DNA from: Acidimicrobiia bacterium
Lineage (GTDB): Bacteria > Actinomycetota > Acidimicrobiia > Spongiisociales > UBA11373
DNA length: 64,000 bases
Assembly: GCA_040902765.1 (NCBI GenBank)
Contig: JBBDWO010000026.1
Span: 1 to 64,000 of the forward strand
Direction of reading: 5' to 3'
Shown one piece after another: positions 1 to 64,000 of this stretch. The first letter of the stretch is position 1. Each line of letters starts with the position of its first letter. Below the pieces are notes generated by a model. That model was given only the letters and a program-made list of their open reading frames with translations. It made no database searches and was not told the DNA's origin. Made by a program: the position numbers and the translations under genes.

Positions 1-17
1 ACCCACCAAGCGTGACA

Positions 18-143
18 TATAGGGGGAGTACCGCCGAAGGCGGGGAGGGGGGAGGCCAGACGCTACGTGGGCCTCGCGACGCGTCAGCCCTCCCCCTCCG
101 TCAGCGGCCTGCGGCCGCTGCCACCTCCCCCTACAGGGGAGGA
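18..143. repeat. GC-rich dispersed intergenic repeat, copy 1
   Basis: Contains the blocks ACCGCCGAAGGCGGGGAGG and GTGGGCCTCGCGACGCG, followed by C-rich and G-rich runs that can pair. Related blocks recur near 21366, 23512, 29622 and 55220, always between genes. No gene is visible in positions 1-189. Confidence 0.6.
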
Positions 144-150
144 GAGGCCG

Positions 151-171
151 TCTTGGCTCTTGGCTCTTCGG
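151..171. repeat. Heptanucleotide tandem repeat (TCTTGGC)
   Basis: Three 7-bp units, TCTTGGC twice and then TCTTCGG, just upstream of the GNAT gene. It is one of many 7-bp-period intergenic repeats in this window. Confidence 0.5.
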
Positions 172-189
172 TAACCTCCCACGCGCCTC

Positions 190-1182
190 ATGCCCTCCTT
201 GCCCTCTCCCATTGGCGACGTCTCGTTCCGGCTGTTTTCCGGGGATGACGACTTTCCCGGGATGGTCCGGGTCGTCGACGCGGCCAGCGAGGCCGACGGG
301 ATCGACCGTTCGATCACGGTGGAAGAGACCAGGCAGTATTACCAGCACCTGACCAACTGCGATCCGCTCACCGACGTGCTCGTCGCCGAGGACCCCACCG
401 GCATCGTCGGGTACTCCCGGGTCACCTGGCGGGTGGAAACGGCCACGAACATGCGGGCCATGGAGCAGTTCGGCTGGATCGATCCCCGGGCACGCGGCCG
501 CGGTCTCGGCACGGCGATGCTCGAGTGGTGTGAGGATCGGCTGCGCGAGATCGCCGGGGGTACGCCGCATGACGGACCCACCGAGTTCCGGTCCTGGTAC
601 GACGAGCGGGAGACCGAGAAGCAGGCCCTTCTCACCGACCACGGCTACTCGGTGTCGGAGGTGGATGCCGAGATGACCCGCTCGCTCGACGAGCCGATCC
701 CGGATCGTCCGTTGCCGGATGGCCTGCGCATCGTGCCCAAGACCATCGACGATGCCCGTGAGGTCTTCGACGCCGATACCGAAGCCTTCCGAGACCACGT
801 CGGGTTCGCCGAGGCATCGGAGGAGGACTACCAGGACTTCCTCACCGGCCACTACAGCAAGAACCCGTCCTTGTGGAAGGTCGCCGAGGACGGCGAGGGC
901 ATTGCGGGCATGGTGCTCAACTACGTCGACGAAGCCCACAACGATAAGTTCGGTCGCCGCCGCGGCATCACCGAGTCGATCTCCACTCAGCGGCGTTGGC
1001 GTGGCAAGGGACTCGCCAAGGCGCTGATCGCGGAGAGCATGCGGATGTTCAAGGACATTGGGATGACCGAGGTGGCGCTGGGGGTTCACACGACGAACCC
1101 CACCGGGGCGTTCCAGCTGTACCAGGGACTCGGCTACGAAGTGGTCGCCCGGTCGTACGCGGTTCGCAAGCCGTTCGACTGA
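190..1182 (+). CDS. Tandem-domain GNAT family N-acetyltransferase
   Basis: A 330-residue protein with two GCN5-type acetyltransferase halves, predicted to transfer an acetyl group from acetyl-CoA to an unknown amine. Each half shows a recognisable acetyl-CoA pyrophosphate loop: RARGRGLGTAML in the first half and RRWRGKGLAKALI in the second. The layout resembles double-GNAT enzymes such as mycothiol synthase, but nothing here fixes the substrate. The ATG at 190 is the first start in a frame with coding-like composition. The stop at 1182 abuts the stop of puuD on the opposite strand, so the two genes converge with no spacer. Confidence 0.85.
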   Translation: MPSLPSPIGDVSFRLFSGDDDFPGMVRVVDAASEADGIDRSITVEETRQYYQHLTNCDPLTDVLVAEDPTGIVGYSRVTWRVETATNMRAMEQFGWIDPRARGRGLGTAMLEWCEDRLREIAGGTPHDGPTEFRSWYDERETEKQALLTDHGYSVSEVDAEMTRSLDEPIPDRPLPDGLRIVPKTIDDAREVFDADTEAFRDHVGFAEASEEDYQDFLTGHYSKNPSLWKVAEDGEGIAGMVLNYVDEAHNDKFGRRRGITESISTQRRWRGKGLAKALIAESMRMFKDIGMTEVALGVHTTNPTGAFQLYQGLGYEVVARSYAVRKPFD

Positions 1183-2349
1183 TCAGCCGCCGAACGCCCA
1201 GTCCGTCACTCGCTGCCGCTCCTCATCGGTCATCGCGGTGATGTTGCCCAGTGGCATGAACCCGTTGTCGACCACCCGGCCGATGGTGATGGCGAACGGT
1301 AGGGCGTCCTCCTTGGTGTCGAACACGATCCCCTTGGGCGCTTCAGTGAAGCCCGCCTGAGTGGTGGTGCGAGAGTGGCACGAGGCGCACCGAGCGTCGA
1401 TGATGGACATGATCTCGTCGGGGACCTCGGTGGGCGGGTCGCCGCCCTGCTGGGGCACGGTGACGACGGCGAGGGCGATCATCCCGGCTACCGCCGCCGG
1501 CAGGATCCACACGTTGAGGTGCCCCTGGCCCCGCAGGTTGAACCAGTGGCGCACCAGGGCCCCGATCACGCTGAGTGCCGCCAGCAGCCCCCAGTTCCAC
1601 TCGCTGCCGAAGGTCATCGGAAAGTGGATGCTCACCATGATGAACACCACCGGCAGCGTCAGGTAGTTGTTGTGCAGAGAGCGTCGGGCGGCGTCCTTGA
1701 GGGGTTTCGGGTCAGGGGTCTCGCCGCGGGTCATGGCGTCGACCATCCGGCGCTGCGCCGGGATGATGTCGGCGAACACGTTGGCCGTCATCAGGGTTCC
1801 GAGTACCGCTCCGACGTGGATGTAGGCGGCCCGGCCGGTGAGGATCTGCGAGAAGCCGTAGGCCAGGGCGCCGACGGCGACCACGCCTATCGCGGCTAGC
1901 AACCCTGGCCGGGTGCCGAGCGGACTCTTACACAGCAGGTCATATACGAACCATGCGACGAGCATCGACCCGATACCGATCCCGATCAGCGCCAGGCGGG
2001 ACAGGTCGGCGCGTGACGGATCGACGGAGGTGCCGATCGGCCCGAGCCAGTAGACGAGGGCGAGCAGGGCGAACCCGCTCAGCCAGGTGGCATACGCCTC
2101 CCACTTGAACCAGTGCAGCTTCGCGGGTAGCGACTCCGGGGCGACCTCGTACTTGAGCACCCGGTAGAAGCCGCCGCCGTGTACGGACCACAGCTCGCCG
2201 GCTACCCCCTCATCGCCCGACTCGGGTTTGCGGATGTGGTTGTTGAGCCAGTTGAAGTAGAAGGAGGTCCCGATCCAGGCGATGCCGACGATCACGTGCG
2301 TCCACCGGATGGCGAGATCCAGCCACTGGTGGGCGTGCCCGTCGAACAC
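1183..2349 (-). CDS. puuD: Membrane urate oxidase/hydroxylase PuuD with cytochrome c domain
   Basis: A 388-residue protein with about eight hydrophobic segments in its first 300 residues (opening FDGHAHQWLDLAIRWTHVI). A C-terminal cytochrome c-like domain carries haem motif CASCH near residue 322 and a candidate axial Met in GFMPLG. This matches the PuuD family, which oxidises urate at the membrane and passes electrons to a cytochrome instead of making H2O2 as soluble uricase does. The start is GTG at 2349, directly adjacent to the stop of uraH. It is the last gene of the allB-alc-uraD-uraH-puuD run. The product, 5-hydroxyisourate, is the substrate of the next gene upstream. Confidence 0.88.
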   Translation of the reverse strand: MFDGHAHQWLDLAIRWTHVIVGIAWIGTSFYFNWLNNHIRKPESGDEGVAGELWSVHGGGFYRVLKYEVAPESLPAKLHWFKWEAYATWLSGFALLALVYWLGPIGTSVDPSRADLSRLALIGIGIGSMLVAWFVYDLLCKSPLGTRPGLLAAIGVVAVGALAYGFSQILTGRAAYIHVGAVLGTLMTANVFADIIPAQRRMVDAMTRGETPDPKPLKDAARRSLHNNYLTLPVVFIMVSIHFPMTFGSEWNWGLLAALSVIGALVRHWFNLRGQGHLNVWILPAAVAGMIALAVVTVPQQGGDPPTEVPDEIMSIIDARCASCHSRTTTQAGFTEAPKGIVFDTKEDALPFAITIGRVVDNGFMPLGNITAMTDEERQRVTDWAFGG

Positions 2350-2676
2350 TCAGGAACCCCGATAGGTGCTGTAGCCGAACGGGCTCAAAAGGAGCGGCAC
2401 GTGGTGATGCTCGGCCACGTCGGTCACCCGGAATTCGATCGTCACCTCCGGGAAGAAGGCGGCATCGCCGTGATAGGCGCCGGTGTCGAAGCGGATCCGA
2501 TAGGTGCCCTCGGCCAGCATGCTGCCGTCGGAGAGGAGGGCGCGCCCGTCGGCGTCGGTCGCGGTTTCCACGAGGGTGATGATGGCGCTGTCGTCACGGA
2601 ACTCGAGGGTCACCGGTACGCCCGCAGCAGGACGACCCGCAGCAGTGTCGAGTACATGAGTCGTGATGCCAGCCAT
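2350..2676 (-). CDS. uraH: 5-hydroxyisourate hydrolase (transthyretin-like)
   Basis: A 108-residue protein of normal length for the family. It has the N-terminal THVLD motif (His7), a central HHH stretch and the diagnostic C-terminal YRGS tetrapeptide. It hydrolyses 5-hydroxyisourate to OHCU, the second step after urate oxidation. The ATG is at 2676. It sits between uraD (behind a palindromic intergenic repeat) and puuD (no gap). Confidence 0.93.
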   Translation of the reverse strand: MAGITTHVLDTAAGRPAAGVPVTLEFRDDSAIITLVETATDADGRALLSDGSMLAEGTYRIRFDTGAYHGDAAFFPEVTIEFRVTDVAEHHHVPLLLSPFGYSTYRGS

Positions 2677-2696
2677 GGCAAAAGAGGCTAGTGAGG

Positions 2697-2765
2697 AACG
2701 CTCAACGCTGAACGCTCAACGCAAGACCCGACGGCCTCTGGCGTTGAGCGTTACGCGTTGAGCGT
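2697..2765. repeat. Palindromic heptad repeat (AACGCTC / GCGTTGA)
   Basis: The left arm is three and a half 7-bp AACGCTC-type units. A 19-nt spacer (AAGACCCGACGGCCTCTGG) follows, then inverted GCGTTGA-type units. The arms can fold into a long stem. The right arm overlaps the 3' end of uraD and supplies its last codons and stop. Similar elements lie at 5598, 9813, 28649 and 62300. Confidence 0.75.
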
Positions 2766-3260
2766 GCCGCCTCCGAGCATCTTCCGCAGCCTCAGGTTTG
2801 TGATCCTTGCCTGTTCGGTGGCGGCCATGCCCAGTTCGGTGAGTTCGTCGTTGGCGAGGCGCTCGCGGCACAGGGCGAGCATCTCCTCGCCGGTCTTGCC
2901 ACTGGCAAACACGATGAACGTGTATCCGAAGCGGTCCTCGTACGCCTCGTTGGCTTCTGCGAGCGCCGTAGCCAGCTCGCTGTCGTCACCTACGGCCGAC
3001 TGTTCGTCACGGGACCAGGCCGTGTGGGTGTCGTTGCCGGCCCACCGCTCACCGATCTTCGGATGGGAGGCGAAGGCCTCCATCCAGTCCTCTGAGGTCA
3101 GTTCCCACCACTGCTCCTCGGCGTCGGCGAGCAAGTGGGCGAGTTCCTGATAGGGCCGCCCCTCGGTCATCGCCGCGGCCCACGCCGTCGAGGCGCAGCA
3201 GTCGAGGAACGCCGCGGTGGCGTCGCCGGGATCGGCGCGGTTCAGGTCAGCGATATCCAC
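2751..3260 (-). CDS. uraD: OHCU decarboxylase
   Basis: A 169-residue protein with the signature HPKIGE at residues 66-71, which holds the catalytic His, and a C-terminal helix region MLALCRERLAND typical of 2-oxo-4-hydroxy-4-carboxy-5-ureidoimidazoline decarboxylase. It produces (S)-allantoin. The start is GTG at 3260, overlapping the 3' end of alc by 19 bp, so the two are probably translationally coupled. The last residues (GTLNA) are encoded inside the AACGCTC/GCGTTGA repeat, so an intergenic element appears to have reset the C-terminus. Confidence 0.9.
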   Translation of the reverse strand: MDIADLNRADPGDATAAFLDCCASTAWAAAMTEGRPYQELAHLLADAEEQWWELTSEDWMEAFASHPKIGERWAGNDTHTAWSRDEQSAVGDDSELATALAEANEAYEDRFGYTFIVFASGKTGEEMLALCRERLANDELTELGMAATEQARITNLRLRKMLGGGTLNA

Positions 3261-4255
3261 GGAGCGTCACTGGTGCCGTGCGCCCGGAAGCGGGCGACTC
3301 CACCGTCCGGATAGATGTCGAGTCTGAGGTGGGTGAACGGCCCGGCCACCGCCAGCTCCGAGAAGCGATGGCGACGGTGCGGCTGGAGCGGCGTCTCGGG
3401 CAGGAGCGTCGCCCAGTCGGCGAATCGCAGGTCGTCGAGGGAGGCGTCGGGAGCATCGATCCCCTCGACCTGGGCCGAGCCCGGGGCGTTGCCCTTGAAG
3501 TGGGTGGTGTCGATCTCCACCCGCGACACCGTACCCCGGCCGGCGAGGCGGATCACCGCCCAGTCGTTGCCTTCCCCCCGGCGTCGCTTGGTCTCCCAGC
3601 CATCCCACATGCCCCTCGGCTTCCCGCCCACGAGCATCCGGTTGGGTGACGAGTAGTGACGGTCGGAGCAGTCGATGGCGCGGCCACCGCTGTGCAGGGC
3701 GGCGAGGTCGACCTCGGTCCTGCCGTCGAGCAGACCCGTCGGGGGGACCGGCTCGCCGAGCAGTCGAAGTCGAGCGACCCCGCCATCGGGGAAGATCACC
3801 AGGCGGGCATGGGAGGTGGGCGCGTCGTGGTCCGGTATTGGCACGTCGTTGACGGTGTCGCCGTCGAGCAGGTGCCGTTCCACGAGGGTCTCCCAGCGCT
3901 GAGCGTCTCGGGCCAGTTCGACCAGGTCGGGCCTTCCCGGCAGGTCGATCCGCTCGATGGAGCAGGCATCGGGGTAGTTGCCGGTGAAAAACGAAGTGTC
4001 GACGACCGCGTGGCGGATGATCCCGCGCACTCCGAGCCGGACGATCGCCCAGTCGTGGCCGGCCTCACGGCGTCGCCGCGTCTCCCACCCGTCCATCCAC
4101 TTTCCCCGGTTGGTGTACTCACCGGGTTTCCACACCGGGAGAGCGTCGCTGACGAGATTCTCCTTGGGGGCGAAAAAGTCGTCGTTGGCGGCAACCACCT
4201 GCCCGCCCACCCGGTCGGAGGCGAGGTCGACCAGCATGTCGAAGCGTTCGTCCAT
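3242..4255 (-). CDS. alc: Allantoicase
   Basis: A 337-residue protein with two homologous beta-sandwich halves. The first half contains GKWMDGWETRRRR and DTSFFTGNYPD; the second contains RGMWDGWETKRRRG and DTTHFKGNAPGS. The twofold repeat is the hallmark of allantoicase, which splits allantoate into ureidoglycolate and urea. I chose the ATG at 4255, which overlaps the allB stop as TGATG. A longer upstream reading in the same frame only antiparallels allB. No ureidoglycolate lyase or urease is seen in the window, so the pathway must continue elsewhere. Confidence 0.92.
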   Translation of the reverse strand: MDERFDMLVDLASDRVGGQVVAANDDFFAPKENLVSDALPVWKPGEYTNRGKWMDGWETRRRREAGHDWAIVRLGVRGIIRHAVVDTSFFTGNYPDACSIERIDLPGRPDLVELARDAQRWETLVERHLLDGDTVNDVPIPDHDAPTSHARLVIFPDGGVARLRLLGEPVPPTGLLDGRTEVDLAALHSGGRAIDCSDRHYSSPNRMLVGGKPRGMWDGWETKRRRGEGNDWAVIRLAGRGTVSRVEIDTTHFKGNAPGSAQVEGIDAPDASLDDLRFADWATLLPETPLQPHRRHRFSELAVAGPFTHLRLDIYPDGGVARFRAHGTSDAPWISLT

Positions 4256-5565
4256 CACCTGCTCCTCAGGAGTCGTCCGGGCCGGGCAGCCTCGTCGGCA
4301 CCGGGACCGTAGACCATGGTGCCGCGGACGTAGGTGCTGTGTACCACCCCGGACAGCTCCCTGCCGTGATACGGCGTGTGGGGGTGGCGCTGCCGCAGGG
4401 TCGCGGCGTCGACGGTGAACCGTTGGTCTGGATCCCACACGGCGAGATCGGCTCGCATCCCCGGCTCGATGCGGCCGGTGCGGAGGCCGACGAACCGCGC
4501 CGGTGCCGCACACAGCCACTCGACGATGTCGGCGATGTCGTGCCCGCGGCGGCGAGCCTCGGTCCACATTGCGGGGAGTCGCAGTTCCAGCGAGGCGATG
4601 CCGCCCCATGCCCGGTCGAACCCGCCCACTTTGAGGTCGCCCGGGCACGGCGAGTGGTCCGAAACCACCAGGTCGATGATCCCCGAGCCGAGCGCCGACC
4701 ACAGCGCATCCTGATTGGCGCGGTCGCGGATGGGCGGCGCGCACTTCCACGAGGCATCGTCAGGAGCCTCGCCAGCGTCGAGGGTGAGGTAATGGGGGCA
4801 GGTCTCGACGGTGAGGGGGAGTGCGTCGACTCGGGCGCGGGCGAGTGAGTCGATGGCCGCGGCGGCGGAGAGGTGGAGCACGTGAGCCGGCGAACCGGTG
4901 GAGGCGACGGCGGCGATGAGCACCTCGATGGCCTCCACCTCGGCGGCGGGCGGTCGTGATGCCAGGTAGGAGGCGTAGTCGGGTCCGGCCTCCGGGGCCC
5001 GATTGAGTACGGTCGGGGATTCGGCGTGGACGATCAGCGGGAGCCCGGTGCGGCCTGTGGCCTCCAGGGCCCGGGGCAGCTGGTCGATGCCGATGTTGGG
5101 GAACTCGTCGACACCCGACGGCGACAGGAAGGCCTTGAAGCCGAACACCCCGGCCTCGGCGAGGGCAGGGACCTGGGCCTCACTGCCCGGGATGAGTCCG
5201 CCCCAGAAACCCACGTCGACCCGGATCTGTGGCGCGGCAGCAGCCCGCTTCTGGTCGAGGGCATCGGGCGTGACGGTCGGCGGGATCGAGTTGAGCGGCA
5301 TGTCGACGATGACGGCGACCCCGCCGGCGGCTGCGGCATCGGTGGCGGTGGCGAACCCCTCCCACTCGGTCCGGCCCGGCTCGTTGACGTGGACATGGGT
5401 GTCGACGAGGGCGGGCATGACCACGAGGTCACCGTGGTCGTCAACCGGCCCGGCTGGCGGTCGCTCGGCAACGCCGACGATGAGCCCATCCTCGACGATC
5501 ACCACCGCCGGTCGCAGACCACCGTCGACGAAGACCCGGGAGCTGGTGATGGCGCGGCGGGACAT
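4255..5565 (-). CDS. allB: Allantoinase
   Basis: A 436-residue amidohydrolase of the dihydroorotase/allantoinase group. The metal motif HVHVNEPGRTEWEGF starts at His57. GFKAFLS carries the candidate carboxylated lysine, followed by HAES, CPHYL and SDHSPC. It hydrolyses allantoin to allantoate. It is the first gene of the purine-degradation run transcribed toward 1183. Its upstream side is occupied by the 5598-5669 repeat element. The ATG is at 5565. Confidence 0.93.
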   Translation of the reverse strand: MSRRAITSSRVFVDGGLRPAVVIVEDGLIVGVAERPPAGPVDDHGDLVVMPALVDTHVHVNEPGRTEWEGFATATDAAAAGGVAVIVDMPLNSIPPTVTPDALDQKRAAAAPQIRVDVGFWGGLIPGSEAQVPALAEAGVFGFKAFLSPSGVDEFPNIGIDQLPRALEATGRTGLPLIVHAESPTVLNRAPEAGPDYASYLASRPPAAEVEAIEVLIAAVASTGSPAHVLHLSAAAAIDSLARARVDALPLTVETCPHYLTLDAGEAPDDASWKCAPPIRDRANQDALWSALGSGIIDLVVSDHSPCPGDLKVGGFDRAWGGIASLELRLPAMWTEARRRGHDIADIVEWLCAAPARFVGLRTGRIEPGMRADLAVWDPDQRFTVDAATLRQRHPHTPYHGRELSGVVHSTYVRGTMVYGPGADEAARPGRLLRSR

Positions 5566-5597
5566 TGATGGTCATTGTGGTGCATCAATGCGCAGAA

Positions 5598-5669
5598 AAC
5601 GCTCAACGCTCAACGCTCAACGCTCAACGCAAGACTCGACGACCTCTGGCGTTGAGCGTTGAGCGTTGA
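5598..5669. repeat. Palindromic heptad repeat between nagZ-like gene and allB
   Basis: Four and a half copies of AACGCTC, the spacer AAGACTCGACGACCTCTG, then three copies of GCGTTGA. This is the same design as at 2697, with nearly the same spacer. Confidence 0.75.
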
Positions 5670-5678
5670 CGGTCTCCG

Positions 5679-6842
5679 TCAGCTACACGGGAGCCTTGTC
5701 GCCCACGCGGCGAGTTCGTCCACTCGCTGGCTTGCCTCGAGCAGTCTCTCGGCTGGCAGGTCGCCTGCGATCACGGCGCGCATGATCGCCGCAACCACTT
5801 CCTCGACGACCTCGGGGTCTTCGAGGAGCAGCAGGTCGGCGCCGGCTTCGAGGGCCATGAGGGCGATCTCTCCCGCGTCGCCCAGTTCTTCGAGCGCAGT
5901 CATCGACAGGGCATCGGTGATGGCGACGCCGCCGAAGGAGAACTCGTCGCGCAGGATGCGATACACCGGAGCCGACAGCGACGCCGGACGCAGGGCGTCG
6001 AGCGCCGGGTACACCGGATGGCCCACCAGCACCGCCGGTGCGCCGGCGGCGAAGGCGTCGACGAACGGCGGCCAGTCGATCCGCTCCAGATCGATCCGCT
6101 CGGAGAAGATGACCGAGGTTTCGTAGTGCGGGTCGGTCTCGGAGCCGCCATGGCCGGGGAAATGCTTGGGTACGGGAACCACACCCGCTTCGAGCAGACC
6201 GGTGACGAAGGCGGCTCCGATGGCGCCGACGAGGACGGGGTCGTCGCCCAGGTGCCGCGTGCGTAGTGACGGGTTGTCGATGGCGACCACGTCGATGACC
6301 GGCGCCAGGTCCACGTTGATGCCGAAGGCGAGCATCTCGGCGCCTAGTGTCACCGCCGCCGCGTGGATCTCGTCGAGCGTCATCTCCAGCGCCTCTTCCG
6401 GGAGGGGCAGCGGGGTGACCATGTCGTCGGTGAGGCGTCTGACGATCGGGGAGAACTCCTGGTCGATGGCGATCAGCGCGGGCCCGTCGACGGCGCAGGC
6501 GATGTCGTTGGTGAGGGCGCGGAGTTGGTCCAGGTCCTCGATATTCGGTTTGAACAGGATCATCGCCCTCCCGCCGCGCTCCAGGTGCTGTCGTTCGAGG
6601 AAGCCGAGGGCGAGGTCCTCCGGGGTGGTCATCAGGATGCTGCGAGCGAGGCGTTCGATCTCTGGCGCGGTCAGACCGGGCGGGAGCGTCGTGGTGCTCG
6701 TGGTGGTGGCGACCAGGCTGGAGGTGGTGGTGGGAGCGGGCGGAGCCGAGGTGGCGGTCGTCGTGCTGTGGTTGGCTGCCGGGGCGGTGCAGGCAGTGAC
6801 GACGAGGGCGGCGGTGAGCAGCGGCCGGTGGCGCCGGTTCAG
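5679..6842 (-). CDS. Family 3 glycoside hydrolase lipoprotein (NagZ-like beta-N-acetylhexosaminidase)
   Basis: A secreted lipoprotein of about 387 residues. A basic n-region (NRRHR), a hydrophobic core and the lipobox VTAC are followed by a long Ser/Thr/Pro linker and a GH3 catalytic domain. The domain shows AIDQEFSP, the KHFPGHGGSETDPHYE substrate/acid-base loop and ITDALSM with the candidate nucleophile Asp. NagZ-type enzymes remove GlcNAc from peptidoglycan fragments. No ATG, GTG or TTG precedes the signal peptide closely. The best start is CTG at 6842, overlapping the upstream stop as CTGA. The open frame runs on to 7265, but that part shadows the upstream gene. Confidence 0.8.
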   Translation of the reverse strand: MNRRHRPLLTAALVVTACTAPAANHSTTTATSAPPAPTTTSSLVATTTSTTTLPPGLTAPEIERLARSILMTTPEDLALGFLERQHLERGGRAMILFKPNIEDLDQLRALTNDIACAVDGPALIAIDQEFSPIVRRLTDDMVTPLPLPEEALEMTLDEIHAAAVTLGAEMLAFGINVDLAPVIDVVAIDNPSLRTRHLGDDPVLVGAIGAAFVTGLLEAGVVPVPKHFPGHGGSETDPHYETSVIFSERIDLERIDWPPFVDAFAAGAPAVLVGHPVYPALDALRPASLSAPVYRILRDEFSFGGVAITDALSMTALEELGDAGEIALMALEAGADLLLLEDPEVVEEVVAAIMRAVIAGDLPAERLLEASQRVDELAAWATRLPCS

Positions 6843-7402
6843 AGCGGTGACCCGTAGCTGTGGGGTTCCAGCCCGTCCTCGTCCTGTACGCGGCGGACCA
6901 GATCCATGTACCGGGTGACGCCGAGCAGTTGGCGGTCGAGTAGCGCCCCGAGGTGCTCGGTGGCGTAGGCGGTGGCCTCCTCCAGGTAGCGGGACGGGTC
7001 GTCGGCCCGGTCCAGGTACAGCATGCGCGTCCAGTACGAATTGATGACGAGGGTCTGGAACGCCTGGATGGTGCTGTTGCGTTCGAGCGCGGCCAGCGGA
7101 CGCATGTAGAACAGCACGGCGAACAGGAGGATCGACGCGCCGGCGAGTGCCGCCACCACGCCCGCCCGGGGCCACTCGAAGCCGGATTCGGGCACCGCCA
7201 CCGCCACCCGCACAGCAGCGATCATCGCCCCGAGGGCGACGAGGAACACGACGAGGAAGACCCACTTCATCGTGGTGAAGGCGAACCGATGGCTTCGGGC
7301 GGCGGTGGCGAAGTCGTCCCGATTGGCAGTGATGATCTCGCGGGCGAGGGCGTCGATGGTCGCGGCCGGGGGCTGAGTGTCTGCTGCCTCTGATGCGCTC
7401 AT
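6839..7402 (-). CDS. Two-TM membrane protein of unknown function
   Basis: A 187-residue protein with a short polar N-terminus, then two hydrophobic segments (WVFLVVFLVALGAMIAAV and VVAALAGASILLFAVLFY) and a soluble C-terminal tail of about 80 residues. The general shape recalls the TRADD-N-associated two-TM domain, but I cannot establish homology. I chose ATG 7402 because GAGG lies five bases upstream; a TTG at 7429 is the alternative. It overlaps the downstream GH3 lipoprotein by 4 bp, suggesting co-transcription. Confidence 0.7.
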   Translation of the reverse strand: MSASEAADTQPPAATIDALAREIITANRDDFATAARSHRFAFTTMKWVFLVVFLVALGAMIAAVRVAVAVPESGFEWPRAGVVAALAGASILLFAVLFYMRPLAALERNSTIQAFQTLVINSYWTRMLYLDRADDPSRYLEEATAYATEHLGALLDRQLLGVTRYMDLVRRVQDEDGLEPHSYGSPL

Positions 7403-7441
7403 CCGGACCTCATCGGGTGCCTGGCGCAATGTAGTGGACCA

Positions 7442-8785
7442 CTAGTTGGGAGGCACCGTCGAGTCGGCGAGACGCTGCAGGCTGCTCGACACGGTCACCG
7501 GCCAGTCGTCGACGGTGCGAGGCTCCAGGCTGGTCGCCTCGTTTGGTAGGGCGTCGATGGCGTCGAGCGCCCGCTGGCGGATCTCGGCGAGCGGCGGGGC
7601 CGCCGCCACCCGCTCCCCGGCGACCATCGCCGGTTGCAGCAGCGGCACGTGGCCGTCGAACGTCTCGTCGGCCAGGGCGAGGACGTCGCCGTCCGGCCCC
7701 CGGAACACTTGCTTGATCCCGGGGAGGGTCACCTTGCCGAGTGAGGCCTTGTAGCGGGGGGTCCCGCGGTCGTCCACCAGCTTGTAGACGATGTCGAGGC
7801 TGGGGGCGTCGTCGCTGGTGACCATCGACGTGCCGATGCCGAATCCATCGATGGGGGCACCACCGTCGACGAGTCTCGCCACCTCGTGCTCGTCGAGGCC
7901 GCTGGAGGCGATGATCCCGACCTCGGTGTGCCCGGCGTCGTCGAGCACCTGCCGCACCCGGACGGCCAGGTCGCCGAGGTCCCCCGAGTCGAGCCGGACG
8001 GCACGCACCGTGATGTCCTCGCTGGCCAGGTCGGTGATCACCTTGGCGGCGATGCGGGCCCCGGCGACGGTGTCGTAGGTGTCGATGAGGAACACGATGT
8101 CGTCATCGGCAAAGGTGCGGGCGAAGGATCGGAAGGCCGATTCCTCATCGGGGTGAGCCAGGACGAAGGAATGAGCCATGGTGCCGGTGATCGGGATCCC
8201 GTAGGCGGTCCCGGCCAGCACCAGCGACGAGGCGACCGCTCCGCCGATGTAGGACGCCCGTGCCGCTTTGAGGGCGGCGTCGGCTCCGTGGGCGCGGCGG
8301 GACCCGAAGTCGACGAAGCGGCGCCCCCGCGCCGCCAGATACATCCGCGCCGCCTTCGAGGCGATCATGGTCTGGAAGCCAAGGGCGTTGAGCAGGAACG
8401 TCTCCACCAGCTGAGCGTGGATGACCGGAGCGGTGACCCGCATCAGCGGCTCGGACGGGTAGGCGATGGTCCCTTCCGGCATGGCGTGGACCGTCCCGGC
8501 AAAACCGAAGTCCGCCAGGTAGTCCAGGAAGTCGGCGCTGAAGGTGCGTTCCGAGTCCAGGTAGCGCAGGGCCTCGGGGGTGAAGCGAAGCCGCTCCAGG
8601 TAGGTGAGGGCGGTATCGAGCCCGGCCACCACCATGAACCGGCGCTGGGGCGGCAGCCCGCGGACCCACAGCTCGAAGGTCACCTCGTGGTCGAAGCCGT
8701 CCTGCAGGTAGGCGGCGGCCATGGTGAGCTCATACAGGTCGGTGAGCAGTGACGCGTTGTCGTCGTCGACCCAGGCCACGGTCAA
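7442..8785 (-). CDS. pncB: Nicotinate phosphoribosyltransferase
   Basis: A 447-residue protein with the NAPRTase opening TDLYELTMAAAY, the substrate loop VDFGSRRAHG, the segment GTMAHSF, and RLDSGDLGDL near residue 270. It converts nicotinate and PRPP to nicotinate mononucleotide in NAD salvage. The start is probably TTG at 8785, overlapping the pncA stop by 4 bp (TTGA); a GTG at 8779 is possible. It lies directly downstream of pncA, whose product nicotinate is its substrate. Confidence 0.92.
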   Translation of the reverse strand: MTVAWVDDDNASLLTDLYELTMAAAYLQDGFDHEVTFELWVRGLPPQRRFMVVAGLDTALTYLERLRFTPEALRYLDSERTFSADFLDYLADFGFAGTVHAMPEGTIAYPSEPLMRVTAPVIHAQLVETFLLNALGFQTMIASKAARMYLAARGRRFVDFGSRRAHGADAALKAARASYIGGAVASSLVLAGTAYGIPITGTMAHSFVLAHPDEESAFRSFARTFADDDIVFLIDTYDTVAGARIAAKVITDLASEDITVRAVRLDSGDLGDLAVRVRQVLDDAGHTEVGIIASSGLDEHEVARLVDGGAPIDGFGIGTSMVTSDDAPSLDIVYKLVDDRGTPRYKASLGKVTLPGIKQVFRGPDGDVLALADETFDGHVPLLQPAMVAGERVAAAPPLAEIRQRALDAIDALPNEATSLEPRTVDDWPVTVSSSLQRLADSTVPPN

Positions 8786-9372
8786 GCGACCCGAACTCCG
8801 GAGGCGACCATCACGGCCTTGGCGGTTTCGCCGTCCCCGGCTTCCAACTCCACGGCGCGCACCGCCTCGTCGATGACGGTGGTCTCGTAGCCGAGGCGGG
8901 CACTGTCGAGGGCGGTCTCCTTGACGCAGTAGTCGGTGGCCAGGCCGACGACGATCACTCGCTCGATGCCCACCTCGATGAGGATCTCGTCGAGGCCGGT
9001 CGATGTCACCGCCTCGGGGTCGAGGGGATCGCGCATGGAGAAGGCTGAGTAGCCGTCCTCGCCGTTGGACCCCTTGCGGATGCGGGCGGCGTCTTCGAGC
9101 ACCAGCAGATCGGCGTGCAACTCGGCGCCCCAGGTGTCCTCAACCCCGTGAACCGGCCAGGTACCGCCATCCTTGGCGAAGTGCGGGGTGGTCTCGGGGT
9201 GCCAGTCCTGGGAGTAGACGACCAGAGCCCCGGCCTCGGTGGCGGCGGTTATGTGCTCGTTGATGGTGCTGATCACCTGATCGCCCTCATGGACGAAGAG
9301 GCTCCCGTCCGGGTGGGCGAAGTCGTTCTGGACGTCGACGACGATGAGCGCGGTGCGTCCGTCGTAGTTCAT
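8782..9372 (-). CDS. pncA: Nicotinamidase (isochorismatase family)
   Basis: A 196-residue protein. The catalytic triad is visible as Asp13 (VVDVQNDF), Lys100 (RIRKGSNG) and Cys149 (ATDYCVKETA). Metal-binding Asp and His residues are in DWHPETTPHF. It hydrolyses nicotinamide to nicotinate. The ATG at 9372 overlaps the HIT gene stop (ATGA), and its own stop overlaps pncB, giving a tightly coupled three-gene unit. Confidence 0.93.
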   Translation of the reverse strand: MNYDGRTALIVVDVQNDFAHPDGSLFVHEGDQVISTINEHITAATEAGALVVYSQDWHPETTPHFAKDGGTWPVHGVEDTWGAELHADLLVLEDAARIRKGSNGEDGYSAFSMRDPLDPEAVTSTGLDEILIEVGIERVIVVGLATDYCVKETALDSARLGYETTVIDEAVRAVELEAGDGETAKAVMVASGVRVA

Positions 9373-9758
9373 GCCAGGGCCTCTCGAATCAGCTGGGCGG
9401 TCTCGCCAAGCCTATCGGCCGCCGCCGAGTCGCCGGACGGGAAGGGGATGGGTCCCTCCAGGTTCGACGGGATCAGGTGGATGTGGGCGTGGGGTACTTC
9501 GTCGCCGATGACGAAGGTGTAGATCCGCTCGCATCCCATGGCGTCGCGCAGTGTCGTTCCGATGGTGCGCGCCACCGACCACAGATGGGCGTACTCGTCC
9601 TCCGGCAGGTCGAACAGTTGGTCCACCTCGAGACGCGGGATGACCAGCGTGTGGCCCTCGGCGCGCGGGTTGATGTCGAGGATGGCGAACACCCGATCGT
9701 CCTCATAGACGATGTGACCGGGTATCTCCCCGCCAGCGATCCGGCTGAAGATGGACAT
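9369..9758 (-). CDS. HIT family nucleotide-binding hydrolase
   Basis: A 129-residue histidine-triad protein. The opening SIFSRIAGGEIPG is typical of the Hint branch, and the triad HAHIHL spans residues 90-95. Such proteins hydrolyse nucleoside phosphoramidates or dinucleotides; the true substrate cannot be read here. It leads the pncA-pncB unit with 4-bp overlaps, so a link to pyridine-nucleotide turnover is plausible but inferred only from position. Confidence 0.9.
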   Translation of the reverse strand: MSIFSRIAGGEIPGHIVYEDDRVFAILDINPRAEGHTLVIPRLEVDQLFDLPEDEYAHLWSVARTIGTTLRDAMGCERIYTFVIGDEVPHAHIHLIPSNLEGPIPFPSGDSAAADRLGETAQLIREALA

Positions 9759-9812
9759 GGAGAGCCAGGATAGAGATGAGGTACGAGGGGCGAGACAACG
9801 GAGAAGACGCCC

Positions 9813-9873
9813 AACGCTTAACGCTCAACGCCAGAGGTCTTCGGGCCTTGCGTTGAGCGTTAAGCGTTGAACG
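9813..9873. repeat. Palindromic heptad repeat
   Basis: AACGCTT and AACGCTC units, the spacer CCAGAGGTCTTCGGGCCTT, then GCGTTGA, GCGTTAA and GCGTTGA. The spacer resembles the reverse complement of the spacer at 2723, so this copy lies in the opposite orientation. Confidence 0.7.
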
Positions 9874-9905
9874 TCTGTCCGGACCCGACAAGCTTGAGCC
9901 AAGCG

Positions 9906-10781
9906 TTACCCGAGCGTGACCCCCAACCCCTTTGCCTCCGCCGCTTCGAGCGCCGCCATGCCGGCGGCGACGTCCTGGCTGGCGATGCCTACCGACTTGA
10001 AGAAGGTGATCTCGTCGGCGGTGGTGCGTCCCTTCTCGCGACCGTGGATGAGGTCGGCCATCGTGGTCGACGGATCGACGCCCGCCTGGAGGAGGTCTCC
10101 GGCTTCGGCGAGTGCGGCCTCGATGTCGTCGACCACCACCCGGGCCGCTCGCACAGTGTCGGGGGGTATCTCGCACATCTCAGGGGTGAAAGCGCCGACA
10201 GCGTTGATGTGGGTGCCCTGTCTGACCGCATCGGCGGCGAACAGCGGCTCTCGGGACGGTGTGGCCGTCGACACCACATCCGCATCCGACACGGCATCGG
10301 CGGCTCTATCGACGGCGGTACCGCCGATCCGCTCGGCGAGGGCTGCGGCATTGGCGCGGCTCCGGCTCCACACGAGCACGTCGTGAATCGGACGCACCTC
10401 CTTGACCGCCATCACCTGGTCGTAGGCCATCGCCCCGGCACCGAGCATCGCCATCGTCCGGCTGTCGGGCCGGGCGAGATACCGGGTGGCAAGCCCGGCG
10501 CCAGCCGCGGTCCGGATGGCTGTGAGGGTCGGCCCATCGACGAGTCCCCGGCAGGCGCCTTCGTCGTCGAACACGGCAACAATGCCAAACGGCTTGCCGG
10601 GGACGGTGGACACCACCTTGACCCCGGTTGACGACCCTACCCGCCCCGACATGAAGAGCGCTACCCCCAAGAGGGTGCGCAGCGGCGTTTCTCGATCGTC
10701 GGAGAAGGCGGAGACCATCGCCTCGATGGCGGCGGACATCGACAGGGCTTCACGGGTCGCTTTGGCGTCGAGGTAGCGCAT
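9906..10781 (-). CDS. Ornithine cyclodeaminase / mu-crystallin family protein
   Basis: A 291-residue NAD(P)-dependent protein. It has VKVVSTVPGKP with the family Lys at 55, a conserved VDGPTLTAIRTAA segment and the dinucleotide loop LGAGAMA at 113-119. Members include ornithine cyclodeaminase, alanine dehydrogenase and ketimine reductase; the substrate cannot be assigned. It is somewhat shorter than the usual 310-340 residues. Its first 78 codons are duplicated at about 80% identity at 12363-12620, where the rest of the gene is missing. Confidence 0.85.
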   Translation of the reverse strand: MRYLDAKATREALSMSAAIEAMVSAFSDDRETPLRTLLGVALFMSGRVGSSTGVKVVSTVPGKPFGIVAVFDDEGACRGLVDGPTLTAIRTAAGAGLATRYLARPDSRTMAMLGAGAMAYDQVMAVKEVRPIHDVLVWSRSRANAAALAERIGGTAVDRAADAVSDADVVSTATPSREPLFAADAVRQGTHINAVGAFTPEMCEIPPDTVRAARVVVDDIEAALAEAGDLLQAGVDPSTTMADLIHGREKGRTTADEITFFKSVGIASQDVAAGMAALEAAEAKGLGVTLG

Positions 10782-10918
10782 ACGGGGACGCTACCCCGCG
10801 CCGAGTCCCGGCTCTTGCGTAAGGGGGTGGTAATCGGGGCGCGTCCTGTGACACAGTCGGCTTCACCTGCGATGGCTGAGCGAGTAGCCTTACTAATCAC
10901 AATATGTAAGGAGACGAG

Positions 10919-11167
10919 TTGGACTCCGTGGCGAAGATCACATCGAAGGGCCAGGTGACGGTTCCAAAGGCAGTGCGTGACGCCTTGGGGATCGAACGAG
11001 GCGACACCATTGTCTTCCGGGTTGAGGGCAACCGTGCGGTCGTGGCCAAGACACCGCATTTCCTCGACCTTGCCGGGGCGATCGGCGTGCCTGCCGCAAA
11101 GCGCAACGTCGCCTGGGACGAGGTGCTGCGACAGACGAGGACGGATCGGGCGAAGACGCGCCGGTGA
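10919..11167 (+). CDS. vapB: VapB-type antitoxin (AbrB/MazE fold)
   Basis: An 82-residue protein with a SpoVT/AbrB-type swapped-hairpin DNA-binding domain (KITSKGQVTVPKAVRDALG) and a C-terminal tail likely to wrap the toxin. The start is TTG at 10919, supported by AAGGAGA at 10908-10914; a GTG at 10928 is the alternative. It overlaps the PIN toxin gene by 4 bp (GTGA). Antitoxins of this sort usually autoregulate their own promoter. The pair sits between a complete ornithine cyclodeaminase-family gene and its truncated copy. Confidence 0.88.
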   Translation: MDSVAKITSKGQVTVPKAVRDALGIERGDTIVFRVEGNRAVVAKTPHFLDLAGAIGVPAAKRNVAWDEVLRQTRTDRAKTRR

Positions 11168-11556
11168 CCGCGTTCGTGGACACGAACATCTTGATCCGCC
11201 ACCTAACGGGCGATCCACCGGAAGCGGCCGCCCGAGCGACCGCGTACCTGCGGAGCAGCCCGACGCTGCTGCTGACCGATGTGGTCGCCGCCGAAACGAT
11301 CTTCGTCTTGGAGTCTTACTACGAGGCGCCGCGGAACCAGGTTGCCAACGCGTTGCGCTCGCTGCTGGCGTTCGAGACGGTGCTGTGCGTCGATACAGCA
11401 CTGCTGCTGCGTGCCGTCGAGGTGTACGAGACCGACCGCATCGATTTTGCCGAGGCGTACCTGGTGGCATGCGCTGAGACCACCGGAGTAAGCCGCATCC
11501 TCTCGTTCGATCGATCCCTGGATCGAGTCGGCACGGTCACCCGCGTGGAGCCGTAG
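11164..11556 (+). CDS. vapC: VapC-type PIN-domain ribonuclease toxin
   Basis: A 130-residue PIN-domain protein. The acidic metal-binding residues are visible: Asp6 in FVDTNIL, Glu44 in VVAAETIF, Asp94 in DRIDFAEAYL, and Asp116 in ILSFDRSLD. VapC toxins cleave tRNA or rRNA and are held inactive by the cognate VapB. The start GTG at 11164 overlaps the vapB stop. All catalytic positions are intact, so the toxin is probably functional. Confidence 0.9.
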   Translation: MTAFVDTNILIRHLTGDPPEAAARATAYLRSSPTLLLTDVVAAETIFVLESYYEAPRNQVANALRSLLAFETVLCVDTALLLRAVEVYETDRIDFAEAYLVACAETTGVSRILSFDRSLDRVGTVTRVEP

Positions 11557-11663
11557 CGGCAGCCGTCCGAGGGGTGGTTGGTCCGTGGTCCTATTCTTGA
11601 TCCTTCGCGTTCCGGTCTTGGGCGCATTCTTAGTGGGCGATAGCGGCACCTCACCGCGGCCCG

Positions 11664-12362
11664 TCAGCGTGGCAGTACTGTCCAGGGTTGACAGGCCTGG
11701 TAGTCGATCAGGCCGAGAATGTCGTCTCGCGTCGGCGCCGACTCGGTGAGCACTCCCAGGTCGCGGAGGCACCGTTCCGCCTCGGCGTACCACAGTGCAA
11801 GGTCCGACTCTGTCGGCGCCCGGATGTCGTGCCACCGGCGATACACCGGGTCAAGGAGCCGGGCCTGGCAGTCGTCGGCGATGGCCAAGTGGTGCGCCTC
11901 TTCCTCAGAGCTCGTGCATTCCGGAACCCGCATCCCGTAGGTGAGGAACTCGCGGGGGTGGTATCCCGGGATCACGATGAGGCCAGTTCTCAGATCATCT
12001 GCGTGGAACGGGCCGTCCACCCTGAACACTGTGTGTGTCTCCACGCACGCGATTGTGTTGAGAACCGCACGTTCGTAGTCGGCGAAGGTCACGTGTTCGG
12101 GGTTGTCAACTCTGGGCGGGAGCAGATCGTCGAATCTCGAGTCCGGCGAGTCGTCGAAGCTTGAGGGCACGTAGTTGTTCGTGGCAACAGTCTCAGAGGT
12201 TGGCCCCGGGACCGACGGGTCCGCCGTTCGGTCCGGCGGGGGTGGGGCGGTCTCAGAACACGCCCCTATGAGGGTGACCGCCACCGCAACGGCCGCTATC
12301 GCCGTGCGTCCGCCGTACCGGTACGCGGGGTCGTTCAGCCTCTCTTGTGGACTCCCTCTCAC
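11664..12362 (-). CDS. Lipoprotein of the island family (L1)
   Basis: A 232-residue predicted lipoprotein with signal peptide and lipobox IGAC, then a Pro/Thr-rich stretch. The C-terminal domain is related to the B proteins of this island: FADYERAVLNTIACVE, RVDGPF, DDCQARLLDP and YAEAERCLRDLG. I chose GTG 12362 because GGAGG lies six bases upstream. The same frame stays open to 12620 only because it runs into the truncated copy of the neighbouring cyclodeaminase gene. It is divergent in sequence and opposite in strand to the A/B cassettes. Function unknown. Confidence 0.75.
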   Translation of the reverse strand: MRGSPQERLNDPAYRYGGRTAIAAVAVAVTLIGACSETAPPPPDRTADPSVPGPTSETVATNNYVPSSFDDSPDSRFDDLLPPRVDNPEHVTFADYERAVLNTIACVETHTVFRVDGPFHADDLRTGLIVIPGYHPREFLTYGMRVPECTSSEEEAHHLAIADDCQARLLDPVYRRWHDIRAPTESDLALWYAEAERCLRDLGVLTESAPTRDDILGLIDYQACQPWTVLPR

Positions 12363-12620
12363 CTCGACCTCCGAGCGGTGCAGGTCTCGGCAGGCACCCT
12401 CGTCGTCGAACACCGCTACGACACTGCACGGCTTTCCGGGGACGGTTGACACCACCTCGATGCCGGTCGAAGAGCCGACCCTCGCCGAAATGAACAGCGA
12501 TGACCCGAGCAGGTTCCGCAACGGCGTCTCGCGGTCGTCGGAGAGAGCCGGCACCATCGCCTCGATCGCCGCAGACATCGACAGGGCTTCACGGGTGACG
12601 TCAGCGTCGAGGTAGCGCAT
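12363..12620 (-). pseudogene. Truncated ornithine cyclodeaminase-family gene (5' fragment)
   Basis: Translates as MRYLDADVTREALSMSAAIE and onward, matching the first 78 residues of the 9906-10781 product with roughly 15 differences. Similarity stops at DDEGAC-R, where the lipoprotein ribosome site and start begin. The bases upstream of both ATGs are also similar (GGA/CGCTACCC). The fragment is in frame with lipoprotein L1, so either a fusion protein is made or, more likely, the fragment only donates a promoter and leader. Confidence 0.8.
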
Positions 12621-12943
12621 CGTGGAACGCTACCCAACGGGCCGCGTGCCTCGGCGGCCATTCGGTAACCCGCTAGGCGGATCGAGCTTCCCCCGTTGGG
12701 CCAGCGACCGCGCGCAAAGAAGGAGCTCTCCGTCTTGCGTATCGGGTTGTGAGCACCCACCGAGCGTGAGAGCGCAGCGGCGGGAAGATGAGGGACCAGA
12801 GATCGTCTCGGGTCCACCTGTCACTCCAGCCTCACTCTGGTCCAGGGGAACGAATCAGTGAGGCTGTTGCGCGCACAAGCATTGTCAGCGGCTTGGGTCG
12901 CCACGATGCTCCCCTCCTTGAAGCGTGCCGGGAGCGGATTGTG
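12621..12943. other. Intergenic region with no recognisable gene
   Basis: About 320 bases between the truncated cyclodeaminase copy and the first A/B leader. Short open frames on both strands lack coding character. A run of ten or more G lies just downstream at 12956-12965. Nothing else is recognised. Confidence 0.5.
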
Positions 12944-12998
12944 TTGACAGATGCAGGGGGGGGGGCTATCCTGATTATGGGCGTGTGACCGAAAGGAG
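12944..12998 (+). promoter_or_regulatory. Shared leader of A/B cassette 1
   Basis: TTGACA at 12944-12949 and TATCCT at 12967-12972, separated by 17 bp, form a plausible sigma-A-type promoter. The block GATTATGGGCG followed by GACCGAAAGGAG ends in the ribosome-binding site of A1. Near-identical blocks precede A2 and A3. A TGACA box sits 23-25 bp before GATTAT in all three. Confidence 0.6.
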
Positions 12999-13005
12999 AA
13001 CATGC

Positions 13006-13398
13006 ATGCATGCAAGGACTGCTGATCGGACGACGATTCTGATCGTCATCTTGGTGGCGACACTTGTATTGGGTGTCGCCTTTTGGGCGGCGCCGGATGC
13101 CGGAGCCTCGGGGAGCCACGGACAGACTTGGAGCTTTACCCAGAGCGGGGTCGTGGCGAAGTTTCGTGGCTATCACTACAACAGCGCGTACGACCAGCCG
13201 GGCGCATGGACAACCAACATCGACACGACTTGTTACGAGGCTGTGCGGTTGACTCACTCTCAGGCACAACTGGGCTGGTACTACGGGTATCCGACGGCCT
13301 ACTCCGCCATGGGTCCGGTTGGTGCCGTGACGGTTTCGAGCCTACATCGCGGGTGGCACTGTTTGAACGACGCAACAGCTACGTACACCCTCAACTGA
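13006..13398 (+). CDS. Small secreted two-cysteine protein A1
   Basis: A 130-residue precursor. Its signal peptide is predicted to be cut after GA at residue 34, leaving SGSHGQTWSFTQSG at the mature N-terminus. The mature part (about 96 residues) is rich in Tyr, Trp, His and Ser, with only two cysteines (76 and 119) that could form a disulfide. A1, A2 and A3 share GQxWSFTQxGxV, FRGYHY and VRLTHS. The ATG at 13006 has AAAGGAG seven bases upstream. Lipoprotein gene B1 follows after 19 bp. I recognise no known family. Size, secretion and a neighbouring exporter suggest an exported effector or surface peptide, but that is inference. Confidence 0.75.
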   Translation: MHARTADRTTILIVILVATLVLGVAFWAAPDAGASGSHGQTWSFTQSGVVAKFRGYHYNSAYDQPGAWTTNIDTTCYEAVRLTHSQAQLGWYYGYPTAYSAMGPVGAVTVSSLHRGWHCLNDATATYTLN

Positions 13399-13417
13399 CT
13401 TGGGAAGCGAGTAGGTG

Positions 13418-14038
13418 ATGGGATATCGCCACTGGTTGGCGTTCACCGTGGTCGTGCTGCTGGCGGGTTGCGGTGGTTCACCTGCTCCCGCAGTCTCTCC
13501 TATCTCGTCGATCCCGTTCGATGAGATCAGGTCGCCCCATTTCATCGGACCGGATGCCCTCGATCCGGGCCCGGATAGGGGTGGCCGCGCGCTCAAGAGC
13601 GAGGTCTTTGCGGATGGTGTGGTCAGGTTCGACGAGTACGAGCGTGCAATGGACGCATACGCGCAGTGCGTCCGCGAGGAGGGGTTCCCGGTGGATGGTC
13701 CGTCGGTGCAGAGTCCACAGGTGGGTGCCCTTATCGCGCCGGGTGAGGACCCCGGCGATCTGCTCATCGTATCGTTCCCTGGTGTGTTCGACGCCTCGGA
13801 GTCGGAGCGCTTGTCACTGGCCGACATTCGGTGCCAGGAGGAATGGCGGTATGCGATCGAATTCGTGTGGCGCGAGCAGAACCGAGCAACCGGGGAGGAC
13901 CTGCAGCGCTGGTTGGATAGGGCGTGGGAGTGTGCTCGGCTGCGGGGCTTCCCGCTGTCGGATCCGCCCACGGAGATCGAGGCCGTCATGTCGGCCCACG
14001 ACGGGTTCGCCGGTGATGGCTGCGTGCCCTGGGAGTGA
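13418..14038 (+). CDS. Lipoprotein B1, partner of A1
   Basis: A 206-residue lipoprotein with lipobox LAGC, a short linker ending in ISSIPFDEI, and a conserved domain. The domain contains DPGPDRGG, EVFADGVVRFDEYERA, CVREEGFPVDGP, CQEEW, WLDRAWECARL and a C-terminal DGCVPWE. Four cysteines outside the lipobox are conserved in B1-B4 and could make two disulfides. The ADGxVTxxE stretch vaguely recalls half an EF-hand, but key ligands are missing. GTG 13415 is an alternative start. Function unknown; pairing with a secreted protein suggests a receptor, chaperone or immunity role. Confidence 0.75.
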   Translation: MGYRHWLAFTVVVLLAGCGGSPAPAVSPISSIPFDEIRSPHFIGPDALDPGPDRGGRALKSEVFADGVVRFDEYERAMDAYAQCVREEGFPVDGPSVQSPQVGALIAPGEDPGDLLIVSFPGVFDASESERLSLADIRCQEEWRYAIEFVWREQNRATGEDLQRWLDRAWECARLRGFPLSDPPTEIEAVMSAHDGFAGDGCVPWE

Positions 14039-14113
14039 GGGTAGTCGTCGTGGGAGTGGACCTACCGGGAGCCGCTCCACGTAGCTGCTCGAGCCATCTG
14101 TAAAGTCTTGGCC

Positions 14114-15148
14114 ATGACTCGTAGTCGGCTCGTTGCTCTCGTCGCTGTGCTTCTCGTGCTCGTCCCGGCGGCGGTCCTGGTGTGGGTTCGGCTCGGGGTG
14201 GAGGATCGCCTTGCCGGTCTGCACCAGGCCGCCCCGCCATTGGAGACGGTGGCGACGTTTCGTGAGGATGTTGGCCGTCAGCCGGTGAATGTGTCGGTGG
14301 TGTGGGGCGAGCCGCGGGTGGTGGTGGCGCCGTCGTGGTTCGGGTTGGTGACGGGGGTGATGGTTTCGGCGGGTGATGTGGTGGGTGATGGTGACTCGGT
14401 GGTCGTGGTGGATGGGGTGCGTCGGATGGCGGTGGCGTCGTCGGCGCCGTTCTATCGCCGGTTGGCTTCGGGGGATCGTGGCGACGATGTGGTGATGCTC
14501 GAAGAGGCGCTGGTGCGTCTCGGGTATCTGGCGACGGCGGGTGATGGGGTGGTTCGTCAGTCGATGCTGACGGCGGTGCGGGCGTTGGCTGTGGATTTGG
14601 GTGTGGTGGGGACGGTGTCGGGGTTCGATCCGGGGTGGCTGGTGTGGCTATCCGAGGACGGGTTCGAGGTGGCCGAGGTGGCGGTTGTCGTGGGGATGTC
14701 GGCCCCGGGCCAGGGCGCGCCGCTGCTGCACGGTCCGCGCCGCATTGCTGAGATCACGGTGGCGTCGTTCGACGGTGCCAGTGTGTCGTTGCCGGGGTCG
14801 TGGGAGATGGAGGTTGGCGGCGTGGTGGTGGGTTTGGAGGACGGTGTCCCGGACCCGGCTGGTGTGTTGATGCTGTCGGCGGCGTTGGATCCGCTGACCG
14901 ACGTGGTGTCCGGGGTGGTGCGCCTCTCGGTGCCGCGGGTGGTGATGGATGTCCCAGCGGCGGCCGTGGTGTCGGGTGGCGACGGGTTGGTGTGTGTGTA
15001 TGTGCCCGACGGTGACGGGTTTGTTGCGGTGCCGGTGGTGTTGGGGTCGGGTCGGGCGGGGACGGTCGAGGTGGTGTCGGGTCTGGCGGACGGCGACGTG
15101 GTGTTGGCTAACCCTGCCGATGTGCTGGCAGCGCCGGCATGTCGCTGA
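14114..15148 (+). CDS. ABC exporter periplasmic adaptor with peptidoglycan-binding-like domain
   Basis: A protein of about 344 residues with one N-terminal membrane anchor, then a HlyD/MacA-like adaptor. It has a lipoyl-like stretch (VTGVMVSAGDVVGDGDSV), a PG_binding_1-like three-helix insert (LASGDRGDDVVMLEEALVRL) and a C-terminal beta domain. In actinobacteria such adaptors pair with a MacB/LolD-type ATPase and an FtsX-like permease, as here. It overlaps the ATPase gene by 10 bp. I chose ATG 14114; TTG 14108 is possible. Val codons are dominated by GTG/GTC and the region reads more G-rich than its surroundings. Confidence 0.8.
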   Translation: MTRSRLVALVAVLLVLVPAAVLVWVRLGVEDRLAGLHQAAPPLETVATFREDVGRQPVNVSVVWGEPRVVVAPSWFGLVTGVMVSAGDVVGDGDSVVVVDGVRRMAVASSAPFYRRLASGDRGDDVVMLEEALVRLGYLATAGDGVVRQSMLTAVRALAVDLGVVGTVSGFDPGWLVWLSEDGFEVAEVAVVVGMSAPGQGAPLLHGPRRIAEITVASFDGASVSLPGSWEMEVGGVVVGLEDGVPDPAGVLMLSAALDPLTDVVSGVVRLSVPRVVMDVPAAAVVSGGDGLVCVYVPDGDGFVAVPVVLGSGRAGTVEVVSGLADGDVVLANPADVLAAPACR

Positions 15149-15789
15149 TCGCCGAAGAGGTCAGCCATGCGTATCGGCCCGGCGAGTGGGTGCTGTCGGG
15201 GGTGAGCCTCAAGGTGGGGGCGGGCGAGTCGGTGGCGCTGCTCGGTCCGTCGGGGTCGGGCAAGACGACGCTGCTGTCGATCTTGGGTTTGTTACAGACA
15301 CCGACCCACGGTCGTCTCGTGATCGACGGGGAGGCGCGGTCGCCGCGGCGAGCGGGGCGGCTTCGGTCGGAGATGTTCGCCTGGGTGTTCCAGACGGTGA
15401 ACACGCTGCGCCGCCGTACTGCCTTGGACAACGCCGCGGTGGGGCTGTTGGCGCGGGGGGTGGGTCGTGGAGAGTCGAGCCGACTCGCCGCCGAGGCGCT
15501 GGCTGCGGTGGGTCTCGGCGAGATGGGCGCGGTGCCGGTGGAGCGGCTGTCGGGCGGTGAGCTGCAGCGGGTGTGTATTGCGAGGGCGGTGGCGGCGCGG
15601 CCACGGTTCCTGCTGGCGGACGAACCGACCGGCCAGTTGGACCGCTCCACGTCGGATCGGGTCCTCGACGCGTTGTGGGCGGCACGACTACCCGAGACGG
15701 CGCTGGTGATCGCTACCCATGACCTCGACGCCGCTAGTCGTTGCGATCGGGTGATCCGGTTGGTGGATGGGCGGGTGGTGGCAGCATGA
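15139..15789 (+). CDS. ABC transporter ATP-binding protein (MacB/LolD type)
   Basis: A 216-residue ATPase with all motifs intact: Walker A GPSGSGKTT (residues about 36-44), Q-loop VFQTVN, signature LSGGELQRV, Walker B FLLADEPTG, D-loop LD and H-loop ATHD. It belongs to the LolD/MacB group that powers lipoprotein or peptide export without the substrate crossing a membrane channel. It overlaps both the adaptor gene and the permease gene (ATGA), so the three are one operon. Confidence 0.9.
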   Translation: MSLIAEEVSHAYRPGEWVLSGVSLKVGAGESVALLGPSGSGKTTLLSILGLLQTPTHGRLVIDGEARSPRRAGRLRSEMFAWVFQTVNTLRRRTALDNAAVGLLARGVGRGESSRLAAEALAAVGLGEMGAVPVERLSGGELQRVCIARAVAARPRFLLADEPTGQLDRSTSDRVLDALWAARLPETALVIATHDLDAASRCDRVIRLVDGRVVAA

Positions 15790-16874
15790 CCGGCTGGCGG
15801 CTGCGTGACGCGGTTGGTGAGGCGTGGCGGTCGGTGACCGCCGCGGTGTGGCGCACCGTGATGCTCATGTTGGTGATGGCGGGCATGGTCGGGGCGCTGG
15901 CGTGGTCGGAGTTGGCGACCACCGACCATGTGCTTGCCTTCCAGCGAGGTTTCGATGACCGCGGCGGGTGGGTGGTGGTGGCATCTGCGACCCGTGGCGA
16001 TCTCCCCGCGGACCGGTGTGTGTCGATCGCGTCGCAGCGTGGTGTGGTCTCGGCTGGGGCGATGACTCCGGGGCCGACGGTGCAGACCGCGGCGGCGCCG
16101 GGCACCCTGTTCCAGAGCGCATCGGCGACGGTGGGTGCGATCCAGCAGTGGGCGGCGTCGGCCCCGTCGTCGGCCGACCTTGCTGACGGGATCGTGGTTG
16201 GTTCCGCCGCCGCCAACGAGTTGGGCCTGGCTCCGGGGATGATCGTGACCGTGGACGTGGTCGGTGGGGACCAGCGGGTCGCTGCTGTGATCGATACTGA
16301 GGACCGCAACCCGTTTGTGGCCCGGTGGCTCATCCAGGTGGCGCCACCTGTCGGTGCCGCCAACCAGTGCTGGGTCGAGTTCGAACCCGGCACCGTCCCC
16401 GCCGGGCTGGGGGTGATGGAGGCCGTGTTCGCCGACCTGCGGCCCAACCTGGAGGTTCGCCGGTGGATCCGTCTCGACGACTTTTCCCGCGACCCGGTCG
16501 CTGAACTCGCCAATCGTCCCCAACGCCAAGCTTGGATACCCATAGGCATCGCCGCCGCCGTCTTGGTATGGGTGATCGTGTGGGCCCGCACCGCCGAGAT
16601 CGGCCTCTACCGAGCCGTCGGCACCCGCACCTCCACCCTGTGGCTCTTCGGCCAGTTCGAGGCGGTGTTCGTGCTCGTCCCCGCAGCCGCCGCCGGCTAC
16701 CTATGGGCAGTGGCCGCGCACGCCGCCACGGCCGATCGCCAGCCCGGCCTAGACCAACTCCTCATCGCCGCCCGTACCAGCCTCTCGGCCACACTCCTCG
16801 CCCTCATCGTCGCCCCCCTGGCCTGGGCCTGGTCAGGCCGAGGGCAAATCGCCGCCCAGCTCAAAGACCGATAA
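15786..16874 (+). CDS. FtsX-like ABC transporter permease
   Basis: A 362-residue membrane protein. One N-terminal TM segment (VMLMLVMAGMVGALAW) is followed by a periplasmic domain of about 200 residues and three C-terminal TM segments, the layout of MacB/FtsX permeases. It ends in APLAWAWSGRGQIAAQLKDR. That last stretch is repeated as a remnant at 18045-18116, showing that at least the 3' end of a second permease gene once stood before cassette 3. The leader of cassette 2 begins seven bases after the stop. Confidence 0.82.
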   Translation: MTGWRLRDAVGEAWRSVTAAVWRTVMLMLVMAGMVGALAWSELATTDHVLAFQRGFDDRGGWVVVASATRGDLPADRCVSIASQRGVVSAGAMTPGPTVQTAAAPGTLFQSASATVGAIQQWAASAPSSADLADGIVVGSAAANELGLAPGMIVTVDVVGGDQRVAAVIDTEDRNPFVARWLIQVAPPVGAANQCWVEFEPGTVPAGLGVMEAVFADLRPNLEVRRWIRLDDFSRDPVAELANRPQRQAWIPIGIAAAVLVWVIVWARTAEIGLYRAVGTRTSTLWLFGQFEAVFVLVPAAAAGYLWAVAAHAATADRQPGLDQLLIAARTSLSATLLALIVAPLAWAWSGRGQIAAQLKDR

Positions 16875-16880
16875 TGCCTG

Positions 16881-16937
16881 TTGACATGGCAGAAAGAAGG
16901 AGGAATCTCCTGATTATGGGCGTCTGACCGAAAGGAG
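16881..16937 (+). promoter_or_regulatory. Shared leader of A/B cassette 2
   Basis: TTGACA at 16881-16886 and the block GATTATGGGCGTCTGACCG from 16912, ending in AAAGGAG at 16931-16937. The spacing from TTGACA to GATTAT is 25 bp. The same block precedes A1 and A3. Confidence 0.6.
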
Positions 16938-16943
16938 CACGCG

Positions 16944-17342
16944 ATGCGTGTGGGAACGATCAGTCGGATGAGAAGGGGTGCGGCCGCGGCTGCGGCGCTG
17001 GCGCTGCTCGTCGTGGCGATTGGGTTCGTGCCACCGGCAGACGCCTCAGGAAGCCACGGTCAGAACTGGAGTTTCACCCAGGGAGGGATCGTCGGAACGT
17101 TCAGGGGGTACCACTACAACAGTGCGTACGACAACCCGGTGGCATACACCACTAACGTTCAATACACGTGCTACCAGGGGGTCAGGCTCACTCACAGTCA
17201 GTCGCAGATGGGGTGGAAGTACTCGGTTTATCCGCACACGTATGTCGACCAATATGGTCCCGTGTTCACGACCACGGTGTCGAGCCTGCATTACTCGCAG
17301 CACTGTTGGAACCTTGCCGGACTCACGCGGACGCTCAACTGA
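16944..17342 (+). CDS. Small secreted two-cysteine protein A2
   Basis: A 132-residue precursor with a basic n-region (MRVGTISRMRR), an Ala/Leu core and a predicted cleavage ADA|SGSHG after residue 34. The mature protein has cysteines at 76 and 121 and keeps the family motifs GQNWSFTQGGIVG, FRGYHYNSAYDNP, GVRLTHSQSQMGW and QHCWN. It is most similar to A3. It lies directly behind the ABC permease gene and 47 bp before B2. No known family is recognised. The transporter next to it could export it after Sec processing or respond to it; the sequence does not decide. Confidence 0.75.
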   Translation: MRVGTISRMRRGAAAAAALALLVVAIGFVPPADASGSHGQNWSFTQGGIVGTFRGYHYNSAYDNPVAYTTNVQYTCYQGVRLTHSQSQMGWKYSVYPHTYVDQYGPVFTTTVSSLHYSQHCWNLAGLTRTLN

Positions 17343-17389
17343 CTGCGGATCCGACGCATGCGAGTCCGCCACTTGAGGAGGGGTAGAGA

Positions 17390-18004
17390 GTGGTCGCGCT
17401 GACGGCTCGGTCCGCCATTGTCGCCTTGCTCCTCGCTGCCTGCGCGGGATCGCCACAGGTGTCGCCGATCTCTTCAACCCCGTTCGATGAGATACGGATT
17501 CCCCAGTTCACGGGCCCCGGGGCGTTGGATCCAGGTCCGGAGATGGGCGGACGTGCCTTGAAAGACGAGGTATTCGCGGACGGGATGGTCACGTTTGACG
17601 AATACGAGCGCGCCATGAATGCGTACGCGCAGTGCGTCCGCGACGAAGGGTTTGAGGTGGATGGCCCATTTGTGCAAAGTCCCCAGGTCGGGTACGCGTT
17701 GTCGCCGGGTGAGGATCCACGCAACCTTCTCATCGTTTCGTTTCCGGGGATTGACTCCGAACCGAAACGTGCACGCAATAGCGAGGTGGACCTGCGGTGT
17801 CAGGAGCAGTGGTCGTTCGCGATCGAGACCGTGTGGCGGGAACAGAACGCCGCGACAGGTGCCGAGCTGGAGGCGTGGCTGGAGAGAGCTTGGGAGTGCG
17901 CCCGCCAGCGGGGGACATTGCTGTCAGATCCGCCCACTCTGGACGAGGCCATGCGATCTGCCAATGCTGGTTTCGTAGGCGACGGCTGCGTGCCGTGGGA
18001 GTGA
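17390..18004 (+). CDS. Lipoprotein B2, partner of A2
   Basis: A 204-residue lipoprotein starting at GTG 17390, with GGAGGGG at 17377-17383 and lipobox LAAC. It carries the island motifs ISSTPFDEI, DPGPEMGG, EVFADGMVTFDEYERAM, CVRDEGFEVDGP, CQEQWSFAIE, WLERAWECARQ and DGCVPWE, with the four conserved cysteines. It is close to B3 and B4. The 3' flank (GAGACCGATTCGAA) resembles that of B4 (GAAACCGACTCGAA), so duplication involved whole units. Confidence 0.75.
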   Translation: MVALTARSAIVALLLAACAGSPQVSPISSTPFDEIRIPQFTGPGALDPGPEMGGRALKDEVFADGMVTFDEYERAMNAYAQCVRDEGFEVDGPFVQSPQVGYALSPGEDPRNLLIVSFPGIDSEPKRARNSEVDLRCQEQWSFAIETVWREQNAATGAELEAWLERAWECARQRGTLLSDPPTLDEAMRSANAGFVGDGCVPWE

Positions 18005-18044
18005 GACCGATTCGAAGGCAGCCTCTTCGCTAGCGGTCTGCGAC

Positions 18045-18116
18045 GTCATCGTCGCCCCCCTCGCCTGGGCCTGGTCAGGCCGAGGCAAAATCGCCGCGCA
18101 GCTGAAGGACCGGTGA
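18045..18116 (+). pseudogene. Remnant of the 3' end of an ABC permease gene
   Basis: Seventy-two bases, ending in TGA, that encode APLAWAWSGRGKIAAQLKDR. They match the last 23 codons of the 15786-16874 permease with two amino-acid changes and about five silent ones. The excess of silent change suggests the copy diverged as a working gene before the rest was deleted. Confidence 0.85.
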
Positions 18117-18135
18117 GGGGGTGGAAAGGTTTCTC

Positions 18136-18190
18136 GTGACAGTTATAGGGGGGGCTAGCCTCCTGATTATGGGCGTCTGAGCGAAAGGAG
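18136..18190 (+). promoter_or_regulatory. Shared leader of A/B cassette 3
   Basis: GTGACA at 18136-18141, then GCTAGCCTCCTGATTATGGG and AAAGGAG at 18184-18190. The spacing from GTGACA to GATTAT is 23 bp, as in cassette 1. Confidence 0.55.
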
Positions 18191-18196
18191 CATGTG

Positions 18197-18589
18197 ATGC
18201 GTGTGGGAACGATTAGTCGGGTGCGGAAGGCTGCGGCCGCGGCGACGATCGCAGCAGTTGCTCTGGTGGTACTTCCAGTGAGCGCCCATCCAGCCAGCCA
18301 CGGTCAGAACTGGAGCTTCACCCAAGGCGGGATCGTCGGAACGTTCAGGGGATATCACTACCCGAGCGAGTACGACAACCCGGTCGCATGGACTTCGAAC
18401 ATCCAGGTCACCTGCGAGCAGAGAGTCCGCTTGACGCACAGTGCGACCCAGATGGCCTGGAAGTTCTCGGTTCACCCGCACACCTTGGTCGTCCAGTCAG
18501 GGCCAGTCGGGACGACGGTGGTGAGAAGCCACCATCAGTCGAGGCATTGCTGGAACCTTGTCCTCTCGGCGGTGCAGACACTCAACTGA
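18197..18589 (+). CDS. Small secreted two-cysteine protein A3
   Basis: A 130-residue precursor with an n-region (MRVGTISRVRK) almost identical to A2 and a predicted cleavage after VSA at residue 30. Mature motifs are SHGQNWSFTQGGIVG, FRGYHYPSEYDNP, VRLTHSATQMAWK and RHCWN. Two cysteines are conserved. I chose ATG 18197, six bases after AAAGGAG. B3 follows after 27 bp. Function unknown. Confidence 0.75.
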   Translation: MRVGTISRVRKAAAAATIAAVALVVLPVSAHPASHGQNWSFTQGGIVGTFRGYHYPSEYDNPVAWTSNIQVTCEQRVRLTHSATQMAWKFSVHPHTLVVQSGPVGTTVVRSHHQSRHCWNLVLSAVQTLN

Positions 18590-18616
18590 GCGCACACTTT
18601 GGAAGGCGGTTGCGGC

Positions 18617-19237
18617 ATGAGGGCGTCACGGCGCGGGTTGGTGGCTCTGCTTGCGGTGGTCGCCGCGGTGGGCTGCTCGGGTGAGGCGGGAAGTCCTGCG
18701 TCGTCCACACCTGGGGTGTCGCCGATCTCGTCGACACCGTTCGATGAGATCACGTTGGGTGTCGATCCGGGGCCCGATCGCGGTGGTGCGGCATTAAAGG
18801 CGGAGGTATTCGCCGACGGGGCGGTCACCTTCGAGGAGTATGAGCGCGCCATGCACGCCTATGCCCAATGTATGCGCGATGAAGGCTTCCAAGTCGATGG
18901 TCCGGTTCCTATGGGCCCCGAGGTTGGTGCAGCGCTGTCTCCGGGGGACGATCCTCGGAACTTTCTTCTGGTCACCTTTCCCGGGATCGTGAGTGAGGCG
19001 GAGGACCAGCGCAACAGCGAGGCCGACCTGAGATGCCAGGAGCAGTGGTCATTTGCGATCGAGAAGGTATGGGCGGAACAGAATGCAGCGACCGGGATAG
19101 AGCTTCAGGAGTGGCTGGAGCGGGCGTGGGACTGTGCCCGGCAGCGAGGCACGGTGCTCTCGGATCCTCCGACGGAACTCGAAGCAACACTCTCGGCGCT
19201 TGATGGGATGCATGACGGGTGTGTTCCCTGGGAGTGA
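18617..19237 (+). CDS. Lipoprotein B3, partner of A3
   Basis: A 206-residue lipoprotein with lipobox AVGC. The start ATG 18617 was chosen over 18599 because the signal peptide begins there and GGAAGGCGG precedes it. It carries the family domain: ISSTPFDEI, DPGPDRGG, EVFADGAVTFEEYERAM, CMRDEGFQVDGP, CQEQWSFAIE, WLERAWDCARQ and DGCVPWE. It lacks the short segment between DEI and DPGPD found in B1 and B2, a feature shared with B4. Confidence 0.75.
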   Translation: MRASRRGLVALLAVVAAVGCSGEAGSPASSTPGVSPISSTPFDEITLGVDPGPDRGGAALKAEVFADGAVTFEEYERAMHAYAQCMRDEGFQVDGPVPMGPEVGAALSPGDDPRNFLLVTFPGIVSEAEDQRNSEADLRCQEQWSFAIEKVWAEQNAATGIELQEWLERAWDCARQRGTVLSDPPTELEATLSALDGMHDGCVPWE

Positions 19238-19298
19238 GGCAGTAAAGACCGGTAGGCACTTGAGGTCGGACAGGTGGTTTGTGGCACCTCTATCCCGT

Positions 19299-19871
19299 CT
19301 AACCCTCCCAGGGGCGGCAGCCCATGGCTACCACTCTCGCCCAGTCATCCTCATGTAGCGGCGGGTCTGGAAGGTCGCTTCCCATTATGCGGGCACACTC
19401 CCATAGGCGTTCGAGCCACCCGGTCTTCTCCTTCTCAGAGGGCTGATTCAGGTCAAACCAGGCCATCTCGATTTGATGTAGCCACTGAGCGGTACACCGA
19501 TCCAACGTCTCCGCAACGCCTGGTGCTTCTTGAGCGGCGAAATGCAATGGACCGGGCGGATACCTGCCTGGGTGGGGGGGAACCTCGTAGGGACCCTCAA
19601 CGACATAACCGTCGCCTCGCACACATTCAACCGCCGCGAGCACCGCGCGCTCATACTCATCACGGGTGACATCGCAGTCGGCGAACACCTCTTCACGCAT
19701 CGCGATGCCGCCGATGTCGGGGCCCGGATCGTCGGGTGATGGCCTGCTGTTAATCAACTCGATACGTTCGCAAGAACTCAACTCCTCGGATGGCTCAGTC
19801 TGCGCGATCGAGGAGCAAGCCGTGGCTACGAACGCGAGGGCGACGAGCACTCGAGCAACCAAGTTCCACAT
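19299..19871 (-). CDS. Solo lipoprotein of the island family (L2)
   Basis: A 190-residue lipoprotein with lipobox ATAC. Motifs clearly related to the B proteins are DPGPDIGG, EVFADCDVTRDEYERAV, CVRGDGYVVEGP, WLERLWECARI and a C-terminal CRPWEG. AAGGAG lies upstream of ATG 19871 on the minus strand. It has no A partner and is divergently oriented from B4, sharing a 77-bp intergenic region with it. It has extra cysteines (SSCERIE, FADCDV) not found in B1-B3. Function unknown. Confidence 0.75.
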   Translation of the reverse strand: MWNLVARVLVALAFVATACSSIAQTEPSEELSSCERIELINSRPSPDDPGPDIGGIAMREEVFADCDVTRDEYERAVLAAVECVRGDGYVVEGPYEVPPHPGRYPPGPLHFAAQEAPGVAETLDRCTAQWLHQIEMAWFDLNQPSEKEKTGWLERLWECARIMGSDLPDPPLHEDDWARVVAMGCRPWEG

Positions 19872-19910
19872 GGAGGCTCCTTGACTCCCCTCTAACCGGG
19901 CGCGGTACCG

Positions 19911-19943
19911 TAGCCTCCGGATTATGGTCGAGCGGGAGGGAGG
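19911..19943 (+). promoter_or_regulatory. Degenerate cassette leader before B4
   Basis: TAGCCTCCGGATTATGG is closely similar to the block before A3 (TAGCCTCCTGATTATGG). It leads through GGGAGGGAGG straight into the B4 start, with no A gene between. This suggests a cassette that lost its A gene. Confidence 0.5.
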
Positions 19944-19948
19944 TCAGT

Positions 19949-20561
19949 ATGCCGTTGCGTCATCACGGCTTGGTCCTTTTGGTGCTGATGGGCTGCTCTG
20001 AAGGGTCTGGCGGCGCTGATTCGTCTACTCCGTGGTTGTCGCCGATCTCGACGACACCGTTCGATGAGATCACCCTGGATGTCGATCCGGGTCCTGATCG
20101 GGGTGGGGCTGCATTGAAGGCGGAGGTGTTCGCGGATGGTGTGGTCACGTTCGACGAGTATGAGCGTGCGATGAACGCGTACGCGCAGTGCGTCCGTGAA
20201 GAAGGGTTCGAGGTGAGGGGGCCGCTGACCTTCCCCACGGATGACGGAACCGCTGCTTTTAGGACCCGGTGAAGATCCACACGACCACCTCGTCGTTTGG
20301 TTTCCGGGGGTTACTGAGGAGCCGGAGTTGAGCCACCTCTCCGATGTGCAGTTGCGGTGTCAGGAGCAGTGGTCGTATGCGATCGGCTTCGTGTGGCGTG
20401 AGCAGAATCGGGCGACTGGCGAGGAGCTTCAGCGGTGGCTGGAGCGAGCGTGGGAGTGCGCCCGGCAGCGGGGTTCGGTGTTGTCGGATCCGCCGACGGA
20501 GATCGAGGCGATGATGTCGGCCTTCGACGGGACCCAGGACGGGTGTGTGCCCTGGGATTGA
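19949..20561 (+). pseudogene. Lipoprotein B4, frameshifted
   Basis: The first frame (19949-20272) gives signal peptide, lipobox LMGC, ISTTPFDEI, DPGPDRGG, EVFADGVVTFDEYERAM and CVREEGFEVRGP, then a premature TGA. The second frame takes over around GCTGCTTTTAGGACC and gives LLGPGEDPHDHL, CQEQWSYAIGF, WLERAWECARQ and DGCVPWD to 20561. Joined, the two make a normal B protein of about 205 residues. The site has a CTTTTA run, so a deletion, a sequencing error or recoding are all possible. All downstream motifs are preserved, so any inactivation is recent. Confidence 0.75.
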
Positions 20562-20699
20562 AACCGACTCGAAACCGCCTCCCCTCGGGCTCTCCGCCCC
20601 GTCATCGCCGCCGGAACTTGAAGGTCGGCTATTCGACAGTCTCGCAACTCAGAGGCGGCTGGTGTCCTGGACGGGGCAAGTGATCGAGAGGAGCGTGCG

Positions 20700-21272
20700 A
20701 TGCGTGCGGGCACGATCGCAATCGTGTTGGCTCTGGCGACCGCGGCCTGTTCGCTGGGCGACGACCCCGGGAGCGGCGACACCAGCATTCCGGCCGTTTC
20801 TGATCCTCGGGTGTGGGTACCGTCGTCGGAGGACTATCCCAGTGACTTCGATAGCATCCCGGCCGAGATCCTCGCCGATGGTGTGGTAACTCCTGCCGAG
20901 CTCGAGCGGGCAGTCCTTGCATCCTTCGCCTGTATGGAGGCGCGCGGCCTCGAGTTCGAACCAGAGATCAAGTACGGCGCCTCGGGCTGGATCGGGAGCG
21001 TCGGGTATTCGCTTCGAGCGGTTACCGAGGAGCAGCTCGAGGAACTGAGCGCCCTAGCCGCCGACTGCGAGGTACGGCTGACCGAGGACGTGTGGGAGGT
21101 GGTGAGGACGCAGATCGCGCAGCGTGATCAGGAGGAGCTGTTGCAGGAGGTGATCGCCTGCATGGAGTCGAGGGGTGTTGCCGTGAGTCTGGACGACTCC
21201 GCAGATGGCCCTTCCGGTCTGCACAGGCTCGCCCCAGAACACTTCGACTACTGCTGGTTCGCAGCGCATTGA
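20700..21272 (+). CDS. Distant solo lipoprotein of the island family (L3)
   Basis: A 190-residue lipoprotein with lipobox TAAC. The domain is a distant relative of the B proteins (EILADGVVTPAELERAVL, CMEARGLEF, CEVRL, CMESRGV). Its ribosome site and first codons (GAGAGGAGCGTGCGATGCGTG) copy those of A2 and A3 rather than a B gene: MRAGTIAI against MRVGTISR. It therefore looks like a recombinant of an A-type leader and start with a B-type body. It closes the island. Confidence 0.7.
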   Translation: MRAGTIAIVLALATAACSLGDDPGSGDTSIPAVSDPRVWVPSSEDYPSDFDSIPAEILADGVVTPAELERAVLASFACMEARGLEFEPEIKYGASGWIGSVGYSLRAVTEEQLEELSALAADCEVRLTEDVWEVVRTQIAQRDQEELLQEVIACMESRGVAVSLDDSADGPSGLHRLAPEHFDYCWFAAH

Positions 21273-21453
21273 AAACGCTCAGCGCCTATTGCTCGACACC
21301 ACAGGTCGCCAGGGCTTGCGGTGAGCGTTGAGCGACCTGTCCCACACTTCGATCCACCTGCTCGCGACGCGCTAACCCTCCCCCCTCCCCGCCTTCGGGC
21401 GGTACTCCCCCCGTCGGGGGGAGAGAGTCAGGAACCACGCGGCGGTCGGCGCT
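21273..21453. repeat. Intergenic repeats: degenerate AACGCTC element and GC-rich repeat copy 2
   Basis: A worn copy of the AACGCTC/GCGTTGA element spans about 21275-21335. The C/G-rich dispersed repeat (CTCGCGACGCG, CTCCCCGCCTTCGGGCGG, CTCCCCCCGTCGGGGGGAG) spans about 21362-21424. No gene is visible. Confidence 0.5.
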
Positions 21454-21565
21454 CCCCTGGCCCCTGGCCCCTGGCCCCTGGCCCCTGGCCCCTCGCCCCA
21501 CGTCCCTCGCCCCTCGCCCCTCGCCCCTCGCCCCTCGCCCCTCGCCCCTCGCCCCTCGCCCCTAA
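21454..21565. repeat. Heptanucleotide tandem repeat, 16 units
   Basis: Exactly 112 bases, 16 units of 7 bp. The first five are CCCCTGG; the unit then changes to CCCCTCG with a few variants. The array ends 9 bp before the start of the alpha-hydroxy-acid oxidase gene, leaving no room for a normal ribosome site. Confidence 0.85.
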
Positions 21566-21574
21566 CCTTCGCCT

Positions 21575-22639
21575 ATGGACGTCGACGCGCTGGAGGCCCG
21601 GGCTCGCGAGGTGCTGGACCCGATGGCGTACGACTACTACGCCAGCGGTGCCGACGACGAGATCACCGTCCATGACAACCGGGCTGCCTGGCAGCGGGTC
21701 CGGCTGCTGCCCAGAGTGCTGCGCGATGTGTCGCAACTGTCCACCGAGACCACGGTGCTCGGGACCCCGATGGCGGCGCCGATCCTCATCGCCCCGATGG
21801 CTGCCCAGCGCCTCGCTCACGCTGACGGCGAAGTCGGGATGGCCAGAGCCGCGGCGGCCACCGGCACGGTCATGGTGGTGTCGACGATGGCGACGGCGAC
21901 CGTGGAGGATGTCGCCGCAGCCGCTCCGGACGGCACCCGGTGGTTCCAGCTCTACGTGCAACGCGACCGCGACTTCACCGCCGACCTGCTGAAGCGGGTT
22001 TCCGCCAGCTGGTATGGGGCGGTGGTGCTCACCGTGGACCTGCCGGTGCTGGGTCGGCGACGCCGTGATGAGATCAACCAGTTCGAGTTCCCCGAGGGGA
22101 TCACCATGGCCAACCTCGAGATCGGCCTGGAGTCGGCTGGCGGTTCGGCGCTCGCCGAGCACGCCAACGCCGCCTTCGCCGCCGGTCTGGTTCCCGACGA
22201 CATCGGCTGGGTCGCCGAAGTCACCGGCCTTCCGGTGCTGGTAAAAGGAGTGCTGCGCGCCGACGACGCCGAGCGGTGTGTCGCCGCCGGTGCCGCCGGT
22301 GTCGTGGTCAGCAATCACGGTGGACGCCAGTTGGACGGTGCCATCGCCACCGCCGACGCCCTCCCCGCCATCGTCGACGCCGTCGCCGGGCGGGTGCCGG
22401 TCCTCGTCGACGGGGGGATCCGCGGCGGCTACGACGTGCTCAAGGCGATCGGTATGGGCGCCTCGGCCGCATTGGTGGGTCGGCCGTTCCTGTGGGGCCT
22501 GGCTACCGGGGGTTCCGACGGTGCCGCCGCCGTGATGAAGGAGTTGATCGCCGAGTTCGAACGGGCGATGGCGCTGTGCGGATGTCGCAGCGTCGACGAG
22601 ATCGATGGGTCGTTGATCGCCGCTCGGGGCGACACCTGA
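21575..22639 (+). CDS. FMN-dependent alpha-hydroxy-acid oxidase/dehydrogenase
   Basis: A 354-residue TIM-barrel flavoenzyme of the lactate oxidase/glycolate oxidase family. It has AYDYYASGADDEIT near the N-terminus, LIAPMAAQRLAH, the phosphate-binding region VDGGIRGGYDVLKA, and catalytic His248 in SNHGGRQLD. It oxidises an L-2-hydroxy acid; lactate, glycolate or hydroxyphenyl derivatives cannot be told apart here. It starts just after the 16-unit repeat. The phenylalanine hydroxylase gene follows 88 bp downstream on the same strand. Confidence 0.88.
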   Translation: MDVDALEARAREVLDPMAYDYYASGADDEITVHDNRAAWQRVRLLPRVLRDVSQLSTETTVLGTPMAAPILIAPMAAQRLAHADGEVGMARAAAATGTVMVVSTMATATVEDVAAAAPDGTRWFQLYVQRDRDFTADLLKRVSASWYGAVVLTVDLPVLGRRRRDEINQFEFPEGITMANLEIGLESAGGSALAEHANAAFAAGLVPDDIGWVAEVTGLPVLVKGVLRADDAERCVAAGAAGVVVSNHGGRQLDGAIATADALPAIVDAVAGRVPVLVDGGIRGGYDVLKAIGMGASAALVGRPFLWGLATGGSDGAAAVMKELIAEFERAMALCGCRSVDEIDGSLIAARGDT

Positions 22640-22727
22640 TCTCAGACTGCGGTACCTTTGGTACTCGGGAGCCGCGGTACGGCGCTTTCGCCCCGCGGAC
22701 GACACACAGCACGGAGGTGTGACCGAC

Positions 22728-23444
22728 ATGGAGGACATCGACTTTTCGCCGGTTCAGCACAAGACCTGGGCCGAGCTGTACAAGCGGCAGGTGCCCAAGA
22801 TCCGTGAGCACGCCGCTTCGGAGTACCTGGAGGGTTTCGATCTACTCCAGCTGCCGGCCGAGACGATCCCGACGCTGGAGTTCCTCAACTCAAGGATCCC
22901 GCCGGCGAGCGGTTGGACGGTGGTACGCACCGATACCCGCTACACCGACTCGGACGAGTGGTACCGGTACTTCGACCGCCACGAGTTCCTGATCACCAAC
23001 TACATGCGGTCGTGGGAGGAACTCGACTGGACGCCGGAGCCCGACATGTTCCACGACATCTTCGGGCACCTGCCGTTCTTCATGCTGCCGCGTTACGCGC
23101 GGCTCCAGGAGATGTTTGCCCCCGCCTACCTGGCGGCGAAGACGGACGAGGAGAAGGAGAACATCAAGCGGCTCGCCTGGTACTCCACCGAGTTCGGGAT
23201 GAAGCGGGAGGACGGTGTGCTCAAGGTGTTCGGCACCGGCCTCATGTCGGGCGGTGACGAGTTCACCAAGGCCGCCACCGGCAAGTTGAAGTACGACGAC
23301 TTCACCATCGAGAACGTCGTCGGCCACGACAAGGTGATGTACGAGCAGCACGAGAACCTGTACGTCGTCGACTCGCTGGAGCAGTTGGAAGCCGAGCTCA
23401 AGCGCTACTTCGACCCCATCCTGGAGCGAGCGGCAGAGAAGTAG
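22728..23444 (+). CDS. phhA: Phenylalanine 4-monooxygenase (biopterin-dependent)
   Basis: A 238-residue aromatic amino acid hydroxylase with the iron ligands His109 and His114 in FHDIFGHLPFF and Glu155 in WYSTEFG. It is the size of bacterial single-domain PheOH, with no regulatory ACT domain. It converts phenylalanine to tyrosine using tetrahydropterin and O2. I chose ATG 22728, ten bases after GGAGG at 22713-22717; GTG 22719 is too close to that site. The stop codon lies inside the first unit of the GAGTAGC repeat array. Confidence 0.9.
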   Translation: MEDIDFSPVQHKTWAELYKRQVPKIREHAASEYLEGFDLLQLPAETIPTLEFLNSRIPPASGWTVVRTDTRYTDSDEWYRYFDRHEFLITNYMRSWEELDWTPEPDMFHDIFGHLPFFMLPRYARLQEMFAPAYLAAKTDEEKENIKRLAWYSTEFGMKREDGVLKVFGTGLMSGGDEFTKAATGKLKYDDFTIENVVGHDKVMYEQHENLYVVDSLEQLEAELKRYFDPILERAAEK

Positions 23445-23499
23445 CGAGTAGCGAGTAGCGAGTAGCGAGTAGCGAGTAGCGAGTAGCGAGTAGCGAGTA
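23441..23499. repeat. Heptanucleotide tandem repeat (GAGTAGC)
   Basis: About eight perfect 7-bp units over 59 bases, beginning at the phhA stop codon. Confidence 0.85.
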
Positions 23500-23511
23500 T
23501 GCGCCAGAAGT

Positions 23512-23626
23512 CTCTCCCCCGAAGGGGGGAGTACCGCCGCAGGCGGGGAGGGGGGAGGGCGATCGCCACGTGGGCCTCGCGACACGCCTGCCCCTCTTGC
23601 GAATGGCGAATAGCGAATGGCGAATA
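23512..23626. repeat. GC-rich dispersed repeat copy 3 plus heptads (GCGAATG/GCGAATA)
   Basis: Positions 23512-23592 carry AGTACCGCCGCAGGCGGGG and GTGGGCCTCGCGACACG, matching copy 1. Positions 23599-23626 are four 7-bp units alternating GCGAATG and GCGAATA, immediately before aidB. Confidence 0.7.
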
Positions 23627-23634
23627 GCGTCCCG

Positions 23635-25233
23635 ATGACCCACACCGTCACCAACCAACCCCCGCCGCTGGATGTCGGCAACGCCTACCAGGCCAATAGG
23701 CCGCTGCGAGATGCGGTCGACCGGTACGGCGCGGGCTGGGCCGACGACGATCTGAGCCGGCTCGGTGTGGTGTCGGCGTCGCCAGAGGCTGCCGAGTGGG
23801 GGCGTATGGCCGAGGCGAACCGGCCGGTGCTACACACCCATGACCGGTACGGGCACCGGATCGATCGGGTGGAGTACCACCCCGCCTATCACGAGTTGAT
23901 GCGCACTGCCGTTGGCCACGGCCTGCACGCGGCACCTTGGGTGGACCCGCAGCGGGGGTCCCACGTGGCCCGAGCGGCCAAGTTCATCGTGTGGACGCCG
24001 GTGGACTACGGCCATTCGTGTCCGATCTCGATGACCCACGCGGTGGTTCCCGCCTTGCGCCACGCCCCCGAGCTGGCCGCCGAGTGGGAACCGCGACTGG
24101 TCGGTCTCGACTACGACCGGACCGACGGGCCTGCCGCAGACAAGACCGGCGCCATCGCCGGGATGGCGATGACCGAGAAGCAGGGCGGTTCCGACGTGCG
24201 GACCAACACGACGACGGCGGTCCCCAACGGCGACGGCTCATATGCCATCACCGGCCACAAGTGGTTCTGCTCGGCACCCATGTCCGACTTATTCCTTACC
24301 CTGGCGCAGGCGCCCGGCGGGCTCACCTGTTTCCTGATGCCGCGGTGGCTGCCCGACGGCACCCGTAACCCGATCCGGGTCATGCGCCTCAAGGACAAGC
24401 TCGGCGACCGATCCAACGCCTCCTCGGAGATCGAGATGGACGGCGTGGTCGGCTGGCGGGTCGGCGATGAGGGCGCCGGGGTCAAGACCATCGTCGAGAT
24501 GGTCAATCGGACCCGTCTGGACTGTGCGCTCGGTGCCGCCGCCCAGATGCGTCACGGGATCGTCGAAGCGGTCCACCATTCCCGCTACCGCGGCGCTTTC
24601 GGCAAGGACCTGGTGGAGCAGCCTCTCATGCGCCGGGTGCTCGCCGACCTCGCCCTCGAGTCGGAAGCGGCAACGGCGGCGGCGATGTGCCTCGCCGATG
24701 CGCTCGACCGCGGCGATCACCTGCTGGCACGGATGCTCACCCCGGTGGTCAAGTACTGGCTGACCAAGCGGACGCCCGGCCACGCCGCCGAGGCGCTGGA
24801 GGTGCTGGGCGGGGCCGGCTACGTGGAGGAGTCGGGGATGCCGAGGCTGTTCCGTCAGTCGCCGGTCAACGGCATCTGGGAGGGGTCGGGCAACGTCATC
24901 TGCCTCGATGTGCTGCGGGTGATGCGATCGGCTCCGGAGGCGGTGGAGGCGTTTTTTGCCGAGGTCGACGCTGCCACCGGTACCAACGCAGCGTTCGATG
25001 TCGCGGCCGCCCGGGCACGCGACGACCTCGTCGGCGTGGACGAGTCGACAGCGCGGCGGTTCGTGGAGCGCGTCGCCATCCTGCTTCAGGCCTCACTGCT
25101 GCTCCGGCACGCGCCCGCGGGAATCGGCGATGCCTTCATCGCGGCGCGAGTCTCCGAACCGGGCCTGGCTTACGGCGCCGCCGCTACCGACGCCCCGACC
25201 GACCTGTTGCTGGACCGGGCGCTGCCGACCTAG
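23635..25233 (+). CDS. aidB: AidB-like acyl-CoA dehydrogenase-fold protein
   Basis: A protein of about 532 residues. The AidB-specific N-terminal region (THTVTNQPPPLDVGNAY) is followed by an acyl-CoA dehydrogenase fold with GMAMTEKQGGSDV, GHKWFCSAPMSD, RLKDKLGDRSNASSE, EVLGGAGYVEESG and VNGIWEGSGNV. These match E. coli AidB closely. AidB binds FAD and DNA and takes part in the adaptive response to alkylation. I chose ATG 23635 because the upstream ATG 23617 lies inside a heptad repeat. No ada/alk neighbours are present. Confidence 0.88.
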   Translation: MTHTVTNQPPPLDVGNAYQANRPLRDAVDRYGAGWADDDLSRLGVVSASPEAAEWGRMAEANRPVLHTHDRYGHRIDRVEYHPAYHELMRTAVGHGLHAAPWVDPQRGSHVARAAKFIVWTPVDYGHSCPISMTHAVVPALRHAPELAAEWEPRLVGLDYDRTDGPAADKTGAIAGMAMTEKQGGSDVRTNTTTAVPNGDGSYAITGHKWFCSAPMSDLFLTLAQAPGGLTCFLMPRWLPDGTRNPIRVMRLKDKLGDRSNASSEIEMDGVVGWRVGDEGAGVKTIVEMVNRTRLDCALGAAAQMRHGIVEAVHHSRYRGAFGKDLVEQPLMRRVLADLALESEAATAAAMCLADALDRGDHLLARMLTPVVKYWLTKRTPGHAAEALEVLGGAGYVEESGMPRLFRQSPVNGIWEGSGNVICLDVLRVMRSAPEAVEAFFAEVDAATGTNAAFDVAAARARDDLVGVDESTARRFVERVAILLQASLLLRHAPAGIGDAFIAARVSEPGLAYGAAATDAPTDLLLDRALPT

Positions 25234-25323
25234 GGGTGCGCGAATAGGCTCGCCCCGGGATCAGGTTTCGGCTTGTGGCAAGCCGAAACCTAATGAAGCC
25301 AGCGACCTATTCGCGCACCCCCC
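25233..25323. other. Nested hairpin element, copy 1 (reverse orientation)
   Basis: The outer stem GGGTGCGCGAATAGG (25234-25248) pairs with 25306-25320. The inner stem GGTTTCGGCTTG (25264-25275) pairs with 25279-25290 across a TGG loop. On the minus strand the internal loops read TCGC...ATTA and TGATCCCGGGGCGAG, matching copies 2 and 3. It lies between convergent aidB and hflX, and a bidirectional terminator is the simplest role. Confidence 0.8.
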
Positions 25324-25366
25324 TAGGCGGTCAGGTCGACGGTGTCGGCCCTGGGGGTCGCCGGCG

Positions 25367-26674
25367 TCACGCCACGAAGGCGGAGAGGCTCTCGGCGTGG
25401 CGGGCTGGGATGCGCGCCTTGATCCGGGTGCCGTCGGGGTCGTGAACCTCGGAGAGGATCTCGCCGACCCGGTGGATCAGGTCGACCACGTCGCCGCGGT
25501 CGAACGGCACCAGGACCTCCATGTCGGTGGCGTTGGCGGACAGCTCAGCGTCGACCGCATCCAGCAGGCGTGGGATTCCGTGGCCGGTCACCGCCGACAC
25601 GGCGATCGCACCCGGCTCCAGCTTCGAGAGCCGCCGCACCGTCACGGGCGCAGCGATGTCGACCTTGTTGAGCACCAGCAGCTCGGAGACGAACCCGGCG
25701 CCGATCTCGGCGAGGGTGTCGCGGACGGCGGCGATCTGGCGCACCGGGTCGTCGGCGGCGGCGTCGGCGACATGGATGAGGAGGTCGGTGTCGACCGCCT
25801 CCTCGAGGGTCGACCGGAACGCCTCGACCAGGGTGTGGGGCAGGTTGCGGACGAACCCGACGGTGTCGGACAGCACCGCCTCACGACCCGTGGGCAGGGC
25901 CAGCTTGCGGACCGTGGCGTCGAGGGTGGAGAACAGGCGGTCTTCGACGAGCACGTCGGAGCCGGTGAGCCGGTTGAGCAGGCTCGACTTGCCGGCGTTG
26001 GTGTACCCGACGAGGGCGATCGACGGGACCCCGGCCAGCACCCGCGACTTGCGCTGTGTCGCCCGCACCTTGACCAGGTGCTCCAGCTCGTCTTCGAGCT
26101 GAGAGATCCGCTTGAGCACCCGCCGGCGGTCGCTCTCCAGCTTGGTCTCGCCGGGGCCGCGGGTGCCGATGCCGGCGCCGAGGCGGCTCATCTCCACGCC
26201 CTTGCCCCGCAGTCGGGGGAGGCGGTACCGGTTCATGGCCAGTTCCACCTGGGCCATGCCGGCCCGGCTGGTGGCGTGCAGGGCGAAGATGTCGAGGATC
26301 AGGGCCACCCGGTCGACGACGTCGACGCCGAGGATCTTCTGCAGGTTGCGCTGCTGGACCGGGGTCAGCTCGCCGTCGACCACCACCAGGTCCAGGTCGA
26401 GCGCCTGGCACACTCCGGCGAGCTCCTCGGCCTTGCCCCGGCCGATGTAGGTGGCGGGGTCTGGCTTGGCCCGCCGCTGCACGGCGGTGTCGACCACGTC
26501 GGACCCGGCGGTGTCGACCAGGCGCTCGAGCTCGTCGAGCGAGGCGTCGACCTCGATCGGACTGCGAGCGTCGTCGGCCAGTGCCACCGCCAGGGCGCGC
26601 TGACGCACGACCCCGAGGTCGGTTACTGAAGCAGTGAGCCGTTGCCGGTCGCGCCCGGCATGGCGGTCGGACAT
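25367..26674 (-). CDS. hflX: Ribosome-associated GTPase HflX
   Basis: A protein of about 435 residues. The HflX N-terminal domain (PATYIGRGKAEELAG, VVDGELTPVQQRNLQ) is followed by the glycine-rich linker (GAGIGTRGPGETKLESDRR) and a G domain with G1 GYTNAGKSS, G3 DTVGF and G4 NKVD. HflX splits stalled or hibernating 70S ribosomes under stress. I chose ATG 26674; an upstream reading to 26737 adds an unlikely Pro-rich leader. It converges on aidB across the nested hairpin element. Confidence 0.92.
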   Translation of the reverse strand: MSDRHAGRDRQRLTASVTDLGVVRQRALAVALADDARSPIEVDASLDELERLVDTAGSDVVDTAVQRRAKPDPATYIGRGKAEELAGVCQALDLDLVVVDGELTPVQQRNLQKILGVDVVDRVALILDIFALHATSRAGMAQVELAMNRYRLPRLRGKGVEMSRLGAGIGTRGPGETKLESDRRRVLKRISQLEDELEHLVKVRATQRKSRVLAGVPSIALVGYTNAGKSSLLNRLTGSDVLVEDRLFSTLDATVRKLALPTGREAVLSDTVGFVRNLPHTLVEAFRSTLEEAVDTDLLIHVADAAADDPVRQIAAVRDTLAEIGAGFVSELLVLNKVDIAAPVTVRRLSKLEPGAIAVSAVTGHGIPRLLDAVDAELSANATDMEVLVPFDRGDVVDLIHRVGEILSEVHDPDGTRIKARIPARHAESLSAFVA

Positions 26675-26726
26675 CTGGGGAAGGATAGGGGCCGTTCTGG
26701 GGGTTGACGCGGGCGGTTCATGGGCG

Positions 26727-26791
26727 GCGATTCGCAATTCGCGATTCGCGGTTCGCCAGGCCCGCGAATTGCGAATAGCGAATGGCGAATT
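26727..26791. repeat. Inverted heptad repeats (GCGATTC / GCGAATT)
   Basis: Four units GCGATTC, GCAATTC, GCGATTC, GCGGTTC (26727-26754), a short spacer, then GCGAATT, GCGAATA, GCGAATG, GCGAATT (26764-26791). The two arms are roughly complementary and can form a hairpin. Confidence 0.75.
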
Positions 26792-26797
26792 GCGGCG

Positions 26798-28585
26798 CTA
26801 CGCGCCTACTGCCTCACCCGTCTGCACATCCCACAGGGTCTTGTAGATGCCGGACCCGGTGATCAGTTCGTCGTGGGTGCCTACCTGGACCACCCGGCCC
26901 TCGTCGAGGACGTAGATGCGGTCGGCGTGGCGGATGGTGCTCAGGCGGTGGGCGATGACCACGGTGGTGCGATCCTCGGCGAGGCGGTTGAGCGACCGCT
27001 GGATGGCGGCCTCGGTCTCGTTGTCCACCGACGAGGTGGCCTCGTCGAGCACCAGCACCGGCGGGTCGACCATCACCGCCCGGGCGATCGAGACCCGCTG
27101 GCGCTGGCCACCCGAGAGCTTCTGACCTCGCTCTCCGACGATGGTGTCGTAGCCGTTGGGGAGGCGGGTGATGAAGTCGTGGGCCTCGGCGATCTCGGCG
27201 GCGTGACGGATCTGGTCGAGCGTGGCGCCCGGGTTGCCGTAGGCGATGTTCTCGGCGACGGTGCCATGGAAAAGGAACACGTCCTGGCTGACCAGGCCCA
27301 TCGCCCGCCGCAGGTCGCGCATCCTCAGGGTCCGCAGGTCGTGGCCGTCGATGGTGATCGATCCCTGCGACGGGTCGTAGAAGCGCATCAGCAGCTTTAC
27401 CACCGTCGTCTTGCCAGCACCGGTGGCGCCGACGAAGGCCGTGGTCCTGCCGGCCTCGATGTCCAGGTCGAGATCCACCAGGGCGGGGGTCGTGCCGGCC
27501 TGGTAGGCGAAGGTGACGTGGTCGAAGCGGATGGCCCCTACGACCGAGTCCCGCGGCAGCGATGTGGTCCCATCGGGGATCGAGGTGGTGGTGTCCAACA
27601 CGTCGAGGATGCGGTTGGTGGACGCCATCGCCCGCTGGTACAGGTCGAAGGTCTCACCGAGCCGGGTCAGCGGCCACAGCAGCCGCTGGGTGAGAAACAC
27701 CATGACGCTGTAGGCGCCGACCTCGAGGCCCCCGTCGAGCGCCCGGAAGCCACCCCAGATGAGGGTGGCGGTGAAGCCGGTGAGCACCACCACCCGGATC
27801 AGCGGCGAGAAGGCGCTGGACAGGCGGATGGCGCTCCGGTTGGCCATTCGGTACTCCTGGCTGGCGGCGGTGATGCGCTCCACTGAGTCGTCCTCGGCGG
27901 TGAACGCCTTGATGGTGGCGATCCCGCCCAGGTGATTGGACAGCTCGGCGTTGACCGCAGCGGCGCGTTCGCGCACCGCGGCGTAGCGGGGTTCCAGCCG
28001 CCGTTGGAACTTGAACGACCCCCACAGGATCGCCGGGATGGGGAGAAAGGCGAGCCAGGCGATCCCGGGCGCCAGGTAGAAGAAGACGACCCCGATGAGC
28101 ACCACGGTGGTCAGCACCTGGAGCAGCTCGTTGGCGCCGCGGTCCAGGAAGCGCTCCAGCTGGTTGACGTCGTCGTTGAGCACCGCCATCAGGTCGCCGG
28201 TGGCGCGGTCCTCGAAGTAGCGGAGCTCCAGGTGGAGGATGTGGCCGTAGGCGTCGACTCGCATCCCGTGCTGCACGGTCTGGGCCAGGTTGCGCCAGGT
28301 GACCCCTTGCAGGTACTCGAACAGGGATTCCAGCGCCCAGATGACGAAGGTGATGATCGCCAGGGCGACGATCTGCGACCGCGGCGTGACGAAGCCGTAG
28401 GACCCGAGTACCGAGTTCTCCCGGCGGACCACGATGTCGACGGCGGCACCGATCAGCATCGGCGGGGCGATGTCGAACGCCTTGTTGAGAACCGACCAGG
28501 TCGAGGCACGGACCACCTGGCCGCGATGCTTGGTGGCGTACCGCCACAGGCGGCCGAGGGGACGGGGGCGATCGGGTTGGGTCAC
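26798..28585 (-). CDS. ABC exporter, fused membrane and ATPase domains
   Basis: A 595-residue half-transporter. A six-TM exporter domain (residues about 1-330, with the coupling segment [18 protein letters not shown]) is followed by an ATPase with Walker [11 protein letters not shown]-loop SQDVFLFH, signature LSGGQRQR, Walker [11 protein letters not shown] and H-loop AHRLS. It resembles MsbA/LmrA-type homodimeric exporters of lipids or drugs; the substrate cannot be read. The start is GTG at 28585. It stands alone between repeat clusters. Confidence 0.9.
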
Positions 28586-28648
28586 GGGAGAGGAGCGTAG
28601 GCACGTGAAGCTCCACGCTTGGCGCTGAGGTTTGCGGTCTGAGGTCTG

Positions 28649-28716
28649 ACGCTCAACGCTTAACGCTCAACGCCAGAGGTCAGCGTTCTTGCGTTGAGCG
28701 TTGAGCGTTAAGCGTC
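28649..28716. repeat. Palindromic heptad repeat
   Basis: ACGCTCAACGCTTAACGCTC, the spacer CCAGAGGTCAGCGTTCTT, then GCGTTGA twice and GCGTTAA. The preceding bases also contain a worn 7-bp GAGGTCT repeat. Confidence 0.7.
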
Positions 28717-28741
28717 GCCAGCGTCGAGCGTCGTTGACCGT

Positions 28742-29572
28742 CTACCCGAGCAGTTCGGCTATCTCCTCGGAGCTGATCACACCTTCGAAGCGGCCGATGA
28801 CGATTCCGGCGGCGTCGACGACGAACACCCACGGCTCGGTCGGCAGCCCCCACTCGTGGACCGCCGGAACCACCGCCAGGTTGTCGGGGTCGTCGAGGTT
28901 GGTGAACACCTCGACGTGGACGAAGTTCACCTCCGGGTACGACGGCGCCATCGCCTTGAGGTCGTCGAGGGTCGGGCCGCATACGCCGGTGGTGCAGAAC
29001 CGCGGCGTGGAAAAGACGATGACGCTCGGTCGGCCACTGGTCACCGCCTCGGCCACGCTCAACTCGTAGAAACGCGGGTCGGGGTCGTCGTCGGTGGTGA
29101 TGGCCGCGAGCTCGGAGTCGGCGGCGGTGGGGGTGTCCGACTCCGGGGCGGGCTGGCCGAGGCCGACGGTGATCGGCTCGGGGAGGACCGTGACCGGGAA
29201 CTCGGGGAGGGTTCCGCCCCCCTCCGGGATCACCTCGATGAACCAGGTCCCGGCCGTCGGGAAGTCGACGGTGGCCCGGTACAGGCCGGAGTGATCGGGG
29301 ATGGCCCACATGAACGTCGCTGGCAGGGGCTCGGTCGCTTCACCGCCCTCGGGACGGACCCGGACGGTCACCGGGATGTCAGGCGACGAAAGCCGCGCCC
29401 CATCCTGGGCGACAACGGCGACGAGGAGCCGTTCGGTGCCGACGGCGAGGTCACTCGACGCAGAGAGAGCGAAAGCTCCCGCTGGGAACGCATTGGACTC
29501 ATCGCCATCCCCACCACACGCCGCGGCAGTAATGGCGAACGCGAGAACGAAGGTTGCGACACGGCGGGGCAT
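28742..29572 (-). CDS. Lipoprotein with Ig-like and thioredoxin-like domains
   Basis: A 276-residue lipoprotein with lipobox TAAAC (Cys19). A beta-rich domain at residues about 30-125 resembles YtkA-like domains (SGLYRATVDFPTAGTWFIEV). A thioredoxin-like fold follows (PSVIVFSTPRFCTTGVCGP, EPWVFVVDAAGIVIGRFEG). The two cysteines are four residues apart (CTTGVC), not a classical CxxC. Position next to the divergent cytochrome oxidase operon suggests a role in copper or thiol handling during CuA assembly, but this is inference. I chose ATG 29572 at the signal peptide. Confidence 0.75.
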   Translation of the reverse strand: MPRRVATFVLAFAITAAACGGDGDESNAFPAGAFALSASSDLAVGTERLLVAVVAQDGARLSSPDIPVTVRVRPEGGEATEPLPATFMWAIPDHSGLYRATVDFPTAGTWFIEVIPEGGGTLPEFPVTVLPEPITVGLGQPAPESDTPTAADSELAAITTDDDPDPRFYELSVAEAVTSGRPSVIVFSTPRFCTTGVCGPTLDDLKAMAPSYPEVNFVHVEVFTNLDDPDNLAVVPAVHEWGLPTEPWVFVVDAAGIVIGRFEGVISSEEIAELLG

Positions 29573-29621
29573 GGGCGCGAGGGTAGGCAGGATCCAGAGG
29601 GGCGAGGGGCGAGGGGACGAG

Positions 29622-29693
29622 GTAAACGCTACGGAGGCCTCGCGACGCGCTCGCCCTCCCCCTCCGTCTCCTCCCCCTTCGGGGGAGGAGAGT
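29622..29693. repeat. GC-rich dispersed repeat, copy 4
   Basis: CTACGGAGGCCTCGCGACGCG followed by C-rich tracts and the hairpin CTCCCCCTTCGGGGGAG. It matches blocks in copies 1 and 3 and lies between divergent genes, just upstream of the oxidase operon. Confidence 0.6.
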
Positions 29694-29769
29694 GTGCCCA
29701 CGCGCCACTCGCTATCAGCTCACTCGCGGTCTGCGAAGGCCTGCAACGGTTCGGTTACCATCCGGCCCC

Positions 29770-30855
29770 GTGACACGCCGCCGCCGACTGTTGGTGCTCC
29801 TCGTGCTGCTCGTCGGCGTGTCGTTGTTGGCATCCTGTTCTGGTCCGGATCGGACCGAACTCCATGAGGTCGTCGACATCTCGATGCCGCAGAATTCGCT
29901 CGAGCCCGCCGGTCCCGAGGCACGCCGGATCGACGGCCTGTGGCAGCTGGTCTTTTGGATCGCCGTCGGCGTGTTCGTGCTCGTCCAAGGGGCGCTGCTG
30001 TTCGCCTTGTTCCGATTCCGTGAGCGGAAGGGCGAGCGACGGCCGATCAAGCAGCTGCACGGCAACACCAAGTTGGAGATCGGCTGGACGCTGGTGCCGG
30101 CGATGATCCTGGCCGTGATCGCGGTCCCGACCGTGTCGACCATCTTCGAGATGCGGTCACCGCCCGGTGAGGAGGAGAACGTCCTCCACATCGAGGTGAC
30201 CGGCCATCAGTGGTGGTGGGAGTTTCATTACCCGGAGTACGGACTCACCACTGCCGGCGAGATGCACATCCCGGCGGGTCGCCCGGTGTGGCTCACCATG
30301 ACTTCTGCCGACGTGATCCACTCCTTCTGGGTCCCGACCCTCAACGGGAAGCGCGACGTGGTGCCGGGGCGCATGTCGTACCTGCGCATCGAGGCAGATG
30401 AACCGGGTGTGTACCTGGGGCAGTGCGCCGAGTTCTGCGGGCTCGCCCACGCCGACATGCGACAGCGGGTGTTCGCCCACACCGAGGCCGACTTCGAGGC
30501 CTGGGCGGCCGCGCAGGCACAGCCGGCGGACCTGCCCACCGAGGGCCCGGCGCTGGCCGGTTGGGAGACCTTCAAGATCGTGTGCGCCTCCTGTCACGCC
30601 ATCGATGGCACAGAGGTGGTGGCTGAGCTGGCGCCGAACCTGACCCACTTCGCCTCGAGGACGTCGTTTGGAGGCGCCTCCATCAGCAACACCCGTGAGC
30701 ACCTGCGGCAATGGCTGCGGAACCCGTCGTCGCTCAAGCCGATGACCCCCGAGCGCAACGACGTGTCGTCCGGTCGGATCCTGGGGATGCCATCGTTGGG
30801 TCTCACCGAGCAACAGATCGACGAACTCATCGCCTTCCTGGAGGGGTTGGAGTGA
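29770..30855 (+). CDS. ctaC: Cytochrome c oxidase subunit II fused to cytochrome c
   Basis: A 361-residue protein. It has an N-terminal signal with lipobox LASC, two TM helices, the CuA domain (HQWWWEFHYP, VIHSFWVPTLNGK, GQCAEFCGLAHADM with the copper ligands) and a C-terminal cytochrome c domain with haem motif CASCH at residues 272-276 and distal Met in GMPSL. It takes electrons from a c-type donor to CuA of the aa3 oxidase. I chose GTG 29770, just before the basic n-region. The stop overlaps ctaD (GTGA). Confidence 0.93.
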   Translation: MTRRRRLLVLLVLLVGVSLLASCSGPDRTELHEVVDISMPQNSLEPAGPEARRIDGLWQLVFWIAVGVFVLVQGALLFALFRFRERKGERRPIKQLHGNTKLEIGWTLVPAMILAVIAVPTVSTIFEMRSPPGEEENVLHIEVTGHQWWWEFHYPEYGLTTAGEMHIPAGRPVWLTMTSADVIHSFWVPTLNGKRDVVPGRMSYLRIEADEPGVYLGQCAEFCGLAHADMRQRVFAHTEADFEAWAAAQAQPADLPTEGPALAGWETFKIVCASCHAIDGTEVVAELAPNLTHFASRTSFGGASISNTREHLRQWLRNPSSLKPMTPERNDVSSGRILGMPSLGLTEQQIDELIAFLEGLE

Positions 30856-32846
30856 GCGCCACCACGCACGAGGCCAGGGGACTGTGGGCGTGGGTGACCA
30901 CCACCGACCACAAGAGGATCGGCATCCTGTACGGCGGCTCGGCGATGACGTTTTTCATCGTCGGTGGGGTCGAGGCGCTCATCATCCGGCTCCAGCTCGC
31001 CGTCCCCGATGGAGCGGTGGTGTCGGCGGATGCATACAACCAACTGTTCACCATGCACGCCACCACGATGGTGTTCCTGGTGCTGATGCCGGCGGCGGCG
31101 GCGTTCACCAACTACTTCTTGCCGATCCTCATCGGGGCCCGTGACGTCGCCTTCCCCCGGCTCAACGCCCTGTCGTACTGGATCTTCTTCTTCGGCGGGC
31201 TGTTCCTCACCATGTCGTTCTTCCTCGGCGGCGCCCCCGATGGCGGGTGGACCGGGTACGCCCCGCTCGCCCAGCAGGTCACCGAGACGGTCCGGATGGA
31301 CTACTGGGCTCTCGGTCTCCAAATCCTGGGCGTGGCCTCCGTCATGGCGTCGATCAACTTCATCACCACGGTGTTCGTGATGCGGGCGCCTGGTATGAGC
31401 CTCATGCAGATGCCGGTGTTCGCCTGGATGGCGTTCGTGGTGGCGTTCCTGCTGCTGTTCTCGCTGCCGATCGTGGCGGTCGGCCTCTTCCAGGTGTATC
31501 TGGACCGCAACCTGGGGACGCTGTTCTTCGACGCCTTCGGCGGTGGCGACCCGATCCTGTGGCAGCACCTGTTCTGGCTGTTCGGCCACCCCGAGGTCTA
31601 CGTGCTCATCCTGCCCGCCATGGGCATCGTCTCCGAGGTGCTGCCGACGTTCAGCCGCAAGCCGCTGTTCGGCCGGGCGTTCGTGATCTTCTCGGGCATC
31701 GCCATCGGCTTCATGGGCTTTGGCGTGTGGGCTCACCACATGTTCACCGCCGGGCTGGGGCCGGTCGCCGAGGCCACCTTCGCCATCACCACCATGTTCA
31801 TCGCGGTGCCAACCGGGGTGAAGATCTTCAACTGGCTGGGGACGATCTGGGGTGGGTCGATCCGATTCGCCACCCCGATGCTGTTCGCGCTTGGGTTCAT
31901 CGCCATGTTCGTCATCGGCGGGCTCTCCGGCGTCACCCACTCGGTCGTCCCCGCCGACACCCAGCAGCACGACACCTACTACGTGGTCGCCCACTTCCAC
32001 TACGTGCTCTTCGGCGGCGCCGTGTTGGGCCTGTTCGCCGGGCTCTACTACTGGTGGCCCAAGATCACCGGCCGCCTGCTCGACGAACGCCTCGGCAAGT
32101 GGAACTTCTGGGTGATGTTCATCGGGTTCAACATGACCTTCGGCCCCATGCACGTTCTAGGGCTCAACGGCATGCCCCGCCGCACCTACACCTACCCGCG
32201 TGGGCTCGGCTTCGAGTTCTGGAACCTGATGGCCACGGTCGGTGCGTTCCTGATCGCTTTCTCCGTCGCCATCTTCCTGTGGAACGCCATTCGCACCCGC
32301 ACCCGGGGCGAGATCGCCGGTGCCGACCCCTGGGATGGCCGCACCCTCGAATGGGCGACGCCGTCGCCGACACCGGCGTACAACTTCGCCGAGATCCCGC
32401 ATGTGGAGACCGAGGACGCCTGGTGGCACGCCAAGTACACCGAGAACGACGAGGGCCACGCCGTGGCTCGCTCGAACCCACCCGATCCCGAGGCCGAGCC
32501 GACCACCGACATCCACCTGCCATCACCGTCGTACTACCCGGCGCTGGCGGCGTTCGGCCTGTTCCTGATCATGCTCGGCCTGGTGTACCCGCCGCTCGGG
32601 TTGGTCCTGTCAGGCGCCGGCGTCGGCGTCACCCTGTGGGGCCTGTTCGGCTGGTCGTTGGAGCCGCTCACGAAGGAGGAGTTGCCGGTTGCCGGTTCCC
32701 AGTCACCAGCGAGCCCGGATGCGGATGATGGTGAGGACGCCGAGGGCACCGAGGACGACAAGGGCGACGAGGGCGACGAGCAGACTGATGAAGAAGACGC
32801 CGAGAACACTGACGATGGCGATGAGGGTGATGGGGGTGAGTCGTGA
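30852..32846 (+). CDS. ctaD: Cytochrome c oxidase subunit I
   Basis: A 664-residue protein with 12 core TM helices and the haem/copper motifs THDHKR-like TTTDHKRIG, HATTMVF, WLFGHPEVYVLI, THSVVPADTQQHDTYY and VAHFHYVL. After the core come a linker and two further TM segments near residues 560-610. A final acidic low-complexity tail of about 55 residues (Asp/Glu with Gly) follows, which is unusual. It forms the catalytic subunit for O2 reduction and proton pumping. The start is GTG at 30852, overlapping ctaC; the end overlaps ctaE (GTGA). Confidence 0.94.
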   Translation: MSATTHEARGLWAWVTTTDHKRIGILYGGSAMTFFIVGGVEALIIRLQLAVPDGAVVSADAYNQLFTMHATTMVFLVLMPAAAAFTNYFLPILIGARDVAFPRLNALSYWIFFFGGLFLTMSFFLGGAPDGGWTGYAPLAQQVTETVRMDYWALGLQILGVASVMASINFITTVFVMRAPGMSLMQMPVFAWMAFVVAFLLLFSLPIVAVGLFQVYLDRNLGTLFFDAFGGGDPILWQHLFWLFGHPEVYVLILPAMGIVSEVLPTFSRKPLFGRAFVIFSGIAIGFMGFGVWAHHMFTAGLGPVAEATFAITTMFIAVPTGVKIFNWLGTIWGGSIRFATPMLFALGFIAMFVIGGLSGVTHSVVPADTQQHDTYYVVAHFHYVLFGGAVLGLFAGLYYWWPKITGRLLDERLGKWNFWVMFIGFNMTFGPMHVLGLNGMPRRTYTYPRGLGFEFWNLMATVGAFLIAFSVAIFLWNAIRTRTRGEIAGADPWDGRTLEWATPSPTPAYNFAEIPHVETEDAWWHAKYTENDEGHAVARSNPPDPEAEPTTDIHLPSPSYYPALAAFGLFLIMLGLVYPPLGLVLSGAGVGVTLWGLFGWSLEPLTKEELPVAGSQSPASPDADDGEDAEGTEDDKGDEGDEQTDEEDAENTDDGDEGDGGES

Positions 32847-33442
32847 GCGCTGACGCTGCCGTCGCCGAGCACCACGACGGGCATCCCGATCCGGTGCGGA
32901 CCCGCAAGGTCGCCATGTGGGTGTTCCTCGGGTCGGAGTGCCTGTTCTTCGGCACCCTCATCTCTACGTTCCTGCTGTTTCGGACCAGGACCGGCGACGG
33001 TCCCACCGCCGCCGAGATCTTCGACATCCCCTTCACCTCGGCGTCGTCGTTCATCCTGCTGATGAGCTCGTTGACGATGGTGCTCGCCCACCACTCGGCG
33101 GAGCGGTCCGACTGGCGCCGGTCCCGCATCTGGCTGGTGGCGACCGCTCTGCTTGGCACCGTGTTCATCGCCGGGCAGGTGTTCGAGTTCACCGAGTTCG
33201 TTCACAACGGCCTGACCGTCACCACCAGCCCGTTCGGCACCGCCTTCTTCGTCCTCACCAGCTTCCACGGCGCCCACGTCGCCATCGGCGTGATCATGCT
33301 GTTGGGCACCGCCGGTATCTCCTACGCCGGCAGGATGCGCCCCAACGAGGGGATGAACGTCGAAGCGGTGGGTCTGTACTGGCACTTCGTCGACATCGTC
33401 TGGATCGTCATCTTCACCGTCGTCTACCTGCTGCAGGTGTGA
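32843..33442 (+). CDS. ctaE: Cytochrome c oxidase subunit III
   Basis: A 199-residue, five-TM member of the CoxC family (VAMWVFLGSECLFFGTLIST, FFVLTSFHGAHVAIGV, YWHFVDIVWIVIFTVVYLL). It lies in the oxidase operon with 4-bp overlap to ctaD and 3 bp before the subunit IV gene. The shorter five-TM form is usual for actinobacterial aa3 oxidases. The start is GTG at 32843. Confidence 0.93.
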   Translation: MSADAAVAEHHDGHPDPVRTRKVAMWVFLGSECLFFGTLISTFLLFRTRTGDGPTAAEIFDIPFTSASSFILLMSSLTMVLAHHSAERSDWRRSRIWLVATALLGTVFIAGQVFEFTEFVHNGLTVTTSPFGTAFFVLTSFHGAHVAIGVIMLLGTAGISYAGRMRPNEGMNVEAVGLYWHFVDIVWIVIFTVVYLLQV

Positions 33443-33445
33443 GCC

Positions 33446-33748
33446 ATGGCTGAAGCAACCCACCACCGCCCGCATCCCACCCCGAAGGACTACTGGAAGA
33501 TCGCCGTCGTCCTCGCCGTGATCACTGCCGCTGAGATCTGGGCGACATACCTGCCCGGGCTGGACGCGGTGGTCGCCCCGCTGCTGCTCACCATGGGTGC
33601 TGCCAAGTTCTTCATCGTCGTCGGTTGGTACATGCACCTGCGCTATGAAGAACGGCTCATGAAGAATCTGTTCCTCATTGGCCTCGTGGCGGCGCCCGTC
33701 CTCTTCGGTGCCGTGCTCTTCACCTTCGGGGTGCTCATCGGAGATTGA
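33446..33748 (+). CDS. ctaF: Cytochrome c oxidase subunit IV (prokaryotic type)
   Basis: A 100-residue protein with three hydrophobic segments and the COX4_pro-like motif AAKFFIVVGWYMHLRYE. This small accessory subunit stabilises the oxidase core. The ATG at 33446 lies three bases after ctaE. The stop lies inside a perfect 12-bp hairpin. Confidence 0.85.
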   Translation: MAEATHHRPHPTPKDYWKIAVVLAVITAAEIWATYLPGLDAVVAPLLLTMGAAKFFIVVGWYMHLRYEERLMKNLFLIGLVAAPVLFGAVLFTFGVLIGD

Positions 33749-33766
33749 GCTCCCGCTCAATCTCCG
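33739..33766 (+). terminator. Perfect hairpin over the ctaF stop codon
   Basis: CGGAGATTGAGC and GCTCAATCTCCG form a 12-bp perfect stem with loop TCCC. No T-tract follows, so it may be a weak or Rho-type terminator, or an mRNA-stabilising hairpin between the oxidase genes and ctaG. Confidence 0.55.
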
Positions 33767-33769
33767 GTC

Positions 33770-33820
33770 GCCGGTTGCCGGTTGCCCGTCGACGCAGCGG
33801 GTAGCTGGTAGCTGGTAGCT
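33770..33820. repeat. Heptad repeats (GCCGGTT, GGTAGCT)
   Basis: GCCGGTT twice then GCCCGTC (33770-33790), and GGTAGCT three times (33800-33820). Both arrays have a 7-bp period. Confidence 0.7.
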
Positions 33821-33835
33821 GCCTAACCTCCCCCC

Positions 33836-34672
33836 ATGCTCTTTGCTGCCGAAGCGGTCGGGATGGAAGCTTTCCCGTGGCACGTCCATCCCGAGGTCAT
33901 CGGCATCATCGTTGCTCTCGTGGGGGGTTACTGGTACGCCATGCGGAGGCTGGCGCTGCGGTACGCCGAGCCCGGTGAGCCGCCGGCATCGCGACGCCAG
34001 GTCGCCTGGTTCATCGTGGCCGTCGTTTCGTTCGCCCTGGTCCAGGCGACGCCCATCCACGACATCGGGGAGGGGAGCCTGTACTCGGTGCACATGGTGG
34101 AGCACCTGGTGCTCACTCTCGTCTTCTCGCCCGCCCTGCTCAAGGGGACTCCGGCCTGGTTGATGCGGCTGCTGTTGCGTCCCTTCATGCCGGTGGTGAG
34201 GGGGCTGACCAAGCCGGTCGTTGCCTTCATCCTGTTCAACCTCATGATCGCCATCACTCACATCCCCGGGGTGGTGACTGCGGTGGTCACCAGCGAGCTC
34301 GCCCACTTCAGCATCCACCTGGGGCTCGTCATGACGGCGCTACTCATGTGGTGGCCGGTGGTCGGGCCGCTACCCGAGATCCCGAAACTGCGGCCCTTCT
34401 CGGCCATGGGGTACCTGTTCCTGCAGTCCCTGGTGCCGACCATCCCGGCATCGTTCCTGACGTTCGCCGACGACGCCGTCTACCGGGTCTACACCCAACT
34501 TCCGAAGCTGTGGGGGGTGGACGTGGTGACGGATCAGACCGTCGGTGGCCTCATCATGAAGGTCGGCGGCGGGGCGATCTTGTGGTCCGCCATCGCGGTG
34601 ATCTTCTTCACGTGGGCCGCCGACGAGGAGCGGGCGAGTCGGCTTCGTACCGGTCGGGCGGTGGCGCCGTGA
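33836..34672 (+). CDS. ctaG: Cytochrome c oxidase assembly protein, CtaG family
   Basis: A 278-residue protein with about seven TM helices and conserved His positions (FPWHVHPEVIG, HDIGEGSLYSVHMVEHLVL, SELAHFSIHLGLV), as in caa3_CtaG proteins needed for copper insertion into cytochrome oxidase. It lies directly downstream of the structural genes. The start ATG 33836 has no clear ribosome site. The stop overlaps the small lipoprotein gene (GTGA). Confidence 0.88.
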   Translation: MLFAAEAVGMEAFPWHVHPEVIGIIVALVGGYWYAMRRLALRYAEPGEPPASRRQVAWFIVAVVSFALVQATPIHDIGEGSLYSVHMVEHLVLTLVFSPALLKGTPAWLMRLLLRPFMPVVRGLTKPVVAFILFNLMIAITHIPGVVTAVVTSELAHFSIHLGLVMTALLMWWPVVGPLPEIPKLRPFSAMGYLFLQSLVPTIPASFLTFADDAVYRVYTQLPKLWGVDVVTDQTVGGLIMKVGGGAILWSAIAVIFFTWAADEERASRLRTGRAVAP

Positions 34673-34980
34673 GACGCCTGGCCGCACTCACCCTGGCGTT
34701 GGTGCTGGCGGGATGCACCGGTGGGGATCAGCGCGTGGTCGGCACCGTGGTTTCCGTGGACGGCGACCTCCAAACCGTGACCGCGTTCGAGGTGCAGTCC
34801 CCCGAAGGTCGCCAGCGTTTCGTGCCTGGCCCCGATCTCAAAGGGTTCCTCGACGAGGAGGGGGAGATCGGTGCTCCACTCGGACACCTGTGGGAGCACC
34901 TGCGTGACGGCTTCCCCGTGCGGGTCACCTACCGCGTGGAGGACGGCATCAACGTCGCGATCCTGCTGGAGGATGGGTAG
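34669..34980 (+). CDS. Small lipoprotein downstream of ctaG
   Basis: A 103-residue protein with signal peptide and lipobox LAGC. A compact beta-rich domain follows (VVGTVVSVDGDLQTVTAFEV, FPVRVTYRVEDG) of the OB-like kind found in metal or haem delivery lipoproteins; no family can be named with confidence. Translational overlap with ctaG argues for a role in oxidase biogenesis. The start is GTG at 34669. Confidence 0.75.
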   Translation: MRRLAALTLALVLAGCTGGDQRVVGTVVSVDGDLQTVTAFEVQSPEGRQRFVPGPDLKGFLDEEGEIGAPLGHLWEHLRDGFPVRVTYRVEDGINVAILLEDG

Positions 34981-34997
34981 GTAGCGCCTTCGGCGCC

Positions 34998-35100
34998 GCG
35001 ATTCGCAATTCGCGATTCGCTATTAGCCAGAGGATCGACCTGCCTCGCGGCTCCGTTCGCTGCGTCTTTCGAATTGCGAATTGCGAATTGCGAATTGCGA
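34998..35100. repeat. Inverted heptad repeats (GCGATTC / GAATTGC)
   Basis: GCGATTC, GCAATTC, GCGATTC, GCTATTA (34998-35025) and, inverted, four units of GAATTGC (35071-35098), ending at the stop of the next gene. It has the same unit family as 26727. Confidence 0.75.
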
Positions 35101-35805
35101 CTATCTCTTCTTCGGCTCCCGCGCCGCTATCGCGGCGGCGCCGAAGAGGATCACGGCTGCTGCCGCGCCGAACCCGATGAGGGCGGTGAGGTGGCTGACC
35201 CCCAGCAGGAAGCGGCTGAAGGCGAACGCCCCGGCGGCGAGGCCGATCAGTGCCGCCATGGGGATGCCGACCGCTGGCGCCGCCTCCCGGAGGAAGGCAG
35301 CGAAACTCGTGGGCCACGCCTCACCTTCGAAGCCGAACATGGTTGGGCGTGACATGCGCTCTACGGATGCGGCGACCACGAGCCCGGTGGCGACCCCGGC
35401 GATGACGGCGACCAGGCCCGCCCGGAACACCGTCAGGGTCACCGTTCCGTCGAGGATGGAAGTGGCGGTGGCACCGATCGCCGCCCGGGACGCAGCGAAA
35501 GCGGCGATCGCTCCGGTGACGGCTCCGAGGCCGATGAACGCCCCAGCCGGGTAGCGACGCTCCCGCGGGGAGCCGAGGCGTCCGACGCCGTAGCCGAGAC
35601 CGGCGACGGCCGCTCCCAGGGCGGTACCGGCGAGCATGATGAAGATGGTCATCGACCCGCGGCCGACGACGAAGGTGGCGCCGGATGATCCGGGGACGAG
35701 GCCGTGTTCCAGGGTGCGCGCTGCGGCGAACACGAGTGCCACGATGCCCAACGCCGCCCCAGTGAACCCCCCGAGGGCACTGGCGGTGAGAGTCTCACGG
35801 CTCAC
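35101..35805 (-). CDS. Multi-pass membrane protein of unknown function
   Basis: A protein of about 234 residues with roughly six Ala/Gly-rich hydrophobic segments. A conserved-looking loop (MSRPTMFGFEGEAWPTSF) divides two halves of similar plan. No family is recognised. I chose GTG 35805, which overlaps the upstream small gene by 11 bp; an ATG at 35856 would overlap it by 62 bp. It is probably co-transcribed with the two upstream minus-strand genes. Confidence 0.65.
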   Translation of the reverse strand: MSRETLTASALGGFTGAALGIVALVFAAARTLEHGLVPGSSGATFVVGRGSMTIFIMLAGTALGAAVAGLGYGVGRLGSPRERRYPAGAFIGLGAVTGAIAAFAASRAAIGATATSILDGTVTLTVFRAGLVAVIAGVATGLVVAASVERMSRPTMFGFEGEAWPTSFAAFLREAAPAVGIPMAALIGLAAGAFAFSRFLLGVSHLTALIGFGAAAAVILFGAAAIAAREPKKR

Positions 35806-35995
35806 GGTCTTCTCCGTCGTCGGGATCGTCGGGGATGTTAGACGGGGCGACCCCATCGCCCTCCGCTCGGGTGGCGCGCTGTTCCGCCCATCGCACCCAT
35901 CCGATGACGAGGACCAGCGGCACGGCGAGGAGCAGCCAGTTGGTCGCGTGATGGGCGACGACCCAGGGCAAAGTGCTTATCAGCTGGTGCGGCAC
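35795..35995 (-). CDS. Small single-TM protein
   Basis: A protein of about 66 residues: one TM segment (NWLLLAVPLVLVIGWVRW) and an acidic C-terminal tail (DDPDDGEDREP). It overlaps the genes on both sides, and the start is uncertain (GTG 35995, or CTG overlapping the upstream stop). Short membrane genes of this sort often encode accessory subunits; no function can be assigned. Confidence 0.5.
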   Translation of the reverse strand: MPHQLISTLPWVVAHHATNWLLLAVPLVLVIGWVRWAEQRATRAEGDGVAPSNIPDDPDDGEDREP

Positions 35996-36894
35996 ACGTC
36001 GGGGGAGTAGATGCCGTTGACCCGGGAGTTGTCGGCCTCGGACTCCACCGGACCCCACAGCAGGATGTCGCCCTGCGGCGACCCACGTAGCTCGAACGAG
36101 GTTCCGATCGACGGGTACACCCGGAAGAGGATGTCGAACCCTTCGTAGATGGTCCGCAGCGTCTCGACCGTGTCACCGACCCGGAGACCGGAGAGGGTCT
36201 GCATGTCGGTGACCTCGGACGTCACCCCGCCGTACCGGAGGTCTATCCGATAGGAGACGAACTCGGTGGTAGCGGCCTCGCCGCGCGACACGATGTTGAG
36301 TGGCCCCCAGCGCACCACCCGGATCGTGTCGCCAGGGCACTCGCCCCAGGTGCCCGAGCCGACGATGAAGCCGGTGTCGTCGGTGGGCGGGCCGAAGGTG
36401 GCCGCAAAGCGCCCCAGGACGATGCTGCCGGCAGTCCCGAAGGCGAGGGTCCCGATGCCGTCGGCCTGCATGGTCAGCTCGCTCACCGGGATCGGTTCGC
36501 CGGTGGCGACGATCGGTGGCTTGGTATCGTCGCCGCCACCAGGCAGCGTGGTCAGGGTTCCGTCTGGATCGTCCGGATTCGTGGTAGCGGTGGGATCGGT
36601 GGTGCCGTCACCGGGGGTGGTGGTGTCGGTGGCCAGGGTGGTGCTGGTGCCGCTGCTTCCCTGCGGGTCGGCGAACAGCCCGAAGGCGATGATGCTCACC
36701 GTGACCGATACGGCGGCCACGGCGAGGCCCACGATCCACGGGCTCGCCTGGGGCGTCGGCCGGCCCGTACCGGGGGGCGGCGTCACGGGCCCGCCGCCCC
36801 GAGGCCGGGGTCGAGCCTGCTGCCGGGCATAGTCGGGGTCGAAGGCCGGAAAGGGCTCTCCCTCCTCCGGCCCGCGCGGTGTCTGTCCTTCCAC
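35980..36894 (-). CDS. Membrane-anchored protein with Thr/Asp-rich linker
   Basis: A 304-residue protein with a Pro/Arg-rich cytoplasmic N-terminus (about 50 residues) and one TM segment (VAAVSVTVSIIAFGLFA). A low-complexity linker rich in Thr, Asp and Gly and an extracytoplasmic domain of about 170 residues (LRVGDTVETLRTIYEGFD, FELRGSPQGDILLWG) follow. No known family is recognised. The start is GTG at 36894. It leads a three-gene minus-strand run. Confidence 0.65.
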   Translation of the reverse strand: MEGQTPRGPEEGEPFPAFDPDYARQQARPRPRGGGPVTPPPGTGRPTPQASPWIVGLAVAAVSVTVSIIAFGLFADPQGSSGTSTTLATDTTTPGDGTTDPTATTNPDDPDGTLTTLPGGGDDTKPPIVATGEPIPVSELTMQADGIGTLAFGTAGSIVLGRFAATFGPPTDDTGFIVGSGTWGECPGDTIRVVRWGPLNIVSRGEAATTEFVSYRIDLRYGGVTSEVTDMQTLSGLRVGDTVETLRTIYEGFDILFRVYPSIGTSFELRGSPQGDILLWGPVESEADNSRVNGIYSPDVCRTS

Positions 36895-36942
36895 GTTTCG
36901 CCTCCCTGGACGGTGACAATCCTACGCACGCGGTGCGATAGA

Positions 36943-37022
36943 CACGCGTCACGTTTCACGCGGCACGCGTCACGTAGCAGATGGCCGCCGAGCGGCAGAA
37001 CGCGATTCGCGATTCGCGGTCG
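36943..37022. repeat. Heptad repeats (CACGCGT, GCGATTC)
   Basis: CACGCGT, CACGTTT, CACGCGG, CACGCGT, CACGTAG (36943-36977), then GCGATTC twice plus GCGGTCG (37002-37022). Confidence 0.65.
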
Positions 37023-37028
37023 ACGGCG

Positions 37029-39062
37029 CTACCCCAGCGTGATTGGGGGTGGCAGGGACTCCTTTAGGGCGGTGGGATCGGTGGTGGGGGCGTCGCACAC
37101 CCAGCCGCGGCAGGCGTAGGCGGTGGCGCGGCCGTCGATCGTCGGGCGCTGGCGCAGCAGCGGAACGACGGTGTCGTCATCGTCGCCTTCGGCGAGGAAC
37201 ACCTCGGGCCGGTACCCGCCGCGGACGATGGCGGTGAGCGGACCACGGTCGGGGCCTACGACCGCCACCTCCGTCGGCGGGGCCAGGGAGACCAGGGCCA
37301 CGGACATGAGGTGGGCGAACGCATCGGGGTGGCGACGCGCCGTCGGTGTCGCCATGCGGAGGACGTCATCGAGGAGGCGGTGCCAACGGTCCTCACCGGT
37401 GAGGGCGGCCATGTGCTGGAGAGCCTCCGCCGCCAGCGCGTTGTCGGAGGGTGTCGGGTTGTCGAACAGGTTTTTCGGGCGGGCGATGAGCCGCTCGGCG
37501 TCGGAGCCCGTCGTGAAGAACCCGCCGTGATCGGCATCCCAGAAGAGGTCGACCATGTCGGCGGTGATCTCGGCGGCGTGCTCGAACCAGCGGCCCTCCC
37601 CGGTGGCCCGATACAGCGAGAACAGCCCGACGGCGACCGCGGCGTAGTCGTCGCAGAATCCCGGCCCACTGTGCCGCCCGGCCCGGGTCGACCGGACCAG
37701 CCTGCCATCTTCGCGCCTCAGCTCGGTGAGGATGAAGGCGGCGGCGGCGCGGCTCCGCTCGACGAGCGCGGGATCGGCGAGGGCGCTGCCCGCGGCGGCG
37801 AATGCGCGCACCGCCAGCCCGTTCCAGGCGCACACCGCCTTGTCGTCGAGGCCGGGGCGCTGGCGCCGGGCGCGCAGCTCGCCGAGCGCCCGAAGGGTGG
37901 CGGCGACGGCCGCCTCCACGTCGACGACCCCGATGTCCAGCTCGGAGGCCATCTCCTCGGCCGTCACCGGCTCGTGAACGATGGAGCGCCCCTCGAAGTT
38001 GCCCTCCGGAGTGACGCCCAGGGCGCGTAGCGCGATCGGAGCGGCGTCGCCGGCGGCCCGAGCCACCTCGTCGTGGTCGAAGACGTAGAAGCGGCCCTCC
38101 TCTCCCTCCGAGTCGGCGTCCTCGGACGAGGCGAACCCGCCGCCGGGCAGCGACAGGTCGGACTCCATGTAGGCGAGGGTGGAGCGGGCCGCCGACTCGA
38201 ATCGGGGCGACCCGGTGACCTGGGACGCCCGGGCGTAGAGACGGGCGAGCAGGGCGTTGTCGTACAGCATCTTCTCGAAGTGGGGCACCAGCCAGCGGCG
38301 GTCCACCGAGTACCTGGCGAACCCGCCGCCGACCCGGTCGTGGATGCCGCCGCGGTGCATGGCGGTGAGCGAGACGGCCAGCATGTCCGCCGACTGCGGC
38401 GCCCAGGGGCGGCCCGCCGAGCGGAGGAGGAACTCGAGCGTCGACGCCTGGGGGAACTTCGGCGCCGTCCCGAACCCGCCGAACGTGGCGTCGAACACGC
38501 CGGCGATGCCGTCGTGGACGGCCGCCAGCGTCGCCTCGTCGGGCTGGTCCCGGTCGGGGAGGGCGGGTGCGGCGACTGCGGTCCGGAGCCGCTCGGCCTG
38601 GCCCTCGATCTCGCCGCGACGCTGCTCCCACGCCTCGTGCACCGCCTCGAGGACCCGGGTGAACGACGGATGCCCGTACCGGTCGGTGGGGGGGAAGTAG
38701 GTCCCGGCGTAGAAGGGCTCTGCCTCCGGCGTGAGGAAGACGGTCATCGGCCACCCGCCGCGGCCGGTCATCATCTGGACCACGTCCATGTACACGCGGT
38801 CGACGTCGGGTCGCTCTTCGCGGTCGACCTTCACGTTGACAAACCACCGGTTCATGAGCTCGGCGGTGGCGGCGTCCTCGAACGACTCGTGGGCCATCAC
38901 ATGGCACCAGTGGCAGGCGGCGTAGCCGACGGAGAGCAGGACCGGCACGTCGCGTTCCCGGGCCACGGCGAAGGCGTCCTCCCCCCACTCGTACCAGTCC
39001 ACCGGGTTGTCCCGATGCTGGAGCAGGTACGGGCTGGTGGCGTCGGCGAGGCGGTTGGCCAT
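37029..39062 (-). CDS. DUF255 thioredoxin-domain protein (YyaL/SSP411 family)
   Basis: A 677-residue protein. The N-terminal thioredoxin-like domain ([20 protein letters not shown], then CHWCHVM with Cys50 and Cys53, [15 protein letters not shown]) is followed by an alpha/alpha-barrel ([36 protein letters not shown]). The family is widespread and often annotated as a sugar epimerase/isomerase-like protein, but its reaction is not firmly known. I chose ATG 39062, where the family N-terminus begins. It is single and faces away from the sigma-factor gene. Confidence 0.88.
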
Positions 39063-39183
39063 TCCGAGACGGTACCGCGGGCAGGGCACTGAGCACTGGG
39101 GAAGGGGCATGGGAGGGCGCCCGAGGTCGACCATCGGGTCGCCGATGAGAGCGCGCCGGACATCGACGCGCCGCGACGGCGAT

Positions 39184-39233
39184 GGGCTATGGGCTGTCGG
39201 TTCTTGGTTCTTGGTTCTTGTCTCTTGGTTCTT
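39184..39233. repeat. Heptad repeats (GGGCTAT, GGTTCTT)
   Basis: GGGCTAT and GGGCTGT (39184-39197), then GGTTCTT three times, GTCTCTT, GGTTCTT (39199-39233). Confidence 0.7.
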
Positions 39234-39262
39234 CCATGGGAATGTCCCCTGGTATTGGGGGG

Positions 39263-39291
39263 TTCACAAAGCGCGGTCCCTGTGACATAGT
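39263..39291 (+). promoter_or_regulatory. Candidate promoter of the sigma-factor gene
   Basis: TTCACA at 39263-39268 and CATAGT at 39286-39291 are separated by 17 bp. They fit a sigma-A-type promoter moderately well and would leave an untranslated leader of about 100 bases. Confidence 0.35.
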
Positions 39292-39397
39292 TGGGACCAG
39301 TGGGTTTCCGTGCAACGCACGGGCCGTTCGCCACACACGCGACGAGTGCTGGCGATCGCGTCCGCCCGATTTCTCTTGGAGAGGACGATATTCATCG

Positions 39398-40363
39398 ATG
39401 GCAGTCTCGAAATCCCGACGGGACCGTGACCGGAGCAAGCTGACCGACGAGCGCGGTCGGCTCACGACCGACCTCGTCAGCCAGTACCTCACGGCAATCG
39501 GTGAGTACGAGCTGCTCACCGCCGAGCTCGAGGTCGAGTTCGCCCAGAAGATCGAAGCAGGCGAGGAGGCGCAGAAGCGCCTGGAGGCTCGTGACTTCAA
39601 GGGCAAGGCCGAGGAGGTCGAGCTCAAGCGGATGGCCCGTCTCGGACGCCAGGCCAAGGATGACTTCCTCACCGCCAACCTGCGGCTGGTGGTGGCCAAC
39701 GCCCGCCGTTACGCCAATACGTCGGGCATCGATTTCCTCGACCTGATCCAGGAGGGCAACCTCGGTCTGATCCGTGCCGTCGAGAAGTTCGACTGGCGCA
39801 AGGGCTTCAAGTTCTCCACCTACGCCACCTGGTGGATCCGGCAGGCGATCACCCGCGCCATCGCCGACAAGTCGCGCACCGTGCGCATCCCGGTGCACCT
39901 CCACGACACGCTGGCGGCGGTTCGGGCAGCCCAGGCGAGTCTCAAGGCTGAGCTGGGACGGGATCCCAAGCCGGCCGAGATCGCCGAGGAGGCCGGGGTC
40001 ACCGTCGACAAGGTCGAGCTGGCGCTCGGTGTCGCCGACACCGTTTCGCTGGAGCAGCCGGTCGGTGAGGATGGTGCCCAGCTCGGCGACTTCATCGAGG
40101 ATGAAGACGCCGTCGATCCGGTCAAGGTGACCGAGGAGGGCGACATCGCCGACAGCCTGCGGCGTTCGATCTCCCGTCTCCCCGATCGGGAGGGTCGCAT
40201 CCTGGCGCTGCGCTACGGCTTCCTCGACGGTGTACCCCGCACGCTCGAAGAGATCGGCGATGAGTTCAACCTGACCCGCGAGCGCATCCGTCAGCTGGAG
40301 AAGCTGGCGCTGTGCCGTCTCCGCCATCCGTCGTTCGGCATTCGCGAGCAGGACCTGGTGTAG
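39398..40363 (+). CDS. RNA polymerase sigma-70 factor (primary/RpoD-like)
   Basis: A 321-residue protein with region 1.2 ([18 protein letters not shown]), region 2 ([35 protein letters not shown]), region 3 and a region 4.2 helix-turn-helix ([20 protein letters not shown]). It lacks the long acidic region 1.1 of housekeeping RpoD and is short, as in group 2 factors or compact SigA of some actinobacteria. The ATG 39398 has GGAGAGG 14 bases upstream. Whether it is the main or an alternative sigma cannot be judged from this window. Confidence 0.9.
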
Positions 40364-40526
40364 TCGGGCCTGGCGGCCCTTCGAGTAGCGAGTAGCGAGT
40401 CGGGCCTGGCGGCCCTTCGAGTAGCGAGGATCGGTGGACGGACGCGGTCGCCGGTGAGCCCCGGTACTCTCGCCTCGCTACTCGCTACTCGCTACTCGCT
40501 ACTCTCGCCTCGCTACTCGTTACTCC
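40362..40526. repeat. GAGTAGC heptads with a duplicated 30-bp block
   Basis: The block GTCGGGCCTGGCGGCCCTTC plus GAGTAGCGAG occurs twice in tandem (40364-40430). Inverted GCTACTC units follow (40477-40525). The GAGTAGC and GCTACTC arms are complementary. The array abuts the ribosome site of the CBS gene. Confidence 0.75.
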
Positions 40527-40536
40527 GGAGGCCACC

Positions 40537-40920
40537 TTGAAGCTCGGATCGCTCGTCGGTGGATCTGCGGCCGTGATCGGGCCGGAGGCCACCCTCGCCG
40601 ACGCCGCCGAAGTGCTGGTCGACGGCGGGTTGGGCAGCCTCGGCGTGGTGTCGGATCGAAACCTGGTCGGCATCATCACCGAACGCGACCTGGTCCGAGC
40701 TATCGCCGATGGCGCCGACCCTGAAGACGAGGTCGTGTCGAAGTGGATGGCGGACGCTCCGGACACCTTCTCGCCGGATGTCGAGGTCGAGGAGGCGGCT
40801 GCGTGGCTCCTCGAAGTTGGCTACCGGCACATGCCGGTGATGGCCGACGGAGAGCTGCTCGGCATCGTGAGTATCCGCGACATCCTGTGGGCGATCGTCG
40901 GGGGACCCGCCGCCGAGTAG
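40537..40920 (+). CDS. CBS-domain protein
   Basis: A 127-residue protein made of two CBS motifs (LGSLGVVSDRNLVGIITERD and HMPVMADGELLGIVSIRDI). Stand-alone CBS pairs usually bind adenosine nucleotides and regulate partners; none is identifiable here. The start is TTG at 40537 with GGAGG at 40527-40531, which decides the start. Confidence 0.85.
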   Translation: MKLGSLVGGSAAVIGPEATLADAAEVLVDGGLGSLGVVSDRNLVGIITERDLVRAIADGADPEDEVVSKWMADAPDTFSPDVEVEEAAAWLLEVGYRHMPVMADGELLGIVSIRDILWAIVGGPAAE

Positions 40921-41056
40921 CCGCTCAGAGGTGAGGGCTGATCCGCCGGTTGATCGCGTCCATGATGGCCCGCGCCGCCGCCAGGCGCGGATCCCGGTCT
41001 CGCTCGAGGAGGCCACCGAGGTAGAGGTTCGGCTTGACCATCCCTATCGTCTCCCT

Positions 41057-42436
41057 GTGCCCTATCGCACCATCATCGAGCCGTTCAAGATCCACAGCGT
41101 TCAGCCGATCGCCTTCCCGAGCCTCGACGAACGCCAGGCCGCGCTGGCTCGGGCCGGGTACAACCTGTTCGGGCTGCGTGCTGACGAGGTGACCATCGAT
41201 CTGCTCACGGACTCGGGCACCGGGGCCATGTCGGCGGAGCAGTGGGCGGGCATGATGGTCGGCGACGAGGCGTACGCCGGAAGCCGCTCGTATGAGCGCT
41301 TCGCGTCGACGGTGACCTCCCTGACCGGTCTCCCCGAGGTGATTCCCGTCCACCAGGGACGCGCCGCCGAGTGGATCCTGTTCTCAGTGATGACCGAGCC
41401 CGGCCACATCGTGCCGAGCAACACCCACTTCGACACGACGCGAGCCAACGTCGAGTATCAGGGGGCCGAGGCGCGCGATCTGGTGATCCCCGAGGGCCGC
41501 GATCTGCAGAGCGACCATCCGTTCAAGGGCAACCTCGACGTCGACGCGCTCGAGAGCCTGATCGGCGAGGTGGGGGCCGAGCGCATCCCGCTGGTGATGG
41601 TGACGGTGACCAACAATTCCGGCGGTGGACAGCCGGTGTCGCTGGAGAACCTACGCGACGCCCGGGCGCTGTGCGACCGTCACGGTCTACCGCTGTTCAT
41701 GGATGCCGCCCGCTTCGCCGAGAACGCCTGGTTCATCAAGCTACGGGAGCCCGGACATGCCGATCGCACGCCGCGTGATATCGCCACCGAGATGTTCTCG
41801 CTGGTCGATGGCGTCACGTTCTCGGCCAAGAAAGACGCCATCGCCAACATCGGCGGGTTCCTGGCGATGCGGGACGCCGGGCTCGCCGCCCAATGTCGCA
41901 ACCTGCTCATCCTCACCGAGGGATTCCCCACCTACGGAGGCCTGGCGGGTCGCGACCTCGAGGCGATCGCCCAGGGTCTCGACGAGGTGCTCGACGAGCG
42001 GTATCTCCAGTATCGGATTCGCAGCACCGAGTACCTGGCTGAGAAGGTTCGCGACGCCGGCATCCCGGTGGTGTGGCCGCCGGGCGGTCACGCGGTTTAC
42101 CTCGATGCCAGGGCCCTGTTGCCGCACATCCCCCAGACGGAGTACCCGGCGCAGTCGCTCGCCGTCGAGCTCTATCGAGAGGGTGGGGTTCGCGGGGTCG
42201 AGATCGGTTCGGTCATGTTCGCCACCCGCCATGCCGACGGCACCGAGACACCGGCGGCCATGGAACTCGTCCGGCTCGCCGTCCCCCGCCGGACCTACAC
42301 GCAGAGCCATATCGACTACGTGGGGGAAGTGGTCGTCGCCGTGGCGGAACACGCCCCGACGCTGCGCGGATACCGCATCATCGAGCAGGCTCCCTGGCTG
42401 CGGCACTTCACGGCCAGGTTCGAGCAGATGGAGTAG
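41057..42436 (+). CDS. tnaA: Tryptophanase / tyrosine phenol-lyase family beta-eliminating lyase
   Basis: A 459-residue PLP enzyme aligning along its length with E. coli TnaA: DLLTDSGTGAMS, GDEAYAGSRSY, IPVHQGRAAE, TNNSGGGQPVSL, MDAARFAENAWFIK, SAKKDA with the PLP-binding Lys at 258 or 259, and EGFPTYGGLAGRD. It would split tryptophan into indole, pyruvate and ammonia, or tyrosine into phenol; the sequence does not let me choose firmly. The start is GTG 41057. The upstream in-frame stretch has no family similarity. No TnaC-like leader is evident. Confidence 0.85.
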   Translation: MPYRTIIEPFKIHSVQPIAFPSLDERQAALARAGYNLFGLRADEVTIDLLTDSGTGAMSAEQWAGMMVGDEAYAGSRSYERFASTVTSLTGLPEVIPVHQGRAAEWILFSVMTEPGHIVPSNTHFDTTRANVEYQGAEARDLVIPEGRDLQSDHPFKGNLDVDALESLIGEVGAERIPLVMVTVTNNSGGGQPVSLENLRDARALCDRHGLPLFMDAARFAENAWFIKLREPGHADRTPRDIATEMFSLVDGVTFSAKKDAIANIGGFLAMRDAGLAAQCRNLLILTEGFPTYGGLAGRDLEAIAQGLDEVLDERYLQYRIRSTEYLAEKVRDAGIPVVWPPGGHAVYLDARALLPHIPQTEYPAQSLAVELYREGGVRGVEIGSVMFATRHADGTETPAAMELVRLAVPRRTYTQSHIDYVGEVVVAVAEHAPTLRGYRIIEQAPWLRHFTARFEQME

Positions 42437-42437
42437 C

Positions 42438-42458
42438 TATTGGCTTTTGGCTATTGGG
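42438..42458. repeat. Heptad repeat (TATTGGC)
   Basis: TATTGGC, TTTTGGC, TATTGGG directly after the tnaA stop. Confidence 0.5.
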
Positions 42459-42519
42459 GGCTAGGGGGGCGGGCGCCGTCGTTGCCGGTTGGCGGGTGTT
42501 CAAACAAGCTCTCGACCGG

Positions 42520-42660
42520 AAGCCGAAGAGTGCGCCGGAACGCTGCGAGGCGGTCCATTTCGACCTGTTGAACCTGACCATCGGCCAACGGGTATCAGGG
42601 CGATGCAACACCTACCGCTGCGCATCCTGCGGGCCACGAAAGACCTTCCGGTATGAGCAG
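42520..42660 (+). pseudogene. Gene fragment with a Cys-rich, zinc-finger-like motif
   Basis: One frame reads ERCEAVHFDLLNLTIGQRVS and then GRCNTYRCASCGPRKTF. The C-x4-C-x2-C spacing and the CGPRK ending recall the N-terminal zinc-binding stretch of plasmid or phage replication initiators. There is no start, no stop boundary and no remaining domain, so it is a remnant at most. Confidence 0.35.
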
Positions 42661-42684
42661 GCCGCCGCAGGGGCGCAGCCCGAA

Positions 42685-42786
42685 CGATTCACCACACCAA
42701 CACCCAGGGTGTGGCAGATTCGCAGTTCACCTGGGGATCATCCACCTGGTTGCCGGTGGCAGGAGCATTCGGCCTCGACGACTAGC
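42685..42786 (+). pseudogene. 3' fragment of an FG-GAP-type secreted protein
   Basis: Encodes HTNTQGVADSQFTWGSSTWL and then PVAGAFGLDD plus stop. This is nearly identical to the last 30 residues of the 42898-44318 protein (HTNTQGNADSQFTWGSTTWL, PVAGAFGL). It is a separate copy of the gene end lying upstream of the gene itself, so a tandem paralogue has been deleted. Confidence 0.75.
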
Positions 42787-42897
42787 GGGCCCTTGCTTCT
42801 GGTTCCGGGATATCCAGGCGCGCTCATCGCGGGTGGCCGTCGGCTAGGCTTTGGGCACCTCTCGATGTCTGTCAGAATTCAACAAGGGTGGCGCGCT

Positions 42898-44318
42898 GTG
42901 TTTGGTCGTGCTCGCTGCAGGGCAAGCCTCGTAGCCCTGATGCTGGTTGCAGGGGTGTTCATCGTGGCTCCGGCGGCGGCGGTGATCTCGTTTGGGCCGA
43001 CCAACTGGGCGGCGGCAGCGATGACTATGGCAGGGGGGTGGCGGTGGATGGGTCGGGCAACGTGTATACCACGGGCTACTTCTTTGGGACGGCGGATTTC
43101 GATCCCGGTGCCGGCACGCTCAATCTGACCTCGGCTGGCAGTGGCGACGTGTTTGTCTCCAAGTTGGATTCCGCCGGCAACCTGGTGTGGGCCCGCCAAC
43201 TGGGCGGCGGCCTCGACGACATTGGCCAAGGGGTGGCGGTGGATGGGTCGGGCAACGTCTATACCACCGGTCACTTCTCGGGGACGGCGGATTTCGATCC
43301 CGGTGCCGGCACGCTCAATCTGACCTCGGCGGGCGCTAGCGACGTGTTCGTGGTGAAGTTGGGCGACACGACAGATCCGGTGGTGACGCCTCCTTCTGAT
43401 GTGGTGGAGGAGGCGACGGGTCCTTCTGGTGCGGTGGTGAGCTTCGGGTCGGGTTCTGCCACCGACAATGTTGGAGTGACTTCGGGTCCGACGTGTGTTC
43501 CGCCTTCAGGTTCGTTGTTTCCGATCGGGGTGACGACGGTGACGTGTTCGGCGTCGGACGCGGCGGGGAATGTGGGTTCGGCGTCGTTCACGGTGACGGT
43601 GATTCGAGCATCTACGGTGGGTTTGGTGGATCCGGCGCAGGGCCTGTGGTATCTGCGGAACGGTGCCGGTGCGGTGACGTCGTTCTACTTTGGCAACCCG
43701 GGGGATTTCCCGATTGTGGGGGATTGGGATTGTGATGGGGATGACACCCCAGGGATGTACCGCCAGTCCGACGGGTTTGTCTACCTGCGCAACTCCAACA
43801 CCCAGGGGATTGCCGATATCCGGTTCTTTTTGGGGAACCCCGGAGGCCTCCCCATCGTCGGAGACTTCAACGCAGATGGCTGTGACACGGTTTCGATCTA
43901 CCGGCCGTCGGAGGGCCGCTTTTTCATCATCAACGCCCTCGGCCAAAACGACGGGGGCTTGGGTGCCGCCGAGTTCTCCTACTACTTCGGTAACCCCGGC
44001 GACAAGCCGTTTGTGGGTGATTTCAACGGTGACGGGACAGAGACCGTCGGGTTGCATCGCGAGTCCACCGGACTGGTGTATTTCCGCAACACCCACACCC
44101 AGGGTGTCGCCGACTCCCAGTTCATCTTCGGGGATCCCGGTGACCGGCTGATCGCCGGAGACTGGGGGATCGTCGATGGGGTGGACACCCCGGCGGTGTT
44201 CCGACCCTCGACGACGACCTTCTACTTCCGGCACACCAACACCCAGGGCAACGCCGACTCGCAGTTCACCTGGGGATCAACCACCTGGCTGCCGGTAGCA
44301 GGAGCATTCGGTCTCTGA
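42898..44318 (+). pseudogene. Secreted beta-propeller/HYR/FG-GAP repeat protein, frameshifted after the signal peptide
   Basis: The signal peptide (VALMLVAGVFIVAPAAA) is read from GTG 42898 in one frame, but the body continues in another. The switch falls in the short run GGCGGCGGCGG near 42972-42984. The body has two 45-residue repeats (GQGVAVDGSGNVYTTGHFSG, FDPGAGTLNLTSAG), a HYR-like domain (SFGSGSATDNVGVT, GVTTVTCSASDAAGNVG) and four to five FG-GAP-like repeats with Asp-rich loops (DFPIVGDWDCDGDDTPGMYR). It would be an exported, calcium-binding adhesion-type protein. A slip in the GGC run could switch it on and off, or be a sequencing error. Confidence 0.75.
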
Positions 44319-44636
44319 CCCTCCGGTCACGAGCTTCGGCGGGGCGCAATGCCCGTAGAAGGTTGGGGTGTTCGACCTCGATGTGACGTCATGCGTTCGA
44401 TCCTGTGGATACCCCGGGAGCAGCCGACACCCCACCACTCGGAACCCGCTGCGGCGACGCCCCGCGGACTCGCCGTTGGGGCTCCTGGCCCGCACTGCGA
44501 TTGCTCGGGGCTTGACCGCCCCGGCTTCAGGTCGAACGATCTCCCGAGAGACTCGCAGCCCCGGGTTCAGTCTCAAGGGTTGGTTGTCAGGGACAGCGCT
44601 CGCAGGGCTGCCCAGTGGCGCCGGTGCGGTGTGTGC
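44319..44636. other. Intergenic region without recognisable gene
   Basis: About 320 bases with only short open frames lacking coding character on either strand. I see no repeat or hairpin of note. Confidence 0.4.
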
Positions 44637-44909
44637 TCACCATTCCGGATCTTGTACGCGTAGTGGATCGAGAGTCCGGTTGCCGCCGCTATGGGCGCTG
44701 CCGACACAGTGCGGACCGTTGGGTAGATCGTGTTCGACGATCATCAGCTCCGAGCTGGTCGCGGCATCTTTGAGTTCTTGTTGGTGGCGGTCGAGGATGC
44801 CGGCGTGTCCGAGTCGTTCAGCGACGACGGCTTGTCCGTTGATCTTCTGGCTGAGGAGTTGGCGGGCGATGGTGAGGCCGGTCCCGTTGGTGTCGGTGTA
44901 GGCCTGGGC
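44637..44909 (-). pseudogene. Unidentified gene fragment with coding-like codon use
   Basis: On the minus strand, 90 codons between two stops read QAYTDTNGTGLTIARQLLSQ, KINGQAVVAERLGHAGILDR and so on, with strongly GC-biased third positions, as in real genes here. There is no plausible start at the 5' end. The plus-strand readings have the valine/glycine-rich look of an antisense shadow. Origin unknown. Confidence 0.4.
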
Positions 44910-44985
44910 TCAGCGGCTTCCTGACGGCGCACGGGGCCGGGCGGTGCTTTATCGTGTGGACCTACATCGATCCGACGGGAGGGAC

Positions 44986-45402
44986 ATGAGTGCCGCCGAC
45001 TTCCTGAAGAAGACCGCCCTCTTCGGTGGGCTCACCGACGCCGACGTGGACAACGTGCTGCGGACCGCCAAGGAACGCAGCTTCCCGGAAGGTGATCTGG
45101 TGATCGAGGAAGGTGCCACCGGGCGCGGCTTCTACCTCATCTTGTCGGGTACCGCTCAGGCGCGCAAAGGCGAGACGGTGCTGGCCGACTTCGGGCCGGG
45201 TGGCTACTTCGGCGAAATGGCGGTCCTTCTCGAGGACACGCCGCGGACCGCCGATGTCGTCGCCACCAGCGACCTGACCTGTCTCGTGATCACTTCCTGG
45301 GATCTCCGAGCCTTCCTCACCACGCATCCGGACGTCGGGGCGCGGATGATGGGTGAGTTGCTCCGGCGTCTCCGCGACACCGACGCACTCCTGCTGGACT
45401 GA
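44986..45402 (+). CDS. Cyclic-nucleotide-binding domain protein
   Basis: A 138-residue stand-alone cNMP-binding domain (LFGGLTDADVDNVLRTAKER, IEEGATGRGFYLILSGTA, GYFGEMAVLLEDTPRTADV) with the phosphate-binding cassette FGEMAVL...RTA. There is no DNA-binding domain, so it is not a CRP transcription factor. The ATG 44986 is preceded by GGGAGGGAC. The next gene, an MBL hydrolase, begins 7 bp after its stop. The pair may be a cAMP-gated module, by inference. Confidence 0.85.
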   Translation: MSAADFLKKTALFGGLTDADVDNVLRTAKERSFPEGDLVIEEGATGRGFYLILSGTAQARKGETVLADFGPGGYFGEMAVLLEDTPRTADVVATSDLTCLVITSWDLRAFLTTHPDVGARMMGELLRRLRDTDALLLD

Positions 45403-45409
45403 CACCAGC

Positions 45410-46231
45410 GTGAGCGAGGATGCCTCAGCATCGTTGATCGTCGCCGGATGCCGCGGTTCCATCGGGGTCTCCGGCGAGCAGTACCGCCGGTACGGGGGGA
45501 ACACGACCAGCCTGTACACCATGGTGGAACCCGATCACTATCTGGTGGTGGACGGGGGGACCGGGCTCCGTCGCCTGCAGCACTCGCTGACACCGGGCCC
45601 GAAGCGTTTCACGCTGCTGCTCACGCACTACCACTGGGATCACATCCAGGGGCTCCCCATGTTCGCTCCGTTCTTCGAAGCGGCCAACGAGTTCGTGGTG
45701 TACGGCATGGACTACGAGGGTTCGGGCCCGCAGGAGATCATCGACGGCATCATCTGCCCACCCTGGTGGCCGATCACTCTGGCCAAGGCGACCGCTCGGG
45801 TCGAGTATCGGACCATCGAAAGGTCGATCACCGTCGGCTCGGTGGTCGTCGACCCGATCGACCTCACTCACCCTCAGGATTCGATCGGATTCCGGCTCAC
45901 CAAGGACCGGTCCATCGTCATCGCCACCGACCATGAGGCTGGCGATCCTGCGGTGGACGGCCGTCTGGTCGAGGCGGCGCGGGGGGCGCAGGTACTCATC
46001 CATGACGCGCAGTACACCCCCGACGAGTACCGGGCCATGCGGGTTGGGTGGGGGCACAGCGACTGGGAGAGTGCTACCAGGGCCGCACGGGAGGCCGGTG
46101 TCGAGCGTCTGATCCTCACCAGCCACGATCCCGATCGTTCCGACGACGGCATCGATGCCATCCGAGCCGCGGCTCGGACTCGCTTCCCGCGTACCGACGC
46201 CGCCTTCGAGGGGATGTCGATCCCGTTCTGA
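45410..46231 (+). CDS. MBL-fold metallo-hydrolase
   Basis: A 273-residue metallo-beta-lactamase fold. The GGNTTSLY opening and VVDGGTGLRRL are followed by the metal motif THYHWDHIQG (His73, His75, Asp77, His78) and later VGWGHSDWESA and ILTSHDPDRSDDG. This pattern is like tRNase Z/PhnP-type and cNMP-phosphodiesterase-like hydrolases. The pairing with a cNMP-binding protein makes a cyclic-nucleotide phosphodiesterase role worth testing. The start is GTG 45410. Its stop touches the nested hairpin element. Confidence 0.82.
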   Translation: MSEDASASLIVAGCRGSIGVSGEQYRRYGGNTTSLYTMVEPDHYLVVDGGTGLRRLQHSLTPGPKRFTLLLTHYHWDHIQGLPMFAPFFEAANEFVVYGMDYEGSGPQEIIDGIICPPWWPITLAKATARVEYRTIERSITVGSVVVDPIDLTHPQDSIGFRLTKDRSIVIATDHEAGDPAVDGRLVEAARGAQVLIHDAQYTPDEYRAMRVGWGHSDWESATRAAREAGVERLILTSHDPDRSDDGIDAIRAAARTRFPRTDAAFEGMSIPF

Positions 46232-46322
46232 GAGGGCGCGGCAATAGGTCGCGTGTCCAATGAGGTTTCTGCTTGCCACAAGCAGAAACCTCATCCCGGA
46301 GCGAGCCATTGCCGCGCCCTCT
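46231..46322. other. Nested hairpin element, copy 2
   Basis: The outer stem AGAGGGCGCGGCAAT (46231-46245) pairs with 46308-46322. The inner stem ATGAGGTTTCTGCTTG (46260-46275) pairs with 46279-46294 across a CCA loop. The internal loops are TCGC...ATGA and TCATCCCGGAGCGAGCC. It lies between two convergent genes. Confidence 0.85.
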
Positions 46323-46327
46323 GATCG

Positions 46328-47893
46328 CTACTCGTCGGGCGGGAGCCACCGCGGGTCGAACAGGCTCAGCGAGTTCCACAGCAGCCACCCGCCGCCGTTC
46401 TCCTCTGCGGCGCGGATGCTCTCCAGGACCTGCGCTGGCGACCAGGAAAACCCTTGGAGCCACGGCCGCATCAGGGTCCCGCCGACATTGCGCAGCGACG
46501 CCGATTCGAGTGCCTCGGACACCACCGTGTACGGGTGGTCGTTTGGTTCATCGAGGTTGAGCCACCCCCGTCCGTAGTGGCTCGGATACAGCATGCCGCT
46601 GAGGGCGTCTGCCGACATCGACAGCTCCTCGACCCGCTGCCCGATCCCCTGGTCGTCGGGCACCGACAGGATGATGCCGAAGATGTCGGCAGACACGGCA
46701 CACCCTTCGGCATGGAGTCGCTGACGCGCCTCGGCGAGGAAGTCGGAGATCGTCTGGACCCGCACCTCCTGGGAAACCGCGCTGATCGAATACTCGGCGA
46801 CGGTGGTGTTGCCGTCGGTAGGGAACCGGACGTAGTCGAACTGGATCTCGTCGAAGCCCATCCGGCACGCCTCGACGGCGATGGAGAGCGGGTACTCCCA
46901 GGCGTCACGATTGGTGGGATCCAGCCAGGTCAGTCCCTTGACGTTGCGCCACACCTCACCGGTCTCGGAGTTGTGGATCGCCCACTCGGGCCGGGCGGGT
47001 GCGGCCCAGTAGTCCTGGAAGGTGACCACTCGGGTGATGGTGTACAGCCCTCGGCGGTGGGACTCGGCGATGGCGTATTCGGCGTCGTAGTGGGCGGTCA
47101 TGGCGCCGAACTCCCGCGCCAGTTCGTGGTCCATGGCGTAGACCACCTGGCCGTCCTCGATCTTGGTGTCGAAGACGAGGGTGTTGATGACCGTGCCCTC
47201 GATCAGGCCGAAGATCCAGTCGAGATCGGCACCGGTGTGGACCCGGATGCCCCGGACGACGAAGGGCGCGATCGGGACGTCGAACCGCCCCGGGTCACCG
47301 TCCCAGTACGCCTCGGTGTCCTCCCAGGCTATCTTCGAGATCTCGAGCGTGCCCGGTTCCACTCCTGACAGTTCGAACGAGCCGAAGTCGCCGGTGATCG
47401 CCGTCCGGTCGCCCAGGGTGACATTGGCTCCGAGCAGCCCGACACCGCGAGGGCCGACCACCCTCCCCTGCAAGACCCGCGGGTTCACCATCAGGGTCAG
47501 CCCGGACTGCCGCGGCAGCTCGCCGACCTCGTAGGTGGCCGGGTGGTACCCGCTGGCGGCGACGAAGAGGCGCTCCGGGGCTTCGAAGGCGATGGCGGCA
47601 CCCCCGTTCTCGTCGGTGGTCACCGTGCGGCCGCCCTCGTTGGTGACCGTTGCGCCGACGACCGGTTGGCCGGTGCGTTCGTCGACGATCAGGAGATGCA
47701 CCGGGTCGCCGCTGATGAGGCTGGTGACGAGGATCCAGAGGCCGATGATCACGATCGCGCCGGTGGCGAAGGCGGTGCCCTTCAGAAGTAGCGCGGCGAT
47801 GTTCCGACGACGGCGGGGTCGTCGGAAGCGGGTTCTGCTGCGGCGGCCGTCGAGGATCTCGAGGCCGCCGCGATCCTGACGCATGGTCCTCAT
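46328..47893 (-). CDS. Membrane-anchored putative glycoside hydrolase (DUF4015 type)
   Basis: A protein of about 521 residues with a basic N-terminus, one TM anchor (TGAIVIIGLWILVTSL) and a carboxypeptidase-regulatory-like beta domain (TGQPVVGATVTNEGGRT). A second such segment and a TIM-barrel domain typical of DUF4015 follow (NTLVFDTKIEDGQVVY, GFDEIQFDYVRFPTDG, VSADIFGII, GMLYPSHYGRGW, MRPWLQGFSW). FDYVRFP is the family hallmark. The polysaccharide target is unknown. I chose ATG 47893; ATG 47884 is possible. It ends six bases from the hairpin element. Confidence 0.82.
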   Translation of the reverse strand: MRTMRQDRGGLEILDGRRSRTRFRRPRRRRNIAALLLKGTAFATGAIVIIGLWILVTSLISGDPVHLLIVDERTGQPVVGATVTNEGGRTVTTDENGGAAIAFEAPERLFVAASGYHPATYEVGELPRQSGLTLMVNPRVLQGRVVGPRGVGLLGANVTLGDRTAITGDFGSFELSGVEPGTLEISKIAWEDTEAYWDGDPGRFDVPIAPFVVRGIRVHTGADLDWIFGLIEGTVINTLVFDTKIEDGQVVYAMDHELAREFGAMTAHYDAEYAIAESHRRGLYTITRVVTFQDYWAAPARPEWAIHNSETGEVWRNVKGLTWLDPTNRDAWEYPLSIAVEACRMGFDEIQFDYVRFPTDGNTTVAEYSISAVSQEVRVQTISDFLAEARQRLHAEGCAVSADIFGIILSVPDDQGIGQRVEELSMSADALSGMLYPSHYGRGWLNLDEPNDHPYTVVSEALESASLRNVGGTLMRPWLQGFSWSPAQVLESIRAAEENGGGWLLWNSLSLFDPRWLPPDE

Positions 47894-47976
47894 GGGTCCG
47901 TTCGCGCGGGCTGGGCGCAAAGCATAGGGAGAGCGCTGCGACTCGGGAGGTGGAAGGCCGATGGGATACTTGGCCC

Positions 47977-48291
47977 GTGTCGCTCATCACCGACCTCGAC
48001 GTGCGTGATCGTTGGCTGGCTGACGGTCGATCCGCGGTCGCCGTCACGGTCATCGCGGTGGGCGGCACCGTACCGCGACCGGCCGGCTCCCGGATGCTGA
48101 TCGCCTCGGACGGGGAGATCGTCGGATCGGTGAGCGCTGGCTGTGTGGAGTCGGAAGTGGTCATTCACGCCGCCGAGGTTCTGGCGAGCGGCGAGCCGCA
48201 GGTCCGTTCTTACGGGATCAGCGACGAGGCGGCGTTCCAGGTCGGCCTCGCCTGTGGCGGGACGATCCGGGTGCTCATCGAGCCATGGTGA
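47977..48291 (+). CDS. XdhC/CoxI family protein, N-terminal domain
   Basis: A 104-residue protein with the XdhC_CoxI motif set: VIAVGGTVPRPAGSRMLI, GSVSAGCVESEV and GLACGGTIRVLIEP. In most bacteria this domain is joined to a Rossmann domain in one XdhC protein that loads sulfurated molybdenum cofactor into xanthine dehydrogenase. Here it ends in a stop, and the Rossmann part is a separate overlapping gene. The start GTG 47977 was chosen by family N-terminus; GTG 47950 is possible. The purine-degradation genes earlier in the window would use the urate made by such a dehydrogenase. Confidence 0.8.
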   Translation: MSLITDLDVRDRWLADGRSAVAVTVIAVGGTVPRPAGSRMLIASDGEIVGSVSAGCVESEVVIHAAEVLASGEPQVRSYGISDEAAFQVGLACGGTIRVLIEPW

Positions 48292-49034
48292 GCGCACTCG
48301 ACGCGGCTCGTCAGATCGTCGCCGCCGGCAGGACCGGCGCGCTGGTGACCGTGCTGAGCGGCCCGCACCGCTGGGAACGCCTCGTCGTCGACGGAGACGG
48401 ACAAGCCATCGCCGACCCGCACGGCGTGATCGACGATGGCGCGGCCGCCATCCTGACCGGGGTCATCGGGCGCGAGGCGACGGGCGTGGTCGAGCTCGGG
48501 AACACCGAGGTGTTCGTCGAGGTGATAGGACCCGGTCCGACCCTCGTGATCTGCGGGGCAGGCCCGATCGCCGAGGCTCTGTCCGCGATGGCCACGCCCG
48601 CCGGGTTCACCGTGGACGTGATCGACCCGCGCCGGGCTTTCGTGCGACCCGAGCGGTTCCCGATGGCTCGATCGGTACGACAGGGGTGGCCGGACCAGAT
48701 CCTCGCCCTCGACGCGCTCGATTCGCGCACCTACGTCGTGTCACTGCTCCACGAGGCTCGCTTCGAAGCCGACCTGTTCCCGCTGTTGCTCAGCTCGTCG
48801 GTTCGCTACATCGGGGCACTGGGCTCGCGCAGGACGCACGCCGCCCGACTCGACCGGCTCAGGAGCGAAGGTTTCGAGGAGACAGACCTCGAGCGCATCC
48901 ACGGCCCGGTCGGCCTCGACATCGGGGCGGAGACGCCCGAAGAAATCGCGGTGTCGATCCTTGCCGAGATGGTGGTGACCCGCAGGGGGGCCGATCGGCT
49001 CAGAGCGCGCGCAAATAGGTCGCGGGTCAAATGA
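48285..49034 (+). CDS. XdhC family Rossmann-domain protein
   Basis: A 249-residue protein with the XdhC C-terminal Rossmann domain: VICGAGPIAEALSAMA, VDVIDPRRAF, YVVSLLHEARFEADL and SVRYIGALGSRRTH, then GPVGLDIGAETPEEIAVSI. Its ATG overlaps the preceding stop by 7 bp (ATGGTGA), so the two halves may be translated in tandem or joined if there is an error in the sequence. The last dozen codons (RARANRSRVK) and the stop lie inside the nested hairpin element, so insertion of the element has rewritten the C-terminus. Confidence 0.82.
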   Translation: MVSALDAARQIVAAGRTGALVTVLSGPHRWERLVVDGDGQAIADPHGVIDDGAAAILTGVIGREATGVVELGNTEVFVEVIGPGPTLVICGAGPIAEALSAMATPAGFTVDVIDPRRAFVRPERFPMARSVRQGWPDQILALDALDSRTYVVSLLHEARFEADLFPLLLSSSVRYIGALGSRRTHAARLDRLRSEGFEETDLERIHGPVGLDIGAETPEEIAVSILAEMVVTRRGADRLRARANRSRVK

Positions 49035-49094
49035 GGTTTCTGCTTGTGGCAAGCAGAAACCTCATCCCGGGGCGAGCCTATTTGCGCGCGCTCT
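49002..49094. other. Nested hairpin element, copy 3
   Basis: The outer stem AGAGCGCGCGCAAATAGG (49002-49019) pairs perfectly with 49077-49094. The inner stem ATGAGGTTTCTGCTTG (49031-49046) pairs with 49050-49065 across a TGG loop. The internal loops match copy 2. It overlaps the 3' ends of both convergent neighbours. Confidence 0.88.
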
Positions 49095-49843
49095 CAGCGG
49101 CTGGCGACGATGAAGATCCGGCGGAACGGGAAAAGGGTGGTGCCGTCCGGCCGACGGGGATAGGCGGAGCGCACTCGCTCGGCGTATTCGCTCAGGAACG
49201 CCGGTCCGTCCTCGCCGAGGACCTCCAGGTGGGGCCGGGCCGCGGTGCCCGACACCCACCGCGGCACCGGGTCGTCCCCGGTGAGCAGATGGATGTACTC
49301 GGTCTCCCACAGGTCGATCCGGTAGGCTACCGGGGCCAGGGCGTCGTAGTACTCCTCGGGATCCGCCACCGGCCGCTCTCGCCGAAGGTGTCCGACACGG
49401 TCACGCCATCGGGGGCTCGCCGCCGTCTCGGCGAGGATGGTGTGCGACGGGGCGTCGAAGTTGCGGGGCATCTGCACAGCGAGCACGGCGGTTCCGGCCA
49501 TGAGGCGTGGGAGCAGCGTCGTGTGTCCGTCGACCCACTGCAGCACCGCGTTGCACACGGCCACGTCGGCGGTCTCCGGCGGCTCCCAGTCGGTGATGTC
49601 GCCCGAGACCCAGCGGACATCGGTTCGCTGACGGGCGACCTCGAGCATCTCCGCCGACGAGTCCAGCCCGGTGATGTCGGCATGGGGCCAGCGTTCGGCG
49701 AGGAGCGCCGTGACCAGTCCCGTGCCGCAGCCGAGGTCCCAGACGCTCCCCGGTGAGTCGACGGGGATGCGGGCGAGGAGGTCGACCGCCGGTCGCAGGC
49801 GATCGTGGGTGAACTCGAGGTACCGGTCCGGATCCCATCTCAC
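49094..49843 (-). CDS. tam: Trans-aconitate 2-methyltransferase-like enzyme
   Basis: A 249-residue SAM-dependent methyltransferase with RWDPDRYLEF at the start, motif I VWDLGCGTGLVTALLA, post-I ITGLDSSAEML, NAVLQWVDGH and MPRNFDAPSH. These agree with the Tam family, which methylates trans-aconitate to relieve aconitase inhibition. The start is GTG 49843. The stop codon uses the last base of the nested hairpin element. Another small-acid methyltransferase specificity cannot be excluded. Confidence 0.82.
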   Translation of the reverse strand: MRWDPDRYLEFTHDRLRPAVDLLARIPVDSPGSVWDLGCGTGLVTALLAERWPHADITGLDSSAEMLEVARQRTDVRWVSGDITDWEPPETADVAVCNAVLQWVDGHTTLLPRLMAGTAVLAVQMPRNFDAPSHTILAETAASPRWRDRVGHLRRERPVADPEEYYDALAPVAYRIDLWETEYIHLLTGDDPVPRWVSGTAARPHLEVLGEDGPAFLSEYAERVRSAYPRRPDGTTLFPFRRIFIVASR

Positions 49844-49885
49844 GCGGAGCCTACGTGACCTGCGGGCCGCACGCCGCGGCCGGGC

Positions 49886-51073
49886 TCATCGGCGTGCCGA
49901 GGCCAGGAGGAACACGCCAGCCAGGAGCGCAGCGGTCGGTCCGAGCCCGATCAGCGAGATCGTGTCGGAGACACTGCCACCTATGCCCTGGTACACCTGG
50001 CTGACGAAGAAAATGGGCATCGCCAGGATGGCCAGCCCGAGAGGGAGATGGGCGAGTCGGGCGCGGGGGAGGGCGATGAGTGCAGCGGCGAGAGCCGCCG
50101 CCCCGAGAAGCACCCAGGCGATGGCGGGTTGCGCAGCGGTCGCCACGTCCCACAGGAAGGCGAAGGGGATCTCGAAGGCATCGAGGTCGCCTCCACCGTC
50201 GCGGAGCCAGGGCAGGGCTACCGCAGCCCCGATCGAGAGGATTCCCAGCAGCGGGAGGACGAACCGCCGGAGCGTCGACGGGGTTCGCTCGTCGGACACC
50301 CTCGACGCGGCGGGGGTGGCGCCGCGTCGGTCCAGCATCACCAGGCGTCGGTTGTCCACCCAGCCGGACCAGCCGTTGTCGCCGACGACGCGGGCCCAGT
50401 CACCTCGCGTCTCGGCCACCACGAGCTCCACCCGCGGTTCCAGGTGCACGTCGGCGGGTGCCCTCCCGTCCGGTCGCGGCCATGCCGGGAGGCCACCGCG
50501 GGGCACAACGTGAGTCGGCGCCCATACCCGCTCCAGGACACGGGTGTGCTCGGCTTCGGGCTCCGGTTCGTCGTCAACGACCTGGGTAGCGTCCGGATCG
50601 GCGGCATCGGTGTCAAACTGTGACACCGGCGGTGCGAACGGTGAGGCACCGGCCTCGGGCACCGCCACGGCCGGGGCGTCGGCGGTGGTTGCTGGTGAGG
50701 GGGCGAGTGCGGTCTCGGCGAGTCCGGCGATGGCATAGACCCCGCCGAGCACCGAGTGCTTGGACAGTCGGTCGGCAGCGATCCGCGCGGTGAGGGTGGC
50801 GGTCAAGACGCCGTCTTCGAATCGGACGTCGGTGGCGACCCCGGGAACCGGTTCGGCGAGCGCCGCCACGATTCCGTCAACGCGGTCGGCCGGCGCCTCG
50901 GGTTCGATCATTCGATGGGTCAGCAGCAGGTCGCCGTCGCTCTCGGCCACATCGATGCCGACGGGCCGGTCGCCGACGACCGTGATCTCGCCGTCCGCGA
51001 TGGAGCGGACATCGGGGTTCGCATCGAACCACGGACGCACGCGTTGCAGGACGCCTTCGTGTTCTGTCGTCAC
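49886..51073 (-). CDS. YbjN-like/SH3-like domain membrane protein
   Basis: A protein of about 395 residues with an unusual domain order. A YbjN-like domain comes first (residues about 1-115, VLQRVRPWFDANPDVRSI), then an acidic linker and an SH3-like domain (VELVVAETRGDWARVVGDNG, WSGWVDNRR). Four or five TM segments follow at the C-terminus. The SH3-like part suggests cell-wall or peptide contact, but in this order it would be cytoplasmic unless the topology is unusual. No function can be assigned. The start is GTG 51073 or 51076. It is divergent from the YbdK gene. Confidence 0.65.
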   Translation of the reverse strand: MTTEHEGVLQRVRPWFDANPDVRSIADGEITVVGDRPVGIDVAESDGDLLLTHRMIEPEAPADRVDGIVAALAEPVPGVATDVRFEDGVLTATLTARIAADRLSKHSVLGGVYAIAGLAETALAPSPATTADAPAVAVPEAGASPFAPPVSQFDTDAADPDATQVVDDEPEPEAEHTRVLERVWAPTHVVPRGGLPAWPRPDGRAPADVHLEPRVELVVAETRGDWARVVGDNGWSGWVDNRRLVMLDRRGATPAASRVSDERTPSTLRRFVLPLLGILSIGAAVALPWLRDGGGDLDAFEIPFAFLWDVATAAQPAIAWVLLGAAALAAALIALPRARLAHLPLGLAILAMPIFFVSQVYQGIGGSVSDTISLIGLGPTAALLAGVFLLASARR

Positions 51074-51158
51074 CACCGCAACGCTACTCGCACCGGGGAG
51101 GTTCGGGCAGCACCGACCGGTAGGGTTCACCCGTTCCGACACGAGAAGGGGAGGGCGG

Positions 51159-52292
51159 GTGATCGAGCGCCCGGCGTTCACCGTAGGCATCGAGGAGGAG
51201 TACCTGCTCGTCGACCCGGACACCCGCGACCTCGTGGGTAATCCGGGTGGCTCCTTCATGGCCGAGTGCGCCGAGCTCCTCGGTCCTCGGGTGAGCCCGG
51301 AGCTCCTCAAGGCTCAGGTCGAAGTCGTGACCAGCCCGGCGGCGGACATCGGCGGTGCCGGAGCCGAGTTGCGGTCGCTGCGGTCATCGGTGTGCGATAT
51401 CGCCGAGCGTTACGGGTTCAGGGTGATCGCCGCATCGACCCACCCGTTCGCCCACTGGGAGGCACAAGAGATCACCGACACGGAGCGGTATCTGATGCTC
51501 GCCCAGGACCTCCAGGGCGTGGTGCGTCGGCTCATGATCTGCGGGATGCACGTGCACGTCGGGATCGAGGACCCGGATCTGCGGCTCGACCTGATGAACC
51601 AGGTGGTCTACTTCCTGCCCCACCTGCTCGCCATGAGCACCTCTTCACCGTTCTGGGACGGCGGCGACACCGGCCTCAAGTCGTATCGGATGGCCGTGTT
51701 CTACTCGATGCCTCGCACCGGGCTGCCCGAGCCGTTCTCCTCATGGGCCGAGTACGAGCGTCACGTCGCCGTGCTGCGCGACGCCGGTGTCATCGAGGAT
51801 GCGTCCCGACTCTGGTGGGACGTTCGGCCCTCGGCCCGCTACCCGACCATCGAGATGCGCATCTCCGACGTGTGCACCCGCGTCGACGACGGTCTCGCCG
51901 TCGCCGCCGTGTTCCAGTCGCTCCTCGGGATGCTGTTCCGGCGCCGCCAGCAGAACCAGCGGTGGCGCACCTACGCGACGATGCTCATCCGCGAGAACGT
52001 GTGGCGGGCCCAGCGCTACGGGGTCGAGGCGACACTGATGGACTTTGGTCGCGGGGTTCTCGTTCCTTACCCCGACCTGGTCGACGAGATCGTCGAGCTG
52101 GTCCGTACTGACGCCGAGGAGTTGGGCTGCCTCGACCACGTGCTGCGGGCGCCGGGGATCGCCGCCGAAGGCACCAGCGCTGATCGTCAACTCGCCGCCT
52201 ATCGGGCCGTCGTCGACGCAGGCGGCTCCGTCCACGAAGGCCTAGTCGCCGTGGTCGACGAGCTGATAGTGGATACGAAGGTAGGACTTTGA
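51159..52292 (+). CDS. Carboxylate-amine ligase YbdK (glutamate-cysteine ligase type 2)
   Basis: A 377-residue GCS2-family protein with FTVGIEEEYLLVD, SPELLKAQVEVVTSP, STHPFAHW, CGMHVHVGIEDPDLR, RPSARYPTIEMRISDVC and YGVEATLMDF. It ligates glutamate to an amine or cysteine with ATP; in actinobacteria the physiological role varies. I chose GTG 51159 because GAAGGGGAGGG lies just upstream. It is followed by heptad repeats and then tldD. Confidence 0.88.
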   Translation: MIERPAFTVGIEEEYLLVDPDTRDLVGNPGGSFMAECAELLGPRVSPELLKAQVEVVTSPAADIGGAGAELRSLRSSVCDIAERYGFRVIAASTHPFAHWEAQEITDTERYLMLAQDLQGVVRRLMICGMHVHVGIEDPDLRLDLMNQVVYFLPHLLAMSTSSPFWDGGDTGLKSYRMAVFYSMPRTGLPEPFSSWAEYERHVAVLRDAGVIEDASRLWWDVRPSARYPTIEMRISDVCTRVDDGLAVAAVFQSLLGMLFRRRQQNQRWRTYATMLIRENVWRAQRYGVEATLMDFGRGVLVPYPDLVDEIVELVRTDAEELGCLDHVLRAPGIAAEGTSADRQLAAYRAVVDAGGSVHEGLVAVVDELIVDTKVGL

Positions 52293-52294
52293 CG

Positions 52295-52383
52295 GCTACC
52301 AGCTCCCGGCCACCAGCTACCAGCCAGACCAACCCGGGGCGAGTCCGGCTGGTAGCTGGTAGCCGGTAGCTGATAGCTGGTCT
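52295..52383. repeat. Inverted heptad repeats (GCTACCA / CTGGTAG)
   Basis: GCTACCA, GCTCCCG, GCCACCA, GCTACCA (52295-52322), then a 26-bp spacer and CTGGTAG, CTGGTAG, CCGGTAG, CTGATAG, CTGGTCT (52349-52383). The arms are complementary. Confidence 0.75.
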
Positions 52384-52417
52384 AGCCTCTCGGTCGCTGA
52401 CCACGAGGGAGTCTGTT

Positions 52418-53857
52418 GTGTTCGATCCCGCAGCCCGGGCGGTGGAGGCGGCGCTGGCCGGCGGTGCCGAATACGCCGATGCCCGGTTCGTCGAGAGCCG
52501 GGAAGAGCAGATCCAGGCGCAGAACGGTCGCGTCGAGAGCGTCGATCGGGGCGAGAGCCTCGGCGTCGGCGTCCGGGCCCTCATCGGCTCGTCGTGGGGC
52601 TTCTTCGCCACGCCCGATCTGAGCGACTCCGCCCTCGACGCCGCGGGTCGTCGTGCCGTCGACATCGCCCGCGCCTCGGCGGTCGCACCCGGACCGGCGA
52701 TGCCCCTCGCCGACGTGCCGGTCGTGGAGGCGGAGTACGAGACGCCTCACGAGGAACCCCCCTTCGAGGTGAGCCTGTCGGAGAAGGTGGACCTCTTCAC
52801 CGGTATCACCACGACCATGGCGGGGGTCGAGGGGATCCGGATCGCCACTGCTTCGTTCGGGGCCTGGGACACCCACAAGTGGTTCGTGTCGTCGCAGGGA
52901 CATCGCATCCATCAGCACATCGTCGAGACCGGTGGTGGTTTCGACGCCACCGCGGTGGGCGAGGCAGAGACCCAGCGTCGCTCCTACCCGCAGTCCTTCG
53001 GGCAGTACGAGACGGGCGGGTTCGAGGTGATTCGGCGGTGGGACTTTCCGGCCCATGCCGAGCGGATCGCCGAGGAGGCCGCCGCGTTGCTCTCGGCCGA
53101 TCAGTGCCCCGAGGGTGAGATGACGCTGATTCTGGAGGGGAGCCAGCTCGCCCTGCAGATCCACGAGTCGGTCGGGCACGCCATCGAACTCGACCGCATC
53201 CTGGGGTGGGAGGCGGCCTTCGCCGGGACCTCGCACCTGGAGCTTCCCAAGCTAGGGACCCACAGATATGGGTCGGAACTGATGAACATCACCGCCGACG
53301 CCACGCTGCCCGGAGCGCTGGGCACCTTCGGATTCGACGACGAGGGCACCCCGTCACAGCGCGTTCCCATCGTCGACGAGGGTCGGTGGGTGGGCGTGCT
53401 GTCGGGACGGGACTCGGCGTCGATCGCCGATCTCCCCCCGGGCGGCATGGTGCGCGCCGACGGGTACAACCGCCTCCCCATGGTCCGGATGACCAACGTC
53501 GGTCTGCTTCCGGGCTCGTCGTCGCTGGACGAGATGGTCGCCGAGACCGAGCGCGGGGTGCTCATGTCGACCAACCGCTCGTGGTCGATCGACGACAAGC
53601 GGCTCAACTTCCAGTTCGGCTGTGAGATTGGATGGCTGATCGAGAACGGCAAGCTCGGCAAGATGGTCAAGAACCCGACCTACACCGGGATCACCCCGCG
53701 CTTCTGGGCACAGCTCGACATGCTGGCCGGTGAGGACGAGTGGGTGCATTGGGGGACGCCAAACTGCGGGAAGGGTCAGCCGATGCAGGTGGCGCACACC
53801 GGGCACAGTGCCAGCCCGGGTCGATTCGCCGAGGTTCGAGTGGGGGTACGGGGATGA
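52418..53857 (+). CDS. tldD: Metalloprotease TldD
   Basis: A 479-residue protein with the TldD zinc motif HESVGH (residues 249-254), preceded by the glycine-rich ADARFVES opening and followed by NRSWSIDDKRLNFQFG and GKMVKNPTYTG. TldD and TldE form a heterodimeric protease that trims unfolded peptides and, in some species, processes RiPP precursors such as microcin B17. The start is GTG 52418. The stop overlaps tldE (ATGA). Confidence 0.92.
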   Translation: MFDPAARAVEAALAGGAEYADARFVESREEQIQAQNGRVESVDRGESLGVGVRALIGSSWGFFATPDLSDSALDAAGRRAVDIARASAVAPGPAMPLADVPVVEAEYETPHEEPPFEVSLSEKVDLFTGITTTMAGVEGIRIATASFGAWDTHKWFVSSQGHRIHQHIVETGGGFDATAVGEAETQRRSYPQSFGQYETGGFEVIRRWDFPAHAERIAEEAAALLSADQCPEGEMTLILEGSQLALQIHESVGHAIELDRILGWEAAFAGTSHLELPKLGTHRYGSELMNITADATLPGALGTFGFDDEGTPSQRVPIVDEGRWVGVLSGRDSASIADLPPGGMVRADGYNRLPMVRMTNVGLLPGSSSLDEMVAETERGVLMSTNRSWSIDDKRLNFQFGCEIGWLIENGKLGKMVKNPTYTGITPRFWAQLDMLAGEDEWVHWGTPNCGKGQPMQVAHTGHSASPGRFAEVRVGVRG

Positions 53858-55185
53858 ACGAAGCACAAGTGATCGCGGATCGGCTCATCGAGATCGTCGG
53901 CGACCGGGCCGAGGCGGAGGCGACCGTCAGCACCGGTCGCGAGGCACTCACCCGGTTCGCCAACTCGTTCATCCACCAGAACGTCGGCGAGGACGCCGTC
54001 GCCATCCGCCTGAGGGTCGCCGTGGACGGTCGGGTCGCCGCCCTGACCGGCAACCTGGTCGACGACGAGGCGCTGCAGCGGCTCGTCGACGACGCCTTGG
54101 AGGCGGCCTCCTTGCAGCCGGTCGACGCGGAGTGGGCGGGGCTCACGCCGCCAACACCGGTGAACAGCAGCGATCGGTCGGACCCGGCCACCGCTGCCGC
54201 CTCACCGGAGGACCGCGCCGAGGTGGTGCGTCAGTTCATCGCCGCCGGACCCGACTATCTGGCCGCCGGCTATTGCGACACCTCGGACCAGCAGATCGGC
54301 TTCGCCAACTCGCTGGGCCAGCGCGCCGCCGGGCGCAACACCAGGGCATCCATCGACGGGATCCACCAGACGGGGGAGAGCGCCGGTTCGGGCCATCAGA
54401 CTTCCCGGTCGATCGGAGACCTCGACGGCGCTGCCACCGGTGGTCAGGCGACCAGCCTGGCGCGACAGGGCATGGGTGCGTACGACATCAAGCCCGGCCA
54501 CTACGAGGTCGTCCTGTCACCCGAGTGTGTGGCGACGATCATCGTGTTCCTCACCTTTTACGGATTCAACGGCAAGGCCGTCGAGGACGGACGGTCCTTC
54601 GTCGATCTCGGTGCCGAGCAGTTCGACCCGAAGGTCACACTGGTGGACGACCCGCTGTCGGAGGATGCGCTGTGGGTTCCGTTCGATGCAGAGGGCACGC
54701 CTCGGGTCGGTCTCGACCTGATCCGCAACGGCATCACTTCAGGGGTCACCCACGATCGGCGCACGGCTGCCAAGGCGGGCGTCGAGTCGACCGGTCACGC
54801 CCACGAGGCGAGCGCAGCGTGGGGGCCGATGGCGGCCAACCTGCGCATCCAGGCGGGCGGCACGGAGTTCGAGGACATGATCTCGACCGTCGAACGGGGG
54901 CTCTACGTGACCACGTTCAACTACTGCCGGGTACTCGACCCGAAGAGCATGGTGGTGACCGGTCTGAGCCGCAACGGCACCTTCATGATCGAGCATGGGA
55001 AGATCACCGGTGCTGTCACCAACCTGCGTTTCACCCAGTCGTTCATCTCGGGCATCGGCCCGGGCAACGTGATGACCGTGGGCAACGACGTCCGGTACGC
55101 CGACTCCGAGTTCGGCGCCGGCTTCGTCCGGGCACCGTCGCTCCAGTTGGCCTCCTGGAACTTCACCGGAGGAGCGGAGGGCTAG
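53854..55185 (+). CDS. tldE: TldE/PmbA family protein
   Basis: A 443-residue partner of TldD. It shares the fold (VSTGREALTRFANSFIHQNV, GITSGVTHDRRTAAKAG, NLRIQAGGTEFEDMI, GLSRNGTFMIEHGKITG) but lacks the HExxxH zinc motif, as expected for TldE. The ATG 53854 overlaps the tldD stop, so the subunits are made together. Confidence 0.92.
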   Translation: MNEAQVIADRLIEIVGDRAEAEATVSTGREALTRFANSFIHQNVGEDAVAIRLRVAVDGRVAALTGNLVDDEALQRLVDDALEAASLQPVDAEWAGLTPPTPVNSSDRSDPATAAASPEDRAEVVRQFIAAGPDYLAAGYCDTSDQQIGFANSLGQRAAGRNTRASIDGIHQTGESAGSGHQTSRSIGDLDGAATGGQATSLARQGMGAYDIKPGHYEVVLSPECVATIIVFLTFYGFNGKAVEDGRSFVDLGAEQFDPKVTLVDDPLSEDALWVPFDAEGTPRVGLDLIRNGITSGVTHDRRTAAKAGVESTGHAHEASAAWGPMAANLRIQAGGTEFEDMISTVERGLYVTTFNYCRVLDPKSMVVTGLSRNGTFMIEHGKITGAVTNLRFTQSFISGIGPGNVMTVGNDVRYADSEFGAGFVRAPSLQLASWNFTGGAEG

Positions 55186-55190
55186 GCGCC

Positions 55191-55265
55191 GTTGCCGGTT
55201 GCCCGGTTCCCGTTGCGCGGCTTCCTCTCTCCCCCCGTAGGGGGGGAGGGGGGAGGGCGATCGCG
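55191..55265. repeat. Degenerate heptads and GC-rich dispersed repeat copy 5
   Basis: GTTGCCG, GTTGCCC, GGTTCCC, GTTGCGC (55191-55218), then CTCTCTCCCCCCGTAGGGGG and GGAGGGCGATCGC, matching copy 3. Confidence 0.55.
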
Positions 55266-55299
55266 CAGCGGCCGTCTGGTGCGTACTAAGTGCTTCGGA

Positions 55300-55731
55300 T
55301 CACTCCCTCTCGGGTCGTTGCCGCAATCGCTTCGTCTCGGCCTTTTGGCTCTTTGCTTCTAGGCGGCGTTTTCGGGACGCGAACGTGGGCCGGGTGGGGC
55401 GGCGGGTGCGGGTCGTGCGCAGCGCGTCGACGAGGAGTCCGGCCAGTCGCCGGCGCGCCAGGGCGCGGTTCTGCCATTGGGAGCGGGTGTCGTCGACGAC
55501 GACGCTCACCGATCCGCCGCGAACCCGGTTTCCGAGGCGCTTGAGGAGCCGTTCGCGCAGGTCTTCGGGGACGGCACTGCTGGTCCCGGCATCCCACAGC
55601 AGTTCGACCCTGGTGTTCGCCTTGTTGGCGTGCTGGCCCCCGGGTCCCCCGGACGGCGAGAAGCGCCAGGTGAGCTCGCCGGGCGGGATCGAGAAGACGC
55701 CGCCGATATCGAGGTGATCGTTGCCGCTCAT
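55300..55731 (-). CDS. arfB: Class I release factor-like peptidyl-tRNA hydrolase (ArfB type)
   Basis: A 143-residue single-domain protein with the catalytic loop SPSGGPGGQHANKANTRVEL (GGQ at 31-33) and a basic C-terminal tail (RKRRLEAKSQKAETKRLRQR) that enters the mRNA channel in ArfB. It releases peptides from ribosomes stalled without a stop codon. The start is ATG 55731. The same frame runs far upstream only as the antisense of hutG. Confidence 0.9.
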   Translation of the reverse strand: MSGNDHLDIGGVFSIPPGELTWRFSPSGGPGGQHANKANTRVELLWDAGTSSAVPEDLRERLLKRLGNRVRGGSVSVVVDDTRSQWQNRALARRRLAGLLVDALRTTRTRRPTRPTFASRKRRLEAKSQKAETKRLRQRPERE

Positions 55732-55776
55732 CACGGCCCATCGTACGGGAGGGGTCCCCGCCGGTAGCCTGAGCGG

Positions 55777-56682
55777 ATGATCGACGATCCGCTCTGGCCC
55801 CGCGCCGACGGTTGGCTTGCTTCGGGTTCGGCGTCGCCGGACCTGGCCGTGGTCGGGGTGCCCACCTCTTCGGCATCGCTGAGTCCGTCGGAGGCGTGGC
55901 GCATGCCCGGTGCGTTCCGGGAGGTGCTCGGCCGGTTCTCGACCTGGGACTCCGAGGATCGCGTCGACATCGGCGGTCTGGCGGTCACCGACCTGGGTGA
56001 CTGGGCGGTCGATGCGCTGGACATGCACGGTGTTCTCGAAGGTGTGGCCGACCTCGCCAGGGCACTCGATGGCGCGGCGATCCACGCGTTCGTCGGCGGC
56101 GACAACGCCATCACCCGGCCCTTGGTCAGGGGGCTCTTTCCTGGCCACCTTGAACGGGTCGGCGTGCTCACTCTCGACGCCCACCACGACGTGCGTTCTC
56201 TCGACAACGGCCCGACCAACGGCACACCCATCCGCGGTCTCATCGAGGACGGCCTGCCGGGTCGCAACGTCACCCAGGTGGGAATCCACTCGTTCGCCAA
56301 CTCGGGTGATTACCGCCACTACTGCGAGGAGCAAGGGATCGAGGTGATCACGATGGCCGCAATCGATGAGGTCGGTGCCGGGTGGCTGGTGTCGACAGCG
56401 CTCGACGATCTCGCCGAGCGCTGTGATCGGATCTTCGTGGACGTCGACATGGACGTGCTCGACGTCGCTTTCGCACCCGGGTGCCCGGGGGCGCGGCCGG
56501 GCGGGATGATGCCGCGACAACTTGCCGCGGCGTGTCGCGCCGCCGGTTCCCACACGGCGGTGGTGGCGGTCGACTTCGTGGAGGCCGACCCGACCCGGGA
56601 TCCTTCAGGGGCGACCACGATGCAAGTGGTAAACGCCTTCCTGGCTTTCTGCTCGGGTCTGGCGCAGCGGAGATCGTCGTGA
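55777..56682 (+). CDS. hutG: Arginase/formimidoylglutamase-family hydrolase
   Basis: A 301-residue ureohydrolase fold with LDAHHDVR (Asp134, His136, Asp138) and FVDVDMDVLDVAF metal motifs. The first metal motif, normally GGDHS, reads GGDNAIT, so the usual His ligand is Asn110. By position directly before hutH it should hydrolyse N-formimidoyl-glutamate to glutamate and formamide. The missing His makes activity, or metal content, open to question. It overlaps hutH by 4 bp. Confidence 0.82.
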   Translation: MIDDPLWPRADGWLASGSASPDLAVVGVPTSSASLSPSEAWRMPGAFREVLGRFSTWDSEDRVDIGGLAVTDLGDWAVDALDMHGVLEGVADLARALDGAAIHAFVGGDNAITRPLVRGLFPGHLERVGVLTLDAHHDVRSLDNGPTNGTPIRGLIEDGLPGRNVTQVGIHSFANSGDYRHYCEEQGIEVITMAAIDEVGAGWLVSTALDDLAERCDRIFVDVDMDVLDVAFAPGCPGARPGGMMPRQLAAACRAAGSHTAVVAVDFVEADPTRDPSGATTMQVVNAFLAFCSGLAQRRSS

Positions 56683-58187
56683 CCCGGACGGTCACCATCA
56701 CCGGTGGGCCGCTGGGCATCGACGACGTCGTGGCCGTCGCCGCGGGTGAGGGGACCGTCGAGATCGATCCGTCGGTCCCCGACCGGATGGCGGCGGCGCG
56801 GGCCGTGATCGAAGCCGCCGTGGCCTCGGGCGCCGTCGTCTACGGCGTCACAACCGGTTTCGGGGCCCTCGCCGGGACCCGGGTGCCCCCGTCGGAGTCG
56901 GCGGCGATGCAGGTGGCTTTGTTGCGTTCTCATGCCGCCGGCGTGGGCGATCCGCTGCCGGCAGAACTGGTGCGCGCCATGATGCTGCTGCGAGCCCGGA
57001 CCCTGGCGCAGGGGCACTCCGGGGTTCGCCCGGTCGTCGTGGAGCGGATCGTCGACCTGTTGCGACACGGCGTGCTCCCGGTGGTGCCCTCTCAGGGCTC
57101 GGTCGGGGCCTCTGGTGACCTCGCCCCGTTCGCCCACCTGGCCCTTCCGCTGATCGGCGAGGGCGAGGTCACGGTGGGCGGCGAGCGCCGGCCAGCGGAC
57201 GAGGTGCTTGCGGACGTCGGCCTGGAACCGCTCACGCTGCAGCCCAAGGAGGGGCTCAGCCTGCTCAATGGGACCGAGGGCATGCTCGCCCATCTAGTGC
57301 TCGCCATTCACCGGGCCCGTCGCCTCGCCGACACCGCCGACCTGGCGTGTGCGTTGTCGGTAGAGGCTTTGATGGGGAGTCAGCGTCCGTTCATGGCCGA
57401 GGTGCACGCGCTGCGGCCCCACCCCGGCCAGACGGAGTCGGCCCGTCGGATCCGGGAAGCGATCGAAGGCAGTGGGATCGACTCCAGCCATCACGATGAT
57501 TTCGATCACGCCGTCCAGGACGCATACAGCCTGCGGTGCGCCCCGCAGGTTCACGGGGCGGCGCGGGACGTGATCGAGTTCGCCGCGGGCGTCGCCGAAC
57601 GCGAGCTGGGAGCGGTGGTGGACAACCCGATCGTCCTCGATTCGGGTGAGGTCGTGTCGGCGGGCAACTTTCACGGGCAGCCGCTCGCCTTCGCCCTCGA
57701 CTTCCTGGCGATGGCGGCGACCGAACTCGCATCCATCTCGGAGCGTCGCACCGACCGTCTGCTCGACCCGACCAGGTCGGGGGGACTTCCGCCCTTCCTG
57801 GCGACCCGGCCCGGGCTCGACTCGGGATACATGCTCGCCCAGTACACCGCGGCCGCTCTCGTTGCCGAGAGTCGCGTGCTGTGTCATCCGGCTTCCGTCG
57901 ACAGCATCCCCACCTCCGGGCTCCAAGAGGACCACGTGTCGATGGGCTGGGGCGCCGGCCGCAAACTCATGACGGTGCTCGACAACGTGGAACGGGTTCT
58001 CGCCGTCGAACTGCTGTGTGCTGCCCAGGGCGTCGACCTGCGGGCGCCGCTCGAACCCGCACCGGGCACGGCCTCCGTGCACCGGGCGATCAGGTCGGTC
58101 GTCCCGCCCCTCGACGGCGACCGCCCGCCCGGTCCCGACATCGAAGCGGTGGCGGTCCTGGTGCGTCGGGGCTCGGTGGCAGGGTGA
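56679..58187 (+). CDS. hutH: Histidine ammonia-lyase
   Basis: A 502-residue protein with the MIO-forming triad Ala-Ser-Gly at 144-146 (GSVGASGDLAP), YGVTTGFGAL, the LLNGTEGM region and the QEDHVSMGW segment. It converts histidine to urocanate and ammonia, the first step of the hut pathway. The start is GTG 56679, overlapping the hutG stop; the end overlaps the aminotransferase gene (GTGA). Confidence 0.95.
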   Translation: MTRTVTITGGPLGIDDVVAVAAGEGTVEIDPSVPDRMAAARAVIEAAVASGAVVYGVTTGFGALAGTRVPPSESAAMQVALLRSHAAGVGDPLPAELVRAMMLLRARTLAQGHSGVRPVVVERIVDLLRHGVLPVVPSQGSVGASGDLAPFAHLALPLIGEGEVTVGGERRPADEVLADVGLEPLTLQPKEGLSLLNGTEGMLAHLVLAIHRARRLADTADLACALSVEALMGSQRPFMAEVHALRPHPGQTESARRIREAIEGSGIDSSHHDDFDHAVQDAYSLRCAPQVHGAARDVIEFAAGVAERELGAVVDNPIVLDSGEVVSAGNFHGQPLAFALDFLAMAATELASISERRTDRLLDPTRSGGLPPFLATRPGLDSGYMLAQYTAAALVAESRVLCHPASVDSIPTSGLQEDHVSMGWGAGRKLMTVLDNVERVLAVELLCAAQGVDLRAPLEPAPGTASVHRAIRSVVPPLDGDRPPGPDIEAVAVLVRRGSVAG

Positions 58188-59308
58188 GCGGGACAGTGCG
58201 CCGGAGCCTCAAGTGGACCCAGCATGGTCCGGAGGTCCTGCCGGCCTGGGTCGCCGAGATGGACTTCGGTATCGCAGCCCCGGTCGCGGCCGCGCTCCAC
58301 GAGGCGGTGGATGACGCCGCCACCGGATATCCGTCTCCCGCGGCGGAGGCCGCCGTGGCAGCCGCCGCCAGCGCCTTCTGGGAGCAGCGGTTCGGATGGT
58401 CGGTCGATCCGGGGCGTGTCGCCCACGCGCCGGATGTCGTCGAAGGCCTGCGGAGGGCGGTGGTCCATCTGACCGAACCGGAAACGCCGGTGGTGGTCCC
58501 CACACCGGCCTACTACCCGTTCTTCTCGATGGTGGAGCGGGCCGGACGCACCATGGTGGGTGTGTCGTCACGGAGGGACGACGACGGTCGTTGGCGCCTC
58601 GACATCGATGCGATCGCCGCGGCGTTGCGTGACGGAGCAGGCTCCGTGGTGTTGTGCAACCCGTGGAACCCGACGGGTCGCTGTCTCGACACCGAGGAGG
58701 TCGCCGCGGTGATCGACGTGGCTCGGGCACATGGTGCCCGGGTCCTAGCCGACGAGGTGCATGCCGCTCTCATCTATCCCGGGTCTACTCACGGCGTCGC
58801 CGCCGCCCTCGACCCGGAGACGGTGGTGACGGTCACCGCCGCCTCCAAGGCATTCGACATCCCCGGCCTCAAGGCCGCCCAGGTGGTCCTCACCAATAGT
58901 CGCGACCTCGAAGTGTGGAGTGGCTACTTCACGCCGGACAAGGCCGGTGTCGGTACGTTTGGTCTCGTCGCCAGCGCAGCGGCGTACTCGGACGGCGGTC
59001 CCTGGCTGAACGAGGTGCTGGGCCGCCTCGACGGTCTCCGGCACCGACTCGTGAGCCTCGTCGAGGAGCATCTCCCTCGGGCCTTGTGTCCATTGCCCGA
59101 GGCCACCTACCTGGCGTGGATCGACCTGAGCGCCTACCTGTCTGAGAGTCCGGCCGCCCATCTGCTCGAGCACGCACGGGTCGCCCTCACCGAGGGGGCC
59201 CAGTTCGGGCCGGGCGGCGAGGGCCACGTGAGGTTCAACTTCGCCACCGACGATGAGGTCCTCGTCGAGATCGTCGCTCGGATGGCTTCAGTGCTGGAAG
59301 CCCGCTGA
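58184..59308 (+). CDS. PLP-dependent aminotransferase, MalY/PatB type
   Basis: A 374-residue fold-type I PLP enzyme. It has [51 protein letters not shown] and the PLP Lys in [12 protein letters not shown]. This pattern is typical of MalY/PatB cystathionine beta-lyases. It is inserted in the hut cluster between hutH and hutU, with a 4-bp overlap to hutH. It might transaminate histidine or an imidazole acid, or simply be carried along; substrate unknown. Confidence 0.85.
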
Positions 59309-59349
59309 CGACGGGGCGGTCGTCACCACGGCCCGATACCCTCAGGGGT

Positions 59350-61005
59350 ATGAGCAGCCCCCGCACCGTCCGTGCCTCCCGGGGTGCCACGCTCACCACC
59401 AAAGGTTGGCTCCAGGAGGCGGCACTCCGCTGCTTGATGAACAACCTGGATCCGGAGGTGGCCGAGCGACCCGAGGATCTGGTGGTCTATGGCGGAACCG
59501 GTCGTGCCGCCCGCTCGTGGGAGGCGTACGACGCCATCGTCCGAACCCTCACCGACCTGGAGAACGACGAGACGCTCCTCGTGCAGTCCGGCAAGCCGGT
59601 GGGGGTGTTTCGCACCCACGACATGGCGCCCCGGGTGCTCATCGCCAACAGCCTGCTGGTCCCCGACTGGGCCGACTGGGACACCTTCCGGGAGCTCGAA
59701 GCCGCCGGTCTCACCATGTACGGGCAGATGACTGCCGGGTCCTGGATCTACATCGGCACCCAGGGCATTCTCCAGGGCACGTATCAGACCTTCGCTGCCA
59801 TCGCCGAGCTGCGGTTTGGCGGCACGCTCGAGGGCACGCTCACGCTCACCGCCGGACTGGGGGGCATGGGGGGCGCTCAGCCGCTGGCGGTCACCATGAA
59901 CGGTGGTGTGGCGCTGTGCATCGAGGTAGACCCGTCCCGGATCGAGCGTCGCCTGGAGACCCGTTACCTCGACGTGCGCGCCCGCGATCTCGACGACGCC
60001 ATCGCCCGCTGCTTGGAAGCCAAGAGGAAGCGCCACGCCCTGTCGGTCGGGGTCGAGGGCAACGCCGCCGACGTGTTCCCGGCGCTGCTCGAGATGGGTC
60101 TGGAGGTGGACATCGTTACCGATCAGACCTCGGCCCACGATCCACTGGTCGGGTATGTGCCTTCGGGGTACGACGTCGACGATGCTGACCGGCTCCGAGA
60201 GAAGGATCCTGCCGGGTATGTCGATGCGGCTCGGGAGAGCATGGCGCGACACTGCGAGGCGATGGTCGGTTTCCAGCGGGCCGGCGCCGAGGTGTTCGAC
60301 TACGGCAACAACCTGCGCGGCGAGGCCCTCGCCGGCGGGTACCCCGACGCCTTTGCCTACCCCGGGTTCGTCCCGGCGTACATCCGCCCGCTGTTCGCCG
60401 AAGGTAAGGGCCCGTTCCGTTGGGTCGCGCTGTCGGGTGACCCGGAGGACATCTCCACCACTGACAAGGCGGTGTCCCGCCTGTTCCCGAAGGATCTGCC
60501 CCTGCAGCGGTGGTTGCAGCTGGCGTCGGAGCGGGTGGCGTTCCAGGGGCTCCCCGCCCGGATCTGCTGGCTCGGCTACGGCGAACGCCATGAAGCGGGC
60601 CTCGCCTTCAACGAGCTGGTCCGATCCGGCGCGGTTTCGGCACCGATCGTCATCGGCCGTGACCACCTCGACTCCGGGTCGGTGGCGTCCCCCTATCGGG
60701 AGACCGAGGCGATGCTCGACGGATCCGACGCGATCGCCGACTGGCCGATCCTCAACGCCCTGCTCAACACGGCGTCGGGCGCAGCCTGGGTGGCGGTCCA
60801 CCACGGAGGTGGGGTCGGCATCGGCAAGTCGATCCATGCCGGGGCCCAGGTGGTGGCCGACGGCACCGAGCAGGCGGCGCTGCGCCTGGAGCGGGTGCTC
60901 ACCAACGACCCGGGCACCGGCGTCATGCGCCACGCCGACGCCGGGTACCCACGGGCGATCGAGGTGGCCCGGGAGCGCGGCGTGCGGTTGCCGATGGAGG
61001 AGTGA
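59350..61005 (+). CDS. hutU: Urocanate hydratase
   Basis: A 551-residue NAD-dependent enzyme with [62 protein letters not shown] and a late Cys in [14 protein letters not shown]. It hydrates urocanate to imidazolonepropionate. It has normal length. It is followed by a heptad array and hutI. Confidence 0.95.
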
Positions 61006-61008
61006 GAT

Positions 61009-61078
61009 GGCAGACGGCAGATGGCAGACGGCAAGAGGCAGATGGCCGACGGCAGAAGGCAGACAGCGTCCGGCAGCC
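61009..61078. repeat. Heptanucleotide tandem repeat (GGCAGAC), ten units
   Basis: GGCAGAC, GGCAGAT, GGCAGAC, GGCAAGA, GGCAGAT, GGCCGAC, GGCAGAA, GGCAGAC and two worn units. It fills almost the whole gap between the hutU stop and the hutI start. Confidence 0.8.
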
Positions 61079-61082
61079 GGTC

Positions 61083-62294
61083 ATGCCATCTGATCTACTC
61101 ATAACCAACATCGGGGCATTGGTGACGAATGCGTCGGGGGTGCCGGGTGATGTGGCGGTGCTGCGCGACGGTGCTGTTGGCATCCGGGATGGGGTGATCG
61201 CCTGGGTGGGGAGGGCGGCCGACGTTCCCGACGAGTATCGCGGGGTGCCGTCGGTGGATGCCGACGGGCGGGCGGCCATCCCGGGGTTCGTCGATGCGCA
61301 CACGCATCTGGTGTTCGCCGGCGACCGGTCCGACGAGTTCGCCCGCCGCCTGGTCGGTAAGGACTACGAGGCGATCCTGGCGTCCGGGGGTGGGATCCAT
61401 TCGACGGTGGCTGCCACTCGGGCGGCCCCGTTCGAGTCGCTGGTCTCCGAGGCCGCGGCGCGGCTCGATCGGATGCTGGCATACGGGACCACGACCATCG
61501 AGGCCAAGTCGGGGTACGGGCTGACCACGGCTGACGAGGTGCGCATCCTCGAAGCGACCAGCGATGCCGGGGAGCGGTCCCCGGTCGATGTCGTCGCCAC
61601 CTTCCTCGGTGCACACGTCCCGGACCGCGGCGTCGGGATCGACGACTACGTGGACTTGGTGGTCGACGAGATGCTGCCGGCGTGCGCGCCCCTGGCATCG
61701 TTCTGCGACGTCTTCTGCGACCCGGCTGCGTTCGGGGTCGAGGCGACCGAGAGGATCCTGCAGGCGGCGCGGGCGGTGGGCCTCGATCTCCGCCTCCATG
61801 CCGAACAACTTGGCCACGGCGGCGGTGCAGGACTGGCCGCCCGTCTGGGCGCGGCCTCGGCCGATCATCTCGACCATGCCACCGCCGAGGACGCGGCCGT
61901 CCTCGCCGCCGCCGGGGTGGTGGCGGTGCTGCTCCCCGGCGCCTCACTGTCGATGGGGACCGCCCAAGCTCCGGCCCGGATGCTGTGGGATGCCGGGGTC
62001 ACCGTGGGCCTCGGTACCGACTGCAACCCCGGGACCTCGTTCGTCGAGAACATGGGCTTCGTCGTCGCCCTGGCGTGCCTGGAGATGGGGCTGACGCCCG
62101 ACGAGGCCCTGTGGGCGGCGACCCTCGGCAGCGCCCGCTCACTGCGTCTCGACGACCGCGGTCGGGTCGTGCCGGGGACCATCGGAGACCTGGTCATCCT
62201 GGACGCGCCGTCACACCATCACATTCCGTACCGGCCGGGCACGGATCTGGTTTGGAAGGTGGTCAAGGGAGGTCAGTTGGTGGTGAGCGGATGA
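61083..62294 (+). CDS. hutI: Imidazolonepropionase
   Basis: A 403-residue amidohydrolase with metal motif DAHTHLVFAG (His73, His75), SGGGIHSTV, TIEAKSGYG, LHAEQLGHGGG and GLGTDCNPGTS. It opens the imidazolone ring to N-formimidoyl-glutamate, the substrate of hutG. I chose ATG 61083. The upstream in-frame extension to 61002 is a repeat-encoded peptide. The repeat leaves no clear ribosome site, which may lower translation. Confidence 0.93.
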   Translation: MPSDLLITNIGALVTNASGVPGDVAVLRDGAVGIRDGVIAWVGRAADVPDEYRGVPSVDADGRAAIPGFVDAHTHLVFAGDRSDEFARRLVGKDYEAILASGGGIHSTVAATRAAPFESLVSEAAARLDRMLAYGTTTIEAKSGYGLTTADEVRILEATSDAGERSPVDVVATFLGAHVPDRGVGIDDYVDLVVDEMLPACAPLASFCDVFCDPAAFGVEATERILQAARAVGLDLRLHAEQLGHGGGAGLAARLGAASADHLDHATAEDAAVLAAAGVVAVLLPGASLSMGTAQAPARMLWDAGVTVGLGTDCNPGTSFVENMGFVVALACLEMGLTPDEALWAATLGSARSLRLDDRGRVVPGTIGDLVILDAPSHHHIPYRPGTDLVWKVVKGGQLVVSG

Positions 62295-62299
62295 CGCGT

Positions 62300-62566
62300 A
62301 GACCTTTGACGCTCAACGCTTAACGCTTAACGCAGGACCCTTCTTGCGTTGTGCGTAGACCCTTGACGCTTAACGCTTAACGCTTAACGCAGGACCCTTC
62401 TTGCGTTGTGCGTAGACCCTTGACGCTTAACGCTTAACGCTCAACGCAGGACCTCTTGCGTTGTGCTAGACCCTTGACGCTTGACGCTTGACGCTTAACG
62501 CAGGACCTCTTGCGTTGAGCGTAAGCGTTAAGCGTTGTCTTGTGCGTCGAGCGTTAAGCGTTGTCG
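62300..62566. repeat. Long AACGCTT/GCGTTGA heptad array
   Basis: Four tandem units of about 55-60 bp. Each has three to four 7-bp CGCTTAA or CGCTCAA heptads, then AGGACC(C)TTCTTGCGTTG. The last unit ends in the inverted GCGTTAA heptads. It is the largest member of the palindromic family in the window and fills the hutI-GDPD gap. Confidence 0.8.
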
Positions 62567-62588
62567 GCCGTCCCCTAGTCTCGTGCGC

Positions 62589-63392
62589 ATGTCCCGGCTG
62601 CGTTCGATCAAGCCCTATCTGAACCACGAGCACCCGTTGCGGTTCGCCCATCGGGGGTCGCGGCTGCTGTGGCCGCAGAACACGATGATGGCGTTCCAGG
62701 GTGCCATCGACCTGGGGTACCGCTACGTGGAGACCGACGTTCACCTGAGCCGCGACGGCCGGGTGGTCGTCTTCCATGACGATGACCTGGAGCGGCTCAC
62801 CGACGGCACCGGGATGGTGTGGGACCACGACTGGGCCGACCTGCAGAGCCGCGACGCCGCCCACACCTTTGGCCGCCGCCTCGGGTACCCGTTCCGGGGC
62901 ACCGGGGTGGGCATCCCGTCGCTGGAGGAGGTGTTGACCACCTTCCCGGACCTCCAGATCAACATCGACCTCAAGCAGACCGGGATGGAACAGGCGCTCG
63001 CCGACGAACTGGAGCGCCTCGGCGCTCGCGACCGGGTGCTCATCGGGTCCTTCTTCGACGACCGGGTAGCCGGGTTCCGCCGAATCACTGCCGGTCGGGT
63101 CGCCACCTCCGCCGGGCCCCTGGAGACCCGGGCCGCCTTTGTGGCCGCATTGCGCGGGCGACCGATCGAAACCGAGGCGGATGCCTTTCAGGTACCCGTG
63201 CGCAAGGGCGCGATGTGGGTACCCAGTCGCCGGTTCATCGAGGCCGTCCACGCCGCCGGGCGACAGATCCACGTGTGGACGGTCAACACCGCGGCGCGCA
63301 TGCGGCGGCTCCTGGACGCCGGGGTCGACGGCATCGTCACCGATCGCCCCGATGTGCTCAACGAGGTGGTCACCGGGAGGAGTCCGGGGTGA
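62589..63392 (+). CDS. Glycerophosphodiester phosphodiesterase
   Basis: A 267-residue GDPD TIM barrel with FAHRGSRLLWPQNT (His21), YVETDVHLSRDG (Glu48, Asp50), VVFHDDDLERLTDGTG (His63), INIDLKQ and VWTVNTAARMRRLLDAGVDG. It cleaves glycerophosphodiesters to sn-glycerol 3-phosphate and an alcohol. The start is ATG 62589; no signal peptide is seen. It overlaps the next gene by 4 bp. Confidence 0.9.
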   Translation: MSRLRSIKPYLNHEHPLRFAHRGSRLLWPQNTMMAFQGAIDLGYRYVETDVHLSRDGRVVVFHDDDLERLTDGTGMVWDHDWADLQSRDAAHTFGRRLGYPFRGTGVGIPSLEEVLTTFPDLQINIDLKQTGMEQALADELERLGARDRVLIGSFFDDRVAGFRRITAGRVATSAGPLETRAAFVAALRGRPIETEADAFQVPVRKGAMWVPSRRFIEAVHAAGRQIHVWTVNTAARMRRLLDAGVDGIVTDRPDVLNEVVTGRSPG

Positions 63393-63976
63393 GCGACGCG
63401 CTGCTCGGCTCGATCGTCAGGCTTCAGGTGCAGCGCGACCCGCTGAAGTCACGCGGTGAGGGATACGACCCGAGGCCGATCCTCGCCGTCGAGGAGGCCG
63501 CCATCGGTCCGCTGGGGATGGTGGGTCGTCATGACGGAGCCTGGGTGGTCGACGCTCACCACGGCGCCCATCCCCGCAGCCGGGCGGGAGGAAGACGGGC
63601 GCTGTCGATCGGATTCACCGCCCACTACGCCGCCATGGCCGATCTCTTCGGTTCGGCGCCGCTGGGGTGTGCCGGCGAGAACATCATCGTGGAGACCGAC
63701 CGGATGATCCGAGCGGAGGACCTCGAGGGCGACCTGGTCGTGACCACCGGGGGCGGTGAGCTTCGCCTGCCGGGTGCCCGGGTGGCGGCACCATGCCTGG
63801 AGTTCGCCTCGTTCCTGCTGGGGAGGCAGAGCGTTGCTCCCCGGTCGGAGATCGCCGCCGACGTGGCATCGCTCGACGAGGGGGTCCGCGGTTTCATCCT
63901 CGAAGTTTCCCGTCTCGAACGACCCGTCGTGATCCGCATCGGCGATCCGGTGTCGGTCCGAGCAGGCACTGCCTGA
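63389..63976 (+). CDS. MOSC-like domain protein
   Basis: A 195-residue protein resembling MOSC domains: a beta-strand opening (LLGSIVRLQVQRDPLK), GRRALSIGFTAHYAAM, GCAGENIIVETD and CLEFASFLLG. MOSC domains carry sulfur for molybdenum enzymes through a conserved Cys; Cys residues are present in GCAGEN and APCLEF. The assignment is tentative. The start is GTG 63389 overlapping the GDPD stop. Positions 63977-64000 show nothing further. Confidence 0.6.
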   Translation: MSDALLGSIVRLQVQRDPLKSRGEGYDPRPILAVEEAAIGPLGMVGRHDGAWVVDAHHGAHPRSRAGGRRALSIGFTAHYAAMADLFGSAPLGCAGENIIVETDRMIRAEDLEGDLVVTTGGGELRLPGARVAAPCLEFASFLLGRQSVAPRSEIAADVASLDEGVRGFILEVSRLERPVVIRIGDPVSVRAGTA

Positions 63977-64000
63977 CGAGCTCCGCCCGGGATGTGGTCG

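Follow-up and report, generated by a model that had tools for sequence, protein, structure and literature searches.

In the T6SS immunity arrays of V. cholerae, new modules displace the ends of resident genes, and homology-facilitated illegitimate recombination has been proposed as the mechanism (Kirchberger et al. 2017, PMC5361080). The esaG and tipC immunity families of the T7SS form tandem, non-identical paralogues, with homologous recombination between immunity genes (Garrett et al. 2022, PMC9484751). A further system for comparison is the export ABC transporter of the lactococcin-972 type (TIGR03608).

The window analysed here, a 64,000-nucleotide stretch of an Acidimicrobiia genome, contains an ABC exporter flanked by one pair of genes, A and B, on its 5' side (A1-B1) and by two pairs on its 3' side (A2-B2, A3-B3), followed by more B-family genes. 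The features of the locus are as follows.

9906-10781, minus strand: flanking ornithine-cyclodeaminase-like (OCD-like) gene (PF02423, E 7e-51)
12388-12620, minus strand: second gene-end fossil, the first 78 codons of the flanking OCD-like gene, in frame before a B-family gene (within 11664-12620, minus strand)
13006-14038, plus strand: cassette 1, with A1 at 13006-13398 and B1 at 13418-14038 (A and B profile matches)
14114-15148, plus strand: adaptor/membrane-fusion protein of the exporter (weak matches to PG_binding_1 and RND_mfp; its gene context recurs in relatives)
15139-15789, plus strand: ABC ATPase of the exporter (PF00005, E 5e-30; TIGR03608, 151.8 bits, cut-off of 254.85 not reached)
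15786-16874, plus strand: intact FtsX/MacB-like permease, from which the fossil derives or with which it shares an ancestor (PF02687, E 2.7e-4, curated cut-off not reached; 62% identical to the permease of the nearest relative, G003)
16944-18004, plus strand: cassette 2, with A2 at 16944-17342 and B2 at 17390-18004 (A and B profile matches)
18005-18045, plus strand: DNA downstream of B2; the DNA after B4, from 20562 on, is its homologue
18046-18056, plus strand: join TCATCGTCGCC, 10 of 11 bases common to the permease end (16804-16814) and the DNA after B4 (about 20601-20611)
18048-18116, plus strand: permease-end fossil, the final 22 codons and the stop (91% identity to 16806-16874; no start codon)
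18160-18196, plus strand: A3 leader CTCCTGATTATGGGCGTCTGAGCGAAAGGAG, 34 of 37 bases identical to 16907-16943 (repeat families D9 and D13; common to the A2 and A1 leaders)
18197-19237, plus strand: cassette 3, directly 3' of the fossil, with A3 at 18197-18589 and B3 at 18617-19237 (profile matches)
19299-19871, minus strand: B-family gene (profile match)
19950-20561, plus strand: B4, frameshifted (profile match, split over two frames)
20700-21272, plus strand: B5 (profile match)

A2 and A3 share 69% amino-acid identity, and B2 and B3 share 71%. The A proteins have a signal-peptide-like start and match no family in profile searches, bacteriocin families included; the predicted structure of A is of low confidence (pLDDT 48) and was not used. 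The B proteins carry a lipobox cysteine and four more invariant cysteines (five in all). The predicted structure of B is confident (pLDDT 83.5), with no family match and no structural match in the PDB at E <= 0.001. Going by gene order, we guess that A encodes a peptide or protein for export, and B a lipoprotein that partners it and may confer immunity.

Like the V. cholerae T6SS arrays (PMC5361080), the locus is a cassette array beside a secretion apparatus, with gene-end remnants between cassettes and an old gene end shifted downstream. Unlike those arrays, in which the displaced end is that of an effector, the displaced ends here belong to the exporter permease and to a flanking enzyme gene, and the functions of A and B are putative. 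The tandem non-identical paralogues and the recombination between blocks of high similarity are reminiscent of esaG and tipC (PMC9484751), but at the join described below the recombination is illegitimate and has brought in part of a different gene. With the lactococcin-972 type, the locus shares an ATPase that resembles the family (151.8 bits) and a small, here predicted, secreted protein with its own exporter. It differs in that the ATPase does not reach the TIGR03608 cut-off (254.85), none of the bacteriocin families matches A, and an adaptor with a PG-binding-like domain and the B lipoprotein are present.

The 3' part of the array has further peculiarities. At 19900-20561, B4 is split over two overlapping frames, its 5' side is a stretch like an A-type leader with no A gene, and its 3' flank matches the 3' flank of B2. 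The start of B5 (20681-20760, GAGGAGCGTGCGATGCGTGCGGGCACGATCG) resembles the leader and start of A2 and A3 (0 of 500 shuffles), as though a deletion had removed an A gene from just past its start to a B gene. At 21440-21563, in the gap separating the array from the next gene, 7-base units (CCCCTGG / CCCCTCG) are repeated in tandem.

The permease-end fossil and its join

A direct-repeat scan pairs 16799-16870 with 18041-18112 at 89% identity. Using blastn against the organism's own genome (1.99 Mb), 18046-18112 aligns with the permease end at 91% over 67 bases (E 5e-21); the next-best match has an E value of 0.06, so the intact permease end is the sole other significant copy. At the protein level the permease matches 18021-18113 in frame and with no stop (E 8.5e-8). 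Seven bases differ within the 22 codons of the fossil. Specifically, six are silent third-position changes (intact/fossil: CTG/CTC, GGG/GGC, GCC/GCG, CTC/CTG, AAA/AAG and CGA/CGG), while one first-position change gives the single amino-acid difference (CAA, Q, in the intact gene; AAA, K, in the fossil). The stop codon differs silently (TAA/TGA). No start codon was found in the frame of the fossil, which is open from 17979, so the fossil is not a gene now.

DNA after B4 aligns with the 41-base stretch that separates B2 from the fossil. Without the join block, 4 of 1000 shuffles reach the alignment score; with the shared block included, none of 1000 does. The stretch TCATCG(T/C)CGCC is common to both parents at 10 of its 11 bases and lies exactly at the switch, and the score of the alignment between the permease and the DNA downstream of B4 is reached by 11 of 1000 shuffles. 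Permease homology upstream of 18046 (18021-18045) was considered and rejected, as it is at chance (416 of 1000 shuffles), compared with 4 of 1000 for the DNA downstream of B4.

The first-pass annotation had described the last 23 codons of a permease gene with about five silent and two amino-acid changes. The remnant before cassette 3 is real, in frame and 91% identical, and its changes are mostly silent, but it consists of 22 codons and a stop, with six silent changes, one amino-acid change (Q/K) and the altered stop. The second proposed amino-acid change (CTC, L, to GTC, V, at 18045-18047) lies outside the permease piece, on the side of the join that comes from B2. The G at 18045 is present in the DNA after B4 (CCGTCATCG at 20599) and absent from the permease (CCCTCATCG); the permease piece is therefore 22 codons with one amino-acid change.

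From these alignments, DNA downstream of a B gene was joined to a permease end at short homology. In the T6SS-array model, one of the joins is illegitimate and has short or no homology, and the 10 of 11 shared bases agree with this. Tandem duplication, deletion after a larger duplication, or recombination of diverged versions of the locus would each leave the same join.

Constraint and age at silent sites

The pattern of changes was compared with simulations under six mutation models, in which the intact copy was kept under strict purifying selection and the fossil drifted freely. For seven differences, free drift is expected to give a mean of about 4 amino-acid-changing codons, compared with the one observed, and one or fewer occurs in 1.1-2.1% of the free-drift runs (P 0.011-0.021 over the six models). 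Coding constraint on the fossil's past is moderately supported by this bias, which rests on seven sense differences in 22 codons. The earlier proposal that the remnant evolved under selection thus stands in that the two ends diverged, over few changes, as if both were coding; the results do not support a whole second exporter operon in this genome as the coding past.

The similarity of the intact and fossil copies ends at the stop codon. The spacers beyond it (32 and 43 bases) are unalignable, with 357 of 500 shuffles scoring as well, and leader identity resumes at 34 of 37 bases. The spacer at the A leader of cassette 3 is more like that of cassette 1 than that of cassette 2. The spacer of cassette 2 may therefore have changed by a single event, which makes the spacer an imperfect control.

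As a measure of age, we used the share of degenerate codons with identical amino acids that differ, for which independent draws from codon usage give about 0.6. The values are 6/19 for the fossil, 29/83 for A2/A3 and 79/131 for B2/B3. The fossil and A2/A3 have equal silent divergence (P 1.0), whereas that of B2/B3 is saturated (P 0.0004 compared with A2/A3, 0.025 compared with the fossil), and B2/B3 look older than both. Because the age of A matches that of the fossil while B is saturated, the permease tail, A3 and B3 are not one unit of one age. Between the permease and that of G003, 119 of 207 such codons differ; the divergence of the fossil and A3 is below this value, so their split is younger than that genus-level split.

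The codon style of the permease changes along the gene. Its 3' part (16350-16874) prefers C-ending codons, with a G share of 0.22, while G-ending codons predominate (0.67-0.80) in the 5' part and in the genes for the ATPase, the adaptor and A2. The break near codon 190 has a log-likelihood ratio of 21.9, compared with at most 7.8 in 21 homologues, and the permease gene looks mosaic. A homologous anchor on the other side of the recombination event was looked for in this codon style and not found: the break itself was rejected as an anchor, since the fossil shares the 3' style (3/12 G-ending codons compared with 71/106 in the 5' part, P 0.004). The mosaic is thus probably older than the scar.

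The second fossil and the related loci

A flanking gene has a truncated copy of a similar kind. Specifically, the direct-repeat scan pairs 10549-10796 with 12388-12635 at 79% identity, and the start of the OCD-like gene and its copy are 81% identical in amino acids (tblastn). The copy at 12388-12620, on the minus strand, lies at the opposite edge of the array and continues in frame into a B-family gene. It differs from the intact gene by 27 silent and 14 amino-acid-changing codons, and so few amino-acid changes occurred in 0 of 300 free-drift runs under each of five models. The silent pattern is seen more strongly in this comparison than in that of the permease fossil; translation of the fusion after the join could have constrained it, because the OCD fossil is in frame with the B gene. 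Truncated, displaced ends of resident genes, as in the T6SS arrays, are thus present twice: the permease end behind A2-B2, and the OCD start behind another B gene. A comparable scar from a non-transporter gene speaks against any special account built on a lost exporter. A MazE/PIN toxin-antitoxin pair (10919-11556) is located between the two OCD-like copies.

Single exporters with adjacent B genes were found at about 20 loci in Acidimicrobiia and Chloroflexi, and A genes are rarer. The commonest order is (A)-B-adaptor-ATPase-permease, sometimes permease-B-B. An ancestral unit of transporter plus A plus B, as suggested in the first-pass annotation, conflicts with this order and with the A1-B1-exporter order of the window itself, which is the commonest one. 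No tandem exporters of this type and no duplicated permease tail were found in the about 20 related loci, several contigs of which end close by; the complete second operon expected in relatives on the earlier reading was likewise not seen there.

In the nearest relative, G003, there is a single close exporter; B genes and a degenerate A lie on its divergent side. A second, distantly related exporter nearby has no convincing BLASTP similarity to the close one (best E 0.03). The A gene of the nearest relative (L056:11343-11567) survives only as its second half, which lies between two B genes. An alignment-based search of contigs with the permease yielded 11 loci in Acidimicrobiia/Actinomycetota and Chloroflexi, and a single-protein search of the same contig set gave no match. 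The A protein had no match in viral contigs and plasmids, and distant matches only in 395 genomes of the class.

Origin of the fossil and growth of the array

The explanation we prefer, with a probability of roughly 0.47, is that the fossil is a scar left when two diverged versions of the exporter-A-B region recombined illegitimately. It starts from what is seen directly: the join has two identifiable parents, the changes are mostly silent, the fossil and A3 match in silent divergence, and a second fossil exists. Version one would have supplied permease-A2-B2 and the start of the DNA downstream of B2, and version two the end of its own permease, followed by promoter, A3 and B3. The two would have been joined at TCATCG(T/C)CGCC, with the second permease surviving only as its final 22 codons. 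Because this end would come from a working permease, either the allele of another strain or a former copy here, it would differ almost only silently. The B gene added at the other edge of the array would carry the matching scar, the start of the flanking OCD-like gene. The second version would have resided in another strain and may have entered by homology-facilitated illegitimate recombination, as put forward for the V. cholerae T6SS arrays (PMC5361080), or by a single crossover; a circularised fragment integrated by one crossover would give the same arrangement. Counting against this reading are the small number of sense differences in the fossil, the homologous anchor that was sought in vain, the constraint that translation may have put on the OCD fossil after its fusion, and the likeness of the cassette 3 spacer to that of cassette 1. 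The fossil need not mean that a whole second transporter was once in this genome.

An unlikely alternative is simple tandem duplication, in which the permease end through A2 (and B2) was copied in place, via TCATCGTCGCC in the permease and TCATCGCCGCC after B2, and the copied end then drifted freely. It takes one step, accounts for the join exactly and agrees with the lack of tandem exporters in relatives. The amino-acid changes are nevertheless too few for free drift (P 0.011-0.021), and the OCD fossil is even less like free drift. An in-place duplication would also be expected to give equal silent divergence, whereas A2/A3 (29/83) and B2/B3 (79/131) differ (P 0.0004). It follows that B3 is not simply the second half of that duplicate, and a single in-place duplication of tail, A and B misfits the unequal ages unless the B gene was exchanged later.

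We consider it quite unlikely that the space between B2 and A3 once contained a second permease of full length, or even a whole exporter operon, that evolved under selection and was then deleted between short repeats. Such a permease would explain divergence that is almost only silent, and deletion between the DNA downstream of B2 and the second permease end would leave the same join. The scenario needs a duplication, long upkeep of a redundant permease and then a deletion; B2/B3 are too old for it, and an equal fossil of a non-transporter gene exists. Neither blastn against the organism's own genome nor protein-level searches found any piece of another adaptor or ATPase gene or of the body of a second permease. 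The former full second exporter, later deleted, that the first-pass annotation had proposed is therefore disfavoured: no other exporter piece was found, the about 20 related loci hold no tandem, G003 has a single close exporter, B2/B3 are older, and the OCD fossil is alike.

Finally, that the stretch is kept as working DNA or RNA before A3 (a terminator, regulator or recombination site) is highly improbable and was rejected, for although the fossil is better conserved than the adjacent spacer, its RNA fold is ordinary (z -0.8, compared with +0.65 for the intact copy), it contains neither a terminator nor a match to a sigma-70 promoter, A1 has no such stretch, and the changes fall on third codon positions, a bias not expected of a DNA element.

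A 22-codon scar by itself is a modest finding. Tentatively, and with odds well short of even, recombination between diverged versions may be how a little-known cassette system, whose exporter and B occur in Acidimicrobiia and Chloroflexi and whose A occurs in fewer, with a putative exported A and B lipoprotein, grows in general: by repeated splicing-in of diverged versions of its own locus, each leaving behind a dated scar, the end of a conserved gene beside it (that of the exporter or of an enzyme). If so, the order of acquisitions could be read from the silent sites of the scars. Gene-end scars would then show how paired-cassette arrays grow, with silent sites serving as a clock for each acquisition. 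The scar here comes from the exporter and not from a cargo gene, and with two flanking genes scarred, the array would, given strains, be a readable record.
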